From Novosphingobium sp. Fuku2-ISO-50 (lineage in GTDB: Bacteria > Pseudomonadota > Alphaproteobacteria > Sphingomonadales > Sphingomonadaceae), in assembly GCF_001519055.1 (NCBI RefSeq), contig NZ_KQ954298.1, forward strand, positions 1-64,000: DNA of 64,000 nt, in the 5' to 3' direction. Every line of letters starts with the position of its first letter. Position 1 is the stretch's first letter. Shown here one piece after another: positions 1 through 64,000 of the stretch. Both the position numbers and the translations under genes were made by a program. The notes beneath the pieces were generated by a model. The model was given only the letters and a program-made list of their open reading frames with translations. It ran no database searches and had not been told where the DNA came from.

Positions 1-65
1 GTATTAGGCGCCGGTTTGTGCGGATTTCTGGAGAATAAGCGGATGAATGGGGGGCGGGGCCCCTG

Positions 66-122
66 GGAGACAAAAAGTGTCTCGCGTGATCCGGGCCTCG
101 GAACTGGTCCGGGAGACCCTTC
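66..122 (+). promoter_or_regulatory. Leader and ribosome binding site of the ParB-like gene
   Basis: A small inverted repeat GAGAC/GTCTC (67-71 and 79-83) with an A-rich loop lies in the leader, and a GGGAG Shine-Dalgarno sequence at 111-115 sits 7 nt before the ATG at 123. The promoter itself is not recognisable and may lie left of the window. Confidence 0.4.
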
Positions 123-2165
123 ATGCAGACCACCACGATTCCGCACGTCAAGTTGCGCTTGTCCGAAAGCAATGTCCGTAAGGCCAACGTCGAATCAGGG
201 CTTGAGGCACTTGCCGCCAGCATTGCCGAACACGGCTTGTTACAGCCGCTGATCGTCAGTCCTGCGAAGGGCCGCAAGACGCTATTCGATGTCCATGCCG
301 GTGGGCGGCGCTGGCGCGCGATCGGCTTGCTGATCGAGCGTGGTGTCCTGCCGAAGGATTACGCTGTCGATGTCCGGCTGTGCGACAACGAGGATGCCGC
401 CGCCCGCGAAATCAGCCTTGCAGAAAACCTCATCCGCGAGGCGATGACGCCCGCTGATGAAGCGCGGGCCTACCAGGAGATCATTGTCGACGGCGCCGAC
501 GCCGAGGCGGTCGCCCGGCGGTTCGGCGTCACGGTGCGCCATGTGCAGGGCCGCCTGCGTCTGGCGGATCTGGCGGAGCCGATCTTCGCAGCGCTGGCAT
601 TGGGCGAAATCACGCTCGATGTGGCTATGGCCTACGGGGCGACCGGTGACCGTGAACGGCAGGCGGCAGCGTGGGAACGCCTGTCGACCAGTTGGCAGCG
701 CGACAACGCGCAGGCAATCCGGCGTGCCATTGCCGAGGAGGCACTGTCGGCTGATCATCCCGTCGCGCGCTTTTTGGGCGAGGCGGAGTATTCCGGTTGC
801 GGGGGGCGCATCGAGCGCGACTTGTTCGCCGGTGAAGGCGAGGGGCTGTGGCTTGATGGCGACCTCGCCCTTGATCTGGCCTTGAAGAAGCTGGCTTTTG
901 AAGCGGAAGTCGCGGAACTCAGCAGTCGCCTTGGCTGGGTCAAACCGTGCCTTGCCACGCATGTCACGTATGAGGACACCAAGGATCTGCACGCCTACTG
1001 GCCGCGTCGGGAAGGTCCAAGCGCAGAATCTGCTGCACGCATGCTGGAGATTGCACAGCGGATCGAGGCAATCGGCGAAGCGCTGGACGATCCGCAGGAC
1101 GATGATGTCGTCGCTGTGCTCGAAGCGGAGCACGACGCGCTTGAAGCCGAATATGAACGTATGGGGGATACCGAATATCTGATTCCCGACGAGGACAGGC
1201 CCAATGTCGGCACGTTCCTTGTGCTCAGCAAGGATGGTCGTCCCCGACTATTGGAAACCTTCTACACCACAGCCAAGCCCGACCGTCGTGGCCAGGCCGG
1301 TGACGATGCAGCGGCTGCGCCCAATTCCGGCGATGACGAACCTGCAACCGTTGCGAACCTGCCGAGGTCACTCGAGGAACAGATGGCCAAGGACCGCCGG
1401 GATGTCCTGGCGCTGCATCTCGCGTTCGATCATGCGCTTGCGCTCGATCTCGCGATCTTTTCGCTGGCGCGCGATCTGGCCGGGCATCTCGGGGCCAACG
1501 ACACCGGCTGCACCATTCGCATTGCCGATCGCAACGAGCCCGTGGGCCTCACCGGCATTCCGGTGAGCCCGGCGGTGACCGAACTGGAATCGATTCGCGC
1601 ATCGCTGCCCGACGACTGGGCACGTGAAGAAGACAGTTTTGCCGCGTTCCTCGCGTTTCGTGCGCTCGACGATGACACCCGCGCATGCTGGCTCGCATTT
1701 GCCGTCAGTCAGAGCCTCAAAGCATCTCTTGCCAGTGGCACACGTGCCTCGCCGTTCCAGACGCGCCTTGGCGAGCACATCGGCGTCGCCATTGCCGACC
1801 ACTGGCGCCCCGGTGCCGAAAACTTCTTCGACCGCATCAAGAAGGTGCAGATCCTTGGTATTCTCTCGCAATTCGATCCCGAACTTCCCGGGCGCTATGC
1901 GACCGCCAAGAAGGGCGAACTTGCCTCCGCTGCGGCACGGCTGTGCGCCGGTGACACGATCACGGAGCCTGACATCAAGGCGCGCGCGTTGGCCTGGGTA
2001 CCGGACCCGATGCGGTTCGGTATTGCCGGTGAGGCGGATGACGATGGCCGCGCTGGCAATGACGACGCCATCGAACAAGACGAAATCGCTGCCAAAGCCA
2101 TCGAACCTGCGGGTGACGCAGCGAACCAGAACGAGGTGGCAAAGCCGGTCTCCGACGCGGCCTGA
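123..2165 (+). CDS. ParB/RepB/Spo0J-family protein, long plasmid type
   Basis: A 680-residue protein. Residues about 8-105 form a ParB/sulfiredoxin-like nucleotide-binding domain with GGRRWR at 60-65 and ENLIRE at 101-106. A KorB/ParB helix-turn-helix follows at about 125-150 (VARRFGVTVRHVQGRL). In this family the N-terminal domain binds CTP and the HTH binds parS-like DNA. The protein is about twice the length of chromosomal ParB; the remaining ~500 residues are acidic and have no motif I recognise. Long forms like this are typical of large plasmids and conjugative elements, where they stand beside ardC as here. No parA is in the window, so a role in partition is inferred; regulation of transfer or replication is also possible. 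The start at 123 is supported by its Shine-Dalgarno sequence. Confidence 0.85.
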   Translation: MQTTTIPHVKLRLSESNVRKANVESGLEALAASIAEHGLLQPLIVSPAKGRKTLFDVHAGGRRWRAIGLLIERGVLPKDYAVDVRLCDNEDAAAREISLAENLIREAMTPADEARAYQEIIVDGADAEAVARRFGVTVRHVQGRLRLADLAEPIFAALALGEITLDVAMAYGATGDRERQAAAWERLSTSWQRDNAQAIRRAIAEEALSADHPVARFLGEAEYSGCGGRIERDLFAGEGEGLWLDGDLALDLALKKLAFEAEVAELSSRLGWVKPCLATHVTYEDTKDLHAYWPRREGPSAESAARMLEIAQRIEAIGEALDDPQDDDVVAVLEAEHDALEAEYERMGDTEYLIPDEDRPNVGTFLVLSKDGRPRLLETFYTTAKPDRRGQAGDDAAAAPNSGDDEPATVANLPRSLEEQMAKDRRDVLALHLAFDHALALDLAIFSLARDLAGHLGANDTGCTIRIADRNEPVGLTGIPVSPAVTELESIRASLPDDWAREEDSFAAFLAFRALDDDTRACWLAFAVSQSLKASLASGTRASPFQTRLGEHIGVAIADHWRPGAENFFDRIKKVQILGILSQFDPELPGRYATAKKGELASAAARLCAGDTITEPDIKARALAWVPDPMRFGIAGEADDDGRAGNDDAIEQDEIAAKAIEPAGDAANQNEVAKPVSDAA

Positions 2166-2303
2166 CGCACCCTTTCCCGACACGTCCGAAGCGGGGGGCG
2201 GCGTCGCTGGCCCCCGCAATGCGGTCCGGAGCCTCTCGCTCCGACGGCAAAGGCGAGGGGGAGGTTTCGAGCGCCGACGCTCGGCTCAACGGAGATATAC
2301 CTC

Positions 2304-3245
2304 ATGAAACCCCGTCACGACATCTATGCCACTGTCACCGACCAGCTTGTCGCCGCCATTGCGGTAGGCGCTGGCGATTGGCGCATGCCCTGGCATCATT
2401 CAGGTGCACCGGTCATGCGCCCGACCAGCGTGGCAGGCAGGCGCTACTCGGGTATCAATCGCCTCGTTCTGTGGGCCACGGCCGATGCCTGCGGTTTTAC
2501 GTCAGGCACGTGGGCGACTTATCAGCAATGGCGCACTGTCGGTGCACAAGTCCGGAAGGGCGAGACCGGTACGCATGTCATCTTGTGGAAAAAGGTCGAG
2601 CGGGCCGATGGTGCTGGTGAAGCGAGCGGCGACAGCGAAAGCCGCGCCCGGTTCTTCGCGCGCAGCTTTGTCGTTTTCAATCGTGATCAGGTCGATAGTG
2701 CTGAGGACAGCTTGGACCAAGACATTACGCCGGTCAGCCCCAGCGTGGCCGAGGCACTGACCTTTCTCGAATGCTTGGGTGTGCCGGTGAATTACGGGCT
2801 GCACGATGCCCATTATCGTCCCGACATCGATCGGGTCTTCATGCCCGAACGATCGGCGTTCGACAGCGATCTTGATCTCGTGTCCACACTCGCACACGAG
2901 GTCACGCACGCCAGTGGACATGTGAACAGGTTAGCCCGGGAAACCCTGCGCGACTATCACAAGGAACGCAGCATCCGTGCGCGCGAAGAGCTCGTCGCCG
3001 AACTGGGCGCATCTTATCTGATGGCGGATCTGGGGCTGGCCTATATGCCGCGCGCCGATCATGCGGCGTACCTGGCAAGCTGGCTGGCCGCCTTGAAACA
3101 CGATCCCAAGGCGATCTTCACCGCAGCTCGACAAGCGCAAGCGGCCGCCGACTGGATCCACGCAGCAGCAGCCAAGCCTGTGGCGGCGCAGACTGATGCA
3201 GGACTGGTCGCCGAAACGCTGCCCGATCTTGCGCTGGCGGCCTGA
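2304..3245 (+). CDS. ardC: ArdC-like antirestriction protein with zincin metallopeptidase domain
   Basis: A 313-residue protein with the two-part ArdC architecture. Residues about 5-125 match the ArdC N-terminal ssDNA-binding domain (DIYATVTDQL start, TWATYQQW, KGETGTHVILWKK). Residues about 140-290 form a zincin-like peptidase domain with HEVTH at 198-202 and a downstream Glu in EELVAELGA as the likely third zinc ligand. ArdC of plasmid pSa binds ssDNA and protects incoming DNA from restriction, so this protein probably helps establish the element after transfer. A Shine-Dalgarno sequence CGGAG precedes the ATG. The gene lies 138 nt after the ParB-like gene, and the gap holds GC-rich hairpins that may act as a processing or pause signal. 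Confidence 0.88.
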   Translation: MKPRHDIYATVTDQLVAAIAVGAGDWRMPWHHSGAPVMRPTSVAGRRYSGINRLVLWATADACGFTSGTWATYQQWRTVGAQVRKGETGTHVILWKKVERADGAGEASGDSESRARFFARSFVVFNRDQVDSAEDSLDQDITPVSPSVAEALTFLECLGVPVNYGLHDAHYRPDIDRVFMPERSAFDSDLDLVSTLAHEVTHASGHVNRLARETLRDYHKERSIRAREELVAELGASYLMADLGLAYMPRADHAAYLASWLAALKHDPKAIFTAARQAQAAADWIHAAAAKPVAAQTDAGLVAETLPDLALAA

Positions 3246-3371
3246 GGCAAGACTGCCAGCGGCGCCACTTTTGCCGCTCTTCGAAGCGCGGGCCAGACCT
3301 GCTCGAAAACGATTTGCCCTCCTGACAGCCCGGCTCCGCGCCGGTCTTTGCATTTATGGCGTACGCATTTC

Positions 3372-3636
3372 ATGACTTTGCCAGCCACGATCCAGCCCCG
3401 TGTCGATCAATCGCTGATCACCCGCGTCACGAGGCTCTGCAATGGTTTTTTTGAGGGATGCCCGCAATATCGCCGCGACGCTGCTGTGCGGCGAGGAACA
3501 AGCGTTGATCGTCGGGCTGCGCGAGACGGTTCAGGATCACCTTATTTGGCGCATTCCGCCGGGTCGTCGGCTCACTTTCGCTGCGACGGCACACGAATTG
3601 TCTTTGGGCTTTGATACCATTGCAGTGGTGGAATGA
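3372..3636 (+). pseudogene. Internally deleted remnant of an HSP90-like ATPase gene
   Basis: The first frame from ATG 3372 encodes MTLPATIQPRVDQ and LITRVTRL, which I recall as the N-terminus of a plasmid-borne ATP-binding (GHKL/HSP90-like) protein that follows ardC in sphingomonad elements. At a run of seven T (3446-3452) the coding signal changes frame. From 3442 the new frame reads RDARNIAATLLCGEEQALIVG through to FDTIAVVE with a stop at 3636, which looks like the C-terminus of the same protein. The ATPase core between them, a few hundred residues, is absent. I read this as a gene reduced by internal deletion. The family assignment rests on memory of the N-terminal sequence; a free-standing 64-residue protein from 3442 is the alternative. 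Confidence 0.45.
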
Positions 3637-3728
3637 GGCCGCTCACGAGCAGCGTGCTTGCCTTCGCCTGAGATTTGCAAAGCACAGAGACCATTGCCAA
3701 CCGAACGGGCAAACGCCAAAGGAGCCTC

Positions 3729-3815
3729 ATGCCCAAAAATCAGTCCCATTGCGCGGCCTCGCGCGACCGTTGCCTGACGGCGCCTGCCGCGTCGCGGCAC
3801 GGAACGGCGGCCTGA
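3729..3815 (+). CDS. Possible 28-residue small protein
   Basis: A short reading frame that begins MPKNQSHCAASRDRC and ends SRHGTAA. Its support is a strong Shine-Dalgarno sequence AAAGGAG 4 nt before the ATG and its position: the stop ends one base before the ATG of the next gene (3817), which itself has a poor binding site. That arrangement suggests translational coupling, with this frame acting either as a small protein or as a leader peptide. No family is recognised. Confidence 0.35.
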   Translation: MPKNQSHCAASRDRCLTAPAASRHGTAA

Positions 3816-3816
3816 C

Positions 3817-4035
3817 ATGGCGAGCAACGGCAGCACGGGAACCTACCGTCGCCTGACAGGGGTTCTTCGCATGGCTGGCCGCAGCCCCATGCTGGAAACC
3901 GGCGATGATCGCATTGTGCGGTTGATCACCGCAGATGATCTGGCGGCCCATGACGGTGCCAATGTTATCGTAGAGGGCCATTTGTCCGGGCCGGACCGAC
4001 TCCACGTCGAATGGATCGGGCGTCCGGCATCGTAG
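3817..4035 (+). CDS. Small conserved protein, DUF5818-like
   Basis: A 72-residue protein with the pattern of a small beta-rich domain: a hydrophobic strand (RRLTGVLRMAGRSPMLETGD), a middle strand (RIVRLITADDL) and a final segment with VIVEGHLSGPDRLHVEWIG. This resembles the short DUF5818 proteins of sphingomonads, which have no known function; the match is from memory and could be wrong. It is probably coupled to the 28-codon frame just upstream and is convergent with the MucR gene, whose stop lies 22 nt away. Confidence 0.5.
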   Translation: MASNGSTGTYRRLTGVLRMAGRSPMLETGDDRIVRLITADDLAAHDGANVIVEGHLSGPDRLHVEWIGRPAS

Positions 4036-4057
4036 TCGGCTGAAATGTCTCCGACGA

Positions 4058-4549
4058 TCAACCCTCGACCGGCGGGGTTACTTCTTCAAATGCCGGGGCC
4101 AGCTTCTTGCGCCGAGGTGCCTTCGCCTTCACGGGCTCAGGAACCGAGGCGGGAGCGGCCACCGGTTTGCGGCCCAAGCCGATCCTGACCGCCAGTTCCT
4201 TGCGTTTGGCGGCATAGTCGGGCGCGACCAGCGGGTAGCTTGCGGGCAAGTTCCAGCGGGTACGGTATGTTTCTGGCGTCAGACTGTGATCGGTCGCCAG
4301 ATGCCGCTTGAGCATCTTGAACTTGGCGCCGCATTCCAGACAAGTGATCGCATCGGGCTTCACTGACGTCCGGATCGAGGCAGCAGGTTCGCGTTTTTCT
4401 TCAACCGGCGCTTGCGCTTCACCCAGCTTGACCAATGAACCGTATACGGACTGGATCAGCGCCGGGAGATCATTGGCCGATACCGAATTATGGCTGACCT
4501 GGGCCGAAACGATATCAACGACGAGTGCGAGCAATGTTTCGTCAGCCAT
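4058..4549 (-). CDS. MucR/Ros-family zinc-finger transcriptional regulator
   Basis: A 163-residue protein of the MucR/Ros family. It has an N-terminal helical oligomerisation region (ETLLALVVDIVSAQVSHNSV), then the prokaryotic zinc finger CLECGAKFKMLKRHLATDH with ligands Cys70, Cys73, His83 and His88, then the family signature LTPETYRTRWNLPASYPLVAPDYAAKRKELA. The tail is basic and Pro/Ala-rich. Family members bind AT-rich DNA and silence many genes in an H-NS-like way, often including their own. On a mobile element it may control transfer or cargo genes. It is the only minus-strand gene in this part of the backbone and is therefore probably transcribed from its own promoter in the 4550-4928 gap. 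Confidence 0.92.
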   Translation of the reverse strand: MADETLLALVVDIVSAQVSHNSVSANDLPALIQSVYGSLVKLGEAQAPVEEKREPAASIRTSVKPDAITCLECGAKFKMLKRHLATDHSLTPETYRTRWNLPASYPLVAPDYAAKRKELAVRIGLGRKPVAAPASVPEPVKAKAPRRKKLAPAFEEVTPPVEG

Positions 4550-4707
4550 AGGTTTGGTATCTTTGCTTCATGTGGAAGTTCTTCTTCTACCGCGACCCCT
4601 CCATTTTGGCGAGAGTTTTGCAGCCTGTTTTGACGGCAATGCGAGGATAATTGGCGAAATGCTGGCCAGGTAACCCGTCACATCGCCGACCCGTGCCCTT
4701 GCAGCGC

Positions 4708-4800
4708 AAAAAAATGGCTGGCGCGGACGCCAGCCATTGGAAAGTTTGGGAGAGGATGCCTGAAAGGCACGGCTCAAATGGGTTTGTATCGGGTTCATTG
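4708..4800 (-). ncRNA. Candidate small RNA ending in an intrinsic terminator, upstream of mucR
   Basis: Read on the minus strand, positions 4738-4713 form a perfect 11-bp hairpin (AATGGCTGGCG, TCCG loop) that runs into seven T (4714-4708), a textbook intrinsic terminator. It stands about 160 nt upstream of the mucR start and pointing the same way, so it does not end any visible gene. Just before it, on the same strand, is an unpaired C-rich stretch with CCTCTCCC (4755-4748), able to pair with Shine-Dalgarno sequences, and a second small hairpin TGCC-TTTCA-GGCA (4769-4757). This is the layout of a trans-acting sRNA. The 5' end is unknown. A TTGACG at 4839-4834 is a possible -35, but no convincing -10 follows. 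The alternative is a mucR leader with a transcription attenuator. Confidence 0.42.
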
Positions 4801-4928
4801 CAAGTGCGAACGGCGAAGCATCGGTTGCGCGTACGTCAATCGTCCCAGGGAACAGGGATAGAGCCAAAGCGGGGAGCGGGTGGCTTTGCGAGCGATGAGG
4901 CTCGCCAAAGCTTACGGAGACCTGTCCC

Positions 4929-5177
4929 ATGTCCTGTCTTGAAGTCCGTGGCGTCCCGCTTGCCACGATCGCGCGGCTGAATCGTGACCGCACTATTCCG
5001 CTCGATCGCTACCAGGACGACGGGGCGATCGACCGGTTTGGCTATCTTGAAAATCTGGCTGCTGACCATGGCGTCGAATTCGATGTGGTCCTGACACTGG
5101 TCGATGTCCTCGGGCCCGAGGAAGATTTCGACGGGCTGGTGACTTCGCTCGAAGATCTCGCCGCTGGCGGCTTTTGA
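4929..5177 (+). CDS. Small acidic protein of unknown function
   Basis: An 82-residue acidic protein. It starts at ATG 4929 behind a CGGAG Shine-Dalgarno sequence. The sequence alternates amphipathic helices (LATIARLNRDR, RFGYLENLAADHGVEFDVVLTLVDVLG, DFDGLVTSLEDLAAG) and has no cysteine cluster or membrane segment. I do not recognise a family. It heads a row of closely spaced same-strand genes (next start 5189), so it is probably co-transcribed with the DUF3768 gene and those after it. Confidence 0.65.
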   Translation: MSCLEVRGVPLATIARLNRDRTIPLDRYQDDGAIDRFGYLENLAADHGVEFDVVLTLVDVLGPEEDFDGLVTSLEDLAAGGF

Positions 5178-5188
5178 GGAGCGACACC

Positions 5189-5548
5189 ATGGCAACGAAC
5201 CCCACGGTTGATCGCACCGAAACGATCGCGCGCCTCAATGACCGTGCCCGGCTTGGCCTCGACCCGACGGCGCGGATCACCTTTACCCGCACGTGCCTTG
5301 CGGCGTTTTGCGATCCCGACACCATCGAAGTTGTCGTTATACAGGCGCAACTGCTGGCGGCGTTTCGCAATTGCATGTTTGCCGAGGACAGCCCGGAACG
5401 GGACCTTGGAACCATCGAATTCCGCGGACGGAAAGTCTGGCTCAAGGTGGATTACTACGATTCCGAGCTTTGCTACGGGTCGGATGATCCTGCTGATGCG
5501 TCAGTCACGACACGTGTCCTGACCATCCTGCTCCCGGAAGATTACTAG
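5189..5548 (+). CDS. DUF3768 family protein
   Basis: A 119-residue protein that matches the DUF3768 pattern: an N-terminal RIARLNDRAR-type helix, ITFTRTCLAAF, and a C-terminal beta region with KVWLKVDYYDSEL and the final TRVLTILLPEDY. DUF3768 proteins are small, of unknown function, and frequent on alphaproteobacterial plasmids and integrative elements. The start at 5189 is preferred over an in-frame ATG at 5174 because GAGGAG lies 7 nt upstream of it. It lies 12 nt after the preceding gene and 4 nt before the next, which indicates a single transcript. Confidence 0.8.
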   Translation: MATNPTVDRTETIARLNDRARLGLDPTARITFTRTCLAAFCDPDTIEVVVIQAQLLAAFRNCMFAEDSPERDLGTIEFRGRKVWLKVDYYDSELCYGSDDPADASVTTRVLTILLPEDY

Positions 5549-5551
5549 CCC

Positions 5552-5842
5552 GTGGCCGCGCTCCTTGCGGTCGACCGCCGTGCCGAACTGTTCGGCGTGG
5601 CGGTGACCATCGCCGACCTCGCGCTCTTTTCTCTCCCGGACCACGATGGCGACGAAGTCACCATCTACCAAGTTTGGGACGTGTTGGAGCGCGACTGGTC
5701 CTTCAAACTCGATCGTGATGATGGCGAGGCTGAATACGCCATCGGCGCAACCGCCCGCTTCAATGACGGCTCGGTGCTGCACATCGCAGCGCGCGCCGAT
5801 TGCTGCGACGGGTCGGGGTGTCGGCACTGTCGCGGATATTGA
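5552..5842 (+). CDS. Small protein with C-terminal cysteine cluster
   Basis: A 96-residue protein that starts with GTG 3 nt after the previous stop. Most of it reads as a mixed alpha/beta domain rich in Asp and Glu (DHDGDEVTIYQVWDVLERDWSFKLDRDDGEAEYAIGA split over several strands). It ends with CCDGSGCRHCRGY, a Cys-rich tail with the CxxC and CxxxxC spacings of a zinc or iron-sulfur site. I do not recognise the family. Position and spacing place it in the operon of small element-encoded proteins between 4929 and 7777. Confidence 0.6.
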   Translation: MAALLAVDRRAELFGVAVTIADLALFSLPDHDGDEVTIYQVWDVLERDWSFKLDRDDGEAEYAIGATARFNDGSVLHIAARADCCDGSGCRHCRGY

Positions 5843-5870
5843 TCCTCAACTGTGCAAAGGGCGCTCAGCC

Positions 5871-6734
5871 ATGACTTATCAGCCCACGGCGGAAACCCTG
5901 GCTATCGTCGAGCGGCTCGGCGGTCGCTGGCTGGGTGGCTATGCCATGGTTCGGTGCCCGGCCCATGCCGATCGCACCCCGAGTCTGTCGATCCGGCAAG
6001 GGCAACGATCGATCCTGGTCCACTGCTTTGCCGGTTGTGACGGCGCACACGTCATGCAGGCCATCGCGCGGATGCTGGGCGGACGGGTGCCCGTCCCAAT
6101 GAACCTGCCGGTCCCGGCCGATGGTTATGCCGCCCCGTTTCGGCGGATCTGGGAAGAAGCCGGTCCTATCGATGGTACACTTGGCGAGCGGTATCTCACC
6201 GACGTGCGCGGCATTCGGTTCCAGCCGCCCGATGTCCGGTTCCATGCGCGCTGCCCCAAGGGCAAGGGGCATGCGCTCCAGTTCCTGCCGGCGCTGCTGG
6301 TTGGGGTCTTTCGGCGCGGCAGCCTGATTGCAATCCAGCGTCTGTTCCTCGATCGCGCCTCAGCCCGGCGCACTGCGCGCATGATGCTGGGCAACTCGCG
6401 CGGCGGCACCTGGCCATCAAGGCTCACCGGTTCGCGCATGGTGATTGCGGAGGGCTTTGAAAGCGCTTGCGCCTACTGGCAGGTGACCGGTCGTCCGGCG
6501 GGCACCTGTTTCGGTGCCCGGAACTTTGCGGGCTTTGAAGTGCCTGATGGCAAGGACGCGATCACGCTGCTGCCCGACAACGATGACCAGGGGAGTGCCC
6601 AGGCAGAACATGCGGTCGTGGTGCGGCGATTGCAGGGCCTCGACACGTCCATCGAGCCATGCCCTGTGACGGTCGGCGACTGGGCTGATCTGCTGCGCCC
6701 GGATCGGGCCGTCGCGTGGAGGGGCACACCGTAG
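5871..6734 (+). CDS. Primase-like zinc-finger/Toprim protein
   Basis: A 287-residue protein. It opens with a CHC2-type zinc finger like that of DNA primases: CPAHADRTPSLSI then HCFAGC, ligands Cys29, His32, Cys52 and Cys56. The C-terminal half is a Toprim domain with the catalytic Glu in MVIAEGFESACAYW and the acidic DNDDQG motif. No helicase domain follows, so it corresponds to the short plasmid primase-like proteins (DUF7146/Toprim type) that support element replication or priming of transferred strands. The start at 5871 is chosen because it follows AAAGGGCG and because the upstream in-frame extension overlaps the preceding gene in another frame. Confidence 0.82.
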   Translation: MTYQPTAETLAIVERLGGRWLGGYAMVRCPAHADRTPSLSIRQGQRSILVHCFAGCDGAHVMQAIARMLGGRVPVPMNLPVPADGYAAPFRRIWEEAGPIDGTLGERYLTDVRGIRFQPPDVRFHARCPKGKGHALQFLPALLVGVFRRGSLIAIQRLFLDRASARRTARMMLGNSRGGTWPSRLTGSRMVIAEGFESACAYWQVTGRPAGTCFGARNFAGFEVPDGKDAITLLPDNDDQGSAQAEHAVVVRRLQGLDTSIEPCPVTVGDWADLLRPDRAVAWRGTP

Positions 6735-6793
6735 CGCAGCACGCTGAGAGGCAAGGGGGAAGACGGCTGGCAAGACAACAGGAGCTTCTCGCC

Positions 6794-7777
6794 ATGCCCT
6801 TGATCCCCGCCTTTCCCGAGCACGCCGATCTCGTCGATATCGACGCCTTTCTCGCAAGCGAGACCGGATCGGCGTGGATTGCCCGGCTTGCCGGGGCCAT
6901 GCCGCACACGCGCTACTGGCGCGACCGCAGCGACTTCTGGCCACTCAAGCAACTCAATGCGCTGGCTGCGCGCATTATCGACGCCCATTACGAAGGGCAG
7001 GATGTCGAATGCGCGATGGAAGCCGAATTCCCGCCCGCTGAATTCGGCGATACCTGGCACCACGAAATCGCCCCTCATCTGCGCGATCAACTCGATGCCG
7101 TCGGCATCGGCGACACCGATGGCGAAATCCGCGCAGCCATCCGTTCGGCCTGGGACAATGCGGCTGCCGATCGCGACGACAGCCGGGTCGCTGATCTTTT
7201 CGCCAGCCATGATCGCTGCGAGTTGCTGTTCCGCTTCAGCACCGCGCAGTGGCCGGTTGACAGCCTGATCCATTCGCACAAGCCCTGGCCCGAGCCATCG
7301 GCCCTGTCGGTTACGCGGAACCTGCAATTGGCGCTATCGAACCTCGGCTACACCATCACCGAGTTCCGCAAGCGATCGAAGAACCGGCATCCTGCGGCCG
7401 AATACCTGCAGCGCAGCGCGCGGCGGCGGCGTGCGCCGATTGTCACCTGGGACCAACTGAACGAGTTGATCGAGAACGCATGCTCGACCTCGTTTTTGTT
7501 CTGCCTCAACGCCATCGTGCCGATCCCCGATCTGATCGCGCTCGATCTCGGCAAGCCGGTGACATTCGACAAGTGCTGGGTCGCCAGTCTCGATCCGGTC
7601 AACGGCACCTTTCAGGATGCCGAGGCCAATGGGCCGGTCAGGGTTCGCCCAGAGGACGGCCGGTTCCTCTCGGGCGGCCACTTGCGCTGGTCGCCGGAGA
7701 ATATCTGCGCGCTGTATCCGCCATTTTACCATGCCTCGGTGCGGAATGCCGAGCTTTGCGATAGCTACAGGCCGTAG
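6794..7777 (+). CDS. Conserved element-associated protein of unknown function
   Basis: A 327-residue protein with AGGAG about 9 nt before ATG 6794; an in-frame ATG at 6716 overlaps the Toprim gene and is less likely. The sequence is soluble, Trp-rich and acidic in the N-terminal half (HTRYWRDRSDFWPLKQLNAL, HWH-type clusters such as DTWHHEIAPHL), then has a basic segment (FRKRSKNRHPAAEYLQRSARRRR) that could contact nucleic acid, and a C-terminal half with several aromatic residues. I do not recognise a catalytic motif. It lies 59 nt after the Toprim gene, and its company suggests a role in element DNA metabolism or transfer; that is inference only. Confidence 0.65.
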   Translation: MPLIPAFPEHADLVDIDAFLASETGSAWIARLAGAMPHTRYWRDRSDFWPLKQLNALAARIIDAHYEGQDVECAMEAEFPPAEFGDTWHHEIAPHLRDQLDAVGIGDTDGEIRAAIRSAWDNAAADRDDSRVADLFASHDRCELLFRFSTAQWPVDSLIHSHKPWPEPSALSVTRNLQLALSNLGYTITEFRKRSKNRHPAAEYLQRSARRRRAPIVTWDQLNELIENACSTSFLFCLNAIVPIPDLIALDLGKPVTFDKCWVASLDPVNGTFQDAEANGPVRVRPEDGRFLSGGHLRWSPENICALYPPFYHASVRNAELCDSYRP

Positions 7778-7922
7778 CCGCGATGGGCATCAGAGGCGCA
7801 CCGATGGATGGGTGCCTTCGCGACGAATGGCAAGCGGTGCCGGCATGGGACCGTGACAACGCATGCGCATCGGCTCCATTCGAGCGTTGCCAATTCGTTC
7901 CGAGATCTCTATTTTTAGACCA

Positions 7923-7933
7923 GTCAAATTGAC
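7923..7933. promoter_or_regulatory. Palindromic operator candidate for the first toxin-antitoxin pair
   Basis: GTCAA-A-TTGAC is an 11-bp palindrome that ends 19 nt before the antitoxin start. Antitoxins of this class usually repress their own operon from such a site. Confidence 0.4.
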
Positions 7934-7952
7934 CAACCGAAAGTGTCTCAAG

Positions 7953-8198
7953 ATGCGTGAAGTGCAATCCTCCGACGCAAAAGCCCACCTGCCTCAGCTC
8001 TTGAGCGACGTCGAACGCGGCGAAACCATTGTCATTACGCGCCATGGCCGCGCCATTGCACGTCTTGTGCCCGAGGCTGAGCAGCGCGCAATCGAAGTGC
8101 AGCGCACGATGGCGCAGATTTCCTTGTTTCGTGAAACCATGCCGAGCATATCGATTTGCGATATTCTGGCTGCGCGCCACGAGGGGCACCGCTACTGA
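7953..8198 (+). CDS. Phd/YefM-type antitoxin
   Basis: An 81-residue antitoxin. The N-terminal ~50 residues carry the Phd/YefM DNA-binding fold signature: MREVQSSDAKAHLPQLLSDVE, ERGETIVITRHGRAIARLVP. The C-terminal part (MAQISLFRETMPSISICDI) would wrap the toxin. ATG 7953 fits the family's usual N-terminus; an in-frame ATG 30 codons upstream (7863) is not needed. The stop overlaps the start of the PIN-domain toxin gene by one base (TGATG), so the two are translationally coupled. The palindrome at 7923-7933 suggests autoregulation. Confidence 0.85.
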   Translation: MREVQSSDAKAHLPQLLSDVERGETIVITRHGRAIARLVPEAEQRAIEVQRTMAQISLFRETMPSISICDILAARHEGHRY

Positions 8199-8608
8199 TG
8201 CCGTTCGTTGTTGACGCCTCGGTAGCGGCATGTTGGTTGTTGCCCGATGAGGGCAACGCCCGCGCCCAAGCCGCTTTTGCGCGGTTTCCTGGTGACACGG
8301 CGATAGCCCCGAGCCTGTGGTGGTTTGAAATGCGCAACATTTTCATCTCGAACGAGCGGAGCGGACGCATCGATGGCGCCAGAAGCAGCCGCGCCCTGGC
8401 TTTGCTCAACGGCCTGCCCATTCGTCTGGATCATCAACCTGACGACACAGTCTTGATGGCGCTGGCGCGCGCGCATCAGCTGACCGCCTATGATGCCGCC
8501 TATCTCGAGCTTGCCTTGCGTGAAAGCGTGCCGTTGGCAACGCTGGACGACGCCTTGTTGCGCGCTGCTCATGCTGAGGGCGTGGGGCTGGTGGGAGAGA
8601 GTGCATAA
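8198..8608 (+). CDS. VapC-type PIN-domain toxin
   Basis: A 136-residue PIN-domain ribonuclease. The acidic metal-binding residues of the family are visible: Asp in FVVDASVAACWLL near the N-terminus, Glu in WWFEMRNIF, Asp in TAYDAAYLELAL and Asp in LATLDDALL. VapC toxins cut tRNA or rRNA when released from the antitoxin. The gene starts on the last base of the antitoxin stop codon. On a plasmid-like element the pair most likely stabilises inheritance. The sequence appears intact. Confidence 0.88.
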   Translation: MPFVVDASVAACWLLPDEGNARAQAAFARFPGDTAIAPSLWWFEMRNIFISNERSGRIDGARSSRALALLNGLPIRLDHQPDDTVLMALARAHQLTAYDAAYLELALRESVPLATLDDALLRAAHAEGVGLVGESA

Positions 8609-8864
8609 CGCCGCCCTGGGTTTGAATCCCGGGAGGGCGCCGCACAAACGGCGGTCTGCATTTCGCACATTTCGACCGGTCACATTGTCGGCAAATTCGT
8701 GCCTGCCGTCGATGTCAGCGGTTGCCGCGTGAAAACCTCGCGGCGCTCCGGCCGCGGGCGAGAGGACGAGGTGGCGGGAGGGATGTGTCGAGGCCGGGGG
8801 CCGAGACAGCACCACAGCGCATCCCGCCTATTGCGGGTGTTGTCCTTCAAGGAGCACACGTCCC
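8609..8864. other. GC-rich intergenic leader with hairpins before the DUF736 gene
   Basis: No gene is seen. Two hairpins are visible: CTCGC/GCGAG arms near 8737-8763, and TGTC-GA-GGCC facing GGCC-GA-GACA at 8786-8808. A strong AAGGAG lies just before ATG 8865. The stretch probably holds the promoter and a structured leader of the DUF736 gene. Confidence 0.4.
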
Positions 8865-9308
8865 ATGAATATCGGTCAATTGAAGCCCAATGCTGCCGGC
8901 GTTTTCCTCGGCAAGATCCAGACCGCAACGCTCGATCTCACCATTGGCCTTCGGTCGGTTGAATCGCGCAATCCCGCCGTGCCCAAGTTCGATGTGATGG
9001 TGCGCAGCCGCAGTGGTCAGTTCCTGTCCATTGGCGGCCTGTGGGAGAAGACCGCCAACAACGGCGCGGGCACGTTCCTTCAGGGTCAGATCGATGATCC
9101 GAGCTTTGAAGCGCCGCTGTCGATCGCCCTGTTTGCGCAGAACGACGGCTCGCTCAATGTCGCCTGGTCGCGTCCGCGCCGCCGGATGGGGCGCGGCTTT
9201 GGCGAACTCGGTGCACAGGATGCGGCGAACGACACTTTCGATACTGACGAGGGTGGCTTCGGCGTGGCGTTCGCGTCGGACAAGTCGGGGCCCGCTGCTG
9301 CGGCCTGA
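8865..9308 (+). CDS. DUF736 family protein
   Basis: A 147-residue protein that matches DUF736 from the first residues: MNIGQLKPNAAGVFLGKIQT, then LTIGLRSVESRNPAVPKFDV. It is a small beta-rich domain of unknown function, common on alphaproteobacterial plasmids and ICEs and usually next to antirestriction, SSB or DUF2493 genes, as here. The C-terminal ~50 residues are Gly/Asp-rich (FGELGAQDAANDTFDTDEGG) and may be disordered. It has its own long leader and is followed by an intrinsic terminator, so it is probably a single-gene transcript that is highly expressed. Confidence 0.9.
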   Translation: MNIGQLKPNAAGVFLGKIQTATLDLTIGLRSVESRNPAVPKFDVMVRSRSGQFLSIGGLWEKTANNGAGTFLQGQIDDPSFEAPLSIALFAQNDGSLNVAWSRPRRRMGRGFGELGAQDAANDTFDTDEGGFGVAFASDKSGPAAAA

Positions 9309-9337
9309 TCCGCCCCCTGATTCCCGTTCGATCCATT

Positions 9338-9376
9338 GGGCGGCCCGGCTTTGCGTCGGGTCGCCCATTTTCATTT
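9338..9376 (+). terminator. Intrinsic terminator after the DUF736 gene
   Basis: GGGCG-G-CCCG pairs with CGGG-T-CGCCC across a 9-nt loop and runs into ATTTTCATTT. It lies 30 nt after the DUF736 stop. Confidence 0.75.
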
Positions 9377-10020
9377 GTACATGTGCGCATGAAACTCCGG
9401 CAGCGATGCACATCGCTCATGCCCTGAATTGTCTCGATCTCGATAATCCGATCGACCGGCAGGTCGCGCGCTGGCTGCATTGAACCCTGTAGGCCTGCTG
9501 GCGATGGCGTTGGGGTGACCTGTCCATCACGGTCGGCTTTGCTGATCAGATGACGATGCTGTCGGCCAAGCTGGGGCGGCGATCGTTGCAGGGGCCAGGG
9601 CCTTGGTGTGCGGAGGTGGCAGGTCTTCGCGGAGGGCATCCTCTGCTCTGGACTTAGGCCTGGCGGCGAACCTTGATCGGAACCGGTGAGGGCAAGGACG
9701 TTCCACCAATTACGGCACGAGGCCGCGCATGAAGGCGGTGCTCAAACTGGCTTCGGGCATCTATCGTCCAAGGGGCAACCCCAAGTCAATCTTTCCGGCA
9801 GGCCAACCCGCCTGAAGTGGGATGAACACTACGCCCGCGCGGGGGCGCTGCAACCCCCATGTGTCCGACCGAGTTACCTCCCTGCGGTCGGCGCCCGCAC
9901 CACCCGGAAAATGGAGGTTCCCCTGCGGCTGCGCCTTCGGTGCGGCACCCCCTCCATCGCGGGCTGCGCTCTGGTTCATCCCGGCGGGATCGGCCCGCCG
10001 GAAAGATCTGGAGTTACCCC
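9377..10020. other. Intergenic stretch without a well-supported gene
   Basis: Two short plus-strand frames are visible: one of 25 codons at 9406-9483 that begins MHIAHALNCLDLDNP, and one of 28 codons at 9729-9815 that begins MKAVLKLASGIYRPRG. Neither has a clear ribosome binding site or a known relative, so both may be gene debris. Longer frames here lack protein-like composition. The last ~100 nt probably hold the ssb promoter and a GGAG binding site at about 10010. Confidence 0.4.
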
Positions 10021-10350
10021 ATGAATCACGTTTTCCTGTCCGGCCGCATCACCTCCGACATCAGCCGCTTCGGCACCGACAGCAAAGGCGGCGTCAGCTT
10101 CACCCTCGTCACCAGCCGCCCGGTCATCAAGGACGGCCAGGTCCTCAAAGGCGAGGATGGCTACACCGAAACCTATGACCAGTTCCACACCGTCAAGGCT
10201 TTCAATGGCCTCAGCAAGTCGATCGCCAACCACAAGAAGAAGGGCGACAAGCTGATCGTCAGCGGCGAGATCCGCTACACCCGCAACGAGAAGGACGGGC
10301 GCACCTACTACAACACCGAAATCGTCGCCGACGAGATCGAGTTCATCTGA
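10021..10350 (+). CDS. ssb: Single-stranded DNA-binding protein (OB fold)
   Basis: A 109-residue SSB-like protein that consists almost entirely of the OB fold. The signature is MNHVFLSGRITSDISRF, VSFTLVTSRPV, DQFHTVKAFNGLSKSIANHKKKGDKL split between strands, then VSGEIRYTRNEKDGRTYYNTEIVADEIEF. It lacks the long Gly/Pro tail and acidic DDDIPF-type tip of chromosomal SSB, as is usual for plasmid-encoded versions. It would coat the transferred single strand or replication intermediates. GGAG precedes ATG 10021; an in-frame upstream extension (9859) has no binding site and is not protein-like. A branched terminator follows. Confidence 0.88.
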   Translation: MNHVFLSGRITSDISRFGTDSKGGVSFTLVTSRPVIKDGQVLKGEDGYTETYDQFHTVKAFNGLSKSIANHKKKGDKLIVSGEIRYTRNEKDGRTYYNTEIVADEIEFI

Positions 10351-10357
10351 CCCAGAC

Positions 10358-10419
10358 GGGCGGCCTCCCAGCGATTTCGCAGAAATCGCGCAACAAATGG
10401 CACGGGCCGCCCTTTTTAT
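10358..10419 (+). terminator. Branched intrinsic terminator between ssb and the next gene
   Basis: An outer stem GGGCGGCC (10358-10365) pairs with GGCCGCCC (10405-10412) and is followed by TTTTTATT. Inside it lies a second perfect 8-bp hairpin GCGATTTC-GCA-GAAATCGC (10371-10389). The next ATG is only 16 nt beyond the T run, so this may act as an attenuator. Confidence 0.75.
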
Positions 10420-10434
10420 TCGGGAGCACACCCC

Positions 10435-10764
10435 ATGCAGATCATCTCGGCCTTCGACGACATCGCCTGCGTCACCACCGGCATCACCGTCACCAACCCG
10501 GCCATGGTTGCCCGCATCCAGATCCAGTCAGCCTGCATGTCCGACTACGAAATCGCCGCCCATCTCGCCAATGCCATCGCCAGCGCAACCGACGCCGCGC
10601 ATGCCCGCGCCTGGGAAGAAAGCCAGTTCGGCGAGGCCCATGCCGAAACGCTCGTCGATCACGAATACTTCGAGGATCTGGTCGTCGCCTGGAGCCTGGT
10701 TGCCACGCAGCGGGAAATCGACAGCCTCGACGGATTGCTCACCGAGGCGGTGGCGGTTCATTGA
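10435..10764 (+). CDS. Small acidic protein of unknown function
   Basis: A 109-residue, strongly acidic, helical protein (IAAHLANAIASATDAAHARAW, then HEYFEDLVVAWSLVATQ). A GGGAG ribosome binding site lies 10 nt before the ATG, just after the branched terminator of ssb. A longer frame in another register overlaps this region but has shadow-like composition. I do not recognise a family. The high helical content, low pI and position after ssb would suit a DNA-mimic or a partner of the SSB, but that is speculation. A strong hairpin follows the stop. Confidence 0.6.
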   Translation: MQIISAFDDIACVTTGITVTNPAMVARIQIQSACMSDYEIAAHLANAIASATDAAHARAWEESQFGEAHAETLVDHEYFEDLVVAWSLVATQREIDSLDGLLTEAVAVH

Positions 10765-10778
10765 CACCACGAGCCCCT

Positions 10779-10808
10779 CGGGGTCGGTGCCTGGCGGCAC
10801 CGACCCCG
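10779..10808. terminator. Strong hairpin after the acidic small protein gene
   Basis: A perfect 13-bp inverted repeat CGGGGTCGGTGCC/GGCACCGACCCCG with a TGGC loop, 14 nt after the stop codon. There is no long T run. It lies between convergent genes and may stop transcription from both sides. Confidence 0.6.
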
Positions 10809-10843
10809 AAACTGTGCTGATTTTCGCGTCGTTGGTCTTTGGC

Positions 10844-11260
10844 TCAGCTGCCGATCAGGCGCGCTTCGCGCACATAGCTGAAATCACCTTCACCTGACCA
10901 TGCGTTGCCGTCGGGATAGCGCAGTTCTATGCCCGCGAGGTCCTGTTCGTTGGCCAGTCCCATGTTGACGCCCAGCAGGCTGTTGCCGAATTTTGCGACA
11001 GCGCTTGGCGTCAGGGTAAAATGGGTCGTGGATCCGCAGTTGGCGCAGAAATGGACTTCGGCGGCGGGATCGACCTTGTCGACCCGCTGATATTTGGCGG
11101 TTGTCCCGTCAATGCTGACGTCTGCCGGGTCGAAATAGGCCCAGCGGGCGCCTGATTTGGCGCAGAGTGTGCAATTGCACTGGTTGATGTGGTCGGGCCT
11201 CTTTGCGACTTCGAGGCGGACCTGACCGCAATGGCAAGATAGTGTCATCATTTCCGACAC
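10844..11260 (-). CDS. GFA family protein (glutathione-dependent formaldehyde-activating fold)
   Basis: A 138-residue zinc protein of the GFA/CENP-V family. The cysteine pattern is complete: CHCGQVRLEV near the N-terminus, CNCTLCAKSG in the middle and CANCGSTTHF near residue 75. The family founder binds glutathione and speeds formation of S-hydroxymethylglutathione, but most members have no proven substrate. It is monocistronic on the minus strand and convergent with the preceding gene. It is not a typical element gene and may be cargo. Confidence 0.88.
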   Translation of the reverse strand: MSEMMTLSCHCGQVRLEVAKRPDHINQCNCTLCAKSGARWAYFDPADVSIDGTTAKYQRVDKVDPAAEVHFCANCGSTTHFTLTPSAVAKFGNSLLGVNMGLANEQDLAGIELRYPDGNAWSGEGDFSYVREARLIGS

Positions 11261-11499
11261 ATACCATAAAAATCGATTATTTGACAGCAGATGTCAGCGC
11301 GATCGAGCGTGATCTCTTGACCTCATGGGGGAGGGGCGCCTGCCGCGCCAGCGCGGGCACCGCGCTCTATTCCGCCCGTACCGGGCTCCACCGAGCCTGA
11401 AGTCTCGGCCGCTGACGCGGTAATGATCGCATGGCGCGGGTCGCTTGGGGCTGTCGTTGCTCTGCCCCACCAAACAAAACTCTCTCTCTCTGATAGACC

Positions 11500-11680
11500 C
11501 AGTATGACAAGCCGGACGAGCGCATCTCAAGGATGCGCGGTTCCCCCAATTTTGCACCGACGGGGTCGGCACAAAATCGGCTCCCCCACGCCCCGCTGGC
11601 GCGGCGTCAACCGGGGTCCGTCCGCGTTTGTTTGGTCGCATGGCTGTTTGCCAAAAACCGGTTCCCACTTTTTGGCGCGA
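11500..11680. repeat. Cluster of three palindromes in the intergenic region before the DUF2493 gene
   Basis: The 527-nt gap 11261-11787 has no gene but holds three hairpins in a row: GCGCATC/GATGCGC at 11520-11538; ATTTTG..CCGAC facing GTCGG..CAAAAT at 11549-11577; and GCCAAAAA/TTTTTGGC at 11650-11676 around an ACCGGTTCCCAC core. The last resembles a dispersed palindrome that I recall from many alphaproteobacterial intergenic regions. Confidence 0.5.
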
Positions 11681-11787
11681 TGCTCCGGCGCTCCCGGCTT
11701 CCCGGTCAACGTCCCTGACATGCTTCGCACAGCTTGCCGCCTGACTTTCAGTCATCACGAAGATGACGGATCGAACAGGAGATACCC

Positions 11788-12744
11788 ATGACACAGTTCA
11801 CCAGCTTCGAAGCCCTCAGCGCCTTCTACCGTGAGCAGATCGAAGCACCGGGCTTTGACGCCGCCTTCGCTGAACAGGGCAATCTGGCCCAGCTCTCCAT
11901 CCACGACGAACCCATGGCCACCGACATGCCCGATCCGCAATCCGCGCGCGCCGCGATGGAAATGATCATCGGCACCGTCTTCGATATCTTCCGCGCCACC
12001 CGCATGGAGGAATTCGCGCGTGACATCGTCTGGGGCATCGTCAACAGCTTCCACGTCACCGCCCAGCGCATCGAAAAGCGCGAGGATGACGCCGGCAAGA
12101 AGCTCGGGGATCTCGCACGGTCCTTCGACCCTTCGGAAATCTATGCCGTCGAGCTCGAAGAGACCCAACGCATCAGCCAGACCCTGATGGACTGCCGCGA
12201 AGCGATGGAAGCGATGCGCGACTATGCAGGCGAAATCTACCGCGTCGAAACCGGCCGGCCATTCTCGACCATCAAGGGCTCGCGCGTCTCCTCGGGCCTC
12301 ACCGCCAGCCAGATCGATGCCCGGGACTTCCTCGCAGCGCGGTCCGCACAACGACGCGAAGAGCACGCCCCGACCGGCCCCGTCGTCATCTTCTCGGGCG
12401 GCACCGACTGGCACGATCACGAACTGCTCTGGCAGGCCCTTGATGAAACCCACGGCAGGATCCCGAACATGATCCTCGCCACCACCGCCCAGCACAAGGG
12501 TTGCGACCAGATCGCCCATGCCTGGGCCGCCGCACGCGGGGTCAAGACCGTGCGCTTCACACTCAACCGGGCCTTGGGCAAACGCGCCGGGTTCATCCGC
12601 AACGAGCAGTTGCTGAACCTGAAGCCGGTCCATGCCCTAGTATGCGAAGGGTCGGGCATCCAGTCGAACCTGCTCACCCGGGTGCGGGAGGCGAACGTGC
12701 CTTACCACGCTTTCGCCATCCGCCACCAACGCGTCGCCGCCTGA
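11788..12744 (+). CDS. DUF2493 (SLOG-superfamily) protein
   Basis: A 318-residue protein. The N-terminal ~170 residues are helical. The C-terminal ~130 residues form the DUF2493 domain, a Rossmann-like SLOG relative: VVIFSGGTDWHDHELLWQAL, then HKGCDQIAHAWAAARGVKTV, then AGFIRNEQLLNLKPVHALVC. These are the positions where SLOG proteins bind a nucleotide. DUF2493 genes are standard backbone genes of alphaproteobacterial conjugative elements, function unknown. The gene ends in a strong terminator. A diverged second copy of its 3' end and terminator lies about 1.1 kb downstream (13671-13956). Confidence 0.88.
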   Translation: MTQFTSFEALSAFYREQIEAPGFDAAFAEQGNLAQLSIHDEPMATDMPDPQSARAAMEMIIGTVFDIFRATRMEEFARDIVWGIVNSFHVTAQRIEKREDDAGKKLGDLARSFDPSEIYAVELEETQRISQTLMDCREAMEAMRDYAGEIYRVETGRPFSTIKGSRVSSGLTASQIDARDFLAARSAQRREEHAPTGPVVIFSGGTDWHDHELLWQALDETHGRIPNMILATTAQHKGCDQIAHAWAAARGVKTVRFTLNRALGKRAGFIRNEQLLNLKPVHALVCEGSGIQSNLLTRVREANVPYHAFAIRHQRVAA

Positions 12745-12854
12745 CGCATCGAAGGGCGCCGCGCACCCCGCGCGGCGTCCTTCTTTTTTTCACCGTTGCT
12801 GGAGGCACGCGGCGTAGTGGCGGGCCAGGCCCGCCACATGCCGCGCGGCCTGCT
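12554..12854 (+). repeat. Partial duplication, copy 1 (3' end of the DUF2493 gene, terminator and flank)
   Basis: This stretch matches 13671-13956 with scattered substitutions and small indels; the match is closest from about 12660 to 12854 and fades upstream. It covers the last ~60 codons of the DUF2493 gene, the terminator and about 70 nt beyond. Confidence 0.8.
12754..12788 (+). terminator. Intrinsic terminator of the DUF2493 gene
   Basis: GGGCGCCGCGC pairs with GCGCGGCGTCC (one G-U pair) and runs into TTCTTTTTTT. Confidence 0.85.
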
Positions 12855-12980
12855 GGGCGGGGATTGTGATCGCGTCTTTGCACGGCTCCCGCCGCTAATT
12901 ATGGCTGCTTACATTCGAACCGGCATTATTAAAAAAATCGCCTTGCTGCTTTAATAGGCGTGCCCGGGCATCAACCAGGC

Positions 12981-13337
12981 ATGTCCGAATCCGCAACCGG
13001 TCAGCGGCTTGGCCGCTTTGTCGAAACGCTCGTCGCTGGCGAAATGGTGCGGGCCTTCGTACCCCCGGCCTTGCCTCCATTACCCCCGATCAACATCCTT
13101 GGGCTGCTCGATCGCTTGAGCCATGCGGAACGTGCGCTGGGCCGCCTTGATGGCATCACCATGCTGCTCTCGCGCCAGGAGCTGTTCCTGTACATGTATG
13201 TGCGCAAGGAAGCCGTGCTGTCCTCGCAGATCGAAGGCAGCCAATCGACCGGACGCAAGCGAGGCCGCGCCTTCGGGTGTCGAAGCTACCTTGCTATCTT
13301 GAGCGAAGGCACAGATCCGCTGTCGGCAAATGCATGA
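12981..13337 (+). pseudogene. Truncated Fic-family gene (N-terminal domain only)
   Basis: From ATG 12981 the frame encodes a typical Fic N-terminal domain: FVPPALPPLPPINILGLL, ALGRLDG, and LFLYMYVRKEAVLSSQIEG, the inhibitory-helix region of self-inhibited Fic proteins, where the Glu of SxxxEG blocks ATP. Similarity stops abruptly after SSQIEGSQS at about 13247. The remaining frame (TGRKRGRAFGCRS) is not Fic-like, and the catalytic HPFxxGNGR part is missing. The gene has lost its 3' two-thirds, probably by the recombination that also left the GGDEF fragment and the DUF2493 duplication next to it. Confidence 0.8.
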
Positions 13338-13384
13338 TCGAGGATGGCAAAGTTCAATCGCACTTCGGGCGTCGGAATGTGCAG

Positions 13385-13579
13385 TCAGGCGGCTTGTGGT
13401 GTCAGTTCAACACGCAACCCACTGGCGACCGAGTTCCGGCCGGCACGCTTTGCAGCGTAAAGGCGACTATCCGTGCACTCGAGGATCTGTAGCAGGTGTT
13501 CGCCGTCGGCAGGGGCCGTGGCGACACCGATGCTGATGGTCGTCGGCATGCCGCAGGCGACGATTTGACTCATGGCCAA
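13385..13579 (-). pseudogene. 3' fragment of a GGDEF (diguanylate cyclase) gene
   Basis: The minus-strand frame reads TISIGVATAPADGEHL, then DSRLYAAKRAGRNSV, which is the conserved C-terminal end of a GGDEF domain (SIGVA and the Y-x-AK-x-GRN motif). The GGDEF active site and everything upstream are missing, and the frame opens only a few codons before the similarity. It is a remnant without expected cyclase activity. It lies tail-to-tail with the truncated fic fragment inside the duplicated segment. Confidence 0.75.
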
Positions 13580-13670
13580 GGGTCAAAGGATGCGGATTTG
13601 TCTCGGGGCCTCGCAACAATCGCGCTTTGCGGCACGTCGAGAAGCTCAATATCCAGCAGTCCGACTGGCG

Positions 13671-13847
13671 CGCTTTCCCCTTAAACGGGCACCGGGCAAA
13701 CGCGGGGTTTATCCGGCATCAAGGAACTGATGTCGGCGGTGGTATGTGAAAGGAGTAGGCATCCAGTCGAACCTGCTCACCCGGGTGGGGAAGGTGAGCG
13801 TGCCCTGCCACGCCTTTGCCATCCGCGACCAACGCGTCGCTGCCTGA
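13671..13847 (+). pseudogene. Diverged, frameshifted copy of the DUF2493 gene 3' end
   Basis: The translation FPLKRAPGKRGVYPASRN aligns with FTLNRALGKRAGFIRNEQ of the intact gene, then a frame change occurs near 13754, and GIQSNLLTRVGKVSVPCHAF continues to the same C-terminal RVAA stop. The DNA match extends through the terminator to about 13956. Only the last ~60 codons are present. Confidence 0.75.
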
Positions 13848-13956
13848 CGCATCGGAGGGCGCCGCGCACCCAGCGCGGCGTCCTTCTTCTTTTCACCGTT
13901 GCTGAAGGCACGCGGCGTAGTGGCGGGGCAAGTCCACCACATGCCGCGCGCCTGCT
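13671..13956 (+). repeat. Partial duplication, copy 2
   Basis: A diverged copy of 12554-12854 that includes a second version of the terminator (GGGCGCCGCGC, then GCGCGGCGTCC and a T-rich tail at about 13857-13895). It encloses, together with copy 1, the fic and GGDEF fragments. Confidence 0.8.
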
Positions 13957-13965
13957 ACTTGGGTC

Positions 13966-14370
13966 TCAGGGAATGATGACGGGCGTGGCCGCCAAAGCTT
14001 GGGCTCGTTTGGCCAACTTGCGATCGAAGGTCACAAATGCGCTGCAATGACCTGACCGTACGAGATGCAGGGCATCGGCAAAATCCATTCCGCCTTCGAG
14101 CCATTCGAGCGCCGTTGCCAACAGCGTCGGTTCCTCGACTGACAAGCCGGGCAGCCCCGACAGGCCCCGCAACGCTGAAGCGATTTGGGTGGCGTCGAAA
14201 CCGTAGCCTGCGCGCAAGACCCACTCGGCCTCGAGAAGCACGGTCACCCCCAGGAAGATATCCCCGGCCTCGATGATCCGTTTTGCCGCTATGGCTTGTT
14301 CGGGATCGTCGGCGGTCAACAACCGCACGACGATGTTGGTATCAATCGCGCGCACGGCGTCTCGCTTCAT
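13966..14370 (-). CDS. VapC-type PIN-domain toxin
   Basis: A 134-residue PIN-domain ribonuclease with the classical VapC start AIDTNIVVRLLTADD. Further acidic metal ligands are the Glu in LLEAEWVLRAGYG, the Asp in MDFADALHL and the Asp in FVTFDRKLAKRA. Its start lies inside the 3' end of the AbrB-type antitoxin gene (29-nt overlap), which is a common vapBC arrangement. It is unlike the first VapC (8198-8608) in sequence, so the element carries two independent pairs. The pair lies on the minus strand, just outside the left edge of the proposed integrase island. Confidence 0.9.
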   Translation of the reverse strand: MKRDAVRAIDTNIVVRLLTADDPEQAIAAKRIIEAGDIFLGVTVLLEAEWVLRAGYGFDATQIASALRGLSGLPGLSVEEPTLLATALEWLEGGMDFADALHLVRSGHCSAFVTFDRKLAKRAQALAATPVIIP

Positions 14371-14614
14371 CGGCGATCACAGCGTTCATGGCATCGATCG
14401 ACAGGGCCGGGCCGGTAGGCCGAAGCGAGCCGAACACCGCATCGATATCGGTGGGGGCAAACACAGGCATCGATTTCAGGAGCACGCCGTCAGCCGTCTC
14501 TTCGACAATCAGCCTGGTGCCCGCGCCCCAGTGCCGCTGGTCACGGATCGCCTTGGGCAAGATGACTTGCCCCTTTGTCGACACGACGGTCGTGATCCGT
14601 TCCTGCAATCCCAT
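14342..14614 (-). CDS. AbrB/MazE-type antitoxin
   Basis: A 90-residue antitoxin with a SpoVT/AbrB swapped-hairpin domain in its first ~50 residues: TTVVSTKGQVILPKAIRD, then GTRLIVEETADGVLLK. The C-terminal half (TDIDAVFGSLRPTGPALSID) would bind the toxin, and the end is basic. ATG 14614 is chosen as the family's usual N-terminus; the longer frame from 14782 has no similarity. It is the upstream partner of the VapC gene, with overlapping ends that couple translation. Confidence 0.85.
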   Translation of the reverse strand: MGLQERITTVVSTKGQVILPKAIRDQRHWGAGTRLIVEETADGVLLKSMPVFAPTDIDAVFGSLRPTGPALSIDAMNAVIADEARRRARD

Positions 14615-14827
14615 GAGTATCTCCGCGCGTAAGACGAAGGTAAGATAAGCTTTGTGCCCATGTCCTGCAAGCTCTTTGCCGCAGGTCGTCTGGCTGGCCG
14701 GGTCTGCGCTCTGCCCGCTTCGATCTCGCCCCCGCAGGGGCATTTCCAACCAAGGACCCGTTGCTCCATGGCCGATTGCCAAGCTTCCCGATCAAGGTCC
14801 GATCACCAGTTCCTGAAGGGGAGGTCA

Positions 14828-14842
14828 GCACACCCTACGCGG
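14828..14842 (+). other. Left copy of a 15-bp direct repeat, candidate attachment site
   Basis: GCACACCCTACGCGG occurs here and again at 42975-42989. A shared AGTTCCTG stands 12 nt before this copy and 9 nt before the right one. It lies 76 nt before the first tyrosine recombinase gene. A 15-bp match could be chance in 64 kb; the positions at the two ends of a foreign gene block are what make it suspicious. Confidence 0.4.
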
Positions 14843-14917
14843 GTGGCCGCATTTTTGAGCAAATTAATCGCATAAAATCAATAACAAGGCGATAATTTGT
14901 TCGAGCGGAGACTGTCA

Positions 14918-16147
14918 ATGTCAGATGGATATTTGCTGGAGCAGAGTGGTGATATTCCGGGTGGTGTTAAAGCGGTTGTGAATAAGCAATCGCTCGCTCT
15001 ATCGGCGCGGGTTTACCTCAATGGAAATATAGCGCGAAGGCGCGTGGCGTCCACTCCCTTTGTCTACTGGGATACCGAACTCAAGGGCTTCGGTCTGGCC
15101 ACACGGCCATCGGGCGTTCGCACCTGGTTCGTGTCGTTTCGGCGGCGTGGCAAGATACTGCGCAAGAAACTCGGCCGCGCAGACAAGATCAGCGCGGAGG
15201 CGGCCCGCAAGCTCGCCCGCGCCGAGTTGGCCATCGTGGCGTTGGACGGATTGCCCGTTGCCCCCAAGGTTGTGCCCGCCGCCGCAATGCTGGTGCGGGA
15301 CTTCATGCAGGTTTTCCAGGACGAGTATTGCCGTCACTGGAAGCCAAGCACGATCACCGGCTGCCGCCAAAATTTCCGCGAGATCGACAAGACGTTCGGC
15401 GATATGGAACTGCGCGCGGTGCGCAAGCAGGATGTTCTGCGGTGGCGCGATAGTTATGTGACCCGCCAAGGCATGTTCAACAGGTCGATCCCCGTGTTGT
15501 CCGGTCTGATGAAATATGCCGAGCAGAAGGGGTTGCGCCCCAAGGGCTCCAATCCCTGCCGGGGAACCCCGCGTTTCAAGCGGGAATTGCCTGACCGGTT
15601 CCTAACTGCGGGCGAGTATCGCCGTCTTGCTCGCGCATTGGCTGAGGCCGAACCCGAGTGGCCAGCGGCCGTGCAGGCAATCCGGCTCCTGATCTACACT
15701 GGCGCACGGTGTGGAGAGATCACGTCGATGCGCTGGGAATGGGTACAGCCGCCAAGGCTCATGCTGCCCGATAGCAAGACGGGCCCGAAAGTCCTTCTGC
15801 TCAACACCCAGGCTCGTGCCCTTCTTGATGGGATTGAGCCGGATAATCGTTCCGGTCTGGTCTTCCCCGCACCGCGCGATGAAACCCGGCCAATCAACCT
15901 CTCCGTCTTTTGGGGGCAGATTCGCCGCCGTGCGGCGCTTCCCGATGTGCGGCTTCATGACTTGCGCCACAGCTTTGCCTCGATTGCGATCGCTGACGGC
16001 ATATCGCTGATGCACATTGGCGGACTGCTCGGGCACGCCCTGCCTGAGACGACGGCGCGCTATGCTCATCTTGCTGACGATGTGGTGGCTGAAGCTGCGG
16101 CGCGTGTGTCGGGTTCGATTGCCCGGTGCCTGGGGGTGGCGGCATGA
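14918..16147 (+). CDS. Tyrosine recombinase (integrase), first of a tandem pair
   Basis: A 409-residue tyrosine recombinase. The N-terminal ~90 residues form an arm-binding-like domain (FVYWDTELKGFGLATRPSG), then a SAM-like core-binding domain (about 130-220), then the catalytic domain with the full set: Arg in TGARCGEITSMRW, His-x-x-Arg in LHDLRHSFAS, His in GGLLGHALPET and Tyr in TARYAHL. ATG 14918 has GGAG 7 nt upstream and is preferred over TTG 14897. The stop overlaps the next recombinase gene by ATGA. This tandem arrangement, each gene about 410 codons, is seen in integrases that act together. It marks the left end of the proposed island. Confidence 0.9.
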   Translation: MSDGYLLEQSGDIPGGVKAVVNKQSLALSARVYLNGNIARRRVASTPFVYWDTELKGFGLATRPSGVRTWFVSFRRRGKILRKKLGRADKISAEAARKLARAELAIVALDGLPVAPKVVPAAAMLVRDFMQVFQDEYCRHWKPSTITGCRQNFREIDKTFGDMELRAVRKQDVLRWRDSYVTRQGMFNRSIPVLSGLMKYAEQKGLRPKGSNPCRGTPRFKRELPDRFLTAGEYRRLARALAEAEPEWPAAVQAIRLLIYTGARCGEITSMRWEWVQPPRLMLPDSKTGPKVLLLNTQARALLDGIEPDNRSGLVFPAPRDETRPINLSVFWGQIRRRAALPDVRLHDLRHSFASIAIADGISLMHIGGLLGHALPETTARYAHLADDVVAEAAARVSGSIARCLGVAA

Positions 16148-17376
16148 ACGCGGAGCAGGCGAGGGGCTATGTCGCCGAGGAACTAGCGAGCTTGTCTCTG
16201 TCAGGCGCGCGAAAAGAAAGCGCGGGCGGGAGAGCGCGCGATACCTGTTGGGATAGCGTGGTTCCGGGGCTGGGCGTCCGGAGCTATGCCTCGGGGCGCG
16301 TCATTTATTTCGCCCAGTTGGAGGCGGCTGGGCGCACGGTTTCGGTCACAATCGGCAACGCCGCAGCGATAACCCGTCGTCAGGCGCGCGACATCACCCG
16401 GCGCGTGAAGTTGCGGGCTCTGACAGGCAGTAACCCTGCCCATACGCGCAAGGAGGTGCGATCGACCCCGTCGTTCGCTAGATTCCTGGCAGACTATTTC
16501 GAACGGATCGCACCTGCGTGGAAGACCAAGACCCGCTCCACGAGTGAGTACTACCGGCGCGCTCACCTTGACGGGGCATTTGCCGGCCAACATCTCGACG
16601 AGATCACCCATGCCGATGTGCAGAAGTGGTTCGTCGGCGTCACCGACCGCGCTGGGTCTGGCGCGGCGAACCGAACCTATGACATTCTACTCGCCGCGTT
16701 CAACAAGGCTGAGCAATGGGGCTTGCGGCCTGAAGGCTCCAACCCTTGCCGAGGGATCAGGCGCAACCGGCAGCGCAAATTCGAGCGGTTCCTGTCCGAG
16801 GCCGAGATCGAGAGGCTCGGTCAAGTGCTGGCCGACCGCGAACAGTTCTGGCCTGGCCCGGTCACGATTATCCGGCTCCTGTTGTTGACCGGATGCCGTT
16901 ATGGCGAGATCGCCTCACTCACCTGGGGCGAGATCAAGGGCGGCCGCATCCGGCTTGACGACGCCAAGTCCGGCGCACGCACCGTCTGGCTGGGGGAGGA
17001 GGCGCAGGCTATTCTGCGAGGCTTGCAACGCGGCAAGCCCGGCGAACATGTGTTCATCAATCCCGTAACGGGTCGGACGTTTGCCTCGGTGCATCACTAC
17101 TGGTGTATCATCCTCGCGGAAGCGGGTCTTGGCTCGGTGCGGATTCATGATTTGCGTCACAGCTTTGCCAGTCACGCCGCTGCCGCCAGCGAGACGCTGC
17201 CGATGATCGGCAAGCTTCTGGGTCATGCCCGTGTTGATACCACAGCGCGTTATGCCCACCTCGATGACTCGCAGTTGCTTGACGTCGCGGAGCGGATTGG
17301 CGAGCTGATCGCCGACGCGATGGGGGAGGTGAAAATCTTGACATCTCATACTATGTATGATAGAAGCCTGGTCTGA
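16144..17376 (+). CDS. Tyrosine recombinase (integrase), second of a tandem pair
   Basis: A 410-residue recombinase, distantly related to the first. It shares the N-terminal VVPGLGVRSYASGRVIYF pattern, the linker LRPEGSNPCRGIRR and the catalytic set: Arg in TGCRYGEIASLTW, HDLRHSFASHAA, LLGHARVDTTARYAHL. ATG 16144 overlaps the stop of the first gene (ATGA), so the two are translationally coupled and probably made in similar amounts. Its last codons contain the promoter-like sequence of the next toxin-antitoxin operon. Confidence 0.9.
   Translation: MNAEQARGYVAEELASLSLSGARKESAGGRARDTCWDSVVPGLGVRSYASGRVIYFAQLEAAGRTVSVTIGNAAAITRRQARDITRRVKLRALTGSNPAHTRKEVRSTPSFARFLADYFERIAPAWKTKTRSTSEYYRRAHLDGAFAGQHLDEITHADVQKWFVGVTDRAGSGAANRTYDILLAAFNKAEQWGLRPEGSNPCRGIRRNRQRKFERFLSEAEIERLGQVLADREQFWPGPVTIIRLLLLTGCRYGEIASLTWGEIKGGRIRLDDAKSGARTVWLGEEAQAILRGLQRGKPGEHVFINPVTGRTFASVHHYWCIILAEAGLGSVRIHDLRHSFASHAAAASETLPMIGKLLGHARVDTTARYAHLDDSQLLDVAERIGELIADAMGEVKILTSHTMYDRSLV
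17338..17366 (+). promoter_or_regulatory. Promoter and palindromic operator of the HigBA-type operon
   Basis: TTGACA at 17338-17343 is a good -35; 17 nt on is a weak -10 (TAGAAG, 17361-17366). Between them lies the palindrome TCATAC-TAT-GTATGA (17346-17360), placed where the antitoxin could block polymerase. It overlaps the 3' end of the second recombinase gene. Confidence 0.5.
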
Positions 17377-17377
17377 A

Positions 17378-17779
17378 ATGGCTGAGATTCCAAGCTTGAG
17401 GATGTATAAGAACTCTTGGTTCGCAAAATTTGCTCGCAAGGAACGGATTAGCGATTCCGCTTTGTGCGATGCAATCGACCGGGCGACCCGTGGTTTGATC
17501 GATGCCGATTTGGGTGGTGGGTTGATCAAGCAGCGGGTGGCCCGAGAAGGCGCCGGCAAGTCCGGCGGATACAGGACGCTCATATTCTTCCGGGCCGGTG
17601 AGCGTTCCATTTTTGTGTTCGGTTTTGCCAAGAGCGACAAAGCGAATTTGGATGCTGATGAGCTGACTGAGTTCAAGAAGGCAGCCAAGGAACTGCTGCA
17701 GTTTTCCCAGAAGCAAATGGATGCGCTGGTGGAAATCGGGCGGTTGATGGAGGTGAAGCGTGGCGAAGAAGATCTATAA
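17378..17779 (+). CDS. RelE/HigB-type toxin
   Basis: A toxin of 125-133 residues that matches the RelE-like family of PF06296: MYKNSWFAKFARKERISDSAL, then a Gly-rich core GGLIKQRVAREGAGKSGGYR and FFRAGERSIFVFGFAKSDKANL, ending in LLQFSQKQMDALVE. These toxins are translation-dependent mRNA interferases. The start is uncertain: ATG 17378 is used here, while ATG 17402 (MYKNSW) matches the usual family N-terminus but has a poorly placed binding site. The 3' end overlaps the antitoxin gene by 20 nt. Confidence 0.85.
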   Translation: MAEIPSLRMYKNSWFAKFARKERISDSALCDAIDRATRGLIDADLGGGLIKQRVAREGAGKSGGYRTLIFFRAGERSIFVFGFAKSDKANLDADELTEFKKAAKELLQFSQKQMDALVEIGRLMEVKRGEEDL

Positions 17780-18080
17780 GAGCGAGGCGATGGCATCCAT
17801 TCATCAGATGATGGAGGGCGCGTTCGAGATCCACGCCATCGACAAAAAGACGATGCGTGAATTCGACGAATCCTGCTTGATGCCTGCGCCGGTGCTAAAG
17901 CCCGAGGAGATTAGGGCGATCCGCGAAAGCGAGAGTGTCTCTCAGCCTGTTTTTGCGCGCTATCTCAACGTATCCAAAAACCTTGTTTCCGAATGGGAAC
18001 GTGGCGTCAAACGCCCTGGCGGACCCGCCTTACGCCTCCTGTCGATCATAAGCAGGAAGGGTCTGGAGGCGATAGTCTGA
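17760..18080 (+). CDS. HigA-type antitoxin with XRE helix-turn-helix
   Basis: A 106-residue protein that starts with GTG inside the end of the toxin gene. The C-terminal half is an XRE-type HTH: LKPEEIRAIRESESVSQPVF, then LNVSKNLVSEWERGVKRPGG. The N-terminal half (KSEAMASIHQMMEGAFEIH) would contact the toxin. The toxin-first order and this antitoxin type match the HigBA layout. It probably binds the palindrome at 17346-17360. Its position directly after the integrases suggests it keeps the island in place. Confidence 0.85.
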   Translation: MAKKIYKSEAMASIHQMMEGAFEIHAIDKKTMREFDESCLMPAPVLKPEEIRAIRESESVSQPVFARYLNVSKNLVSEWERGVKRPGGPALRLLSIISRKGLEAIV

Positions 18081-18146
18081 GCCCGATTCGACTGCCTGCA
18101 AAACGCCGTCTGTTGATCATTGGTGGGCCGATGGATGGCGAATTGT

Positions 18147-19571
18147 TCATGCTGCTCCTCCCAGAATTGCCTTGATCTCGATGTATTCGTTGAATGCAAA
18201 ATCGCCCCATTCCCGTCCATTGCCCGATTGTTTGTAGCCGCCGAACGGAGCGCCAAAATCAACTTCGGCACCATTGAGATAGACCTGCCCGGTGCGCAGT
18301 CGGGCCGCAATTGCATGGGCCTTGGCCGGATCGGCGGTCTGCACGCCGCCAGATAGTCCATATGGACTGTCGTTTGCGATCGCCACCGCCTCATCGATTG
18401 TGTTGTAAGTTAAGATTGCCAGGACCGGCCCGAAGATTTCCTCTCGTGCAATTCTCATTTGCGACGTCACGTTGGAAAAAATTGTGGGGCGTGCATAGAA
18501 ACCATGTGTAAGCCCTTCGGGCCTGCCGAGGCCGCCAGCAATCAGTGTCGCTCCTTCATCAAGACCGATCTGGATATAGGATTGGATGCTTTCCAACTGC
18601 GCTTTGGACACGATCGGGCCCATCGTCGCATTTATTTCCGGAGGCCCAACCGTTATTGCGGCGGCTGCCTTGGCTGCAATGGCATTGACTTCTAGAAGCC
18701 GCGAAGCCGGCACGATGAGGCGGGTGAGCGCAGAACAGGTCTGACCGGAGTTGATCATTGCGCCTTGGACGGCGGCTGGGATCGCAACCGCGAAATCGGC
18801 GTCATCAAGCACAATATTGGCTGATTTGCCGCCAAGTTCCTGGCAAACGCGCTTTACGGTCTTCGCGCCAGCGCGCGCGACCTCGATCCCGGCGCCGGTC
18901 GATCCGGTGAACGACATCATATCAATGTCGGGATGAGCGCTCATGGCGGCGCCGACAACCGCACCGGTGCCATTGACGAGATTGAATACACCCGCAGGAA
19001 CACCTGCATCGTGCAGGATTTCGGCGAAAAGGTACGCTGAATAGGGTGCCAGTTCAGCGGGCTTGAGCACCATGGTGCAGCCCATTGCGAGGGCTGGCAC
19101 GACCTTGGTGGCGATTTGATGAAGTGGCCAGTTCCAAGGCGTTATCATGCCGCACACACCGATGGCTTCACGGCGGATCAGCGTAGTCCCGCGCGCCTCC
19201 TCGAAGGGATATTCTTTGAGCGCAGTCATCGCAGCCTCGAGATGCGCCAGCGGTAGACCAGCCTGATAATCCCGCGCAAGCCAAAGCGGAGCCCCCAGTT
19301 CGTCGCAAAGAGCTGAAACCACATCCTCGTAGCGCCGTTTATACACCTCTGAAATACTTGTCAGAAGCGATAGGCGATCATCACGCGATGTCTGGGAATA
19401 TATTTCAAAAGCGCGCCTTGCCGCAACAACGGCCCGGTCAACGTCTGCCGATGATCCGCGCGATATACTGCCAGATGTCTTTCCATCTGTAGGGTTAAAT
19501 ATTTCATGTTGGGCGGGAATGACCGGATCAACCCATGTTCCATCGATATAGAACTTGGTATTTTGACGCAT
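18147..19571 (-). CDS. NAD(P)-dependent aldehyde dehydrogenase
   Basis: A 474-residue member of the ALDH superfamily, full length. The catalytic residues are present: Glu in QELGGKSANIVLDDADF, Cys in NSGQTCSALTRLIVP, and the Asn in ITPWNWPLHQIATKVVPAL. The NAD site is visible as SFTGSTGAG. It oxidises an aldehyde to the acid; substrate is not deducible. It is transcribed divergently from the VOC-headed operon, and the 256-nt gap between them contains at least four copies of the operator proposed for the TetR protein, so the gene is probably part of the same induced pathway. Confidence 0.92.
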   Translation of the reverse strand: MRQNTKFYIDGTWVDPVIPAQHEIFNPTDGKTSGSISRGSSADVDRAVVAARRAFEIYSQTSRDDRLSLLTSISEVYKRRYEDVVSALCDELGAPLWLARDYQAGLPLAHLEAAMTALKEYPFEEARGTTLIRREAIGVCGMITPWNWPLHQIATKVVPALAMGCTMVLKPAELAPYSAYLFAEILHDAGVPAGVFNLVNGTGAVVGAAMSAHPDIDMMSFTGSTGAGIEVARAGAKTVKRVCQELGGKSANIVLDDADFAVAIPAAVQGAMINSGQTCSALTRLIVPASRLLEVNAIAAKAAAAITVGPPEINATMGPIVSKAQLESIQSYIQIGLDEGATLIAGGLGRPEGLTHGFYARPTIFSNVTSQMRIAREEIFGPVLAILTYNTIDEAVAIANDSPYGLSGGVQTADPAKAHAIAARLRTGQVYLNGAEVDFGAPFGGYKQSGNGREWGDFAFNEYIEIKAILGGAA

Positions 19572-19658
19572 TTTGAAACCCTTGTATTGAAAATGATGGC
19601 GAACCTTGATCGATCACCTTGAGGGCGGGGTTCATTCTGGACGCTATACCGGAATTAT

Positions 19659-19779
19659 AATGCCGATCGGAATGCAAAAGTCAATCGGTATTCGGAGTTC
19701 CTCAACCTGGCGATAGCGCGTTGACGTCGATCCGTTCTCAATCTAGATACCGAACGATATTTGAAAACGAATCGGTACG
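19659..19779. promoter_or_regulatory. Four copies of a palindrome-like operator between the divergent catabolic units
   Basis: Four 16-bp sites resemble the palindrome AATACCGATCGGTATT: AATGCCGATCGGAATG (19659-19674), AAAGTCAATCGGTATT (19677-19692), GATACCGAACGATATT (19746-19761) and AAAACGAATCGGTACG (19764-19779). They occur as two close pairs, one towards each gene. A nearly identical site lies next to the tetR-like gene (23124-23139). Confidence 0.6.
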
Positions 19780-19827
19780 CAGAGCCTGGGCGTTGCGTCA
19801 CGATTGGGTGGCATCATGGAGTGAGAA

Positions 19828-20220
19828 ATGCTCTCGGGCCTGAAGTTTGACCACATTCTCGTAATGACGGACGATCTCCAGCAGACTGGGGCGTTTTTCC
19901 GCGATCTCGCGAAGCTCGAGCTTGGGCCGCGACCGCCGTTTTCGTTTCCGGGAGCCTGGCTTTACAGCGAAGGTCGCCCTGTGGTGCATTTGGCCCAGGC
20001 GCAGACCGAAGGCGCAGATGCCTATGTCGGTCGGGCGCAGGGTGTCGCGGCGAGTTATGTCGATCATATTGCCTTCGTTGGTGATGATCTTGCCGCGTTT
20101 CTCAGCCGCCTGGCCGAGTCTGGCCTGCCTCATTTTGAGCGCTTCGTTCCTGAATCGGGCGAACATCAGATTTTCGTGACTGGCCCGGGAGGCATGAAGC
20201 TCGAGTTCATTTTTCGCTGA
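19828..20220 (+). CDS. VOC (glyoxalase/bleomycin-resistance/dioxygenase) family protein
   Basis: A 130-residue VOC-fold protein with paired beta-alpha-beta-beta modules. Metal-ligand candidates are His in KFDHILVMTDD, His in YVDHIAFVGDD and Glu in GMKLEFIFR near the C-terminus; a His is also present in GEHQIFVTGPGG. The two repeats (GLKFDHILVMTDDLQQTGAFF and SYVDHIAFVGDDLAAFLSRL, each shorter in the conserved core) are easy to see. The function could be an isomerase, lyase or ring-cleaving enzyme. It heads the plus-strand catabolic operon. Confidence 0.85.
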   Translation: MLSGLKFDHILVMTDDLQQTGAFFRDLAKLELGPRPPFSFPGAWLYSEGRPVVHLAQAQTEGADAYVGRAQGVAASYVDHIAFVGDDLAAFLSRLAESGLPHFERFVPESGEHQIFVTGPGGMKLEFIFR

Positions 20221-20272
20221 CCGGCGAGGCCGGCATGCGTTTCCAAGAATCCCGCAAATTGGACAAGACAAC

Positions 20273-21529
20273 ATGGTCATATCGCTTTCCGACCCGCTGG
20301 AACTTCCCTGTGGGGCCATTTTGCCAAATCGCATCGTCAAGGCGGCGATGAGTGAGGGTATGGCTGACAAGTGTAATCGCGCCACGCAGCGTCTGGAGGC
20401 GCTGTACCGGCGATGGAGCGGCAGCGGTGCAGGCCTGTTGCTCTCGGGTAATATTCAGGTTGATCGCGAGCATCTAGAGCGGCCGCTCAATGTCGTGCTT
20501 GACAATGAAAGTGGTCTCGAGGCGCTAAAGCGGATGGTGGCTGCGGGAAAGTCGGGCGGGGCCCGATTTTGGGCGGAGATCTCTCACACCGGACGTCAGG
20601 TCGTAAGTGAAATCAATCCCGCGCCGCTGGCCCCCTCGATGGTCGATGTCGAGGTGATGCGTGGCATCGGCTACACCTTTTCGCCGCCACGGGCGATGAC
20701 AACGGCGCAGATCCATCACGCAATAGGCCAGTTTGCACAAACAGCAGAACTTGCGAAGCGGGCAGGATTCGATGGCGTCGAACTCCATGGTGCACACGGC
20801 TATCTCATCTCGCAGTTCCTCAGCCCCCGCACCAACTTGCGCAAGGATGAATGGGGCGGCAACATTGGGAACCGGGCGCGCTTTCTCGTGGAGGTGCTCG
20901 CTGCGGTACGCGCGGCAGTTGGCCCGGAATTTCCGGTTGGCCTCAAGCTCAACGCGACCGATTTCCAGAAGGGCGGCTTTACCAACGCAGAATGTATTGA
21001 GGTGGTGCGCCGGCTGAATAGCACCAGCCTCGACCTGCTGGAACTGTCGGGCGGTTCGCTCGAGCAGCCCAAGATGATGGGGGTGGCGCTCAAAGATGAA
21101 GGCGAAGATGGCTTAATGGCATCCTCTTGCCGGAGTGAGGCTTATTTTCTCGGGTTTGCCGCCGACATTCGCAAAGTGGCGACCATGCCGATCATGGTAA
21201 CGGGCGGGTTTCGCACGCTTCGTGGCATGGAGGACGCGTTGCATGGTGGGCAACTCGACCTTGTCGGCATCGGCCGACCGATGCTGGTCGACCCAGATGT
21301 GCCGCGCAAGCTGCTTTCCGGTGAAATGCAAGAGGCGCCAAAGCCGGAGGCTCATCTCGAAATGTTTCATCACATGCCTTGGCTCAATATGCAGATCGAG
21401 CGGATGGGCGACGGACTGGAACCAGACCCTACGATGGACGGGGCAGATGCCGCCGCGTGTTTCGTGGCGCTGGAATCGGCCAATCTCGAGACGCTGCTGG
21501 GCGCTCGCGCCGCACTTGGCGTCGCCTGA
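20273..21529 (+). CDS. NADH:flavin oxidoreductase, Old Yellow Enzyme family
   Basis: A 418-residue (beta/alpha)8-barrel flavoprotein. Family signatures are the N-terminal LPNRIVKAAMSEGMAD, the substrate/FMN loop AEISHTGRQV, the conserved GFDGVELHGAHGYLISQFLS with the catalytic HGAHGYL region, the RTNLRKDEWGG motif and the phosphate-binding VTGGFRT and LVGIGRPML. There is no C-terminal Fe-S/FAD extension, so it is the short OYE type rather than the 2,4-dienoyl-CoA reductase type. It would reduce an activated C=C bond or act in the reverse sense. It lies 52 nt after the VOC gene and 23 nt before the SDR gene. Confidence 0.92.
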   Translation: MVISLSDPLELPCGAILPNRIVKAAMSEGMADKCNRATQRLEALYRRWSGSGAGLLLSGNIQVDREHLERPLNVVLDNESGLEALKRMVAAGKSGGARFWAEISHTGRQVVSEINPAPLAPSMVDVEVMRGIGYTFSPPRAMTTAQIHHAIGQFAQTAELAKRAGFDGVELHGAHGYLISQFLSPRTNLRKDEWGGNIGNRARFLVEVLAAVRAAVGPEFPVGLKLNATDFQKGGFTNAECIEVVRRLNSTSLDLLELSGGSLEQPKMMGVALKDEGEDGLMASSCRSEAYFLGFAADIRKVATMPIMVTGGFRTLRGMEDALHGGQLDLVGIGRPMLVDPDVPRKLLSGEMQEAPKPEAHLEMFHHMPWLNMQIERMGDGLEPDPTMDGADAAACFVALESANLETLLGARAALGVA

Positions 21530-21552
21530 ATTCACCTGCTGGAGTAGAACGC

Positions 21553-22284
21553 ATGGGCAAGTTGACTGGCAAGGTGGCAATTATAACCGGCGCAGCCGGT
21601 GGTCAGGGAGAGGCTGAAGCACGGCTGTTCGCTGCAGAGGGGGCGAAAGTCGTTTTGACCGATATCCAGAAAAAGGGCGCGGCCGTTGCTGCAGATATCG
21701 GGCCGGCAGCCATATTCATCGAGCAGGACGTGTCGAGCCAAGCACAATGGCAGGAGGTCGTTACCGAGGCGCTTCATCGCTTTGGCCGGCTGGATGTCCT
21801 CGTCAACAACGCAGCGTATTACGATCCAAAGCCTCTGATGGAGACAGATCTCGCCATGTTCGACCGCCATCTGGCGGTGAACGTGACGGGCCCCATGTTG
21901 GGCATGAAGGCCGTGTTCGAGCCTATGCGTGCTGCCGGAGCCGGCTCGATCATCAACATTTCATCGATTTCTGGAACGCGCAAGATTCCCGGACAATTCG
22001 CCTATGCCACCACAAAATGGGCGCTCCGGGGGATGACGGGCACTGCCGCCGCAGAATTCGGGCGGGCGGGAATCCGTGTCAACGCCATCATGCCCGGCAT
22101 GATCCGGACCGACATGATCCTTAAGCACGATCCCGAAGACAACGACCGCTTCGAGCAGATGATACCGCTTGGCCGTGCCGGGCAACCGCGCGAGATCGCC
22201 CAGATCGCCGCGTTTTTGGCGTCCGACGAATCGTCCTACATTGTCGGAGCCGAGATCATTGCGGATGCTGGTCTAACACTATGA
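21553..22284 (+). CDS. Short-chain dehydrogenase/reductase (SDR)
   Basis: A 243-residue classical SDR. The cofactor site is ITGAAGGQGEAEARLF with an acidic VLTDIQ after beta-2, which favours NAD(H). The structural NNA is in LVNNAAYYDPK. The active site is Ser in NISSISGTRKI and the YATTK motif (Tyr-x-x-x-Lys). The C-terminus ends in the usual YIVGAEIIADAGLTL. ATG 21553 has GGAG upstream. It closes the VOC-OYE-SDR operon and is followed by a 10-bp hairpin shared with the convergent tetR-like gene. Confidence 0.92.
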   Translation: MGKLTGKVAIITGAAGGQGEAEARLFAAEGAKVVLTDIQKKGAAVAADIGPAAIFIEQDVSSQAQWQEVVTEALHRFGRLDVLVNNAAYYDPKPLMETDLAMFDRHLAVNVTGPMLGMKAVFEPMRAAGAGSIINISSISGTRKIPGQFAYATTKWALRGMTGTAAAEFGRAGIRVNAIMPGMIRTDMILKHDPEDNDRFEQMIPLGRAGQPREIAQIAAFLASDESSYIVGAEIIADAGLTL

Positions 22285-22306
22285 ATTAGATCAATACTAT
22301 TCTGAG

Positions 22307-22336
22307 CTGGATGATCGTGAAGACATGATCATCCAG
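22307..22336. terminator. Inverted repeat between convergent SDR and TetR genes
   Basis: CTGGATGATC/GATCATCCAG, a perfect 10-bp stem with a 10-nt loop, 22 nt after the SDR stop. There is no long T run on either side. A terminator acting in both directions is the likely role. Confidence 0.55.
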
Positions 22337-22484
22337 GTTCCTCAGTTGTTTCGAAGCAATGAATGATGCGCTGCCCGCTGACCGATGCTCGGTCGAGCGG
22401 TGGATCGGCGCGCGCAGGGAGATGGTCATGCTCAATGCAGAAGAACAAGGTGCGTCGAGGCATCGACTGCGCGGCCAAAGAGGG

Positions 22485-23105
22485 TCAGCTATCGCTTGCA
22501 GTACGGTGCGAGAGCACCTTCATGAGCCTGTCGATGATCGCGCCGGCTTCGTTGGTGGCGCCGGCATCTCGTCGGGGGCGCTGCAAGCTCAGCCCGTGGA
22601 CCAGAGCCTCGACGATCTGGGCAAGTTCAAGTTCGTCCATCGGCAAGGTCTGGCCGCTCGCTGCGAAATACTTGCTGATAATGGCCGCCACACCCTCCAT
22701 CTTGCGCGCCTGCAGCGGATAAAATGCGCGGGCGAACTCCGGATTGCGGCGCGCGTGCAGTTGCAGCTCGATCATCATCGTCGGCATGTCCGGCAAGATG
22801 GCATGCATATTCTCAAGCCAGCGAGTGTTGGCTGGAAACAGTTCATCGGGCGCCATCCCGACGATCTGTTCCAGGTCACGAAGATCGCGGTCCATGTGCA
22901 TTCGGAGCAGTTCGAGGAACATATCCTCCTTGCTCGTGAAGTTGGAATAGACCGCACCCTTCGAATAGCCGGCCTCGGCAGCAACGAGTTCGATCGACGA
23001 CCCGTGGTACCCCATTCGGGCAACGACCGTTTGTGCAGCTTCCAGCAGGCGGGTGCGGGTTTCCGCCTGCTGCTCCGCCCGGGTTTTGCGTATCCGCTTG
23101 GTCAA
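22485..23105 (-). CDS. TetR/AcrR-family transcriptional regulator
   Basis: A 206-residue TetR-family regulator. The N-terminal HTH is clear: RTRLLEAAQTVVARMGYHGS, IELVAAEAGYSKGAVYSNF and TSKEDMFLELLRMH. The rest is the helical ligand-binding domain. The start is taken as TTG 23105 because GGAG lies 8 nt upstream of it and the protein then has the usual length; a GTG at 23114 is the alternative, and the longer upstream frame has no similarity. It is divergent from the TonB receptor gene, and a 16-bp palindrome-like site sits 18 nt upstream of its start. It probably represses itself and the catabolic genes until a pathway compound binds. Confidence 0.9.
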   Translation of the reverse strand: MTKRIRKTRAEQQAETRTRLLEAAQTVVARMGYHGSSIELVAAEAGYSKGAVYSNFTSKEDMFLELLRMHMDRDLRDLEQIVGMAPDELFPANTRWLENMHAILPDMPTMMIELQLHARRNPEFARAFYPLQARKMEGVAAIISKYFAASGQTLPMDELELAQIVEALVHGLSLQRPRRDAGATNEAGAIIDRLMKVLSHRTASDS

Positions 23106-23123
23106 GCTGCACACTCCAGTTCG

Positions 23124-23157
23124 AAATTCAATCGGTATTCCGACATCGATAGATGTC
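23124..23157. promoter_or_regulatory. TetR operator candidate and adjacent palindrome
   Basis: AAATTCAATCGGTATT (23124-23139) differs from the site at 19677-19692 in one base. Next to it lies a perfect palindrome GACATC-GATA-GATGTC (23142-23157). Both are between the tetR-like and TonB receptor genes. Confidence 0.6.
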
Positions 23158-23274
23158 TCGTACTCCAGCGCGCGGATGCAGGACAACCAAAAACAACACC
23201 GAACCGACGAAAGCCGGACGCCAAGCCGTGCCTGGATAAATAATCGAAAAGAACAAGCAATCATGGAGGATGTC

Positions 23275-25605
23275 ATGCAGGTTTTAAAAGTAACGACATT
23301 AATTTCACTTTACGTACTGTCGCTCCCAGGCGTAGCGTTTGGACAAGCTGCCTCGCCAGGGGGTGCAACCCCCGCTTCGACTACATCCGACAACGAAGCG
23401 TCTGGACGGGTCGCGGAGATCGTCGTCACTGCCGAGCGTCGTAGCCAGTCAGCCAACAAGTTGGGACTCTCGATCACGGCAGTGCCGGGAGACAGTCTTG
23501 TTCAACGAGGTATTTTTAGTGCCTCGGATCTCGCGAAGGCAGTTCCGGGATTTGTATTTACTCCGACGCCATATAATACACCGGTATACACATTGCGGGG
23601 TGTGGGTTATTTTGACAATTCACTCGCGGGTTCTCCGGCGGTCAGCGTTTATGTTGATGAAGTGCCGCTGGCTTTCCCTGCGATGACCGAGGCCGCCGGG
23701 CTCGATCTTAGCCGGGTCGAGGTTCTCAAGGGACCGCAAGGGACGTTATATGGCCAGAACTCGACGGGTGGCGCGATCAATTACATCGCTGCCAAGCCCA
23801 CGAAATCGCTGGAGTCAGGCAGCGATGCCAGTTTGTCGAATTTTGGCCAAGTTGATGCTGGCGGGTTCGTTAGTGGCCCGCTGAGCGACACGCTGCGCGC
23901 GCGCATAGCGGTTAAAGCAGTTGAGGGCGGAGCTTGGCAGAAGAGCGCTTCCCGTCCTGGTGCGCAACTGGGCGATGCGCGCCAGGTGATGGGGCGAGTA
24001 TTGCTGGACTGGACCCCGACAAGCCGCCTGCACGTCGCAGTCAACGTTAACGCCTGGCACGACGGGTCGGACACACTGGCTGGTCAGGTGATCGCCGTCG
24101 TCCCGACCGATCCAGCCCGCGTTTCCCCTGAGTTGCAGGTCCAGTCGCCGCTGACGGCGCGTTATGCCGACTGGACTGCGGACAATCCAATGCGCGCCAA
24201 CGACACCTTTCTGGAGACTTCGGTGCGCGCCGATTACGAACTGGGGTCGACGACCAAGGTGACGACGATCTCGGCTTATCAGAATTTCAAACAGGACAAG
24301 TACATCGACTTTGGCGCGACGCCGGCCCAGGTTGGTGAATTCCACGACACTGGATCTATAGAGTCCTTTTCGCAAGAAATTCGTCTTGCTGGTGAATTAC
24401 CCAGACTGCGCTGGATTGCGGGCGGAAACTACGCCTATGCCAATATTCACGACAATCTCTATGATAAGCTTTCGCAGATCAGCCTCAATGACCCGCTAGG
24501 ACCATTAGTGCCGCCGTTTGACGCCACGGCCGCCGCGACACATCAGATACTCAACAGCTACGCTGGTTTTGGCAATATCGATTACGAGGCAGTGGCGCGA
24601 GTCACGTTGATCGGCGGTTTTCGCTACACCCAGGCCAATCGTGATTTCAACGGGTGCACAGTCATCGTCGACCCCAATGCGGCCACTTTGATCGACACGT
24701 TGCAGTTTTTGCTCAAGGGATCGGTTGTTCCGGTGGGGATCGGCGACTGTGGCTCGCTTGATACAAACCACAATCCCAATCCGGCGACTGGCCGAATGCG
24801 CGAGCACAACTTGTCGTTCCGGGCTGGGATCAACTATAAATTCGACTCCGGCGGCCTTGTTTATGCCAGCATCAACCGCGGTTACAAGTCGGGTGGCTAT
24901 CCGGTTCTACTGACTCTCAGCACGGATTCGTTCGCGTCGGTCCCGCAAGAGCGGCTTGTCGCTTATGAAGCAGGTGTCAAGCTTCCGCTGCTGGATCATC
25001 ATCTTCAGTTGAACGCAGCTGGCTTTTACTACGACTATGCGAACAAGCAGTTGCATGGTCGCACCGTTGATCCGTTCTTCGGGCTGATCGAGAAGCTGGT
25101 GTCTGTTCCGCGCTCGCGGGTGATCGGCGCAGAGGTTTCGGTTGAGGCGCGACCGATCACAGGGCTGAACATTAGCATTGCCGGTACATATGGCGATAGC
25201 AAGGTGCTTGCATACACCGGATATAACGCCGCTGGTGTTCTTGCCGACTATCGCGGATCGGTCTTTCCCAACACGCCTAAAGTTCAGATCGTAAGCGATG
25301 TGCAATACAACTTTCCGATCATATCCGATCGGTTGTCGGGATTTGTCGGCGGCGGCCTCACCTACACCAGCGTTCAAGGCGCGACTTTCGGTTCCGATCC
25401 GTTGTTCCGTATGAGGCCCTATGCCCTGCTTGATCTGCGCGCCGGCATCGAGGGCAAGGACGGGGCTTGGCGAGCAAGCGCATGGGCGCGCAACATCACC
25501 AATGCCTACTATTGGATCGGGGTCGTGGAAGCGTCCGATGACATCTACCGCCAGGCCGGACGACCCGCGACCTATGGCCTGTCGTTTTCGTTCCGGTTCA
25601 AATGA
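23275..25605 (+). CDS. TonB-dependent outer membrane receptor
   Basis: A 776-residue receptor. It has an N-terminal signal peptide (LKVTTLISLYVLSLPGVAFG, cleavage near AFGQA), a TonB-box-like EIVVTAERR at 48-56, a plug domain with DLAKAVPGFVFTPTP, GVGYFDNSLAGSPAVSVYVD and the VEVLKGPQGTLYGQNSTGGA plug signature, then a long beta barrel that ends in the typical YGLSFSFRFK. GGAGG lies 5 nt before ATG 23275; the in-frame ATG 23263 is less likely. Sphingomonads use such receptors to import larger hydrophobic or aromatic compounds and siderophores. Its place in the TetR cluster suggests uptake of the pathway substrate. The next gene starts 8 nt after the stop. Confidence 0.93.
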   Translation: MQVLKVTTLISLYVLSLPGVAFGQAASPGGATPASTTSDNEASGRVAEIVVTAERRSQSANKLGLSITAVPGDSLVQRGIFSASDLAKAVPGFVFTPTPYNTPVYTLRGVGYFDNSLAGSPAVSVYVDEVPLAFPAMTEAAGLDLSRVEVLKGPQGTLYGQNSTGGAINYIAAKPTKSLESGSDASLSNFGQVDAGGFVSGPLSDTLRARIAVKAVEGGAWQKSASRPGAQLGDARQVMGRVLLDWTPTSRLHVAVNVNAWHDGSDTLAGQVIAVVPTDPARVSPELQVQSPLTARYADWTADNPMRANDTFLETSVRADYELGSTTKVTTISAYQNFKQDKYIDFGATPAQVGEFHDTGSIESFSQEIRLAGELPRLRWIAGGNYAYANIHDNLYDKLSQISLNDPLGPLVPPFDATAAATHQILNSYAGFGNIDYEAVARVTLIGGFRYTQANRDFNGCTVIVDPNAATLIDTLQFLLKGSVVPVGIGDCGSLDTNHNPNPATGRMREHNLSFRAGINYKFDSGGLVYASINRGYKSGGYPVLLTLSTDSFASVPQERLVAYEAGVKLPLLDHHLQLNAAGFYYDYANKQLHGRTVDPFFGLIEKLVSVPRSRVIGAEVSVEARPITGLNISIAGTYGDSKVLAYTGYNAAGVLADYRGSVFPNTPKVQIVSDVQYNFPIISDRLSGFVGGGLTYTSVQGATFGSDPLFRMRPYALLDLRAGIEGKDGAWRASAWARNITNAYYWIGVVEASDDIYRQAGRPATYGLSFSFRFK

Positions 25606-25613
25606 GGTGCTCC

Positions 25614-26414
25614 ATGCAGGGCGGGCTTGAAGGGAAATGCGCTGTTGTGACCGGAGCTGCCCGCGGCATCGGCGCCGCGGTAGCAAAGCGGCTGGTGTCG
25701 GAAGGCGCGGAAGTGTTGTTGACCGATATCGACATCAGGCAAGGCCAGCTGACCGCGGCGGCGATCGGCAAGGGCGCATCGTTCGCTCAAGTCGACGCCG
25801 CAGACGCTGCCTCGGTTTCCGCCTCCATTGAAGATCTTGTCGGCCGGACGGGACGCATCGACATCCTCGTCAACAATGCCGGGATCCCGGGAGGCGCGTT
25901 GTTTGACGAGGTGACACTTGAATTTTGGGACCGCGTCTTGCGGGTCAACCTGGATTCGGTGTTCTTCGGATGCAAGGCCGCGATACCCCACATGCTGCGG
26001 CAGGGTGCTGGTGCGATCGTCAATCTCGGCTCTATTTCCGGACTTGGCGGCGACCATATGAACAGCGCATATAACGCAGCTAAGGCCGGCGTGATTAACT
26101 TTACGCGCTCGCTGGCAATGGATTACGCCAGGGCCGGGATCCGCATCAACGCAATCTGTCCCGGTCCCGTTCGCACCGAGATCAACGCCCGCCCACTGGC
26201 AATCCCCTCGGTGGTCGACGCATGGCTCGAAGCCATTCCGCTTGGACGCTTGGCTGAGCCCGAGGAGATCGCTGGCCTGGTGGCGTTCCTGGTGTCGGAC
26301 GATGCCAGTTTCATAGTCGGCGCGGCGATCCCCATCGACGGGGGCATGACGGCGGGCGCTGGTCAGCCGGACTTCGCGCGATTGCTGAGGGAATTGCGGC
26401 AGCCATCCCAATGA
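25614..26414 (+). CDS. Short-chain dehydrogenase/reductase (SDR)
   Basis: A 266-residue classical SDR: cofactor motif VVTGAARGIGAAVAKRL, acidic LLTDIDIR after beta-2 (NAD preference likely), NNAG in ILVNNAGIPGG, active site Ser in NLGSISGLGGD and YNAAK. The end FIVGAAIPIDGGMTAG is standard. GAGG 6 nt upstream supports ATG 25614; ATG 25602 overlaps the receptor stop and is the alternative. It lies in one operon with the TonB receptor and the SnoaL-like and aldolase genes. It is clearly distinct from the SDR at 21553. Confidence 0.92.
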   Translation: MQGGLEGKCAVVTGAARGIGAAVAKRLVSEGAEVLLTDIDIRQGQLTAAAIGKGASFAQVDAADAASVSASIEDLVGRTGRIDILVNNAGIPGGALFDEVTLEFWDRVLRVNLDSVFFGCKAAIPHMLRQGAGAIVNLGSISGLGGDHMNSAYNAAKAGVINFTRSLAMDYARAGIRINAICPGPVRTEINARPLAIPSVVDAWLEAIPLGRLAEPEEIAGLVAFLVSDDASFIVGAAIPIDGGMTAGAGQPDFARLLRELRQPSQ

Positions 26415-26434
26415 TCCAATCAGGAGATCTTCAC

Positions 26435-26833
26435 GTGACACCCAACACCGACATTCCCACTATTTTGAATACGTTGCATGACGCCTTTCACGGGCGGGAC
26501 ATGGACACCATCGGCCGATATTTCGATGAGCATGCCCAAATCGTGACACCGGATGGTGTGATGCAGGGAAGGGCAGCAAAGATTTCTGACGAACTACGGG
26601 TCTTCGAGATGTTCGACGATTGCAGCATTGAAGTCACTTCAACAGTTGTCCAGGGCAATGAGGCCGTCGAATTCAGTCATTTGCGGGGGGTGGCGAAGAT
26701 CGGCCCGCTGTCGGGCAGCAAAGTTGAGATGCGCTATGTCGTCTTGTACCGTTTCTCCGGTGACAAGATCACCTTCCAGGAGATTTGCTTCGACCGGCTC
26801 GCACTGGCGACACAACTGGGGATGGCAGCATGA
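26435..26833 (+). CDS. SnoaL-like/NTF2-fold protein
   Basis: A 132-residue NTF2-like cone fold: LNTLHDAFHGRDMDTIGRYF, then VTPDGVMQGRAAKISDEL and a final beta sheet with MRYVVLYRFSGDKITFQE. Family members are small isomerases, cyclases, dehydratases or pathway accessory proteins; the exact role is not deducible. GTG 26435 is preferred because GGAG lies 8 nt upstream; ATG 26411 overlaps the previous stop but has no binding site. It overlaps the class II aldolase gene by ATGA. Confidence 0.8.
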   Translation: MTPNTDIPTILNTLHDAFHGRDMDTIGRYFDEHAQIVTPDGVMQGRAAKISDELRVFEMFDDCSIEVTSTVVQGNEAVEFSHLRGVAKIGPLSGSKVEMRYVVLYRFSGDKITFQEICFDRLALATQLGMAA

Positions 26834-27591
26834 GCTTGCAAGATCATACCATGATGGCTTGCGGCGAATGGGAACGTCGCGTGGATCTGGCGGCGGCTTA
26901 CCGATTGGTGGCGCTATTTGGCTGGGACGACCTCATTTTTACGCATCTTTCGGTGCGTGTGCCCGGGCCCGAACACCACTTCCTGATCAATCCTTACGAC
27001 ATGATGTTTGACGAGATCACGGCATCGAGCCTTGTCAAGATCGACGTGGAGGGCAATCCGGTGGGGGCGTCCCGGCATCCGGTCAACCCGGCTGGCTTCA
27101 CGATCCACTCGGCGATCCACATGGCTCGCGAGGATGCCCAAGCGGTGATGCACTTGCACACACCGTATGGTCAGGCCGTTTCTGCGATGCAGTGCGGATT
27201 GTTGCCATTTACCCAAACCGCAATGATCGCCGGGCACGACATCGCCTATCACGACTATGAGGGCATCGCCACCGATCTCGACGAGCGGGCGCGGCTCGTT
27301 CATGACATCGGTGAAAAACACTCGATGCTCCTGAGAAACCATGGCACGCTCGCGGTTGGGGCCAGCGTGGCGGTCTGCTTCCTGCGCATTTATTTTCTCG
27401 AACGCGCTTGTGAGGCGCAAGTGCACATGCTGGCGGCGGGCTGGAACGGGCTCAACAAACCGGTCCGGGGTGTCGAGCACAAGGTCGCCCTTCAATCAGC
27501 ACCCCAGGCGATGGGGCAGGCGGCCGAGCGGCTGGCCTGGCCCGCGCTGTTGAGAAAGCTCGACCGGATCGATCCAAGCTTTCGCACTTGA
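26830..27591 (+). CDS. Class II aldolase/adducin-family protein
   Basis: A 253-residue class II aldolase-fold protein. The zinc ligands are visible as the HLHTPYG motif and the later LLRNHGTLAVG, and the N-terminal YRLVALFGWDDLIFTHLSVR is typical of the adducin-like branch. The family includes L-fuculose-phosphate aldolases, decarboxylases and, in sphingomonads, enzymes of aromatic or lignin-derived compound breakdown. The reaction here cannot be assigned. It is the last gene of the receptor operon; its start overlaps the preceding stop. Confidence 0.88.
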   Translation: MSLQDHTMMACGEWERRVDLAAAYRLVALFGWDDLIFTHLSVRVPGPEHHFLINPYDMMFDEITASSLVKIDVEGNPVGASRHPVNPAGFTIHSAIHMAREDAQAVMHLHTPYGQAVSAMQCGLLPFTQTAMIAGHDIAYHDYEGIATDLDERARLVHDIGEKHSMLLRNHGTLAVGASVAVCFLRIYFLERACEAQVHMLAAGWNGLNKPVRGVEHKVALQSAPQAMGQAAERLAWPALLRKLDRIDPSFRT

Positions 27592-27660
27592 TGCCTGTGA
27601 GGCGACCCGCGTTGGATGCCTCGGCTATGCCAACTTCTGCAAGGCTGCGCGCGGACAAAT

Positions 27661-27694
27661 CGTACCGGTTGAAATTTGGATACCATTTGATATC
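27661..27694. promoter_or_regulatory. Two operator-like sites before the epimerase gene
   Basis: The reverse complement of 27661-27676 (AATTTCAACCGGTACG) matches the site at 23124 in 12 of 16 positions, and GATACCATTTGATATC (27679-27694) shares the outer half-sites of 19746-19761. They are weaker than the other copies. Confidence 0.4.
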
Positions 27695-27769
27695 TTGAAT
27701 TGGATAGCTGGCTCGGCCGCGATCCACATGGCGTCCGAACCGCGCTTGATTTCCAAGGGATTATTCCAC

Positions 27770-28660
27770 ATGAAGATATTCGTTACTGGTGCCAGCGGCT
27801 ATATCGGTGGTTCCGTCGCAAACCGGCTGGTGGCTGATGGCTTCCAGGTCACGGGTTTGACCCGTGATGACGGCAAGGCTGCAGCGCTGGAGGCGCGGGG
27901 AATCGAGCCGGTCATCGGTTCGCTCGACGATGTCGAAACATTGGCGCGCGTGGCCCAGGCCTCCGATGCAGTTATCCACGCAGCTGATGCTGACCATGAG
28001 GCGTCCGTCGATGCCCTTCTCGATGCACTGGCAGGAAGTGGCAAGCTCTTCATTCACACCAGCGGGTCAAGTATCATAGCCGACGATGCCGCCGGCACAC
28101 ATTCTGGCCAAGAGTTCTGCGAAGACACCCCATTCACCCCGTTGCCTTTCCGGCTACCGCGTGTCGTTATGAATCGCCGCGTGCGTATGGCCGGGATCGA
28201 TCGCTCTGTCCGAGCGGTAGTCGTCTGTCCGGCCATGATCTATGGCGAAGGACGGGGATTGCAGCCCCATAGCGACCAGTTACCCAAGCTCATCGGCCTT
28301 TCGCGGCAAATGGGAGCTGGCTTATATCTCGGTGAGGGACTGAATCGCTACGCGAATGTCCACATCGACGATCTGGTCGACCTCTATCTGTTGGCTATGG
28401 AAAGGGCACCGGCCGCCTCGTTCTTCTTCGCAGCGAATGGCGAAATGTCGTTTCTGGAAATTGCGCAACATATCGCCCGTGTCATCGGCGCCGAAGGACG
28501 TACGCACAGCCTCGACGTCGAGCAGGTGACTGCCGGCTATGGTCTGGCCGCACGATATGGACTGGCTTCAAATAGCCGGGTGATCGCGGCCAATGCCCGG
28601 CGGCTTGGCTGGGTGCCAAAGTCGCCGTCGCTCGGCGATTGGTTTGCAGCCCAAACCTGA
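27770..28660 (+). CDS. NAD-dependent epimerase/dehydratase family protein
   Basis: A 296-residue extended SDR. The N-terminus is MKIFVTGASGYIGGSVANRL (Gly-x-x-Gly-x-x-Gly cofactor motif) with LTRDDGKAA after beta-2. The usual YxxxK is not obvious; the region TSGSSIIADDAAG and later VVMNRRVRMAGID take its place, so catalysis may be atypical. VVVCPAMIYGEG and NVHIDDLVDLYLLAME are family signatures. Such proteins reduce or epimerise carbonyl compounds. It has its own upstream region with two TetR-like sites, and so may be a third transcription unit of the catabolic regulon. Confidence 0.87.
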   Translation: MKIFVTGASGYIGGSVANRLVADGFQVTGLTRDDGKAAALEARGIEPVIGSLDDVETLARVAQASDAVIHAADADHEASVDALLDALAGSGKLFIHTSGSSIIADDAAGTHSGQEFCEDTPFTPLPFRLPRVVMNRRVRMAGIDRSVRAVVVCPAMIYGEGRGLQPHSDQLPKLIGLSRQMGAGLYLGEGLNRYANVHIDDLVDLYLLAMERAPAASFFFAANGEMSFLEIAQHIARVIGAEGRTHSLDVEQVTAGYGLAARYGLASNSRVIAANARRLGWVPKSPSLGDWFAAQT

Positions 28661-29015
28661 TTCTTATGCGTTCAGGTATCAGCGGCGATGCATCTGCGCA
28701 TTTTCGATTGCGTTCGGCACCGCACCTGAACCGTCAGTGGTTAATACCCGCGTCGATCAGAAGCTTCCTCGACGACTTCTTCAGGTTCTAGTGCCTACGA
28801 AAGCTTATCGGGATCTTCGGCAGAGCTTTTAGCGCCTTCAACCTCAATCATGATATCGAGCCGGTCAGGTGGCTGTGCGGGCAGCCACTTGATCGGTTTC
28901 CAGCACGCGGATCCCAACTGCGATTGCATTGGCGTAAGTTGGGCCGCCAGTCAGTACACGCCATCTGGCATGGGAAAGCTGACTAGTGCCAAGGGTTGAG
29001 TGCCGGTCATTTCGG
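28661..29015. other. Intergenic region between convergent genes
   Basis: No gene is supported. AAAGCT/AGCTTT arms near 28799-28830 may form a weak hairpin. On the minus strand a frame ending near 28865 reads LTGGPTYANAIAVGIRVLE without a start or clear family, and may be debris. Confidence 0.35.
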
Positions 29016-29573
29016 TCATTTCCTGGCTCGGTCCGACCTCGTGCCGAACGATGCCATACTTCGCAGCACGCCATCGCGCCGGATCAGACCGTGAAACAGT
29101 GCCGCCCCCAGGTGCCCCAGAATCAGCAGGAAAAAGCCATAGCCCAAAAGCCCATGAACCCAACTCAGCCAGCCGAAAAGGCGCAGGCTGTGCGAGAGGA
29201 TCGGCGGCAATATGGTTCCTGGCCACAATTGCACGGGCGTTCCTGCGGCTGACAGCATCGCCCAGCCAATCAACGGCATGGCGAACATCAGCGCATACAG
29301 GAAATAGTGCGAACCCCGGGCTACGACAGTTTGTAGACGTGGCAAGGCGGCTGGCAATGGTGGTGCGCGATGGGTGAGCCGCACTAACAGCCGCAGCATG
29401 GCCACCACCAATATCGTGACGCCCAGTGGTCGGTGCCAAGTCAGCAATGCGGGATAGGCCCAGCTCGCGGTCGACACCATACCCGCGCCGACGAACAGCA
29501 TGGCCAGTATCATCATCGCCATGGCCCAATGCAAGACACGCGCGGGCAGCGCATAACGATCTGGCGGGATCAT
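29016..29573 (-). CDS. Cytochrome b561
   Basis: A 185-residue integral membrane protein with four predicted membrane helices: LHWAMAMMILAMLFVGAGM, YPALLTWHRPLGVTILVVAM, HYFLYALMFAMPLIGWAML and WVHGLLGYGFFLLILGHLG. The haem-ligating His positions of the bacterial b561 family lie in helix 1 (VLHW), in LTWHRPLG, and in WVHGLLG/LGHLG. It would pass electrons between quinone and a periplasmic partner. The start overlaps the stop of the catalase-like gene (ATGA), so the two form an operon, a pairing known for SrpA-type catalases with cytochrome b561. Confidence 0.88.
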   Translation of the reverse strand: MIPPDRYALPARVLHWAMAMMILAMLFVGAGMVSTASWAYPALLTWHRPLGVTILVVAMLRLLVRLTHRAPPLPAALPRLQTVVARGSHYFLYALMFAMPLIGWAMLSAAGTPVQLWPGTILPPILSHSLRLFGWLSWVHGLLGYGFFLLILGHLGAALFHGLIRRDGVLRSMASFGTRSDRARK

Positions 29574-30649
29574 TTCGCAATTCCTTGATTGACCGGGACG
29601 GAAACGCGGCGCGGCCCTTCCTTGGCGCGACGACGGAACGATGCAGAATAGGCGGCCGAACGCCCGGCCAGCAGCGGATCGTCCGACCCCGACACGCCGT
29701 CGGGCAGGATCAGCGGATCGAACACCACATCGCGACAATCGCCCGACACCTCAGGCACTGCGTGCGTCAGTGTCAATGTGCCGACGTCGATCCGCCCATG
29801 CCCGGGGCCCCATTGGACCGCGGCATTATTGGTCGCATCACCATGATTAGAAGGGATAATAACCAGATGCCAACGCACTGGTCCTTGGCTGGCGCGCGCC
29901 AAATATTTGTCGAACAGCGCATCGGTCGGCAGGCGGTCAAGGCTCGCCTTGTCCAGCGCGGAGAAGTTGTCTTCGGGTTCGAACTGCCAGCGCACGGCGT
30001 GCGTCTCGCCCGTATTGTTCGTGAAGCGGAACGCATTGATGCTGTAATAGGTGCCGTTGGCAAAACTCGACGGCAGCGGCGCCGACTTCATATAGGCCAT
30101 GAAACGCCGCGTTTCAGGATGGCTGGCCAGAAAGGCCGCCATCCGCACAGGGTCTGGCATCTTGGTGACAGAGTCTGGCTTGCTGGCGATCTGGAACGCC
30201 TGAAAATCAGTAGGTGTCGACACAATGAAGATCGGCGTATGATCCAGTGCCATGCGCCATTCTTCGCCCCCCGGCAGCACAAAGCGCAAAGCCAGCGCGT
30301 GGAACACATTGCGCCCGTCGGGGGCGTCAGGATTGCCCCCGGCGAGCGAAAAGCGGCCCGACACCGGCGTCATGGCTCCCGCCTGGAACAGCAGCGTGCG
30401 TGAGAGGGTCGCGCCTGCACCGTTGCTCGCAAAGCGACCCGAAACGCACAAGCCCTTGGCGTGCGCGCGCCGGGCTCCGAGGAAGACTTTGCCGCTGTTG
30501 TACTGCATGGCATCGACGATCGAGCCGCCACTGACGCGGCCTGGCGTGAGCCAGCCGGCAACCCATGCGAAAAGCAGTGCTATAGCGCCAAGTATTGCTC
30601 CGGTAAGGGCTAGGCGCGGCAACATCCGGGGATGGGGATCAGGTGGCAT
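29570..30649 (-). CDS. Catalase-family peroxidase (SrpA-like), exported
   Basis: A 359-residue protein of the minimal catalase family. An N-terminal membrane or signal segment (LALTGAILGAIALLFAWVAG) indicates export. The catalase-like core includes RRAHAKGLCVSGRFASNGAG, where the His corresponds to the distal catalytic His, and FSLAGGNPDAPDGRNVFHAL. The proximal Tyr region is less obvious to me. GGAG 6 nt upstream supports ATG 30649. A GGAAT-N17-CGTC promoter lies 30 nt upstream of the start, divergent from an identical one for the ECF sigma gene. The likely role is detoxification of peroxides in the periplasm together with cytochrome b561. Confidence 0.85.
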   Translation of the reverse strand: MPPDPHPRMLPRLALTGAILGAIALLFAWVAGWLTPGRVSGGSIVDAMQYNSGKVFLGARRAHAKGLCVSGRFASNGAGATLSRTLLFQAGAMTPVSGRFSLAGGNPDAPDGRNVFHALALRFVLPGGEEWRMALDHTPIFIVSTPTDFQAFQIASKPDSVTKMPDPVRMAAFLASHPETRRFMAYMKSAPLPSSFANGTYYSINAFRFTNNTGETHAVRWQFEPEDNFSALDKASLDRLPTDALFDKYLARASQGPVRWHLVIIPSNHGDATNNAAVQWGPGHGRIDVGTLTLTHAVPEVSGDCRDVVFDPLILPDGVSGSDDPLLAGRSAAYSASFRRRAKEGPRRVSVPVNQGIAK

Positions 30650-30678
30650 GGCGGTCTCCTGCAGAGGTTTGAGGCAGG

Positions 30679-30739
30679 GACGCAAGCTGCGGGCAGATTA
30701 TTCCCCGGGTGCCGGAATAAATTTTGCGACCACAACGTC
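30679..30739. promoter_or_regulatory. Mirror-image pair of ECF sigma promoters
   Basis: Minus strand: GGAAT at 30704-30700, 17-nt spacer, CGTC at 30682-30679. Plus strand: GGAAT at 30714-30718, 17-nt spacer, CGTC at 30736-30739. Identical -35, spacer length and -10 on both strands suggest that the ECF factor transcribes both itself and the catalase/cytochrome operon. Confidence 0.75.
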
Positions 30740-30748
30740 TGCCCCACG

Positions 30749-31264
30749 ATGCACGACATGATGTTGATCCTCGAGCCCCTGATCCCGGGCCTGCGCCGAT
30801 ATGCGCGCGCACTGGTGCGAGATGCCGCAATAGCCGATGATCTCGTTCAAGATTGTCTGGAACGCGCCATCGTCCGCTGGCACCAGCGCAGACCCGAGCG
30901 TAGCGCTCGGGCCTGGCTCTATGCCATCCTGCACAATGCAGCGATCGATCGGGGCCGCCGCATGGCCCGTCAGGGCCGCCACGTGGCGATTGAGGATACC
31001 GATCAGGCCGATCTGGCAGCGCCGCCCACGCAGGAATGCGGGCTGCACACTGGCGACGTACTGGCCGCCATCGACCTGTTGCCTGGAGATCAGCGCGCGG
31101 TGCTGTTGCTGGTCGGCGTTGAGGACTTGAGTTATGCCGAGGCTGCCGAAGTGGCGGGCGTGCCGATCGGCACCGTCATGTCACGGCTGTCACGCGGCCG
31201 GGATCAGCTTCGCGCCTTGCTGGATAGCAAGTCCACGCGCCCCACACTCAGGAGAGTGAAGTGA
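30749..31264 (+). CDS. ECF-family RNA polymerase sigma factor
   Basis: A 171-residue ECF sigma factor. Region 2 reads YARALVRDAAIADDLVQDCL, ARAWLYAILHNAAIDRGRR; region 4 reads LPGDQRAVLLLVGVEDLSYA then GVPIGTVMSRLSRGRDQLR. The promoter's -10 ends only 9 nt before ATG 30749, so the message may be nearly leaderless or start at ATG 30758. The stop overlaps the GTG start of the anti-sigma gene. Together with the mirrored promoters this is a self-amplifying switch. Confidence 0.92.
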   Translation: MHDMMLILEPLIPGLRRYARALVRDAAIADDLVQDCLERAIVRWHQRRPERSARAWLYAILHNAAIDRGRRMARQGRHVAIEDTDQADLAAPPTQECGLHTGDVLAAIDLLPGDQRAVLLLVGVEDLSYAEAAEVAGVPIGTVMSRLSRGRDQLRALLDSKSTRPTLRRVK

Positions 31265-32046
31265 ACGAGCGGCCGATTACCGAGGACGACCTGCAAGCCT
31301 ATGTCGATGAGCGGCTCGAACCGCCGCGCCAGCGCAGTGTTGAGGCATATCTGGCCGGAAACGCCGAGATGCAGGCACGGATCGCCGCACTCGTCGCCCA
31401 GCGCAATGCATTGCGCGCGGCCCTTGCGCCGATCGTTGCAGAGCCCATCCCTAGCCGGCTGGATGTCTGGCACTTCGCGCCGCACCGCCCGCGCTGGAAC
31501 GGATGGCTGCGCCCGCTGCCGGCGCTTGCTGCTTCGCTGGCGCTGCTGTGCATAGGTGGGCTGGCGGGCTGGCAGGTGCGCGGAGGCATCAATCCGCAGG
31601 AAAACGGCATCGGCGCGCTCGCTAAAGAGGCCGCCGACAGCTATACCGTATTCGCGACCGACACGCTTCGCCCGGTCGAGGTGTCCGAACCGGCGACGCT
31701 CAGCCATTGGGTCACCAGCCGGCTCCATCGCCCAGTGGGCGTGCCGGACCTGACCGGCGCGGGGTTCCGCTTGCTGGGTGGGCGAGTGGTGGCGACGCCG
31801 CACGGTCCGGCCGGGCTATACATATATGAGAGTAAACAAGGCGCACGGCTGGGTGTGCTGGTGCGACCGATGAAAATTGATCGCACCACCAGGATGGCCG
31901 AACAAAGTTTTGGTGATTTGAGCGGTTTTACATGGGCGGACGGTGGGATCGGTTACAGCCTCGTCGGAGCCGCTTCCGCATCGACTCTTCATCCCTTTGC
32001 AGACCAGATCAGGCAGCAATCGGTCGGCAAGACGACATCTGGCTGA
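31261..32046 (+). CDS. Membrane-anchored anti-sigma factor
   Basis: A 261-residue protein with a GTG start that overlaps the sigma stop. The N-terminal ~60 residues (ITEDDLQAYVDERLEPPRQ, VEAYLAGNAEMQARI) are the anti-sigma fold. The HxxxCxxC zinc motif is absent, so it is the zinc-free type. One membrane helix is at about 86-104 (ALAASLALLCIGGLAGW). The periplasmic domain (about 155 residues) ends with a sensor-like beta-rich segment. It would hold the sigma factor at the membrane until an envelope or peroxide signal releases it. Confidence 0.88.
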   Translation: MNERPITEDDLQAYVDERLEPPRQRSVEAYLAGNAEMQARIAALVAQRNALRAALAPIVAEPIPSRLDVWHFAPHRPRWNGWLRPLPALAASLALLCIGGLAGWQVRGGINPQENGIGALAKEAADSYTVFATDTLRPVEVSEPATLSHWVTSRLHRPVGVPDLTGAGFRLLGGRVVATPHGPAGLYIYESKQGARLGVLVRPMKIDRTTRMAEQSFGDLSGFTWADGGIGYSLVGAASASTLHPFADQIRQQSVGKTTSG

Positions 32047-32671
32047 GAATTGGGAGGCCCTTGGCGAAGGCGACTAGGCATTAACCACGGCACTTCGGTC
32101 GAGATTTATCGTTCCAGATGTTTCATGATGCCAGTCACCGGCCGTTGGGCCCCACTACATATTTCCGCAGTACGTCGTCTGAGTCTTCATGCTTCAGTTC
32201 TTGCAGGCTTACTCCCAGTTTTCGCGGAGAGACACGGATGCCAATCGACATCTCGGATGAATGGTGGGCAGCGTTGGCCTTGCGGCCAACGCGACTGAGC
32301 TGGGCGGAATTCCCGATGGGCATTCGCTGAGTTCGAAACTCGTTCGTTCAGAAAGCTGGCCGTGCCGACACTATCGGCGCAGATGTAGTCCGAAAACGTG
32401 TGCGCGAAGTCGACGATTGCTGCACTGAACAGATTGTAGGTCGCTTCCAAGGTAGCGTTTGACGCCACATTGTTGGTGCGGAAGCTTTTTGAAGGTGTTC
32501 CAGGCCGAATATCTGGCTTTGCGTGCCAATTCAGGCGCGTAAAGCACCTTTCTAAGGAGGTTGAGCAACATTTTTCAAGCCACTCTGGACGCTTCGCCAG
32601 CGGTCGATATCGGGTCTGGTCCGGACTGGCTTTGGCTTGCGACATGACGGTCATCACCGTAGATCTAGATT
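32047..32671. other. 625-nt stretch without a supported gene
   Basis: Overlapping frames on both strands are open but lack a ribosome binding site and a protein-like pattern; one plus frame begins MPIDISDEWWAALALRP (32239-32331), one minus frame contains NATLEATYNLFSAAI. They may be remnants. The promoter of the large ATPase gene is expected near the right end but is not clear. Confidence 0.35.
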
Positions 32672-35600
32672 ATGGAGCGACCTGCAAGTACAGCCGCACG
32701 GGCATCTGGTGAGGGCGAGCGTGCTGCTCGCCGTGGCTACGTCCATCAGGATCGTGTGTCAGCGCGACTAATCTACGAGGCGATTATTGATCGTCGTCTT
32801 GCATGGATCGGACTCGCGGACCGCGGGGCGGGGATGGCAGATGACCTCGTTCTTGGGCTTGGTACAGGATTGGTCGTTGGCCATCAATTCAAACGGTCCC
32901 AAAAGCCCTCCGCGCTTGGTTTGACGGCATTGTGGCTCGGTAAAAGCGAGGGGATTGCCGATCTCGCCCGGTCCTATCAATTGCTGCGCGCGCAATTCCC
33001 TAACCGCCAAATTCGGTTGCGCTATCTGACCAACAATTATCCCACAAGAAATGACAAATTGGTCAAGGGCAAGGCTGACTGCACGACTGCCGACTTTCTC
33101 GCCGAACAATCGGCGCATCCAGGGCGAACGCTTTTGGAATGGCGAGCCACGAACTGGGAACCGCTCATCAATGCTCTGGTCAAAGCATCAGGGCTGGCGG
33201 ACACCGATTTCGAACATTTTTGGCGCGATCTAGAGTTGGTCATGGGGCCTGCAGCTGCGCCAGCGCTGGACCCGACCGAGGATTCCGAGCGATCACAACA
33301 GATCGAAGATCTGGCTCGGGCGCTTTCAGTGCTCGTAGTTGATGAAGTCAAGGACCGTTGGACGCGCGCGGAGCTTCTCGATGCGGTTGGCTGGCGCGAT
33401 CGCTTTCAGCTTCGCTATATTCATGACTTTCCAATGGGCGCATATGTCCAGCGCAATGAGCTTAGCGAACAAAGGCTGTCGAGCGTCATCGGTGATCATC
33501 TGGGCGGCTATGTGAGTCTGCTCGGTCCGCCAGGGACCGGCAAGTCCACCTTGTTGCAGCGGGAGCTTCGAGATCAGCCGCAGCTCCATGTCGTCCGCTA
33601 TCTCGCCTTTGTGCCGGGCGGTGCGTTGGGGCAAGGGCGGGGCGAGGCCGATTCCTTCTACGACGATGTATGCGCTCAGCTCGCCAGCTTCGGGCTAAAG
33701 CTGCCGCGTCTGAAGGAGGATTCAACCAAGGGGCGGCAGGACAGCTTTGCCGCAATGGTCGAGCAGGCAGGGCAGGATTATGCTGAGCATGGCGCGCGCT
33801 ACCTGATAGTCGTTGACGGGCTCGATCACATTCCGCGCGAGGAACATCCCAACCGTTCGCTTCTTGCCGCCTTACCACTTCCTCAGGCGGTCCCCGCTGG
33901 GGTACTGTTCGTGCTGGGCACACAGCGCCTCGATCTGGCTTGCCTGCCGCGTGCCGTGTCTGACCAGGCCGCAAATGAAGACCGTCGGGTGGATATTGCG
34001 CCGCTCCCAAGGCTGGCGGTCGCCTCCATGTCAGATCGGCTTGGCCTTCCATCTGACATCTCGCGCGATGATGTCTTTCGGCTCGGTGCAGGGCATCCGC
34101 TAGCGACGCGCTATTTGATCCAGCGGTTGATCATGGCCGGTCCGGATGAATGCGAGGCCTTGCTTGCCGGTGAGCAAGCATTTGGCGGCGATCTCGAGGC
34201 AATATATGACGCCGCTTGGCGCGGGATTGAGCAGGTGACGCCACCTCAGGACATAAAACGAGTGCTTGCCTTGTTGGCCCGCGTCCAAGGTTCTATCGAA
34301 CCTGAACTTCTGGCCCGCGCGACCACGGATGCGGCAGTTGAAGCGACCTTGACGCAGGCGGGATATTTGCTTGACCGCCGCGACATTGGCTGGAGCGTGT
34401 TTCACAACAGCTTCAGGCTTTACCTGCACACAAAGCCGGTCCTGCGCTTCGGCGGTCACGACCCGGAGTTTTCGCCGCCCGAATTGTACCGCAAGCTGGC
34501 GGCGTTGGCTGCTAATGCTGCACCAAAGAGTCCACAACGGTGGCTCAAGTTTCGCTACCTCTATCTTGCCGGAATCCGTGATGACGCGCTCAAGATTGCG
34601 AACCGCGAGATGTTCAATAGCCAATATTGCGCCGGCCGTGCCGCGCGCGACGTGCTGGGCGATATTGACGATGCATTCCGACTGCTCGGTGCGGCCGATG
34701 ATCCCGTAAGACTGTTCGATTTGATGCTTGCCGCAGATGAGATCAGGCGCCGCACCGACGTGATGGAAAACGCACCTCTGGTTAGTTCTTACTTGGCAGC
34801 TGGTAATCTGAGCTCAGCCATTGGGGCACTTCGCGAAGGGAGCGACTCGGACGGCCAATGGGATGTCATTGATGCCCTAATTCAAGCCGGTGAACCCGAA
34901 CAAGCGCGGCAACTTTTTGAGGAGGAAAATCCGTTTCGTCTGCTAGCAGATTCTGCGAGGCCTTATTCTTGGCGTAATACAACAGCTGCATTGCCATGGG
35001 CGGAACGTGCCGTTCTGTTTCTTGATCGCGAGCAGATCAATCGGATCCTGACGCGCGCCTATAGCGACGGCGATATAGAGGGCGTAACTCACGACGATCT
35101 CGACTCTCTGTCCGAAGCCCTAAAGTTCCAGGTCGCAAGAGCAATGTCTCGCGGGGGTGAGACGGATATCGATCTGTTGGCGCAACACTGGTCCGTACCA
35201 ACGGATGCAAGACCGTTGTTACTGCTTGAAGCCGCCGATAGAGCTTTTGGCGGAGGCGACGCGGCGCTCACCAGTCAATTGCTCAGCGATGCTCTGGTAG
35301 AGTCCGGATTCCCTGAACTTGGCCCCTCTTGGGCGCAACTAGGCGCCCGGCTCGCGATACGGTGTGGGGATGCTGATCTTGCGCGAGCCTTCCTGGTCCA
35401 TGTGCCAGTCCTGAGCCTCAATCGCGTGGCGAAGTTCGATCAGACAGCGGCCCTCACCGATGCATGTAAAGCACTTCTTAGGGGAACTGTCCTATACGTC
35501 GCAGCCGGCGAGAAATTGCCTGCTTTAGACCTACCGGAAGAACGGCTGATTCGTGGTCTACAGCATCATTTGTTGGCGCTTGGTAGTTTGACCGGGAGCG

Positions 35601-38600
35601 TCATCGGCGGCGATATTGCCAGTCAAGGTGAGGTCGATCGACTTGCCGCCAGCGCGATCAAGTTTGTGGCAGCAGCGAGTGCCACTTCGGATGAAGACTG
35701 GTCATCTGGCTATTTTGTGCCTCAGGCAGCCGAGGTTGTTGCGGGAGCCGTCTTCGATTTGATTCATTACTCGCGTCAGCAGGTTGCGCCTACGCTTGCC
35801 CTTATCGACCAGTTGATAGCAGGCAATCAGGCACTTTTCCGCTTCTGGCCCGGATTTCGACGGTTAGTTGTGACCAGAGGATTTTCGCTCGATCAGGATG
35901 TCACAGCAGCAGAAAGACGCGCTGAACAAGGGCTGGCGGATCTTGAGGAGAGTGATCCGCGTGCAGAAGTTGAAGAGCAATGCGCTTGGGCCAAGTCCTT
36001 CGCAACTATTGGGATGACGACGCGGGCCGAACAGGTTTTGGCCGAGCTCCGGCAACGTTCGCTTGGCATCTATCTTCAGGCCAAGAAAGACCCCATTTAC
36101 AGTCTCTGGGTGGAGGTGCTGGCCGGTGCAAATCGGGCGGATCCGGAGCGTCGTGCATCACGAGCAATGGTCACGATGCGGCTCCTTGATGGCCTGCGAC
36201 AGACAGAAGGCTCGGGCATGAGATGGCGCATCGGACGTCAGTTTCTTGCCGAGGCGGCATCGGCAGATACTGAGACCGCGAGGCGCGCAGCTGAGATCGC
36301 CCTCGAAAACGGTATGATGGGCTGGGATGGCATTGTCGATGCGGTGCTGCGAGGCATCTTGAGACGCAATCCGGCAATGAGCGCTGTTGCACTCGCAGTC
36401 TGGCAGCGGATTGCTCTGCCATGGTACAATGAACCACACGCAAGCACGACGCCCACCGGACAGTTTCTGACCGATTTGATCGCTTCTGCGGACATGAGCG
36501 AGGTTGGAGATCTGGAAGCCCGCGCAGCAGCCGCAATCGAAATTCAGGCGCGACCTGGCATTCGCGCGTCACTTCTGGGGGTACTCGAAGAAGCTGCACA
36601 AGCTCGAGGCCACGGTGATGCAACTCGAAAAGTTGCTGCCCGTTTGGGCGCTGGAGCCGCTAGTACATCTGGAAACCCAGAAAACAGGTCATATCGACAT
36701 ATTGTTGATTTCCGCGGCATTGTGGATGCCATAGCAAGCGAGCAGGTTTGGCGAGAATCCCATTCTGGCGGCCATCCACTTTCCGACTATGACCGGCTCC
36801 CAACTTATGGCTTGCGAGAGGCGGCAGTACGTGTGATCGGCAAGGCCGATTGGCAGGAGGCGCACGCATTTGGGTTAGCGCATCCATTACTTGTTGCAGA
36901 CCGAATCATCGGGATGGCGTTAGCTAAGCGAGCGTTAGAGGCGAAAGACGAGGCCGCTGCCCGAATGCTTCTCTCACCATTTCTTGAACCTAAGGTGGAA
37001 AGTTACAATTGGGCGAGCAGTAGCGGGCGACGCGGTGTCTACAAAGCGCGGCAATTGCTTGGCGAAGCCGACGTGCGTGAGGCGGCGCGAGGTGAGTTCG
37101 TGACTGATTTGTATCAGTCGCAGCACGGTGTCGCTTCCGCACTCTGGGAGATTGAGGAAATATTCCCGTTACTTTTCGATCCAGTGCCGTGGCCAGACCT
37201 TTGGACTGTCCTCGGGCAACAAATATTGATGATGCGCGAATATCGGTTGGGCGCTGACTTGCCCAAGCCCACGGAATCGGACGATGATCATGGCTTGATT
37301 GCATGGCTGATGTTGCAAGCGCTGACGCTTGGCATCCCGATCGTCAACGCCGAAGCTATGCGGGCGGCTGACGACCTACTGGACCTTGGCGCCAATAAGA
37401 TTTTTGATCATGTTGCCGATCGCCTGATCACAGCGGGTGGCGAGCAACGCATGATCGGGATGGATCTGTTAACAACGGCGGTCAATCGACAGGCTGTGCG
37501 GGAAGCTTGGATTGATCGGATTGATGCGTTAGCCGCTGATCCAGATGGAGGCGTGGCTGCGGCGGCATCATTTCTGTCGGAGCGGTGGGCAAGGCCGTTA
37601 ATCGCAGTTCGGTCAGATTTACCCAACTTTTATCGCATTTATTTGCCCGAACCCGCACAAATCACTGAGGCCATTGCGACAGATCGAAAGACGTGCGGCA
37701 TGCGGCTCGAAGATCCACTCGGCTGGACAGAGCCCTGGATCGGTTTGGTTGAGCGTATCGCGAGAGATGCCGGCGTCCAGCCTCTGCAGATACGCTGGCG
37801 GGTGGGGCAACTTATCCAATCCTGGGGCGGCATCGCACGGTTCGGCCATCCCGCCTCGCAAAAACTGGAATCCAGGCTAGACCAGGTGCAGATGAAAATG
37901 AACTACCGGCGGCCGCAAGTCGAAGCCGTGTTGCGTGCTTTTCGCCATATAATAGGCGAACTTGCCGCTGCGGGACGGCTCGATACCGACGATTGGCGCA
38001 TGATGCTCATTCGGACTCACGCTTATCCTGACCGAATGCAGCTGCCGAATCCGATGGCGATGCCGCAAGCTATCCGGCTTCCGGTAATTCCGGGCGATCT
38101 TTGGCTTAGAGAGCGGCAAGCTTGGCTCGACGCGGTTGCTGAAGATCTCGATGGCCGTAGCGCGTCCGTGGATATGACCGTGTTGGCCGAATGGCGCCGA
38201 CTGACCGATCGCAAAATCCGCGTGACTCAAATAGCCGAATTTTGGCGCGCGATGGGGCCGTACGATGAATTGCCGATGCTAAAGGACGTACTCGGCGGAT
38301 TGCCGGGCGCGTTTCCTTTTGGCTCTCAAATCATCAGTCTGGAGGGCAGTGTGACCGCGGGATTCGTCGTCTGTCTCGATCCTCATCTTGCCCAAGGTGA
38401 GCCGCCTCGCGTTCTCGTCTTCTGCCCGTGCGCGGCTATCGAACTCGGCTGGTCGAGGGATAGCAGATCCTGCCACCTCTATCGGGATTCGAGCAACTCA
38501 GTCATGGCTGAGACCATCTGGTGGAGAAGCGGCCTGCCGCAGTCAATCGACGAAGATGCCACGTGGGCCGAGGGCCAGCGTGTCGTATTGACACCTGCCG

Positions 38601-38776
38601 GACGACTGCAGTTTGAGGCGAGATTTGGTGCAATTAGAGGGACAACCTCGGCCTGGAGGCGGATAGAGGCCTCAGACGACGACGGTGGCGGCGGCGTCAG
38701 ATTTGCAACCGATGCGGCCCGGGGGCCGAAGAAGCCACCCTTTTTACCCCCGCTTAGCCCATCATCGAATGGCTAA
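32672..38776 (+). CDS. Giant STAND-like NTPase with possible N-terminal nuclease domain (candidate anti-phage protein)
   Basis: A 2034-residue protein. Residues about 20-190 look like a Cap4/DUF4297-type PD-(D/E)xK nuclease: GYVHQDRVSARLIYEAI, then acidic DDLVLGL (57-63) and GHQFKRSQ with Gln72-x-Lys74, a Q-x-K variant of the catalytic pair. A STAND-type P-loop NTPase follows: Walker A GPPGTGKST at 285-293, Walker B YLIVVDGLDHIPRE at 377-390, and a likely sensor (FVLGTQRLDL). Beyond about 600 come ~1400 residues of mostly helical, repeat-like sequence that would act as sensor. This order of effector, STAND and long sensor is that of Avs-type antiviral proteins. The domain calls are from motifs only. 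The start has no clear Shine-Dalgarno sequence. The neighbouring ImmA-like pair lies convergent. Confidence 0.7.
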   Translation: MERPASTAARASGEGERAARRGYVHQDRVSARLIYEAIIDRRLAWIGLADRGAGMADDLVLGLGTGLVVGHQFKRSQKPSALGLTALWLGKSEGIADLARSYQLLRAQFPNRQIRLRYLTNNYPTRNDKLVKGKADCTTADFLAEQSAHPGRTLLEWRATNWEPLINALVKASGLADTDFEHFWRDLELVMGPAAAPALDPTEDSERSQQIEDLARALSVLVVDEVKDRWTRAELLDAVGWRDRFQLRYIHDFPMGAYVQRNELSEQRLSSVIGDHLGGYVSLLGPPGTGKSTLLQRELRDQPQLHVVRYLAFVPGGALGQGRGEADSFYDDVCAQLASFGLKLPRLKEDSTKGRQDSFAAMVEQAGQDYAEHGARYLIVVDGLDHIPREEHPNRSLLAALPLPQAVPAGVLFVLGTQRLDLACLPRAVSDQAANEDRRVDIAPLPRLAVASMSDRLGLPSDISRDDVFRLGAGHPLATRYLIQRLIMAGPDECEALLAGEQAFGGDLEAIYDAAWRGIEQVTPPQDIKRVLALLARVQGSIEPELLARATTDAAVEATLTQAGYLLDRRDIGWSVFHNSFRLYLHTKPVLRFGGHDPEFSPPELYRKLAALAANAAPKSPQRWLKFRYLYLAGIRDDALKIANREMFNSQYCAGRAARDVLGDIDDAFRLLGAADDPVRLFDLMLAADEIRRRTDVMENAPLVSSYLAAGNLSSAIGALREGSDSDGQWDVIDALIQAGEPEQARQLFEEENPFRLLADSARPYSWRNTTAALPWAERAVLFLDREQINRILTRAYSDGDIEGVTHDDLDSLSEALKFQVARAMSRGGETDIDLLAQHWSVPTDARPLLLLEAADRAFGGGDAALTSQLLSDALVESGFPELGPSWAQLGARLAIRCGDADLARAFLVHVPVLSLNRVAKFDQTAALTDACKALLRGTVLYVAAGEKLPALDLPEERLIRGLQHHLLALGSLTGSVIGGDIASQGEVDRLAASAIKFVAAASATSDEDWSSGYFVPQAAEVVAGAVFDLIHYSRQQVAPTLALIDQLIAGNQALFRFWPGFRRLVVTRGFSLDQDVTAAERRAEQGLADLEESDPRAEVEEQCAWAKSFATIGMTTRAEQVLAELRQRSLGIYLQAKKDPIYSLWVEVLAGANRADPERRASRAMVTMRLLDGLRQTEGSGMRWRIGRQFLAEAASADTETARRAAEIALENGMMGWDGIVDAVLRGILRRNPAMSAVALAVWQRIALPWYNEPHASTTPTGQFLTDLIASADMSEVGDLEARAAAAIEIQARPGIRASLLGVLEEAAQARGHGDATRKVAARLGAGAASTSGNPENRSYRHIVDFRGIVDAIASEQVWRESHSGGHPLSDYDRLPTYGLREAAVRVIGKADWQEAHAFGLAHPLLVADRIIGMALAKRALEAKDEAAARMLLSPFLEPKVESYNWASSSGRRGVYKARQLLGEADVREAARGEFVTDLYQSQHGVASALWEIEEIFPLLFDPVPWPDLWTVLGQQILMMREYRLGADLPKPTESDDDHGLIAWLMLQALTLGIPIVNAEAMRAADDLLDLGANKIFDHVADRLITAGGEQRMIGMDLLTTAVNRQAVREAWIDRIDALAADPDGGVAAAASFLSERWARPLIAVRSDLPNFYRIYLPEPAQITEAIATDRKTCGMRLEDPLGWTEPWIGLVERIARDAGVQPLQIRWRVGQLIQSWGGIARFGHPASQKLESRLDQVQMKMNYRRPQVEAVLRAFRHIIGELAAAGRLDTDDWRMMLIRTHAYPDRMQLPNPMAMPQAIRLPVIPGDLWLRERQAWLDAVAEDLDGRSASVDMTVLAEWRRLTDRKIRVTQIAEFWRAMGPYDELPMLKDVLGGLPGAFPFGSQIISLEGSVTAGFVVCLDPHLAQGEPPRVLVFCPCAAIELGWSRDSRSCHLYRDSSNSVMAETIWWRSGLPQSIDEDATWAEGQRVVLTPAGRLQFEARFGAIRGTTSAWRRIEASDDDGGGGVRFATDAARGPKKPPFLPPLSPSSNG

Positions 38777-39134
38777 CTCACCTGTCAAACGAACTCGGTT
38801 TACGGGGTGCCTTCGCAAACATCACTTCTTGAGCCCACAAACAGCACTGTCCATGCAAGTTTGGGCTTCGATAAATCGATTGGCAGGAGATAACGAATCT
38901 CGCCGGCGTTGAAAATAAGTTCTCTATACGTTTTAAGTGGGTTCGCTCGACACAGTAGTCTAGCGCGACGGAAATGCGTAGGGTTACCTTTGTAACGAAT
39001 TCGGCAACTGCGCAGCCGGCGGGATTCGCGGAGATCACGCGAACTCCAGCACGTCCGCTCGCAATTGAGTACCATCAGTGTCGCAGATATTCTTGTACAT
39101 GCGTTTGTTTGACTAATATCATTGACCGAAGGCT
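38777..39134. other. Gap between the STAND gene and the convergent ImmA-like gene
   Basis: No gene is supported. The stretch is less GC-rich than its surroundings. No clear terminator hairpin with a T run was found for either flanking gene. Confidence 0.4.
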
Positions 39135-40454
39135 TTAGACGTTAGGTGTAACTACGAATCCTCGCTGCGGCGGGGGAAGTACAATGCCACGAAGCCGAAT
39201 GCCTGCTCGAATCGATTGCCATTTGACGGTTTCGTATGGGCATATAAATTCGCTAGCGAGTTCGAGAAGGTCTTCATCGTCAAACCCGCTACTGGACGCT
39301 CGCGCGAGCAGTGCTTGCCTTGGTGCAAGCATTTCAGCTGCGAATGCTCGGCTCGCCTGCTGCTTACGCGTCGATGCGTCGGTTGCGGCGTGCTCTTGGC
39401 CTTGCTCTGAAGTCCATGCCATGTAAGCAGCTGCACACGCTCGAAATCGTCGTTGGCGAGCGCTGCGGGCTACAGTCCCGATCCGGGCTTTTGAGCCAAG
39501 ACGATGAGTGACTGCGGAGATTCCTTCAGGCCCCGACCAGGCTAATTCTCCACCCTCTGCAATGACGCTCCCGAGAAGGTCGCTTACGGCGCCGCGCGGA
39601 TTTTCGACGGGTAGACCGGTATTATTGCGCAGAAGGTCTGCGGAAACTTGTCCAGCCACCCAAGCTGGCTCAGTAAGATCGTCGAAGGCTGGATTCCCAA
39701 AACCGCTTAAATCTGTTTCGGGAAGAACCTTGAGGCGAGCGTCCACGTCTCGGAGCCATTCTGAAGTCTTTGCAAGTTCAGAAACTTCGACGATCTCCGA
39801 TACGTCATTGAAAAGCGTTTCGGATACCCCCGCCGCCCAAGCCGATAAGTCCGGCGCATCGGGATCATATGGATCCAGTCCGAGGCGACCTGCAGCAATG
39901 CAATATGACAACTCATCAGTATTAGCTATTGAATCGCGTATCCGATTCCAAGCGATTGTCAGATCGCCGCAGGCGCCGTCTGAGCGTTCTATCACAGTCT
40001 CGACGAATTCCATTAGGCAGAGCTCGACCCCGTTACGACCAAGTTGGACCGGATCATCGGGACGGGTCGTCATAAAGGAGATAGTCGCGAAAGGATTGCT
40101 GAAAACGGCCCAGTCCGCTACAATTGACTCTTCACCGCCCGACCAAAGAGCCAACGCAGGAAATGCATAACCTCGCATTCCGGAGTCAAGGCGATGCCGT
40201 ACGCGAAAAGCATCGCTGATATTGGGTCGTACCGGTTCATAAAGCAACGGCCACCAGCCATTTGCGAGAAACTCGGCAAGTGGTAGCAGCGATGTATTGA
40301 TCGCCTCGCTTTCACCACCGCCGCGCTTACTGATGTTGCGCGTGATCAAGTTATTTAGGATTGAAATTCTTAGCCGCGTAACCGTGCGCGCCTCTGCATC
40401 ACCGGCATCAGCATCTAGCCAACCATCGCGGGTCAGTTGGAATTCGTTGTTCAT
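39135..40454 (-). CDS. ImmA/IrrE-like protein lacking the HExxH motif
   Basis: A 439-residue protein. Its last ~120 residues resemble the C-terminal half of ImmA/IrrE-family proteins: RRFRACAAAYMAWTSEQGQE, STRKQQASRAFAAEMLAPRQ, LLELASEFICPYETVKWQSI. The usual HExxH helix that should stand before this segment is not visible, so the peptidase is probably degenerate or atypical. The N-terminal ~300 residues are acidic and of unknown type. The gene overlaps the stop of the upstream 165-residue gene by ATGA. I recall pairs like this from other genomes without a known function; a conflict or toxin-antitoxin role is inferred from the ImmA-like segment and the neighbours. Confidence 0.6.
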   Translation of the reverse strand: MNNEFQLTRDGWLDADAGDAEARTVTRLRISILNNLITRNISKRGGGESEAINTSLLPLAEFLANGWWPLLYEPVRPNISDAFRVRHRLDSGMRGYAFPALALWSGGEESIVADWAVFSNPFATISFMTTRPDDPVQLGRNGVELCLMEFVETVIERSDGACGDLTIAWNRIRDSIANTDELSYCIAAGRLGLDPYDPDAPDLSAWAAGVSETLFNDVSEIVEVSELAKTSEWLRDVDARLKVLPETDLSGFGNPAFDDLTEPAWVAGQVSADLLRNNTGLPVENPRGAVSDLLGSVIAEGGELAWSGPEGISAVTHRLGSKARIGTVARSARQRRFRACAAAYMAWTSEQGQEHAATDASTRKQQASRAFAAEMLAPRQALLARASSSGFDDEDLLELASEFICPYETVKWQSIRAGIRLRGIVLPPPQRGFVVTPNV

Positions 40455-40948
40455 GGCAATACGAAAGGCAAATTATAAGCCACCTGGTATGAGGTTAGTG
40501 GATATGCTTTATAACCCTTGGGGGGCTCACAAAGTTTCGCCTCGTAGACAATATCTTCTTCAGGATCTCGCACCCACAAACGGACCGGCATAATTCCCGG
40601 TCCGTCGGTCACATATGTTCCGGCAGTGAGTGCATTCTGCAGCAACTTTGTAACATCCTTGTGCCGATGGATCCATTTGCTAGGGCAGATGAGGCAATCC
40701 GGGTTCTTGATCTTTTCCGCCTCTGCTTGCTCGATGCCCATAGCACCAGATCTCGGGGCTGCCTTCTTGATGCCAAACTTTGGAACGTTTGTGTGGTGAG
40801 GGCTACCTACATAACGAGCATCCTTCGCAAGCGCCTCGCGTTCGATGGCCGACAATGTCTCCGCTGCGGGTTGGCCTTTGGCTGGCCGTGGCCGAGGTTT
40901 GGTAAATCCCATTGGTCCTGCTTTACTCCGTCGAAGCTCCGTTAGCAT
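40451..40948 (-). CDS. Small partner protein of the ImmA-like gene, function unknown
   Basis: A 165-residue protein. The core reads ALAKDARYVGSPHHTNVPKF, PDCLICPSKWIHRHKDVTKL, PVRLWVRDPEEDIVYEAKLC and KGYKAYPL. The CxxC and the His-rich SPHHTN and IHRHKD segments could hold a metal. I recall homologous proteins (RYVxSxxHK... VWxRD..YEARL...YxxYPL pattern) encoded beside ImmA/IrrE-like genes, again without known function. The start may be ATG 40948 or ATG 40912, the latter with AGGA just upstream. The 4-nt overlap shows that it is made together with the ImmA-like protein. Confidence 0.6.
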   Translation of the reverse strand: MLTELRRSKAGPMGFTKPRPRPAKGQPAAETLSAIEREALAKDARYVGSPHHTNVPKFGIKKAAPRSGAMGIEQAEAEKIKNPDCLICPSKWIHRHKDVTKLLQNALTAGTYVTDGPGIMPVRLWVRDPEEDIVYEAKLCEPPKGYKAYPLTSYQVAYNLPFVLP

Positions 40949-40993
40949 AACCTAACGTCACGTCAAAATCTCGGTGATATGGACATGCCCAGA

Positions 40994-41614
40994 TCACCGA
41001 AATCGCTCGAAGAGTAGCCGTAGATGCCTCGCCAGTGGCAGGTTTTGCCGACTGCAACTACGAAATCCGCGTTCATTGGTCGGTTGCCGAAAAGGAGTCT
41101 GGCGCATAGCCCGACCAATGTTTGCCGTGGGTCCCCTTAGCCATTCCTCGAAGGTCAATACCTTGGAAAATTTGGGCAATTTCGGAAATTTCAAGAGGCT
41201 GCGCGCCGGCCATTCCCAGATGTGTTGTAGCAATCGACCGGTTGGTTGGGTGCCGCCGCGGTCTCGCTGGCCGCTCGGGCAGCCACTTGACGGAAAATGT
41301 TCCACGGGTCTCTTTGCTACAATCAGACTCGCGCAGTGGCGGCGATATTGTTGGAACAGGACAGCCTCGGCTTCGGCGATCTTCAGGGGCGTCGGACGAT
41401 CAGGTAGTTGACCGCGCAATAGCAGGGTGAAAGTCACCAGTGCAAAGGCAATACAATCTTCCACGACAGCAGGCTCGATCGCCAAGCGCGTGGCAATTTC
41501 CCGGTATGAGCAATCATCCACACGGCAGAGCAGGAATACGACGCGCGGCAGCGGCGATATCGTCTGCAGGGCTGCTTCGTAGCAATCCGCTAAGCGCAAA
41601 TTGTCAGTTTTCAT
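40994..41614 (-). CDS. Sigma region 4-like HTH protein
   Basis: A 206-residue protein whose first ~65 residues resemble region 4 of ECF sigma factors: LQTISPLPRVVFLLCRVDDC, SYREIATRLAIEPAVVEDCI. A region 2 is absent, so it cannot act as a complete sigma factor; it may be a DNA-binding regulator. An AEAEAVLFQQYRRHCASL segment follows. The last ~90 residues are low in hydrophobic pattern (PSSGCPSGQRDRGGTQPTGR) and may result from a frameshift or fusion with unrelated DNA. It overlaps the preceding gene by ATGA. Confidence 0.6.
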   Translation of the reverse strand: MKTDNLRLADCYEAALQTISPLPRVVFLLCRVDDCSYREIATRLAIEPAVVEDCIAFALVTFTLLLRGQLPDRPTPLKIAEAEAVLFQQYRRHCASLIVAKRPVEHFPSSGCPSGQRDRGGTQPTGRLLQHIWEWPARSLLKFPKLPKFSKVLTFEEWLRGPTANIGRAMRQTPFRQPTNERGFRSCSRQNLPLARHLRLLFERFR

Positions 41615-42243
41615 GCCGAGAGGCCTGAATTGACCGGACGACGATTCGGTGAACGAGATGACTTGTGACCTGTCACCCGTTGCACGTGATCAAGCAGTGC
41701 CCGCAAAAGCACGCGTACCTCGTCGGGCGCGAATCCACCATCATCCGGTTGGGCTTCACCGAACAGGCGCGGACGGTTCCATTTCCAATAGGGCGTGAGC
41801 ACAAGAGCCAAGCGCGCCATGTGCGGGCATTCGTGATTAAAGCCGGTGGCGTTGGCGTAGGCAAGCGACTTGGCGATGCGCAGGCCGATGTGTCGAGCGC
41901 ACCAGGCGTCGGGAAAACCGACGTCAAGCAGGTGTGCAGAGAGGCCAAGCTGCACGCTGATGCCTACGGTGTAGAGGAAATCCGACCAGCCAGCCGGAGC
42001 AATTGGCCCCTCACGTGGAAAGAATTCTTCGGCACGCCGATACCTCTCCCGGCTGAGGCTGCGTCCTGCTTTGGAGCGCACCAGTTTGACCGGATCATCG
42101 CCATAGTCGTCACTCAGGGCGGACAGCATCCGCTCCGATGGTGAAGGGATGCGTGGGACCAGAACAACTGCTACCGGCGCCTTGGCCAAAGCGCCGAGCA
42201 ACGCGCGGCGAGATGTCGTGGGGGCAAGCTCAACCAAATGCAC
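41611..42243 (-). CDS. Protein of unknown function, cotranscribed with the sigma region 4-like gene
   Basis: A 210-residue protein with an N-terminal SRRALLGALAKAPVAVVLVP segment that resembles a twin-arginine or hydrophobic export signal, though the hydrophobic stretch is short. The middle part holds VGISVQLGLSAHLLDVGFPD and GFNHECPHMARLALVLTPYW with His and Cys residues. The end is basic. I do not recognise a family. It forms an operon with the next gene through a 4-nt overlap and lies at the right end of the proposed island. Confidence 0.55.
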   Translation of the reverse strand: MHLVELAPTTSRRALLGALAKAPVAVVLVPRIPSPSERMLSALSDDYGDDPVKLVRSKAGRSLSRERYRRAEEFFPREGPIAPAGWSDFLYTVGISVQLGLSAHLLDVGFPDAWCARHIGLRIAKSLAYANATGFNHECPHMARLALVLTPYWKWNRPRLFGEAQPDDGGFAPDEVRVLLRALLDHVQRVTGHKSSRSPNRRPVNSGLSA

Positions 42244-43084
42244 CTCCGTTCCGCATCATTGCGGGTTGTCGGAAGTAAGGGCCGGTGCGGCACGGCCCCA
42301 AACTCCCGCGCGCTGGGCGCGGGAGGAGCCGGGGCTGGTAACACGTCGAGACATGCGCCGCCGTCTTTAGTGCCGAGGCACTTGGACATACACAGCGGCA
42401 CCCCGGACAACAGGGGTTGCCCAGGAATTGACTTCTCGACAGGATTACCAGTCCCGGCGCTGCCCTTTGCGCAACGCGTCGTAATGATAGCAGATGAGAA
42501 TCAGAGCGCCAAGGCTGCGAAAGGCTTCACGTTGGGGAGCGTAATAAAGCCGGCCATTACCGCCCAGGTGACAGCTGGGCAGCTTGCAAATGCGAGGATT
42601 GACGGCCTAGCCATTCTGGCGAGCGCTATGCACCATGACACTGGAATAGGGGGAATGATATCATCTACATACATGCGACGGACGGTGCGCTCAGGTTTAT
42701 GCATACCCCGCGATCGGCGACTTTGCCCAATGCCACATAGGTCTGTCGATAGGAAATTTGGCTAGGGCAGATCGAACCCATTCCGTGGCTATTTGCTGGA
42801 AAAATGGCGCGATCGGGGAACAAATCATGCGTGGGGCTGGACAATTCCGTCCAAATAGGGCTAATTCCGTCTTGCCGTAAACGCTACCAAGCCACCGGGA
42901 AACCAGCGATTTCTTCCGATTTTTCTAAAACCCCAGTGGCGAGGTGGTAACTTGCGGAGTTCCTGTATTTCAAGGCACACCCTACGCGGCATGCCGGATG
43001 AAGTTGCGCCAGATTTTTGGTGAGAAAATCATTTTATTCCAGAATGTTAGTCTTTGTGCTCCAATCTGAGTACGGCATTTGAGC
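42244..43084. other. 840-nt region without a supported gene, contains the right repeat copy
   Basis: Open frames exist on both strands (for example around 42480-42765) but have neither a binding site nor a family pattern. The region drops in G+C after about 42780. It contains the right copy of the 15-bp direct repeat and leads into the dyads before the transfer genes. Confidence 0.4.
42975..42989 (+). other. Right copy of the 15-bp direct repeat, candidate attachment site
   Basis: GCACACCCTACGCGG, identical to 14828-14842. Read as codons, both copies with their flanks give FL...AHPTR.A, which hints that the repeat could derive from the 3' end of a target gene. Everything right of it belongs to the transfer region. 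Confidence 0.4.
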
Positions 43085-43171
43085 TGCATACCCGAATTGG
43101 TATGCACCCGCATCTTCGGCCAAAATCGCATACCGAAACGGGTGTGCTTTGCCTAACATACTGATTGTTAG
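43085..43171. promoter_or_regulatory. Dyad-rich region before the transfer operon, oriT or operator candidate
   Basis: Three inverted repeats: TGCATACC-N6-GGTATGCA (43085-43106, perfect), GCATACC-N6-GGTGTGC (43128-43147, one mismatch) and CTAACA-N7-TGTTAG (43153-43171). The first two share the half-site GCATACC, and their centres are 42 bp apart, four helical turns. They lie upstream of the RHH-traD-relaxase operon, where oriT and the binding sites of an RHH accessory protein are expected. Confidence 0.5.
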
Positions 43172-43302
43172 ACCTGTATTTCGGTACGATTTGGAACCGC
43201 CAAATTCCAATCCGGTAGCGATTCCGCCGCTTGCTGGTGGACTCCGATCCGGGTAAGATGAAGTTGCGATAACCGGATCAGGCTCCCGTCTTGGGAGCTG
43301 TT

Positions 43303-43599
43303 ATGAAACGCCGTGTCCAACGGGGGCTGTCCGTCAGCCCCGAACAAAATCAACGCATCAAGGCGCTGTCTGAGCGCCATCAGATCAGTGAGGCAGCCGT
43401 GGTCCGCCAGCTGATCGACGCTGCCTTGCCCTTTGCCGAAAGCGGGCAGGCGATCGACCATGCCCGGCTGGTCACGCTGATCGAGTACGCCAGTCTGGCG
43501 CTCGACACCTTGGTGCATCGCCTGTCGCCAGCGGACGCCGAACCGCTGCTCGAACGTGCCATTGCCAATGCGAGGACGTACCATGCCCCGCAAGGATGA
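43303..43599 (+). CDS. Ribbon-helix-helix protein at the head of the transfer operon
   Basis: A 98-residue protein with an N-terminal ribbon-helix-helix: VQRGLSVSPEQNQRIKALSE, then RHQISEAAVVRQLIDAALPF. The helical C-terminal half likely oligomerises. GGGAG 5 nt upstream supports ATG 43303. In conjugative systems such proteins bind oriT as relaxosome accessory factors or repress the tra operon, and the GCATACC dyads just upstream are its likely targets. The 3' end overlaps traD by 17 nt. Confidence 0.75.
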   Translation: MKRRVQRGLSVSPEQNQRIKALSERHQISEAAVVRQLIDAALPFAESGQAIDHARLVTLIEYASLALDTLVHRLSPADAEPLLERAIANARTYHAPQG

Positions 43600-46036
43600 C
43601 ATCCGCTTCGACCGGCGGCCAGTGAAAGTCGATCACAAGTCGGCGCGCGGCACCGTGTTCCGCAATTTCGGCGCCTTCACCCGTGGCTCGCAACTCGTGC
43701 GCATGCGCTACACGGTGATGTTCGATGGCTTCCAGTGGCCACTGATCGCTGCGCTCGGCAGCTTTGCGGTGCTGCTGATTCTGCTGCTGACCCTGCTGAT
43801 GCAGGAGCACGAGATCCAGCTTGTCGAGATGCGGCTCTTTGCCGGTTTCTGGCATCTGGTCGGGCTAGACCCCAGCCACATGATCAACCTGACGCTGCCC
43901 GATGATACGATCGAACCCATGCAGATCGGCGACGTGCCGGACTATCCCGAAGTCGCGCGCGCGGTTACCAAGTTCATTCGCTGTATCATCGTGGCCTTCG
44001 CGGGTAGCGCGACGCTGACGGCCCCGCTCGCCGCCTGGTTCGTCAAGCTGTCCCAGAAGACCAGCGACGATACCATGGAGGATCGGCACGAGCGCGGCTC
44101 CACGCTGGTCGAAAAGGAGGTCCTCGCCAGCGAAATCGAGGCGCACAATGCCGCCGAGTTCGCCGCCGAATTGGCTGTTCGCTATCCCGACCTTGACCCC
44201 AAAGAGGTTGCTGCGCGGCCGATCGCGGAGCGCATCGGGCTCGGGCTGCACGTGCCCTACACCATTGCCGGCATCCCCTATCCCTGGCGGTTCGAGCAGA
44301 CCCACGCAATGCTGGTGGGATCCACCGGCACCGGCAAGACCACGATCCTCAAGAGCCTGGTGACGCAGGCGCGCGAGCGTGGCCACCGCTGCGTGATCTT
44401 CGATCTGACCGGGACATTTGTCCAAACGTTCTACCGCGAAGAGACCGATATCATCCTCAACACGATGGATGAACGCTGCCCGCCCTGGACGCTGTTCGAT
44501 GAATGCGACAACTACGCCGACTTCATGTCGGCCGCCGCCGCGCTGATCCCGGGTGGCGACGGGTCTGCGGAAGATCCGTTCTGGGTTTCGGCGGCGCGCA
44601 CGCTGTTCGTGGAGATGTGCGCGAAGCTGGTGGCCAAAGGGCACACCACCAACGCGGCCATCGTTCAGGAATTGATGACGTCCGACCTCGAGGCGCTGTG
44701 CGAAGCGCTCCTCGGGTCGATCGCCGCGCCCCTGGTCAACCCCAAGGCACCACGCCTCGCGGAATCGGTGCGCGCGGTGTTCAACACCAACGCGCTCGCC
44801 ATGCGGTTTCTGCCCGATCCGGTGCCGGGCGGCCGCAAACCGTTCTCGATCCGCAGATGGGTCGAAGGCGATGCCGAACCGGGATCGATCCTGTTCATCA
44901 CCTCGATCTTTCGGGATCTCGTGCTCAGCCGGACGCTGCTGACTTTGTGGGTGGACCTCGCGGTCAATTCGCTGATGACCATGGAAAACGACCACCGCGA
45001 CTTGCGGATGTGGTTCCTGTTCGATGAAGTCCATGCGCTCCATCGCCTGCACGCGGTCGAGCACGGCTTGCAGACCGCGCGCGGTTTCGGAGGTGCCTTT
45101 GTTCTCGGGATGCACAGCTTCGACAAGCTGGCCGAGACTTATGGCGAGAAGGGCGCGCACAATCTCGCATCGCTTGCCCGCACCAAGGTTTTGCTCTCCA
45201 CCGGAGACAAGCACACGGCCACATTCTCTTCGGACATCATTGGCGAACACGAAGTGCGCGAGATCGATGAGGCCTACTCGATCGGGGCCACCCGATCGCG
45301 CGATGCGGCGACCATCACCCCGCGCACCAGCCTCAAGCCGCTGATGCTGCCTGCCGACCTGGTCAATCTGCAATCGCTGACCGGTATCGTGAAGTTTCCT
45401 GAGGGGTTTCCGGCTGGTTACATCAAGGTCCAATGGGTCGACTATCCCGTGATTGCCCCACGGTTTATGCGCAACAAGTCCATGCCGGTTGCAGGTCTGC
45501 TGCAGCCGCGCGCCACAGACGACAATTCGGAAAGCGCGGACAGCGGGCCGCAAATGCGCGTCGACAACGAACGCGCGGTTGAAGCGCCGACACAGCCGGA
45601 ACGGTCCGTGAGGCCGGGGCCGTCGCCCGATCTGTTCGCGGCGATGAATGTGCCCATCACACCATCGTTTGCCAACCGCGTGCCGCCGAAGGGTGAGGGC
45701 GATGCGAAGTTGCCAATCGTCGAGGGGGCCGTCGTGCCGTCAAAGGAAGCGCGCCGCGTGCTCGACAGCTTTCGGTCGCACCGCGGCGACATCGCGCGGG
45801 AAGGGCCGAATCTTGGCGGAGCCCGCTCGGGCCCGACATCGACCGACCCGATGGACAGGGCGTCGCCACGTGGCACACCGGGTGCATCTCGCCAGGTTCA
45901 GCAGATATCCATCGAGGAACTGACCGGACAGGCTTACGGCGATAGTTCCGAAAAGAAGGGCACTGAGCGCCGTGGTCCTGAAAGCCATCGCGACGATCAC
46001 GGCCGTGACGATGACGGCATGAGCCTGGATCTTTGA
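43583..46036 (+). CDS. traD: TraD-like type IV secretion coupling protein
   Basis: An 817-residue coupling ATPase. Two N-terminal membrane helices (LIAALGSFAVLLILLLTLLM and FIRCIIVAFAGSATLTAPLA) anchor it. The RecA-like domain has Walker A GSTGTGKTTI and Walker B MWFLFDEVHAL, with the TraD-type HSFDKLAETYGEKGAHNLAS region after it. The C-terminal ~180 residues are Pro/Asp-rich and probably disordered, used to recruit the relaxosome. It would pump the relaxase-bound strand into the mating channel. ATG 43583 is chosen because similarity starts there (MPRKDDIRFDRRP). The relaxase gene begins 3 nt after the stop. Confidence 0.9.
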   Translation: MPRKDDIRFDRRPVKVDHKSARGTVFRNFGAFTRGSQLVRMRYTVMFDGFQWPLIAALGSFAVLLILLLTLLMQEHEIQLVEMRLFAGFWHLVGLDPSHMINLTLPDDTIEPMQIGDVPDYPEVARAVTKFIRCIIVAFAGSATLTAPLAAWFVKLSQKTSDDTMEDRHERGSTLVEKEVLASEIEAHNAAEFAAELAVRYPDLDPKEVAARPIAERIGLGLHVPYTIAGIPYPWRFEQTHAMLVGSTGTGKTTILKSLVTQARERGHRCVIFDLTGTFVQTFYREETDIILNTMDERCPPWTLFDECDNYADFMSAAAALIPGGDGSAEDPFWVSAARTLFVEMCAKLVAKGHTTNAAIVQELMTSDLEALCEALLGSIAAPLVNPKAPRLAESVRAVFNTNALAMRFLPDPVPGGRKPFSIRRWVEGDAEPGSILFITSIFRDLVLSRTLLTLWVDLAVNSLMTMENDHRDLRMWFLFDEVHALHRLHAVEHGLQTARGFGGAFVLGMHSFDKLAETYGEKGAHNLASLARTKVLLSTGDKHTATFSSDIIGEHEVREIDEAYSIGATRSRDAATITPRTSLKPLMLPADLVNLQSLTGIVKFPEGFPAGYIKVQWVDYPVIAPRFMRNKSMPVAGLLQPRATDDNSESADSGPQMRVDNERAVEAPTQPERSVRPGPSPDLFAAMNVPITPSFANRVPPKGEGDAKLPIVEGAVVPSKEARRVLDSFRSHRGDIAREGPNLGGARSGPTSTDPMDRASPRGTPGASRQVQQISIEELTGQAYGDSSEKKGTERRGPESHRDDHGRDDDGMSLDL

Positions 46037-46039
46037 TCG

Positions 46040-49018
46040 ATGCTCTCGATCGCCCCGGTTGGTTCCGCCGGCGGGGCAGCAGACTACTTTGCGAAGGACG
46101 ACTACTACACTGGCGAGCATGCCAGCGAAGTCAGTGCATGGGGTGGGCGAGGGGCTGCCGAGCTCGGGCTTGACGGCGAAGTGGAAAAGCAGGTTTTCGA
46201 GGACCTGCTCAACGGTCGCCTGCCCGACGGCGAACAGGTGGGCGATCCCGAGCGGCGGCGCGCCGGGATCGACCTCACCTTTTCCATGCCGAAATCGGCC
46301 AGTGTCCTTGCCTATGTTGCGGGCGATGAGCGGCTGCTCGACGCTCACTTGCAGGCGGTGCGCCAGACCATGGGCTGGGTGGAACGGTCCTTTGCCGAAG
46401 GCCGTACTTACGACAGCAATCGCAAGGGCGACCCGATCCGCACCGGGCATCTGACTTATGCAATGTTCCAGCACGATACGAGCCGCAAGCTGGACCCACA
46501 GGCCCATCTCCATGTCGTGGTGGCCAACCTGACCAAGGTTGCCGGCAAGTGGCAGGCGCTGCACAATGACGCGTTGTGGAAGAACAATTCGATCATCGGC
46601 AGCGTCTATCACGCGGCGCTCAGGGCAGTGGTCGAGGAATTGGGCTACGACACCCGCCTGACCGGCAAGCATGGGCAGTTTGAAATCGATGGTGTGCCCG
46701 AGCATGTGGTGACGGCCTTCAGTCAGCGACGTGAAGAGGTTCTGGCCAAGGCGGCAGCACTCGGTGTTGCTACCCCACGAGGGCGTGACGCGGTTGTCGT
46801 CAGGACACGCGATGCAAAGATCAATCTCGACGACCGCGATGGTTTGCGCGCGGAGTGGCGGGAGCGGGCGGCTGGGTTGGGGTTTGATGGTCAGGCGCTG
46901 GTCGCAGGGGCCAGGGCGCGCGCGGCCGAGGTGGGCCGGATCGTTGGTGGGCTTGGTGCCGTGCGGCAGGTTGGCGAAATCCTCGGCAACTGGGCCGGGA
47001 CTATGCGCGAATGGCTGAGGCCGGGCGATCCCTTGCTGACCAATGGGATAGCGCGGCTTTCCATGACCGCGCCCGAAATCGGTGCCGAGATGGCGGTGGC
47101 GTCGGCGATCCGCATTCTGGGCCAGCGCGAGGCGGCGTTCGCGATCCACGAGGTTTCGCGCACGGCGCTCGATCTGGGCATCAAGGGGGTGACCATCGAT
47201 GGCGTGGAAGCGCGCATCCGAGCGCTGGCGGACAAGGGGCGACTGGTGTTCGGCGTGCCGACCCGGCCGGATGGCACCATTACGCATGTGACAACGCCGG
47301 AACACATCGCCGAGGAAAAGCGATTGCTGGATGGCATCGATGCCGGGCGGGGGCAGGGCAGTGTGATCCTGCCTGCCGATCGTGCCGCCATTGCCTTGCA
47401 GGATCGGGCTGGCGAGCGGCCCTTGGGCGAGGAGCAATTGGGGGCAGGTATCCTCGCTTTGTCCAGCTCGGACCGGGTGGTGGTGATCCAGGGTGTTGCA
47501 GGTGCCGGCAAGACCAGCCTGATCGCGACGATTGCCGACGTTGCGCAGGCAGAGGGTAAGCAGGTGCTGGGCCTCGCGCAGGCCAACACCATGGTGGCCA
47601 TGCTCAAGGACGATGCCGGTATCGAGGCGCAGACGGTGTCATCGTTCGTCCATGCGCATCTTCGCGCTGCTCAGGCGGGAAAGGGCGAGGCGCTCGATGC
47701 CGCACGCGACGCGTTGAAGGATACGATTGTGGTGCTCGACGAAGCATCGCTCGTAGCGAACAAGCCGATGAATGACCTCGTGACCATCGCCAATCGGCTT
47801 GGTCTTGATCGTCTGCTCATGATCGGTGACCGGGCTCAGCTTCAGCCGATCGATGCGGGCAAGGCGTTCGCGCTGGTCCAGTCGCATGGGCCGGCCATGG
47901 CCCGCATGGATACCAGCCATCGCCAGCGCACCGACGACATGAAGGCCGTGGCCACACTCACGCGCATGGGTGAATTTGCAGGCGCATTTCGGGTGCTGGG
48001 CGACCGGGTGGTCAGCGCTGGTGCCGATTTTCGCGAGGCGGCTGCAAAAAAGTGGCTCGAACTGTCCGCCGAGGACCGCGAGCGGACCGCGCTCTATGCC
48101 TCGGGGCGCGACACCCGCGCGTTTCTCAATGCCTATGTTCAGCAAGGGCTTTTGGCCGAAGGTACGCTGCGCGGGTTTGGGGTTGATGTCACCCGTGTCG
48201 AGGCCGTAAATCTGACGCGGGAGGAATTGCGCTACGCTCGCAATTACCATCCCGGGCAATTGCTTGAGGTTGCCTCTCGCGATCGACCAGGCGGCCTGGC
48301 GCGCGGGGCCTACGACGTTGTTCGCGTCAATTCCAAGGGCGTGGTGACCTTGCGCGATGAGGCTGGAAAAGAGCATCGATTCAAGCCGGGCAAACTTGAT
48401 CCGACCGATGCGCGCGACCCCTTCATGCTGTCTGAGCGTGAGTCGGTTCGTCTGCACGAGGGCGACCGCATTCGCTGGACTGCCAACGACAAGGCGCGGG
48501 GGCTGTTGAATTCGGCCGAAGCGGAGATATTGGCGATGAGCGATGTGGGGATCGAAATCAAAACCGCCGAAGGCGCGCGCCTGGTTCTCGAACCCGGCGA
48601 CCGGATGTTGTCGCGGCTTGGCCTCGCCTATGCGATCAATATGCACCAGGCACAGGGCATGACCACGGATCTCGGCATCGGCGTGATGCATTCCGCTGAG
48701 CGGCATTTGTCGAACCAGCGGCTGACACACGTCATGGCGACACGAGTTCGGGATGACCTGACCATCTACACAAATGATCGAGATGGATTGTTGCGCAGCA
48801 TTTCTGTCAATCCGGGTGACAAGGCATCAGCGTTGGAAGTCGCGAAAGGGGGCATGGCTTTGGGCGATAGGGCGGCGAAGCCCGGTTCGCCCAAACCGCG
48901 TGATCCGTTTGCGATCGACCTTGATTCCTTGCGTTCCGAACGGACGCTTTCGCCAACACCCGGCGAGTTGGGTAAGCCGATCAGGGTTCCGGAGAAGAAG
49001 CTCGATTTGGGGTTGTGA
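46040..49018 (+). CDS. traI: MobF-family relaxase/helicase (TraI/TrwC type)
   Basis: A 992-residue conjugative relaxase. The N-terminal TrwC domain has catalytic Tyr candidates in DYFAKDDYYTG (Tyr16, Tyr22, Tyr23) and the metal-binding DPQAHLHVVVANL. DLTFSMPKSASVLAYVAGDE is a family signature. A RecD-like helicase follows: Walker A GVAGAGKTSL near 485-494, Walker B VVLDEASLV near 563, and C-terminal motifs YAINMHQAQGMTTDLGI and MATRVRDDLTIY. It nicks oriT, stays bound to the 5' end and unwinds the plasmid. The length, short of F TraI (1756), is usual for TrwC-type proteins. Confidence 0.92.
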   Translation: MLSIAPVGSAGGAADYFAKDDYYTGEHASEVSAWGGRGAAELGLDGEVEKQVFEDLLNGRLPDGEQVGDPERRRAGIDLTFSMPKSASVLAYVAGDERLLDAHLQAVRQTMGWVERSFAEGRTYDSNRKGDPIRTGHLTYAMFQHDTSRKLDPQAHLHVVVANLTKVAGKWQALHNDALWKNNSIIGSVYHAALRAVVEELGYDTRLTGKHGQFEIDGVPEHVVTAFSQRREEVLAKAAALGVATPRGRDAVVVRTRDAKINLDDRDGLRAEWRERAAGLGFDGQALVAGARARAAEVGRIVGGLGAVRQVGEILGNWAGTMREWLRPGDPLLTNGIARLSMTAPEIGAEMAVASAIRILGQREAAFAIHEVSRTALDLGIKGVTIDGVEARIRALADKGRLVFGVPTRPDGTITHVTTPEHIAEEKRLLDGIDAGRGQGSVILPADRAAIALQDRAGERPLGEEQLGAGILALSSSDRVVVIQGVAGAGKTSLIATIADVAQAEGKQVLGLAQANTMVAMLKDDAGIEAQTVSSFVHAHLRAAQAGKGEALDAARDALKDTIVVLDEASLVANKPMNDLVTIANRLGLDRLLMIGDRAQLQPIDAGKAFALVQSHGPAMARMDTSHRQRTDDMKAVATLTRMGEFAGAFRVLGDRVVSAGADFREAAAKKWLELSAEDRERTALYASGRDTRAFLNAYVQQGLLAEGTLRGFGVDVTRVEAVNLTREELRYARNYHPGQLLEVASRDRPGGLARGAYDVVRVNSKGVVTLRDEAGKEHRFKPGKLDPTDARDPFMLSERESVRLHEGDRIRWTANDKARGLLNSAEAEILAMSDVGIEIKTAEGARLVLEPGDRMLSRLGLAYAINMHQAQGMTTDLGIGVMHSAERHLSNQRLTHVMATRVRDDLTIYTNDRDGLLRSISVNPGDKASALEVAKGGMALGDRAAKPGSPKPRDPFAIDLDSLRSERTLSPTPGELGKPIRVPEKKLDLGL

Positions 49019-49248
49019 CTATGGGGTTGGTCGCGGGATGAATTGCCCGGGATTGTGGACTGACCGGAATGTCGCCTTCAGGACGCAGATGGGGCCAAGC
49101 TGCCTTTCGTTCATGCCGATAGATTGAACGATTATCCTTCAGCATGCTGTGGTCTCTGGAAGGTCAGCTTCAAAAGCCATGGAGGAGCTACCCCCTTGCC
49201 ATACTGCAAGCCTGCCGCCATCTTCCATACCCATACGGGGGCGTGGCT

Positions 49249-49839
49249 ATGGAAGTCAATCTGCGGGAATTGCACGGCAATTGGGACAAGGGCTTCGCCC
49301 TTCACAAGCAAGTTTTGAAAAGCGTTTGCATTGGCCATTACGATAATGGGCGTCCAAAATTCGATACCGAGCGTTCGGAGCCGGGGGAGGCGCTATTTCG
49401 TCTTAAATATCGCGGTGACTACAACCAGGCCGAGCCGTTGGCACAAGCGATGCGCGAACATATCGTGCCTGCTCTGAGTGATTTCGCGATGGTCATACCG
49501 ATGCCGGCGACAACGCCACGCCCGCGTCAGCCGGTCGACGAAATCGCTGAAAAGCTGGCCGTGAAACTCGGTTTGTTTTACGCGAATGGGCTGCTGACCA
49601 AAATGCCACCGCCCCCCGGCACGCCAGCGATCAAGGATCTGGCGACCAAGGCGGAAAAGGCCGCCGCCCTGGCCCACAGCTTCGTGCTGAATCCCGCGAT
49701 CATTACGAACGACGGGAAATGGGGCGCTTTGCTGGTCGATGATCTATATGATTCCGGCGCGACGCTGGAAGCGGCTTGCGCGATTCTACGCGGATATGCG
49801 AAGATCAGCCAAATTTTTGTAGCAACTTGCTCATGGTGA
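49249..49839 (+). CDS. ComF-like phosphoribosyltransferase
   Basis: A 196-residue protein with a type I phosphoribosyltransferase fold. The PRPP-binding motif is ALLVDDLYDSGATLEAA, and the ComF-like hood is RLKYRGDYNQAEPLAQAM with FAMVIPMPATTPRPRQ. The start at 49249 is judged by where similarity begins; upstream in-frame ATG 49144 is possible but not protein-like. It overlaps the following SLOG-like gene region closely. PRTases of this kind next to SLOG proteins are known from nucleotide-centred conflict systems, so a defence role is plausible. Confidence 0.75.
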   Translation: MEVNLRELHGNWDKGFALHKQVLKSVCIGHYDNGRPKFDTERSEPGEALFRLKYRGDYNQAEPLAQAMREHIVPALSDFAMVIPMPATTPRPRQPVDEIAEKLAVKLGLFYANGLLTKMPPPPGTPAIKDLATKAEKAAALAHSFVLNPAIITNDGKWGALLVDDLYDSGATLEAACAILRGYAKISQIFVATCSW

Positions 49840-49844
49840 CAGAT

Positions 49845-50396
49845 ATGGAAACGGTCTTCATTGCAGGTTCGATCGCGATCAGTCGGCTCGATCAGCGGGT
49901 TAAGGATCGGATCTCGAAAGCGGTAAGTTCGGGGCTGTCCGTGGCGGTCGGGGATGCCGACGGCGCGGACACCTCGATTCAACAACACTTGGCCAGTATC
50001 AAAGCAGAGCATGTGACGGTCTATTGCAGCGGCGATCGACCGCGCAACAATGTCGGCGACTGGACGGTCGAGCATGTCTATCCGGATGCTGAGCCGGGTA
50101 CACGCGCCTATTTCACGGCAAAAGACGTGAAGATGGCAGAGGTAGCCAATTACGGCCTGATGATCTGGGACGCGAAAAGCACCGGCACCTTGAGCAACGT
50201 GATCGAGCTGCTGAAGGCCAAGAAAGCGTCTGTGGTGTTCGTCAACAAAGCCAAAACGTTCGTCAACGTCAAAGATGGCCATGCCCTCGAAACGCTGCTG
50301 GCCAATATGTCAGACGTGGCGAAGGCGAAGGCTGAAAAGAAGATGGGGCTGTCCTCGAAGGTCGCAGCATTCAATCAGCCGCAATTCGCGCTGTAA
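49845..50396 (+). CDS. SLOG-like nucleotide-binding protein
   Basis: A 183-residue Rossmann-like protein: TVFIAGSIAISRLDQRVKDR, GLSVAVGDADGADTSIQQHL, then YGLMIWDAKSTGTLSNVIEL. The GDADGAD loop and the WDAKSTGT helix cap are the ligand-binding positions of the SLOG superfamily. GGTGA lies 5 nt before ATG 49845; ATG 49833 overlaps the previous stop and is an alternative. The C-terminal ~40 residues are Lys-rich. SLOG proteins bind or make nucleotide-derived signals. Paired here with a PRTase. Confidence 0.7.
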   Translation: METVFIAGSIAISRLDQRVKDRISKAVSSGLSVAVGDADGADTSIQQHLASIKAEHVTVYCSGDRPRNNVGDWTVEHVYPDAEPGTRAYFTAKDVKMAEVANYGLMIWDAKSTGTLSNVIELLKAKKASVVFVNKAKTFVNVKDGHALETLLANMSDVAKAKAEKKMGLSSKVAAFNQPQFAL

Positions 50397-50418
50397 GCGA
50401 TGCGGCAAGGGAAGAATC

Positions 50419-50901
50419 TTGGACATTTTGAAGCGCGGACGCCGCATCGCTATCGGTATGATCGCCAGCGCCAGTCTGGCCACCTCCGCCCATGCAGGCG
50501 AGCTGGTGCAATGCTCTCACGCCGACGTGGCGGACATCTCAATATCGCTGGGAATCCGAACAGGGTTTGGTGCAGCCCTAGGCTGCATTAAGGCCCCGTT
50601 TGCGGTCGATATGACGCCCTGCGCGCCCGCGAACGGCTTTGGCATGTCGGCAGGTACGGGGACAGCTCCATTAGTGGGTATCACGCACCAATGGCAGGGC
50701 TACATGAACCATATGGGGCCGGTCATGGGCTTTCGGATGGACGAAAGCAGCTATGATTTTTCCGGCATGTTCGTTGGCTTTGGGAAGCTGACGCGGCAGT
50801 GGGATTTCCACTTGTCGCGGATCACCGGCAAGGGCGTGGCCACGGTGCCGGGAAAAGCTCCCGTCACCTATGATTGCACCTCAGTTCGGCAAAGGCTCTG
50901 A
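50419..50901 (+). CDS. Predicted secreted protein of unknown function
   Basis: A 160-residue protein that starts with TTG 50419 behind an AGGGAAG binding site. It has a signal peptide (RRIAIGMIASASLATSAHAG, cleavage near AHA-GEL). The mature part holds four Cys (VQCSHADV, LGCIKAPF, TPCAPANG, DCTSV), which could form two disulfides, and Met-rich segments (YMNHMGPVMGFRMDE). I do not recognise it. It lies 22 nt after the SLOG gene and could be the third gene of that unit, or an exclusion or entry factor beside the transfer genes. Confidence 0.55.
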   Translation: MDILKRGRRIAIGMIASASLATSAHAGELVQCSHADVADISISLGIRTGFGAALGCIKAPFAVDMTPCAPANGFGMSAGTGTAPLVGITHQWQGYMNHMGPVMGFRMDESSYDFSGMFVGFGKLTRQWDFHLSRITGKGVATVPGKAPVTYDCTSVRQRL

Positions 50902-51002
50902 CCAGCGCATTGATCACGCGGAAGGGTTGTCGAGCCCACTTCGGCGCGCCGGAAAGCGGCTCTGCTTCCCCGGCGAAATTTATTTTTGCCTAAGGGCCAA
51001 AA

Positions 51003-51019
51003 CCGCCCGTTTTGGGCGG
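51003..51019. terminator. Hairpin with T-rich flanks after the secreted protein gene
   Basis: CCGCCC-N5-GGGCGG followed on the plus strand by CGCATTTTGC and on the minus strand by TTTTGG. It can stop transcripts in either direction and separates the 50419 gene from the small peptide gene. Confidence 0.5.
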
Positions 51020-51106
51020 CGCATTTTGCTAAATAGAAGGCAACGCTTTCAACGCGCTGCCCGTTTGTGGGGTCGGTCTTCCCTGCTAAAACGGGGAGAA
51101 AAGTTG

Positions 51107-51166
51107 ATGATAGATTCTAATCTATTGATCGTAGCGGTGCTGCTTATCGTTTCAATGCGTAAGTGA
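51107..51166 (+). CDS. 19-residue hydrophobic peptide, type I toxin-like
   Basis: The frame encodes MIDSNLLIVAVLLIVSMRK: a single hydrophobic helix with a short polar start and a basic end. A strong GGGGAG lies 8 nt before the ATG, and the frame is framed by a hairpin upstream (51003-51019) and a terminator-like hairpin at once downstream. This is the size and shape of small membrane toxins such as Ibs, and of membrane-regulatory peptides. No antisense RNA could be shown, so the class is unproven. Confidence 0.5.
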   Translation: MIDSNLLIVAVLLIVSMRK

Positions 51167-51170
51167 GCTA

Positions 51171-51207
51171 AAGCGGGGGAGGATAAGCCCCCCCCTCCCT
51201 TTTGCTT
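51171..51207. terminator. Terminator-like hairpin between the peptide gene and the convergent DUF4238-like gene
   Basis: GGGAGG (51177-51182) pairs with CCTCCC (51194-51199) and is followed by TTTT. AAGC/GCTT flank it on both sides. It starts 4 nt after the stop of the peptide gene. Confidence 0.6.
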
Positions 51208-51985
51208 AATCGCCGTGAACAGCCAAGTCGATGCCGGGGCAGGCACTAAGGTCGCGGGCAAAGACGTAATCTTTGGCCCATTGCCGTTGGGCAGCGTTGA
51301 GCAGGGAAACGAATCTGCCTGTAACGGGTCCGCTAAGCCCATTCAGCATGAAGGCCAGGGTCGGTGTGATCGGGACGATGGGTCGGTGCGGCGCGTCGGG
51401 CACGCAAAACTCACCCTCGCTGGCTGTCAGAAGGCCCCAGGAATGTCCCGCCATATCGGCCACTACTCGGTCGATGTTGAGCCTGATGACGGGAGCGGCA
51501 ATGTCGCGCGCAGCGATGCTTCCGTCCGCTCTAAAGCCGATTATGTTATTCTTTTCCAGGTTTTCGAGTTCGTCCCGCGTATAAGCAACACGAGGCGTTC
51601 CTGACGTCTCTAGCGTCTGACTGGCAAGCTGACGGCGGTGGGCACGTGTGCCCCACAGGGCAAAAAATTCGGTGATGGTATGCTGCCGGGCAGGACTGGT
51701 GCGGAATTGACCTTCGGCCAGCACATCATCCGTGAGCTGCTGGAAACAGTCCTCGATCTGCTTCATGAAACCCTGCTCAGCCCCATGACTCCACGCGCGA
51801 TCGGCGCAGAACATAGAATCGTTCGGCCGTGCCTTTCGACGTTTACCGTTTTTCCAATCGAGCAGATCGACGCCGCCGGCTCCGACGAACCGCCCGATGC
51901 TCTTGGCCGGGTAGACATGCTGCCTGATCGTCAATTCGTGCGGGTTGCCCGGTTGGGTTTTCTCGGATCGGCTTGGCTTGTCCAT
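51206..51985 (-). CDS. DUF4238-like protein
   Basis: A 259-residue protein. The N-terminal HELTIRQHVYPAKSIGRFVG fits the DUF4238 start, where a conserved QH/HH-x-V-P pair opens the domain, followed by RPNDSMFCADRAW and a helical middle (FMKQIEDCFQQLTDDVLAEG). The C-terminal half has FCVPDAPHRPIVPITPTLAF, a segment seen in this family as a paired VPD/PIVP strand. DUF4238 proteins are unannotated but frequent in defence-rich regions. It is transcribed in the same sense as the TIGR04141-like gene, 255 nt upstream. Confidence 0.6.
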   Translation of the reverse strand: MDKPSRSEKTQPGNPHELTIRQHVYPAKSIGRFVGAGGVDLLDWKNGKRRKARPNDSMFCADRAWSHGAEQGFMKQIEDCFQQLTDDVLAEGQFRTSPARQHTITEFFALWGTRAHRRQLASQTLETSGTPRVAYTRDELENLEKNNIIGFRADGSIAARDIAAPVIRLNIDRVVADMAGHSWGLLTASEGEFCVPDAPHRPIVPITPTLAFMLNGLSGPVTGRFVSLLNAAQRQWAKDYVFARDLSACPGIDLAVHGD

Positions 51986-52240
51986 GATAGTTATCCCGAG
52001 CGTTTTGAAATGGTCGTCTCGATGAATAGCAAGCCGATTTACCGCTTCTTTCGACAGATGTCCGCTGGCTATGCTACCTGTTGATCGACAACGATCCCAC
52101 CATTTAGTTGTCAGCCTGGCGGTTGCAGTATGAACGACCGGCTACTGTCTTAGAACTAATCCGAGGTGCTCAACAACAACTCTGTCGGCGTGGTTCCGAC
52201 AACACTCCGTGGGCGATGGAGCAGGAAGCTTGGCGAACGT

Positions 52241-53908
52241 TTATGCATGCTGCTTTTCAATGAGGTGAACCTCGACCGTGAACCCCATGAGTTCAAGCCT
52301 TTGCGCGGCCGATCTCAAGCTGACTTTACTGAAGAAGGGCAGGCCAAGATTCTTCGAGCGCTTGTAAGCATGGCGCATGATGCCATACACAATTCGGTAC
52401 TCGGACGTGGTTGGCTTCTTCTGCCGACCGTCAGGCAGGATGCTCTCGAACCCCTTCTTCTTAGTTTCCTTTTGCCGCTTCAGCGCTTTGGTGCGCATCT
52501 CAATGCGGAAGGTGGCATCGCGCACGAACGATTCCGCCGAGACTACGCCTTGATTCCATAAGTGGCTGATCGGATCCGATCCATGCCCATCCTTCAGATG
52601 AATAAAGGCCTTATCCCGTGACAAGAAATCGCATGGCTCGATATTAGCACCGGTGGCGCTGGCAGGCGAGACCTTGACCTGGTCTAGCATCAGTAAGTCC
52701 GGATCGGCATTGAGTTCGTTTATCAACTCTCGCTCGTTGAGCGCCTTGGTCTTCGCAACCAAGGGCTTCTTGCTGAGAAACTTCTGGAAATCGGCTTCGA
52801 CACTTTGGTAAAAATTGTTGTCGATGCAGTACCAGTCTCCCGCAAACAGAACATAAGTGCTGCCCTTGTGCATGGTCTCGAACACCATGCAGTCGTAGAC
52901 CTTGCGCCTGTTTGGTCGCTGACCTTGGCCATCGATGACGACCCGGACCTCATGGCTAGCCTTGATATCCTGTATGCAGGTGAGCTCCGCTGGCCTGCCG
53001 CTCTTCAATTCCTGAATGTAATCCTCGATCGTCAGTTCGCCGTAGGCCCTTTTACTGCCGCTGCGGAAGCCAACGCCGAAAAAACCGATCTCGTGGGACT
53101 GTTCCGGATCGATGACCTCAGGGATCGTGAGGTGGAGGTCGGAGGGCTGGTCTGCCAGCAAGAGCTGAACCTCGTTGTAGATGAGATCGTCGAGGGTTTC
53201 GGCAATATCGGCCTCCCGCACAGGCGTGACCTGATCGATGAAGGCATAGTCCTTCTTGTAATCCTGTGCCTCGAACAGCTTGAGCGCTTTCCGGCACTTG
53301 TTGGCAATGGTGGTAGGAATGATACGGGTGTTTAGCGTCAGAGCGTCGCGACCGGCGAGAGAATTGGCGAAATCGGTATCGGTTGGCACTCCGCCCGCTA
53401 GACGGAAAAGGTCTCGTTCGACATCGATCCCGAACCCACCCAGGTCGGACTTACGACTTGCCTGCATGCGCTTCTGGAACGACGTTGCATCGAGTGTTGC
53501 AACATCGACGTTTTTAAGGCTGGCCCTTGCCACCGAATTGAGCGCGACCTTGAGGCCGAAGTTGCGTTCGAACGCATTCGCCTGGAGTGAGAGGTGGGCA
53601 GCGCCAAAGGCGAACGCGAAAGTCCGCTTACTTTTCTTCCCCGTGGTGACGTCGAGAAACAGTACCGCCGAACAACTCTGGTTCTGGAGTTTGAGCGGGT
53701 CGCCTACAACGAAGGCGTTGACGAAACCAAGCCAGCCAGGGGCAGACCCGCCGGTCTGTTCGTGGAACAGCCTGCCGGTGGTTGCCGCCTGTTCCGCTAG
53801 CTTCTTGTTATCGCGGACGGCTTCATCGACAGTATAATCCTTGCGCAGCAGGCGAATTGAAATCGTGGATGTAGAATCGGCTGGCGCTTTGGTGCGTTTC
53901 GCAATCAT
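52241..53908 (-). CDS. TIGR04141/DUF6119-like sporadically distributed protein
   Basis: A 555-residue protein that matches the TIGR04141 family in overall plan: ISIRLLRKDYTVDEAVRDNK start, LFLDVTTGKKSKRTFAFAFG, ALNSVARASLKNVDVATLD, then LNTRIIPTTIANKCRKALKLF, and the late GDWYCIDNNFYQSVEADFQK and IHLKDGHGSDPISHLWNQG. The family has patchy distribution and unknown function, often in variable or defence islands. ATG 53908 has GGAGG 9 nt upstream; ATG 53914 and 53932 are alternatives. It is monocistronic, followed at a distance by the DUF4238-like gene. Confidence 0.75.
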   Translation of the reverse strand: MIAKRTKAPADSTSTISIRLLRKDYTVDEAVRDNKKLAEQAATTGRLFHEQTGGSAPGWLGFVNAFVVGDPLKLQNQSCSAVLFLDVTTGKKSKRTFAFAFGAAHLSLQANAFERNFGLKVALNSVARASLKNVDVATLDATSFQKRMQASRKSDLGGFGIDVERDLFRLAGGVPTDTDFANSLAGRDALTLNTRIIPTTIANKCRKALKLFEAQDYKKDYAFIDQVTPVREADIAETLDDLIYNEVQLLLADQPSDLHLTIPEVIDPEQSHEIGFFGVGFRSGSKRAYGELTIEDYIQELKSGRPAELTCIQDIKASHEVRVVIDGQGQRPNRRKVYDCMVFETMHKGSTYVLFAGDWYCIDNNFYQSVEADFQKFLSKKPLVAKTKALNERELINELNADPDLLMLDQVKVSPASATGANIEPCDFLSRDKAFIHLKDGHGSDPISHLWNQGVVSAESFVRDATFRIEMRTKALKRQKETKKKGFESILPDGRQKKPTTSEYRIVYGIMRHAYKRSKNLGLPFFSKVSLRSAAQRLELMGFTVEVHLIEKQHA

Positions 53909-54313
53909 CAGCATTGGCCTCCCCAATCTCATATCGAGGGAGGATATAGAATGTTCTGTTGTATTTTAAGGGATTTTATCGCCCGAAATTGCCTTTGTTC
54001 AATTTTGGGGCACTAGTCCGTAAGTCTGTGTACATCCTCTCTCACCCAAGTCACGCATCAGATAATTTTTCTTCCTACGAACCTGACAGCGCGAGGCCAT
54101 AAAACTTCGCGTTCGGTGCCCATGCTGACCGGCTTAATCTATGACCCCCACGATCGCATTAGGAGGAGGGAATGTCGGGCGTGTTGGCGGATAAGTTTAT
54201 ACGTTGAATGGATTGTGTGCGTCCAGACGGCGCTGCTGGTTGATGCGATGCTCGGGTCAATCCACAATTTAATCGTAATGCTGTGAGTTTGCTCAAGAGC
54301 GATCGGCAGGGCC
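53909..54313. other. Low-G+C gap with an 11-codon frame behind a strong ribosome binding site
   Basis: No long gene. An AGGAGGAGG sequence directly precedes ATG 54172, which opens an 11-codon frame (MSGVLADKFIR, stop 54207). It could be a leader peptide of the operon that starts at 54388 or chance. Promoters for both divergent units should lie here. Confidence 0.35.
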
Positions 54314-54350
54314 GTGTCAGGTACTACCCATAAAGATGTTGACATTGTCA
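54314..54350 (+). promoter_or_regulatory. Palindromic operator and -35 candidate of the QueC/ImmA/PIN operon
   Basis: TGACA-T-TGTCA (54340-54350) is a perfect palindrome that overlaps a TTGACA -35 (54339-54344). GTGTCAGG occurs 25 nt upstream and CTGACAGG just before the start codon. The operon's own HTH protein is the likely binder. The -10 is weak. Confidence 0.45.
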
Positions 54351-54387
54351 GGCTTTTCCTTCACTCAAGCTGACAGGAGGGCTTCGT

Positions 54388-54957
54388 ATGAGTGATGGTC
54401 CGTACCGTTCGTTGCCGATGTCGCCGAAGTGGAAGCAGGCCGCTAAGCGAGCCTATCTGTCATCGTTCTCGCCTTCTGAAATCTCTGAAGCCCTTCAGCA
54501 GGCGGCGGAGCGTGACTGTCGTGCGGAGCTGTCGACCGGCCTCTTGCGCAAGGTAACAACGTTGCTTATCGGGCCGGACGAGCCGGGGCTCTTCTTCGAT
54601 TTACGGATCACCGACCTAAATGCGCTACACCGCGAATGCGCTTCGACCATGGAGCATGGGTTCGTGAGCAACGCGATCGAGGCGCTGCAGAACGGCGAGC
54701 GCGGTCAGGCAGCACTCCAGTGGGCGGCCGAGGCCAGCGTGTCGGATCGCCTGCTTGCCGGCAGTCGCCAAATTGAGGAACATGTGCAACGCGAAGCTAC
54801 CGATTACCGGGCTCGATCCACTCGCTCGCGGCTCGAAGAGGCGCATGGCGGTGTAGAAGTGTCTGGCGTCGCGCGGATGATGTTGCGTGCTCCTAACGCG
54901 CCAGCGCGAACCCGCACCGTTGTCTATTCCGGTCTCGATGATGGACCTGCATTGTGA
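54388..54957 (+). CDS. First gene of the QueC/ImmA/PIN operon, function unknown
   Basis: A 189-residue, mostly helical protein with an N-terminal WKQAAKRAYLSSFSPSEISE, a middle LFFDLRITDLNALHRECAST and a basic C-terminal part (RARSTRSRLEEAHGGVEVSG). I see no catalytic motif. GGAGG 8 nt upstream supports ATG 54388. The stop overlaps the GTG start of the QueC-like gene, so the two proteins are probably made in equal amounts and may form a complex, comparable in position to small QatB of the Qat system, though I see no sequence similarity that would prove it. Confidence 0.6.
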   Translation: MSDGPYRSLPMSPKWKQAAKRAYLSSFSPSEISEALQQAAERDCRAELSTGLLRKVTTLLIGPDEPGLFFDLRITDLNALHRECASTMEHGFVSNAIEALQNGERGQAALQWAAEASVSDRLLAGSRQIEEHVQREATDYRARSTRSRLEEAHGGVEVSGVARMMLRAPNAPARTRTVVYSGLDDGPAL

Positions 54958-56342
54958 CTGCCAAGACATATCATGTCGCAAACGCGGTGCCTCACCGTGT
55001 TGATGCTATCGAGCCAGGAGAATTGGCACGCGACGGCGCGCGCGTGGCTACGCTTGGTGAGACCATAACTTTGTCGATCGAAGGGCTGAAGGACTTCTTC
55101 TTTGCCAGTTGGCGTCCTGATCTGATCGACCTGCTCGTGATCGCAGCCGCCGTCGAATATTGCGATCTTAGCGTTCGGCGGCCGGCATGGGGCTGGGCAC
55201 GGTCGTTTGACCTGTTAGTCGCGGTGGATGAGGATGAGAAATGGGGCTCGCCGCCGGTTCGTAACGCACTCGAGGAAGCGCTCGCTTTTCTTACCGGAGA
55301 TCGGTGGAGTGTGAGCTTTACCAAACGCCGCAATCCAGTCGAGGAGACCAAGTCTCGTCGCCTCGATCTCGACACCCCCGACAAGGTGATCATGCCTTAT
55401 AGCGACGGGCTCGATTCCCGGGCAGTCGCCGCGATCGTCGAGGAACAGGAGAAAGGCGGCCTCGTCCGTGTCCGCCTCGGCTCTAAGGGCGTCGATAGTG
55501 CGAAGGTTCCGCGCAAAAAGCGTCGTTTCGCTATCGTTCCGTTCGACGTGAAGCTGGGCAAGCGGCAGCGCGTCGAATCGTCTGCTCGCTCACGTGGCTT
55601 CAAGTTCGCGATCATCACAGGCATCGCCGCGCAACTGGCGCCCGTCAGCCGTATCGTGGTTACAGAGAGCGGGCAGGGTGCGCTTGGACCCATCCTTGCC
55701 TCGTCCGGACAGGGCTATCCCGACTATCGCGTCCATCCCGCATTTACCCGACGTATCGAGAGGCTGTTCCTAGCCCTCACCGACAAGGCCCCAACCTATG
55801 AATATCCTCGTATCTGGCACACCAAGGGCGAAACTCTCGCCGCGGCGAGCGCGCTTGCCAACCCACCAACCTGGCACGATACGCGTTCGTGCTGGCAGGA
55901 TTCTCGTCGCGTCAGCTTTGAAGGCGAGCGCCGTCAGTGCGGTATCTGTGCAGCTTGCATGTTGCGACGTATGAGCATCCACAGCGCTGGGATCGACGAG
56001 CCAAACTCGCGGTATATCTGGGAAAACCTCGGCGCGGCCGAGATGGAAGACGGCATCGTGGCAGGTTTCTCCGGCATGTCACCCGCTTTTCGCGAATATG
56101 GGCTCGCCGGCATCCTGCATCTCGATCATCTCGCGGCGCTCAGCGGCTCTGCTCTGCATGAGCGAGTTGTCCGCCGGGTCGCGCGTGAAACCGCCGATGC
56201 GCTTGGGATCGAGATGTCCGAAGGCGAACGAGCCCTAAAGAGCTTGCTTGCACGACACCGATTGGAGTGGCTTGGCTTCCTAGCCAGCCTAGGCAGTCGT
56301 TCGTTCGTCGCCCGAGTGGCCATGGTGTCACCATGGCACTGA
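54954..56342 (+). CDS. QueC-like PP-loop ATPase
   Basis: A 462-residue protein with GTG start. The PP-loop motif PYSDGLDS is at 148-155 (QueC has SGGxDS), and a Cys cluster at Cys313, Cys329, Cys332 and Cys335 (RQCGICAACMLRR) matches the zinc site of QueC. QueC makes the deazaguanine preQ0, but this protein is about twice as long and stands among defence-type genes, like QatC of the Qat system and the QueC-like protein of type IV CBASS. The N-terminal ~140 residues are an extra domain. A role in adenylating or modifying a protein or nucleotide target is likely; the target is unknown. Confidence 0.8.
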   Translation: MTAKTYHVANAVPHRVDAIEPGELARDGARVATLGETITLSIEGLKDFFFASWRPDLIDLLVIAAAVEYCDLSVRRPAWGWARSFDLLVAVDEDEKWGSPPVRNALEEALAFLTGDRWSVSFTKRRNPVEETKSRRLDLDTPDKVIMPYSDGLDSRAVAAIVEEQEKGGLVRVRLGSKGVDSAKVPRKKRRFAIVPFDVKLGKRQRVESSARSRGFKFAIITGIAAQLAPVSRIVVTESGQGALGPILASSGQGYPDYRVHPAFTRRIERLFLALTDKAPTYEYPRIWHTKGETLAAASALANPPTWHDTRSCWQDSRRVSFEGERRQCGICAACMLRRMSIHSAGIDEPNSRYIWENLGAAEMEDGIVAGFSGMSPAFREYGLAGILHLDHLAALSGSALHERVVRRVARETADALGIEMSEGERALKSLLARHRLEWLGFLASLGSRSFVARVAMVSPWH

Positions 56343-57514
56343 TTCCGGACAGCCTATCGCCGAAGAATTTGGGAGACTTGCTCCGTCAGGCTCGCGAGAA
56401 CGCGAGGATCACTCAGGCTGCTGCGGCAGCCCTGCTTGATGTCGCGCGCACCACTGTGGTCGCGATGGAACAGGGGCAGCGTCGGCCGAGGGTCGACGAG
56501 CTGCAAAAACTCGCGGTGTTCTATGGCCTGTCGCTCAATGAGTTGCTCCGCCAGGATAGCGTCCGCGTCGATTTGCGGCCGCGTTTCCGTCAAACCGGCG
56601 AGCAGAACGACAGGCTGCAAGCTGCGGTCGATCTGCTCAACCATCTCGTTCAGGCCGAGGTGGAGTTAGAGGATGTGTTGGGCATCCAGCGCACGCGACT
56701 CGATCCGCCGGAGCGTCCGCTGCTGCCGGGCAATGTCGGATCTCAGGCTGAGCAGGACGCAGCTGAACTCCGGCTATGGCTGGGCTTAGGACTGGCGCCG
56801 GTCCATGATATAGTGAGCCTGCTTGAACTGCAGCTGGGCGCGCGTGTCTATATCCGCAAGCTCGATCCGAAGATTTCCGGCCTTTACGCCTTCGACGAAC
56901 GTGCAGGTGCCTGCATCCTACTCAATGCCGACCATCCGCGTGAGCGCCGCACCCAATCCGGTGCGCACGAACTGGGGCATTTCATTTCGACTCGTCACGC
57001 GCCGGATACGCTTCATGACGGCACCCTCGAATCGACCCGTGAGGAGCGCTATGCGAACACTTTTGCGCGCTGTTTCCTCACTCCGGCTCGAGCCGTGCAT
57101 GTCAAATTCCAGGAGCTGACTGCCGGTGCTTCCAAGCTAACCCGCCGGCACATCATCCTGCTCGCCCATATCTTCGGGGTGTCACGTGAGGCGATGGTGC
57201 GCCGCCTTGAGGAGCTGGGGCTCGCAAAGCCCGGTACCTGGGATTGGTTTGTCCATCAGGGTGGCATCACCGATGCGCAGGCACGGGAGGTGCTCGGTGA
57301 CCTGATCCTGCCGGACGATGCAAAAATAGACGCGCGGCGCCAGATTTCGATGCGCATGGGTGTGATGGCTAGCGAAAGCTGGCGCCAGGCTCTGCTGAGC
57401 GAGGGGCAGATTGCCAGGCTCCTTCACATTGACCGCGTCGACGCTCGAGCCCTTATTGACGAGTTTGAAGCGGAAGGAGCTGAGACGGATGGATCCCGTT
57501 CGTTTTCGGCCTGA
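56333..57514 (+). CDS. XRE-HTH/ImmA-IrrE metallopeptidase
   Basis: A 393-residue protein. Residues about 12-70 are an XRE HTH (LGDLLRQARENARITQAAAA, TTVVAMEQGQRRPRVDELQK). After a helical linker comes an ImmA/IrrE zinc peptidase domain with HELGH at 212-216 and a following EERYANTFARCFLTP that contains the third ligand Glu region. RQISMRMGVMASESWRQALLSEGQIARLL closes the protein. Such proteins cleave repressors or antitoxins on a signal and often repress their own operon. The start overlaps the end of the QueC-like gene, and the end overlaps the PIN gene by 26 nt. Confidence 0.85.
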   Translation: MALIPDSLSPKNLGDLLRQARENARITQAAAAALLDVARTTVVAMEQGQRRPRVDELQKLAVFYGLSLNELLRQDSVRVDLRPRFRQTGEQNDRLQAAVDLLNHLVQAEVELEDVLGIQRTRLDPPERPLLPGNVGSQAEQDAAELRLWLGLGLAPVHDIVSLLELQLGARVYIRKLDPKISGLYAFDERAGACILLNADHPRERRTQSGAHELGHFISTRHAPDTLHDGTLESTREERYANTFARCFLTPARAVHVKFQELTAGASKLTRRHIILLAHIFGVSREAMVRRLEELGLAKPGTWDWFVHQGGITDAQAREVLGDLILPDDAKIDARRQISMRMGVMASESWRQALLSEGQIARLLHIDRVDARALIDEFEAEGAETDGSRSFSA

Positions 57515-58136
57515 ACCACCGCTTGTCGCCGACGCTAGCGTCTGGGTAAACCTTGTCGCCGGAGGCCGTGCGACCGACGTGCTGCGCGCTTTGGCCGCGT
57601 CTACAATCATTCCAAGCATCGTGCTCGGCGAACTTGAACGTGGTCGCGATAGGGGGCGTAGCACCTACGCTGCTATCACGCCGCTGATCGCGGACGGTTA
57701 CATAACTGTAATGGATTTGCCGGAGGCAGCAGAGGGCATCTACCTGAGCTTGGTTGCGGGACGAGCCAGTCAGACATTGGATGACGGGGAGGCGGCTACA
57801 CTTGCGCTCGCTCTTCACCTCGGCACAACTGCTTTGATCGACGAGCGCAAGGCAATTGGCGTCGCCACAGCACGTTTTCCTGACTTGACCGTCGCCACGA
57901 CCACCGACCTTCTACTAAGCGCACAGATCCGCTTGATGCTGGACGCTGACACGCTTGCTACGGTGCTGTTCGCGTCGCTTACGCAAGCGCGAATGCGGGT
58001 TCCCGACCATCTTCTCAATGAGGTCTGTGACTGCCTCGGACCCGAAAGAGTGCGGCTGTGCTTGAGCCTTCCCGCGCGTGTCCGGACCGGTCTGGCCGAC
58101 GCAGCCGAAGCTTCGGAAATTCGCGACTCCGATTGA
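57489..58136 (+). CDS. PIN-like nuclease, last gene of the QueC/ImmA operon
   Basis: A 215-residue PIN-like protein. The acidic residues are Asp15 in VADASVWVNLVAGG, Glu48/Glu50 in IVLGELERGRDRG, Asp98-Glu101 in TLDDGEAATLALAL and Asp118 in ALIDERKAIG. The DDGEA...IDERxA pattern fits the DUF3368-like branch. A C-terminal ~80 residues extend beyond the PIN domain. GGAG lies 9 nt before ATG 57489. It is likely the effector nuclease or toxin of the operon, held in check by the HTH-ImmA protein. Confidence 0.8.
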   Translation: MDPVRFRPEPPLVADASVWVNLVAGGRATDVLRALAASTIIPSIVLGELERGRDRGRSTYAAITPLIADGYITVMDLPEAAEGIYLSLVAGRASQTLDDGEAATLALALHLGTTALIDERKAIGVATARFPDLTVATTTDLLLSAQIRLMLDADTLATVLFASLTQARMRVPDHLLNEVCDCLGPERVRLCLSLPARVRTGLADAAEASEIRDSD

Positions 58137-58239
58137 AAGAAATCGAAGCACTCTTGGTCAGTCACTGCCGGCCCAGCTTACCATGCTTGTGAACCTATGG
58201 CAGCTATTGACGGGCAAGTTTGGACCCGCGAATGGCCGT

Positions 58240-59286
58240 TAGACCCGAAATCGACCACATTGAATCGCTGGGGATTCCCAAGGCGGCGATTTTCTGATTC
58301 AGGATGCTGGCTGGTATGGAGGTCAGCATGGATGCGGCCATATTCGGATGATCTGCGCGGTCGGGTTGTTGCTGCGATGGAAGGTGGGCTCAGTTGTCGG
58401 TTAGCGGCGGAGCGGTTTGGGGTTGCGCCGAGTACGGCGGGGAACTGGCATCGGCTTTATCGGACCAAGAAGAGTTACGCCCCTCTTTCGATTGGGGGTG
58501 ACCGGCGTTCGAAGTTGCTCGATGAGCTTGGCTGGCTGTCGGAACGGCTGGCATTGGTTCCCGATCTGACGCTGGCTGAAGTCCGCAATGAACTGGCTGG
58601 GCGCGGGATCAATGTCAGCTATGCGGGGGGGCAGCGCACAGTGAAGCGGCTCGGACTGCGCTTCAAAAAAAACGATATTTGCGACTGAGCAGGATCGTCC
58701 AGACGTTGCTTTGGCTCGCCAGCTTTGGCGGGCATGTCAGACCGGCCTGGACTTTAGGCGCCTTGTCTTTGTTGATGAAACGAGCACGAACACTGCGATG
58801 ACGCGGACGCATGGCTGGGGTCACAAGGGCAGGAAGCTCTTTGCCAAAGCCCCGCACGGTCACTGGATGACATCGACCTTCGTGGCGGGGCTGGCCCATG
58901 ATGGCATCCTCGCACCGCAGTTATTGCCTTGTCCAATGACCGGTATGATCTTCCGCCAGTGGCTCGAAGAATGTCTGATCCCCGAAATGACGCCTGGCAG
59001 CATCGTCATCGCCGACAATTTGCCAGCCCATAAAGTCGCCGGCATCCGCAAATGCCTCGAAGATGCAGGGATGGGCCTGCTCTACCTTCCGGCCTACAGC
59101 CCGGACTTCAATCCGATCGAGCAGGTCTTTGCTAAACTCAAGGCCTTGCTCCGGCGGATGGCACCAAGGTCATTCGACGCAATCTGCGATGCCATTAAAA
59201 TCATCCTCGAAAAGTTCCAGCCAAACGAATGCTCAAACTACCTCAGACATTCCGGATATGTGCAGATGTGATCGATTCTGGGTCTA
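58240..59286 (+). mobile_element. IS630-family insertion sequence
   Basis: The ends are inverted repeats of about 22 bp: TTAGACCCGAAATCGACCAC at the left (from 58239) against the reverse complement TTAGACCCAGAATCGATCAC at the right (to 59287), 3 mismatches in the full repeat. TA dinucleotides flank both ends (58240-58241, 59285-59286), the target duplicated by IS630/Tc1 elements. Size is about 1.05 kb. It sits between the PIN gene and the Fic gene and interrupts no visible gene. Confidence 0.88.
58332..59271 (+). CDS. IS630-family transposase in two frames
   Basis: The first frame (58332-58688) encodes the HTH part: MRPYSDDLRGRVVAAMEGGL, LSCRLAAERFGVAPSTAGNW. At eight A (58665-58672) the coding signal moves to the +1 frame, which continues ATEQDRPDVALARQLWR and the DDE domain: Asp in RLVFVDETSTNTAMTRTHGW, Asp in IVIADNLPAHKV and Glu in YSPDFNPIEQVFAKLK. 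Joined, it is about 313 residues, normal for IS630. Slippage on the A run may give the full enzyme, as in other IS630 members, or one A may have been lost. Confidence 0.85.
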
Positions 59287-59340
59287 AGTTGGCGCTGTCT
59301 GCCTCGGCCATTCATTGCACGAAATCGACGTGGCGGATCA

Positions 59341-60720
59341 TCAAGACTGTCCTGTTTGAGTCCATCCCAGACGCCAAGTCGAAAATTCGGAGGGGCGGAC
59401 CTGATACCGCGCAAAATTGCCCTCATGCAGACCGAGCAATTCCGTCTCCACCACCTCGATAAATTGGTCCTGTTCCTCTGGGGGGATGATCTGGCGCGCA
59501 ACGGCGGCGAGATGCGCGCGCGCCGCCTGCCGGTTCATCGGCCCACGGATAACATCCCGGATGGTATCGCGCAGGCTGTCACGGTAGCGCAACCGGAACG
59601 GATCGGGCTCGCCCAGCGATTGGCGGACCGCAGCATAGCGGGCGGATGATCGTTCACAGGCCCACACGAACACGTCGCGTAGCAAACTGATGTCGTTGCG
59701 TTCATACACCGCCAGTGTCGCGCTGGTATACAGATCCCCCGGAACTTCAGTGAACGAAAGCGGCGCCAGGTTTGCCTTGATCAACGGAATGTTGGCGGCA
59801 AGGCGCGATACGCGTTTGTTCACATCATCGAAGGGCTGCAGATAAGGAAGGTGGACCATCATGAAGAAAGCTTGCTCGAACGGGTCGTCGATCGCAGACG
59901 CCGTGGCAAGGATCTGGTCAAAGCACTCTTCAATCAGGTCAGGTACTTCCAGAGGATAGAATGTGGAACCGTCGATGCCGACGATAATATGCCGCAACCG
60001 ACCAACAGCCGAATGGTCCGTCAACAGATTGTTGGCCAAGAGCGCGTGCAGGTTGAGGATCGTATAGCGATTGAACCCGATGTCGTCGGCGTTGCCGACG
60101 AGAAATTCGATTGCATCTTTGTGGTTGAGGATCATCTGCGCTTCGCGCTGGCCCCGGCCTTCGGCGGCCTCACCGAAATCCAGCAGGCGCCGGGTGTCGA
60201 GCAGCGAATATGTGTTGCCCTCCAGCCGACTGGAATTCCACGCGAGATCGATCAGCAGGCGGTTCAGGATCTGTTTTGCGTAAGTCCCGGCGGCTGCGGC
60301 CTCGATCCTCGGTTTGCCGACCAACGCCAGATGCGCGCGCTGGTGCGGGCTCAGGTAAAAGGTTTCGTTTGGCCTGTAGCGCGCGAGAAAATCGCGATCA
60401 TAGCCGACCGGATGTCGGGCTGTAATTGGTTGGCGGACATAGGCGAGGGCCGCATTGCCCTCGGGCGATATGGGGATGATTCCGGTCGCATCGGGGGCGA
60501 CCATGGCACTTGTGCCGAGATGATAACGGGCGGCGCGACCGTCCCCCGCAAGGCGCAGGCGACCGGCATTCACCAGTGCGCGAAGGCGATACTGGAGTGT
60601 ACGTTTTGCGCCGGGAATGGCGAGTGACTCGATGATCTGCGCTGCCGAAGCGCCGCCGGGATGCCGGCCCACCGCCGCCTCGATTGCAGCCAGATCGGCT
60701 TCGGAAATCAGCCTTGCCAC
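59341..60720 (-). CDS. Fic-family protein with degenerate catalytic motif and N-terminal winged helix
   Basis: A 459-residue protein. The N-terminus is winged-helix-like (LAAIEAAVGRHPGGASAAQI, KRTLQYRLRALVNAGRLRL). The Fic domain holds the inhibitory helix SSRLEGN at about 163-169. The catalytic loop reads QPFDDVNKR (295-303) instead of HPFxDGNGR, so the catalytic His is replaced by Gln. This is a recognised Fic branch; AMP transfer is doubtful and a regulatory role is possible. The start is GTG 60720, 5 nt after AGGAG; the frame is open to 60777. An 11-bp inverted repeat stands 10 nt upstream of the start. Confidence 0.8.
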   Translation of the reverse strand: MARLISEADLAAIEAAVGRHPGGASAAQIIESLAIPGAKRTLQYRLRALVNAGRLRLAGDGRAARYHLGTSAMVAPDATGIIPISPEGNAALAYVRQPITARHPVGYDRDFLARYRPNETFYLSPHQRAHLALVGKPRIEAAAAGTYAKQILNRLLIDLAWNSSRLEGNTYSLLDTRRLLDFGEAAEGRGQREAQMILNHKDAIEFLVGNADDIGFNRYTILNLHALLANNLLTDHSAVGRLRHIIVGIDGSTFYPLEVPDLIEECFDQILATASAIDDPFEQAFFMMVHLPYLQPFDDVNKRVSRLAANIPLIKANLAPLSFTEVPGDLYTSATLAVYERNDISLLRDVFVWACERSSARYAAVRQSLGEPDPFRLRYRDSLRDTIRDVIRGPMNRQAARAHLAAVARQIIPPEEQDQFIEVVETELLGLHEGNFARYQVRPSEFSTWRLGWTQTGQS

Positions 60721-60729
60721 ACGCACTCC

Positions 60730-60818
60730 TTTGTTGCGCAGATGATAAATTGCGCAACAAAACCTGTCAATACGCAAGAAAATGCAGAATCGCGCAATTA
60801 TTCTCCAATTCGCGCAAT
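60730..60818. promoter_or_regulatory. Operator array of the Fic-family gene
   Basis: A perfect 11-bp inverted repeat TTTGTTGCGCA-N10-TGCGCAACAAA (60730-60761) is followed by two direct copies of CGCGCAAT at 60791-60798 and 60811-60818, 20 bp apart. The shared core is GCGCAA. Self-regulation by the winged-helix part of the Fic protein is the likely purpose. Confidence 0.6.
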
Positions 60819-61036
60819 CTTGGATCTGGGCATGGCTTCCGTCGCGGTCAGCGTGGGTAGAAGGCCGGTGATCTCACTCTGCTGACCGCACCTGAGGGCA
60901 ACCGTCGCAAGGAAATCTGAGGTGCAATTGCAGGACATTCACGTGAGGCCGTAATCCAGTCAAAACGGACAAGAATTCAGTGCCGCAAATTGCATATATC
61001 TTTGCGCTTTGTTCCAATCATACGTAGCGTATCGGC

Positions 61037-61384
61037 ATGTCTGAAGGCCGGGATTTCACCCAACTCCAGTGCGAGGTTGAACGGCTCACTGCCGAAAACG
61101 AAGCCTTGCGCCACGATGGTTTTCGCGGATCGAAGGCCGAAGCCATGCTTGCCTTCGAATACGACCGCATCCCGAACGTCCTCAAAACGCCCCGCGCGAT
61201 CCGTGTGCAACGCAAGATTGCGACGGCGCTCTTTTTCGTCGTTCCTGCGATGCTGGTAGTAGTCGCGGTAGTGGGCGGCATCAATGCCTATCGCGATTAC
61301 GAGCAGTCGGTCGAAACCCAGCGCGCCGCGTCAAAGTGGGCTGACGATCTGAGAAGCTCCGTCCAAAAGAACCTGGAGAAATAG
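61037..61384 (+). CDS. Small single-span membrane protein
   Basis: A 115-residue protein. An N-terminal coiled-coil-like stretch (LQCEVERLTAENEALRHDGF) precedes a basic region (KTPRAIRVQRKIA) and one membrane helix (TALFFVVPAMLVVVAVVGGI), then a charged tail of ~35 residues. The charge pattern puts the N-terminus inside. I do not recognise it. It is convergent with traG, whose stop is only 3 nt away, and may belong to the transfer apparatus as an entry-exclusion or accessory protein. Confidence 0.6.
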   Translation: MSEGRDFTQLQCEVERLTAENEALRHDGFRGSKAEAMLAFEYDRIPNVLKTPRAIRVQRKIATALFFVVPAMLVVVAVVGGINAYRDYEQSVETQRAASKWADDLRSSVQKNLEK

Positions 61385-61387
61385 GGA

Positions 61388-64000
61388 TCAAGGCTGATCG
61401 GCGTCCTTCCGAACTTTGGGTTCCCAGATGCCGGTTCCTTGGGCACTGCGCTTGAATTCCGCCTTTGCCGAGCCGTCCTCACGCCGCACGTCCGAAGCGC
61501 CATGATCAATCGCATCGCGCGTTTTCTGATCGCCGGGTGCGACATGGGGATGCTGTTCGGCGCTGGCCTGATCACGCGCACGTGATCCAGAACCTTGCCC
61601 TGACTGGCTATGACGCTGGTGCCCCGCACAGGCTGGTGCTGCCTCATGCGGCAGAGGGAAGGGGGCCGCGCCACGAACCGCGCCCATCGCCTCGACCGGA
61701 TCCTTGAGCGCCCCTTGCACACGCCCCAGGTCATCCGCCGCATACTCCTCCAGAATCCGCGAAACGATCATGTTGCGGACTTCGCGCTGATGGGGGGAGG
61801 GCGTGGTGCTTGTCAGTGACGGTGCGCCAAGGTCCCGGAATTCAGGCGATGCGGCCATGGCGGCATAGCGGCTGGCTATGACCTGGCTCATGTCGTCAGA
61901 GATCTGGTAGCCGTTGCTGCGTGACATCGAGGCGATATGTTCAAGACGGGTTCCGATGTCGTCAGAACGCGATGCCTGCCGTTCGAGCGCCTGGGCCTCA
62001 GAGAAGTCGCGCTCCACGGCGTGCCGCTTTTCCGCAAAGTTCTCGATCCGGTGAAACGCCCCGTCGCGCCAGTAGCCACCATCGGTAAGCGTGATGTCCT
62101 GTCCATTGGCGTGGTAATGCGCGACATTGGCGCTCTGGGTCTCGGTCTGGCTGTCGCTCGAGCCGTGCGTTTCCTGGTCACCGGTAGTCTTGGCCCAGGC
62201 ATGGTCCCATGTGCCGCTGCCGGATCCGCCCACTTCGCCGCCAGGGAGCTTGGCGCCTGCGCCAGCCTTGAGCCCTGCGTGCAGCCCCCAGGTGTTGGTC
62301 TGGGCGTGGCCCAGCGATTTGCCATCAGAAAGCGTGTCGCCGATAGTTCGGCTCGACCCGGTCTGGTGCTTGGCATCGGTGCCCTGCCGGTCGAACCGGG
62401 TCTCGACATTGCCGCCTTGCGCGCCGCTTGCCCCTTCGCTGCCATGCGCAGAGCGAGAGCCCGAGGACGTCCCATCGAGGGTGCGCAGGCCTTCGCTCCA
62501 ACGTCGGCTTGAGCTTTCGCGCAACTGGTTGGCGCGGGTGTGATACTGCGCGCCAGTGTCCTGCAAGCTGCCGGTGACGCTGGCCACTTCGCTGGCGGAG
62601 AAGCCGAACCGGCTGATCCCGGGCGCAGCATTGTATACTGTCGAGCCATCCGCCGTGGTGGTCGTGATCGTGCCGTTGCCCTCGCGCATGTTCACTTGTG
62701 GGATTGGGGACGTCGCCACATTCCATGTCGGCGCGGTGTTGACCTGGTTGCCGGTCGCGTTCTGGAACTGGCTGTTGCCGTAGGCATAATTACCGGTTGT
62801 GCGTTCCACGGCCGCCGCTTCGGCGGCCTGCAGGGCAGGGGCGAGCATAGCGGTGGTGTTCGAAGCGATCGACATGGCCCCCTTGGCCATGCCGGCGGCG
62901 ATGACGGGCACGAACATCAGCAGATAGCCGGCGAGCGTCTCCATGTTCTGGTCGACGCTGTCGATCCCGGCCATCGTCGCCATGGTCATGCCCTGCGGGG
63001 CCAGCGCGGTGAGCTGCGCAGCCGAGTACTGGGTAATGAACATGTGGAGCACGGCATAGAGCGGGCCCCACGAGGCGAGGTAGAAGAAACCAGTAAGGTA
63101 GCCCTTGAGCAGGGCAGGGCCAGTCTGCGGAAAAAGGAACAGTGGGAACACGACTGGGAACATCGCGTAGAAGACGATGGTCAGAACCAGGTTCAGCACC
63201 GGCACCCAGGTCATCGCCTGGCGCGCGGCCGAGATGTAGGAATTCTGCGCCTGCACATCGGCATGGAGCGCGGCGAAAGTGTCGCCGCCGCCCGAGCCGA
63301 AGTTGGCGCGCGCTTCCATGAAAGCGTTGACCAGCGAGCGCTGCTGAAAAATCTGTTGGGCGCTCATTGCGTTGCCGCCGAAATAGGTTTGCGCCATCGT
63401 CGGAAGATCGGTCTGCAACTGGGTGACGGCGCTGGCTGCCGGCAAGTTGGGATAGAAGGATGACGCCGCTGCCTGCAAACCGACGGTTCCGAGATTGGGA
63501 TAGGCGGACTGGATTGCGGTGTAGGCGGCCTGGCAGCCGATGATCGAAGACGTACCACCACCGGCAGGGATCCAGCTGGTGGAGCGAGCCGGTGAACCTG
63601 GCCCCAGCGCAGTCAGCAAGTCTGTGCTGCTGGCCAGCGTTGTCCACCCGTTCCCTTGGCCGAGCAAGATGTCATAGAACGTGCATTGCTGAAGGTAGGC
63701 TTCGACATTGGCCTTCATGATCGGATCGGCGATCGTGAACTGGCTGGTCAGATCGTTGAGGCGGGTCGGATAGAGCATCCCGCCTGCAGTGAACTCGAGG
63801 CTGGCGGGCATCGTGAACACGCTCTCGGCGGTTTGCGTCAGCCAATTGTTCACCTGGCTCGAAAATGAGGCAACGACGGCAAGCCCGATCGGAACATTGG
63901 CAACGGCGCCATTGCCGACGGTGGGGTTCACCGTGTCGGTCACGACCACCGTCGCCGTCGGCACAATCATGGCGAGATACATCGCCGTTGCCGACAGGAA
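61388..64000 (-). CDS. traG: TraG-like mating-pair stabilisation protein, N-terminus beyond the window
   Basis: The last 870 residues of a TraG-type protein; the frame stays open to base 64000, so the start is outside. The membrane domain is visible as WVPVLNLVLTIVFYAMFPVV, FPLFLFPQTGPALLKGYLTG and the MFVPVIAAGMAKGAMSIASN segment, typical of the TraG N-terminal domain. The C-terminal ~480 residues are Gly/Ser/Thr-rich and hydrophilic (SSGSRSAHGSEGASGAQGGN), as in F TraG, whose end reaches the recipient. F TraG stabilises mating pairs and takes part in entry exclusion. It indicates that the tra cluster continues to the right on the minus strand. Confidence 0.85.
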   Translation of the reverse strand, partial: FLSATAMYLAMIVPTATVVVTDTVNPTVGNGAVANVPIGLAVVASFSSQVNNWLTQTAESVFTMPASLEFTAGGMLYPTRLNDLTSQFTIADPIMKANVEAYLQQCTFYDILLGQGNGWTTLASSTDLLTALGPGSPARSTSWIPAGGGTSSIIGCQAAYTAIQSAYPNLGTVGLQAAASSFYPNLPAASAVTQLQTDLPTMAQTYFGGNAMSAQQIFQQRSLVNAFMEARANFGSGGGDTFAALHADVQAQNSYISAARQAMTWVPVLNLVLTIVFYAMFPVVFPLFLFPQTGPALLKGYLTGFFYLASWGPLYAVLHMFITQYSAAQLTALAPQGMTMATMAGIDSVDQNMETLAGYLLMFVPVIAAGMAKGAMSIASNTTAMLAPALQAAEAAAVERTTGNYAYGNSQFQNATGNQVNTAPTWNVATSPIPQVNMREGNGTITTTTADGSTVYNAAPGISRFGFSASEVASVTGSLQDTGAQYHTRANQLRESSSRRWSEGLRTLDGTSSGSRSAHGSEGASGAQGGNVETRFDRQGTDAKHQTGSSRTIGDTLSDGKSLGHAQTNTWGLHAGLKAGAGAKLPGGEVGGSGSGTWDHAWAKTTGDQETHGSSDSQTETQSANVAHYHANGQDITLTDGGYWRDGAFHRIENFAEKRHAVERDFSEAQALERQASRSDDIGTRLEHIASMSRSNGYQISDDMSQVIASRYAAMAASPEFRDLGAPSLTSTTPSPHQREVRNMIVSRILEEYAADDLGRVQGALKDPVEAMGAVRGAAPFPLPHEAAPACAGHQRHSQSGQGSGSRARDQASAEQHPHVAPGDQKTRDAIDHGASDVRREDGSAKAEFKRSAQGTGIWEPKVRKDADQP

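Follow-up and report, generated by a model that had tools for sequence, protein, structure and literature searches.

Two back-to-back predicted ECF26-type promoters, very probably served by one sigma factor, between a sigma operon and a catalase-cytochrome b561 operon in Novosphingobium sp. Fuku2-ISO-50

Two divergent operons lie near the middle of the 64,000-nucleotide (64-kb) stretch of DNA from Novosphingobium sp. Fuku2-ISO-50 that was analysed here (contig NZ_KQ954298.1, referred to as the window). One encodes an extracytoplasmic function (ECF) sigma factor and the other a catalase-family protein together with a cytochrome b561. The features of the locus are as follows.

29016 to 29573, minus strand: cytochrome b561 (PF01292), with a 4-nt overlap between its start and the end of the catalase gene
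29570 to 30649, minus strand: catalase-family protein (probable peroxidase) of 359 aa (PF00199), with an N-terminal hydrophobic stretch seen by eye
30660 to 30655, minus strand: AGGAGA, ribosome-binding site of the catalase gene
30679 to 30682, minus strand: CGTC, putative -10 element of the catalase-b561 promoter, read directly
30700 to 30704, minus strand: GGAAT (GGAATAA at 30698-30704), putative -35 element of the catalase-b561 promoter, read directly and found on the catalase side of the related loci L148, L149, L151, L152 and L153
30698 to 30720, no strand: inverted repeat TTATTCC-CCGGGTGCC-GGAATAA, made up of the two extended -35 elements around a GC-rich 9-bp gap
30714 to 30718, plus strand: GGAAT (GGAATAA at 30714-30720), putative -35 element of the sigma operon promoter, read directly and found in relatives
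30736 to 30739, plus strand: CGTC, putative -10 element of the sigma operon promoter, read directly
30749 to 31264, plus strand: ECF26-like ECF sigma factor of 171 aa (PF04542, PF08281), 44% identical to Sinorhizobium meliloti RpoE6
31261 to 32046, plus strand: probable anti-sigma factor, so named from its position and from the neighbouring gene in relatives, beginning with GTG in a 4-nt overlap with the end of the sigma gene

The identity of 44% to RpoE6 extends over 150 aa and comes from a two-sequence comparison, with RpoE1, RpoE3 and RpoE4 outside it. The gene after the sigma gene is conserved as its neighbour in relatives. Its product showed one hydrophobic stretch by eye, a weak NCBIfam antisigma match under the family cutoff (E 3.8e-5) and no Pfam match above cutoff. 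Among solved structures, the catalase-family protein matched 3e4w best (E 9.5e-32), and the alignment retains the HAKG histidine and the RSAAY tyrosine, two residues with roles in catalases. Its family membership suggests that it acts as a peroxidase. Downstream of the anti-sigma gene, an open frame of 2034 aa (32672-38776, plus strand) encodes an AAA-type ATPase (AAA_22, E 1.7e-6; NACHT only at E 0.026) with a partial match to the anti-phage defence protein Avs1b (E 6.4e-13, residues 259-589).

Both putative promoters have the form GGAAT-N17-CGTC. The minus-strand site, GGAATAATCTGCCCGCAGCTTGCGTC, runs from 30704 to 30679, and the plus-strand site, GGAATAAATTTTGCGACCACAACGTC, from 30714 to 30739. 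A sequence-only reading of this DNA had described identical elements on the two strands with the -35 elements 9 bp apart, and both descriptions were borne out by direct reading of the letters. The 9 bp between the GGAAT elements (CCGGGTGCC) are 11% AT, and the two -10 elements are 53 bp apart.

These sites conform to the ECF26 promoter consensus. The published consensus, -35 GGAAT and -10 CGTC, was tested with reporters and has been described before sorT, rpoE4 and sorA; RpoE4 induced the sorT reporter 260 times and the rpoE4 reporter 16 times (PMC6527743). A cross-species consensus for ECF26 is given as -35 GGAATA and -10 GT, and the S. meliloti rpoE4 promoter is printed there as GGAAT-N17-CGTC, with the same spacing as in the window (PMC6180224). 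RpoE6 targets such as SMa0142 have CGTT as the -10 element, and some of the promoter strings printed in that source do not fit the motif (PMC6180224).

The motif also accompanies related sigma factors elsewhere. GGAATA-N16/17-[CT]GTC was found in sense orientation within 2.5 kb upstream in 73 of 89 related sigma loci, against 0.047 expected per locus from the rate downstream of the sigma start; many of these loci come from related species, so the counts are not independent events. The set comprised loci whose sigma match was at least 50% identical, after removal of copies of the window and repeats of L082 and L086. Spacing was narrow, with 65 matches at 16 nt and 8 at 17 nt; no other spacing between 5 and 29 had more than 11. 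Under this strict rule 16 of the 89 relatives had no motif. For most relatives, the distance from the motif to the sigma gene downstream of it is about 0.5 or 2 kb, presumably because further operon genes stand between them; in Methylobacterium the site is about 100 nt before the sigma gene. When exact GGAAT-N15..19-CGTC was sought no farther than 300 bp from the sigma match, only 7 of 80 loci had it in sense orientation, and a 6-mer comparison had no GGAAT-like word among its top 30.

Among catalase loci, the motif was associated with the presence of the sigma gene. It occurred in all 15 loci with a sigma homologue and in 1 of 24 without one (Fisher P 6e-10), where two stretches were scanned for the sigma-linked group against one for the sigma-less group, and where six of the 15 sigma-linked loci are from Methylobacterium. 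The 39 loci had catalase matches at E 1e-30 or better and were counted after exclusion of eight repeats of the window, L148 and L149; sigma homologues were accepted at E 1e-8 or better and were 37-60% identical to the window sigma. The motif scored was GGAATA-N16/17-[CT]GT[CT] no more than about 250 nt before the catalase or sigma gene (before the catalase only in the sigma-less group). Most sigma-less loci reach some 1.5 kb to each side of the catalase, and a more distant sigma gene would be missed.

The closest catalases (L141-L147, 58-66% identical) have neither the sigma gene nor the motif in their loci, whereas the sigma-linked catalases from the family of the window's host are 53-57% identical to the window catalase. 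This pattern of sequence identities suggests that the link between sigma factor and catalase was probably gained or lost more than once. Gene order is divergent in the window and in five other genomes of the same family (6 of the 18 genomes with a catalase match at E up to 1e-40 among 397), and it varies across alpha-, beta- and gammaproteobacteria. In Methylobacterium and L158 the sigma gene comes first with the catalase on the same strand. Pantoea dispersa has the order catalase, b561, sigma factor and a hypothetical protein weakly similar to the anti-sigma factor (25%), with GGAATAA-N16-CGTC before the catalase, and Caballeronia has other orders. The locus is patchy, since none of nine other genomes sampled from the same genus had the catalase at E up to 1e-40.

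A different case was observed in genome G057 (L150), where a catalase-b561 pair has GGAATAA-N16-CGTC upstream and the sigma gene is absent from the locus. No other GGAATAA-N14/15-YGTC match occurs in the 6.6 Mb of G057, whose best sigma relatives reach 48% and 38% identity. The pair is either regulated in trans or a relic.

A search of the host genome for further promoter copies, which the sequence-only reading had proposed, returned 44 matches to the short pattern GGAAT-N17-CGTC in 4.42 Mb, so the short pattern is not specific, while the extended form GGAATAA-N14/15-YGTC was found at these two sites only. In the window the short pattern occurred three times against 0.91 expected, and 2 of 100 shuffles reached three matches, which makes any single site weak evidence. 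What sets the two sites apart is their place and their pairing. Looser patterns gave no clear excess genome-wide (GGAATA-N15/16-YGTC, 16 matches against 10 with the pattern reversed; GGAATAA-N5..25-NGTC, 29 against 39); the reversed-pattern control, which gave 6 against 44 for the short pattern, is uneven, TAA being a stop codon, and it carries no conclusion. Of the 29 matches, only the two window sites had a spacing of 17 nt, one had 18 and none had 16.

Other sites were considered as members of the regulon. A mechanical test placed each of the 14 other GGAATA-N15/16-YGTC sites within an open frame of 156 aa or more; promoter placement was convincing in none of them, and L205 was the least excluded. 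The site with the 18-nt spacer (L139) is antisense within an open frame. Among strict matches, no further site in the genome passed as a promoter by the mechanical test, and identity to the next sigma paralogues is only 38%, 34% and 32%. For both reasons the regulon of the sigma factor at 30749 looks local, as far as strict matches go.

Taken on sequence comparison, the window very probably contains two separate and complete ECF26-type promoters, placed back to back and both served by the sigma factor encoded at 30749. The earlier proposal that one sigma factor drives its own operon and the catalase-b561 operon is thus strongly supported by the consensus, by the 73 of 89 sigma loci and by the contrast among catalase loci. 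In the scheme that we infer, which covers promoter activity, sigma dependence, start sites, signal, membrane anchoring and electron transfer, the probable anti-sigma factor would keep the ECF26-like sigma factor inactive until an envelope or oxidant signal arrives. The freed sigma factor would then direct RNA polymerase to both promoters. The sigma-side promoter would raise its own operon (self-amplification), and the other would turn on the membrane-anchored catalase-family peroxidase and cytochrome b561, the latter being the probable electron donor to the peroxidase. As both promoters would depend on one sigma factor, they would rise together.

Similar arrangements are known. In the systems RpoE4/sorT of S. 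meliloti and SigE/sorA of Starkeya novella, the promoters have the same -35 GGAAT and -10 CGTC, the sigma gene is co-transcribed with an anti-sigma gene, and a nearby redox enzyme operon is the target, as proposed here (PMC6527743, PMC6180224). RpoE4 activates its own promoter, like the proposed action of the window sigma factor (PMC6527743, PMC6180224). The target of RpoE4 and SigE is, however, a sulfite-oxidising enzyme, whereas that in the window is a catalase-family protein. Self-activation is not universal, as the related locus L152 has a site on the catalase side only, and S. novella SigE is reported not to activate its own promoter, which lacks the motif (PMC6527743). S. meliloti RpoE6 has a divergent target, SMa0142, with a GGAATA promoter, as in the window, and such a divergent arrangement is described as widely conserved in ECF26 (PMC6180224). 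SMa0142 differs in its -10 element (CGTT, not CGTC) and is annotated as a serine protease; the mapped rpoE6 promoter, unlike that of the window, has RpoD/RpoH-like motifs, although the paper still argues for autogenous regulation (PMC6180224). The promoter type and the divergent arrangement are therefore already known for ECF26, and the new details are the link to catalase and cytochrome b561 and the tight spacing. Among the literature matches listed for ECF26 or ECF sigma factors with catalase and cytochrome b561, as judged by titles and the starts of abstracts, this module was not described.

The positions of transcription starts can be predicted from the S. meliloti promoters. In seven of these, picked for their fit to the motif (one has CGAAT), the -10 tetrad lies 7-9 nt, mostly 8, before the mapped start if each printed promoter is read as ending on the start base, a reading that lower-case letters in some of them suggest (PMC6180224). 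By this measure, transcription of the catalase-b561 operon would start at about 30670 (range 30669-30671) and that of the sigma operon at about 30748 (range 30747-30749), some 78 bp apart. The sigma ATG stands 9 nt after the plus-strand -10 tetrad, and an in-frame CGTC-N9-ATG is found at the sigma gene in four of five paired sigma-catalase loci (the window, L149, L151 and L153). Together with the published start distances, this predicts a near-leaderless sigma mRNA with a leader of 0-2 nt, whose start probably falls on the ATG or no more than 2 nt from it. Such a start is not general, as the distance from the tetrad to the homologous sigma ATG is 52 nt in L148, and the site in Methylobacterium is farther away still. 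The catalase ATG comes 29 nt after its -10 tetrad with AGGAGA in between, and a leader of 20-22 nt with a ribosome-binding site is predicted. Given these leaders, translation is probably more efficient for the effector than for the regulator.

The 9-bp gap is not conserved. In the five divergent relatives (L148, L149, L151, L152 and L153), a catalase-side site was present in 5 of 5, with AGTC as the -10 element in L153, and a sigma-side site in 4 of 5. The -35 gaps in 17 related loci ranged from 25 to 92 bp when gaps up to 120 were searched, and were 25 bp in L153 and 32 bp in L042, where one -10 element is GGTC. The Caballeronia locus L215 has a gap of 24 bp with GGTT and TGTT as -10 elements. 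A mirror pair with a 15-bp gap, both sites being GGAAT-N17-CGTC, lies in genome G207 (L179) between another ECF sigma gene (43% identical) and a different divergent gene. In a scan of 397 genomes of the family that allowed gaps of 3-33 bp and required one -10 element, 38 genomes matched, and the same place was matched on both strands in four of them (the window, G052, G335 and G207). At 9 bp, the window has the smallest two-sided gap among the pairs found (others 15-92 bp). The gap is also AT-richer in four relatives (44-71% AT) than in the window (11%).

A-rich stretches such as CAAAATATT or GAAAATTTA were seen in the 25-28 bp gaps of L148, L149, L151 and L153, and are absent from the window gap; they could act as upstream (UP-like) elements common to both promoters. 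Half of the mirror pattern also recurs by mimicry in L172, L173, L181-L183, L185, L187 and others, in a repeated sequence like GACGAGATCAAGGGCGGCAATATTCCCAAGGAATA. It occurs in many genomes of the family with the reading frame DEIKGGNIPKE, which suggests that it is part of an elongation factor G gene.

The 9-bp gap may hinder simultaneous occupancy, and the sequence-only reading had gone on to suggest a competitive switch, in which the two holoenzymes exclude each other and binding at one side shuts the other. We consider such a switch unlikely. That no smaller gap was found would suit it, and steric competition between polymerases is reported at E. coli bidirectional promoters under strong activation of one side (PMC12825309). 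As in the window, symmetric DNA serves two directions there and polymerases may compete (PMC12825309). However, the starts of those promoters are mostly 10-23 bp apart (commonly 10, 18 or 23), whereas the window has separate elements and a predicted distance of about 78 bp, which places it beyond this class, and separate divergent promoters are reported to be unaffected by such clashes (PMC12825309). In five of the E. coli promoters basal transcription was too low for competition (PMC12825309). The suggestion is not supported, moreover, because the 9-bp spacing is not conserved and because two promoters that need the same sigma factor, and are induced together, cannot be switched against each other by it. 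If the gap does bar double occupancy, simple binding theory predicts that at equal affinity neither side is occupied more than half of the time, which would cap self-amplification and not act as a switch.

It is quite improbable that the sites mainly serve another sigma factor, such as a general stress factor of the EcfG type. The EcfG motif is GGAAC/CGTT, but the sites read GGAAT/CGTC, and in catalase loci the motif accompanies the ECF26-like sigma factor. GGAAC/CGTT fits several RpoE2 promoters printed for S. meliloti, where the RpoE6 and RpoE2 regulons do overlap and their motifs are somewhat similar (PMC6180224). An operator for a dimeric transcription factor, in which the 23-bp repeat TTATTCC-N9-GGAATAA would carry the GGAAT matches incidentally, is scarcely credible: its 7-bp arms are perfect, and the window has one inverted pair TTATTCC-N3..30-GGAATAA where none appeared in 100 shuffles of it, but the arms are the ECF26 -35 element, many relatives have a single sense copy, and the distance from GGAATA to GGAATA varies from 15 to 92 bp in relatives while that from GGAATA to [CT]GTC stays at 16 or 17.

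Two separate promoters sharing one sigma factor thus remain the preferred reading. A wider proposal is a long shot to which we give a small chance: that a self-contained ECF26 oxidant-defence module, with one sigma factor driving a membrane-anchored catalase-family peroxidase that cytochrome b561 feeds, is spread across alpha-, beta- and gammaproteobacteria, and that its promoters, 9 bp apart in this bacterium, are mutually exclusive here, limiting self-amplification and fixing the ratio of leaderless sigma mRNA to well-translated effector mRNA.

The best studied members of ECF26 act on sulfite. The results presented here propose a target and a likely role, defence against peroxide or a related oxidant at the membrane, for a branch of this group. 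The exact bases for testing follow from the proposed promoters, and the 9-bp gap of the window together with the 25-28 bp gaps of its relatives forms a natural series on the interference between back-to-back holoenzymes.
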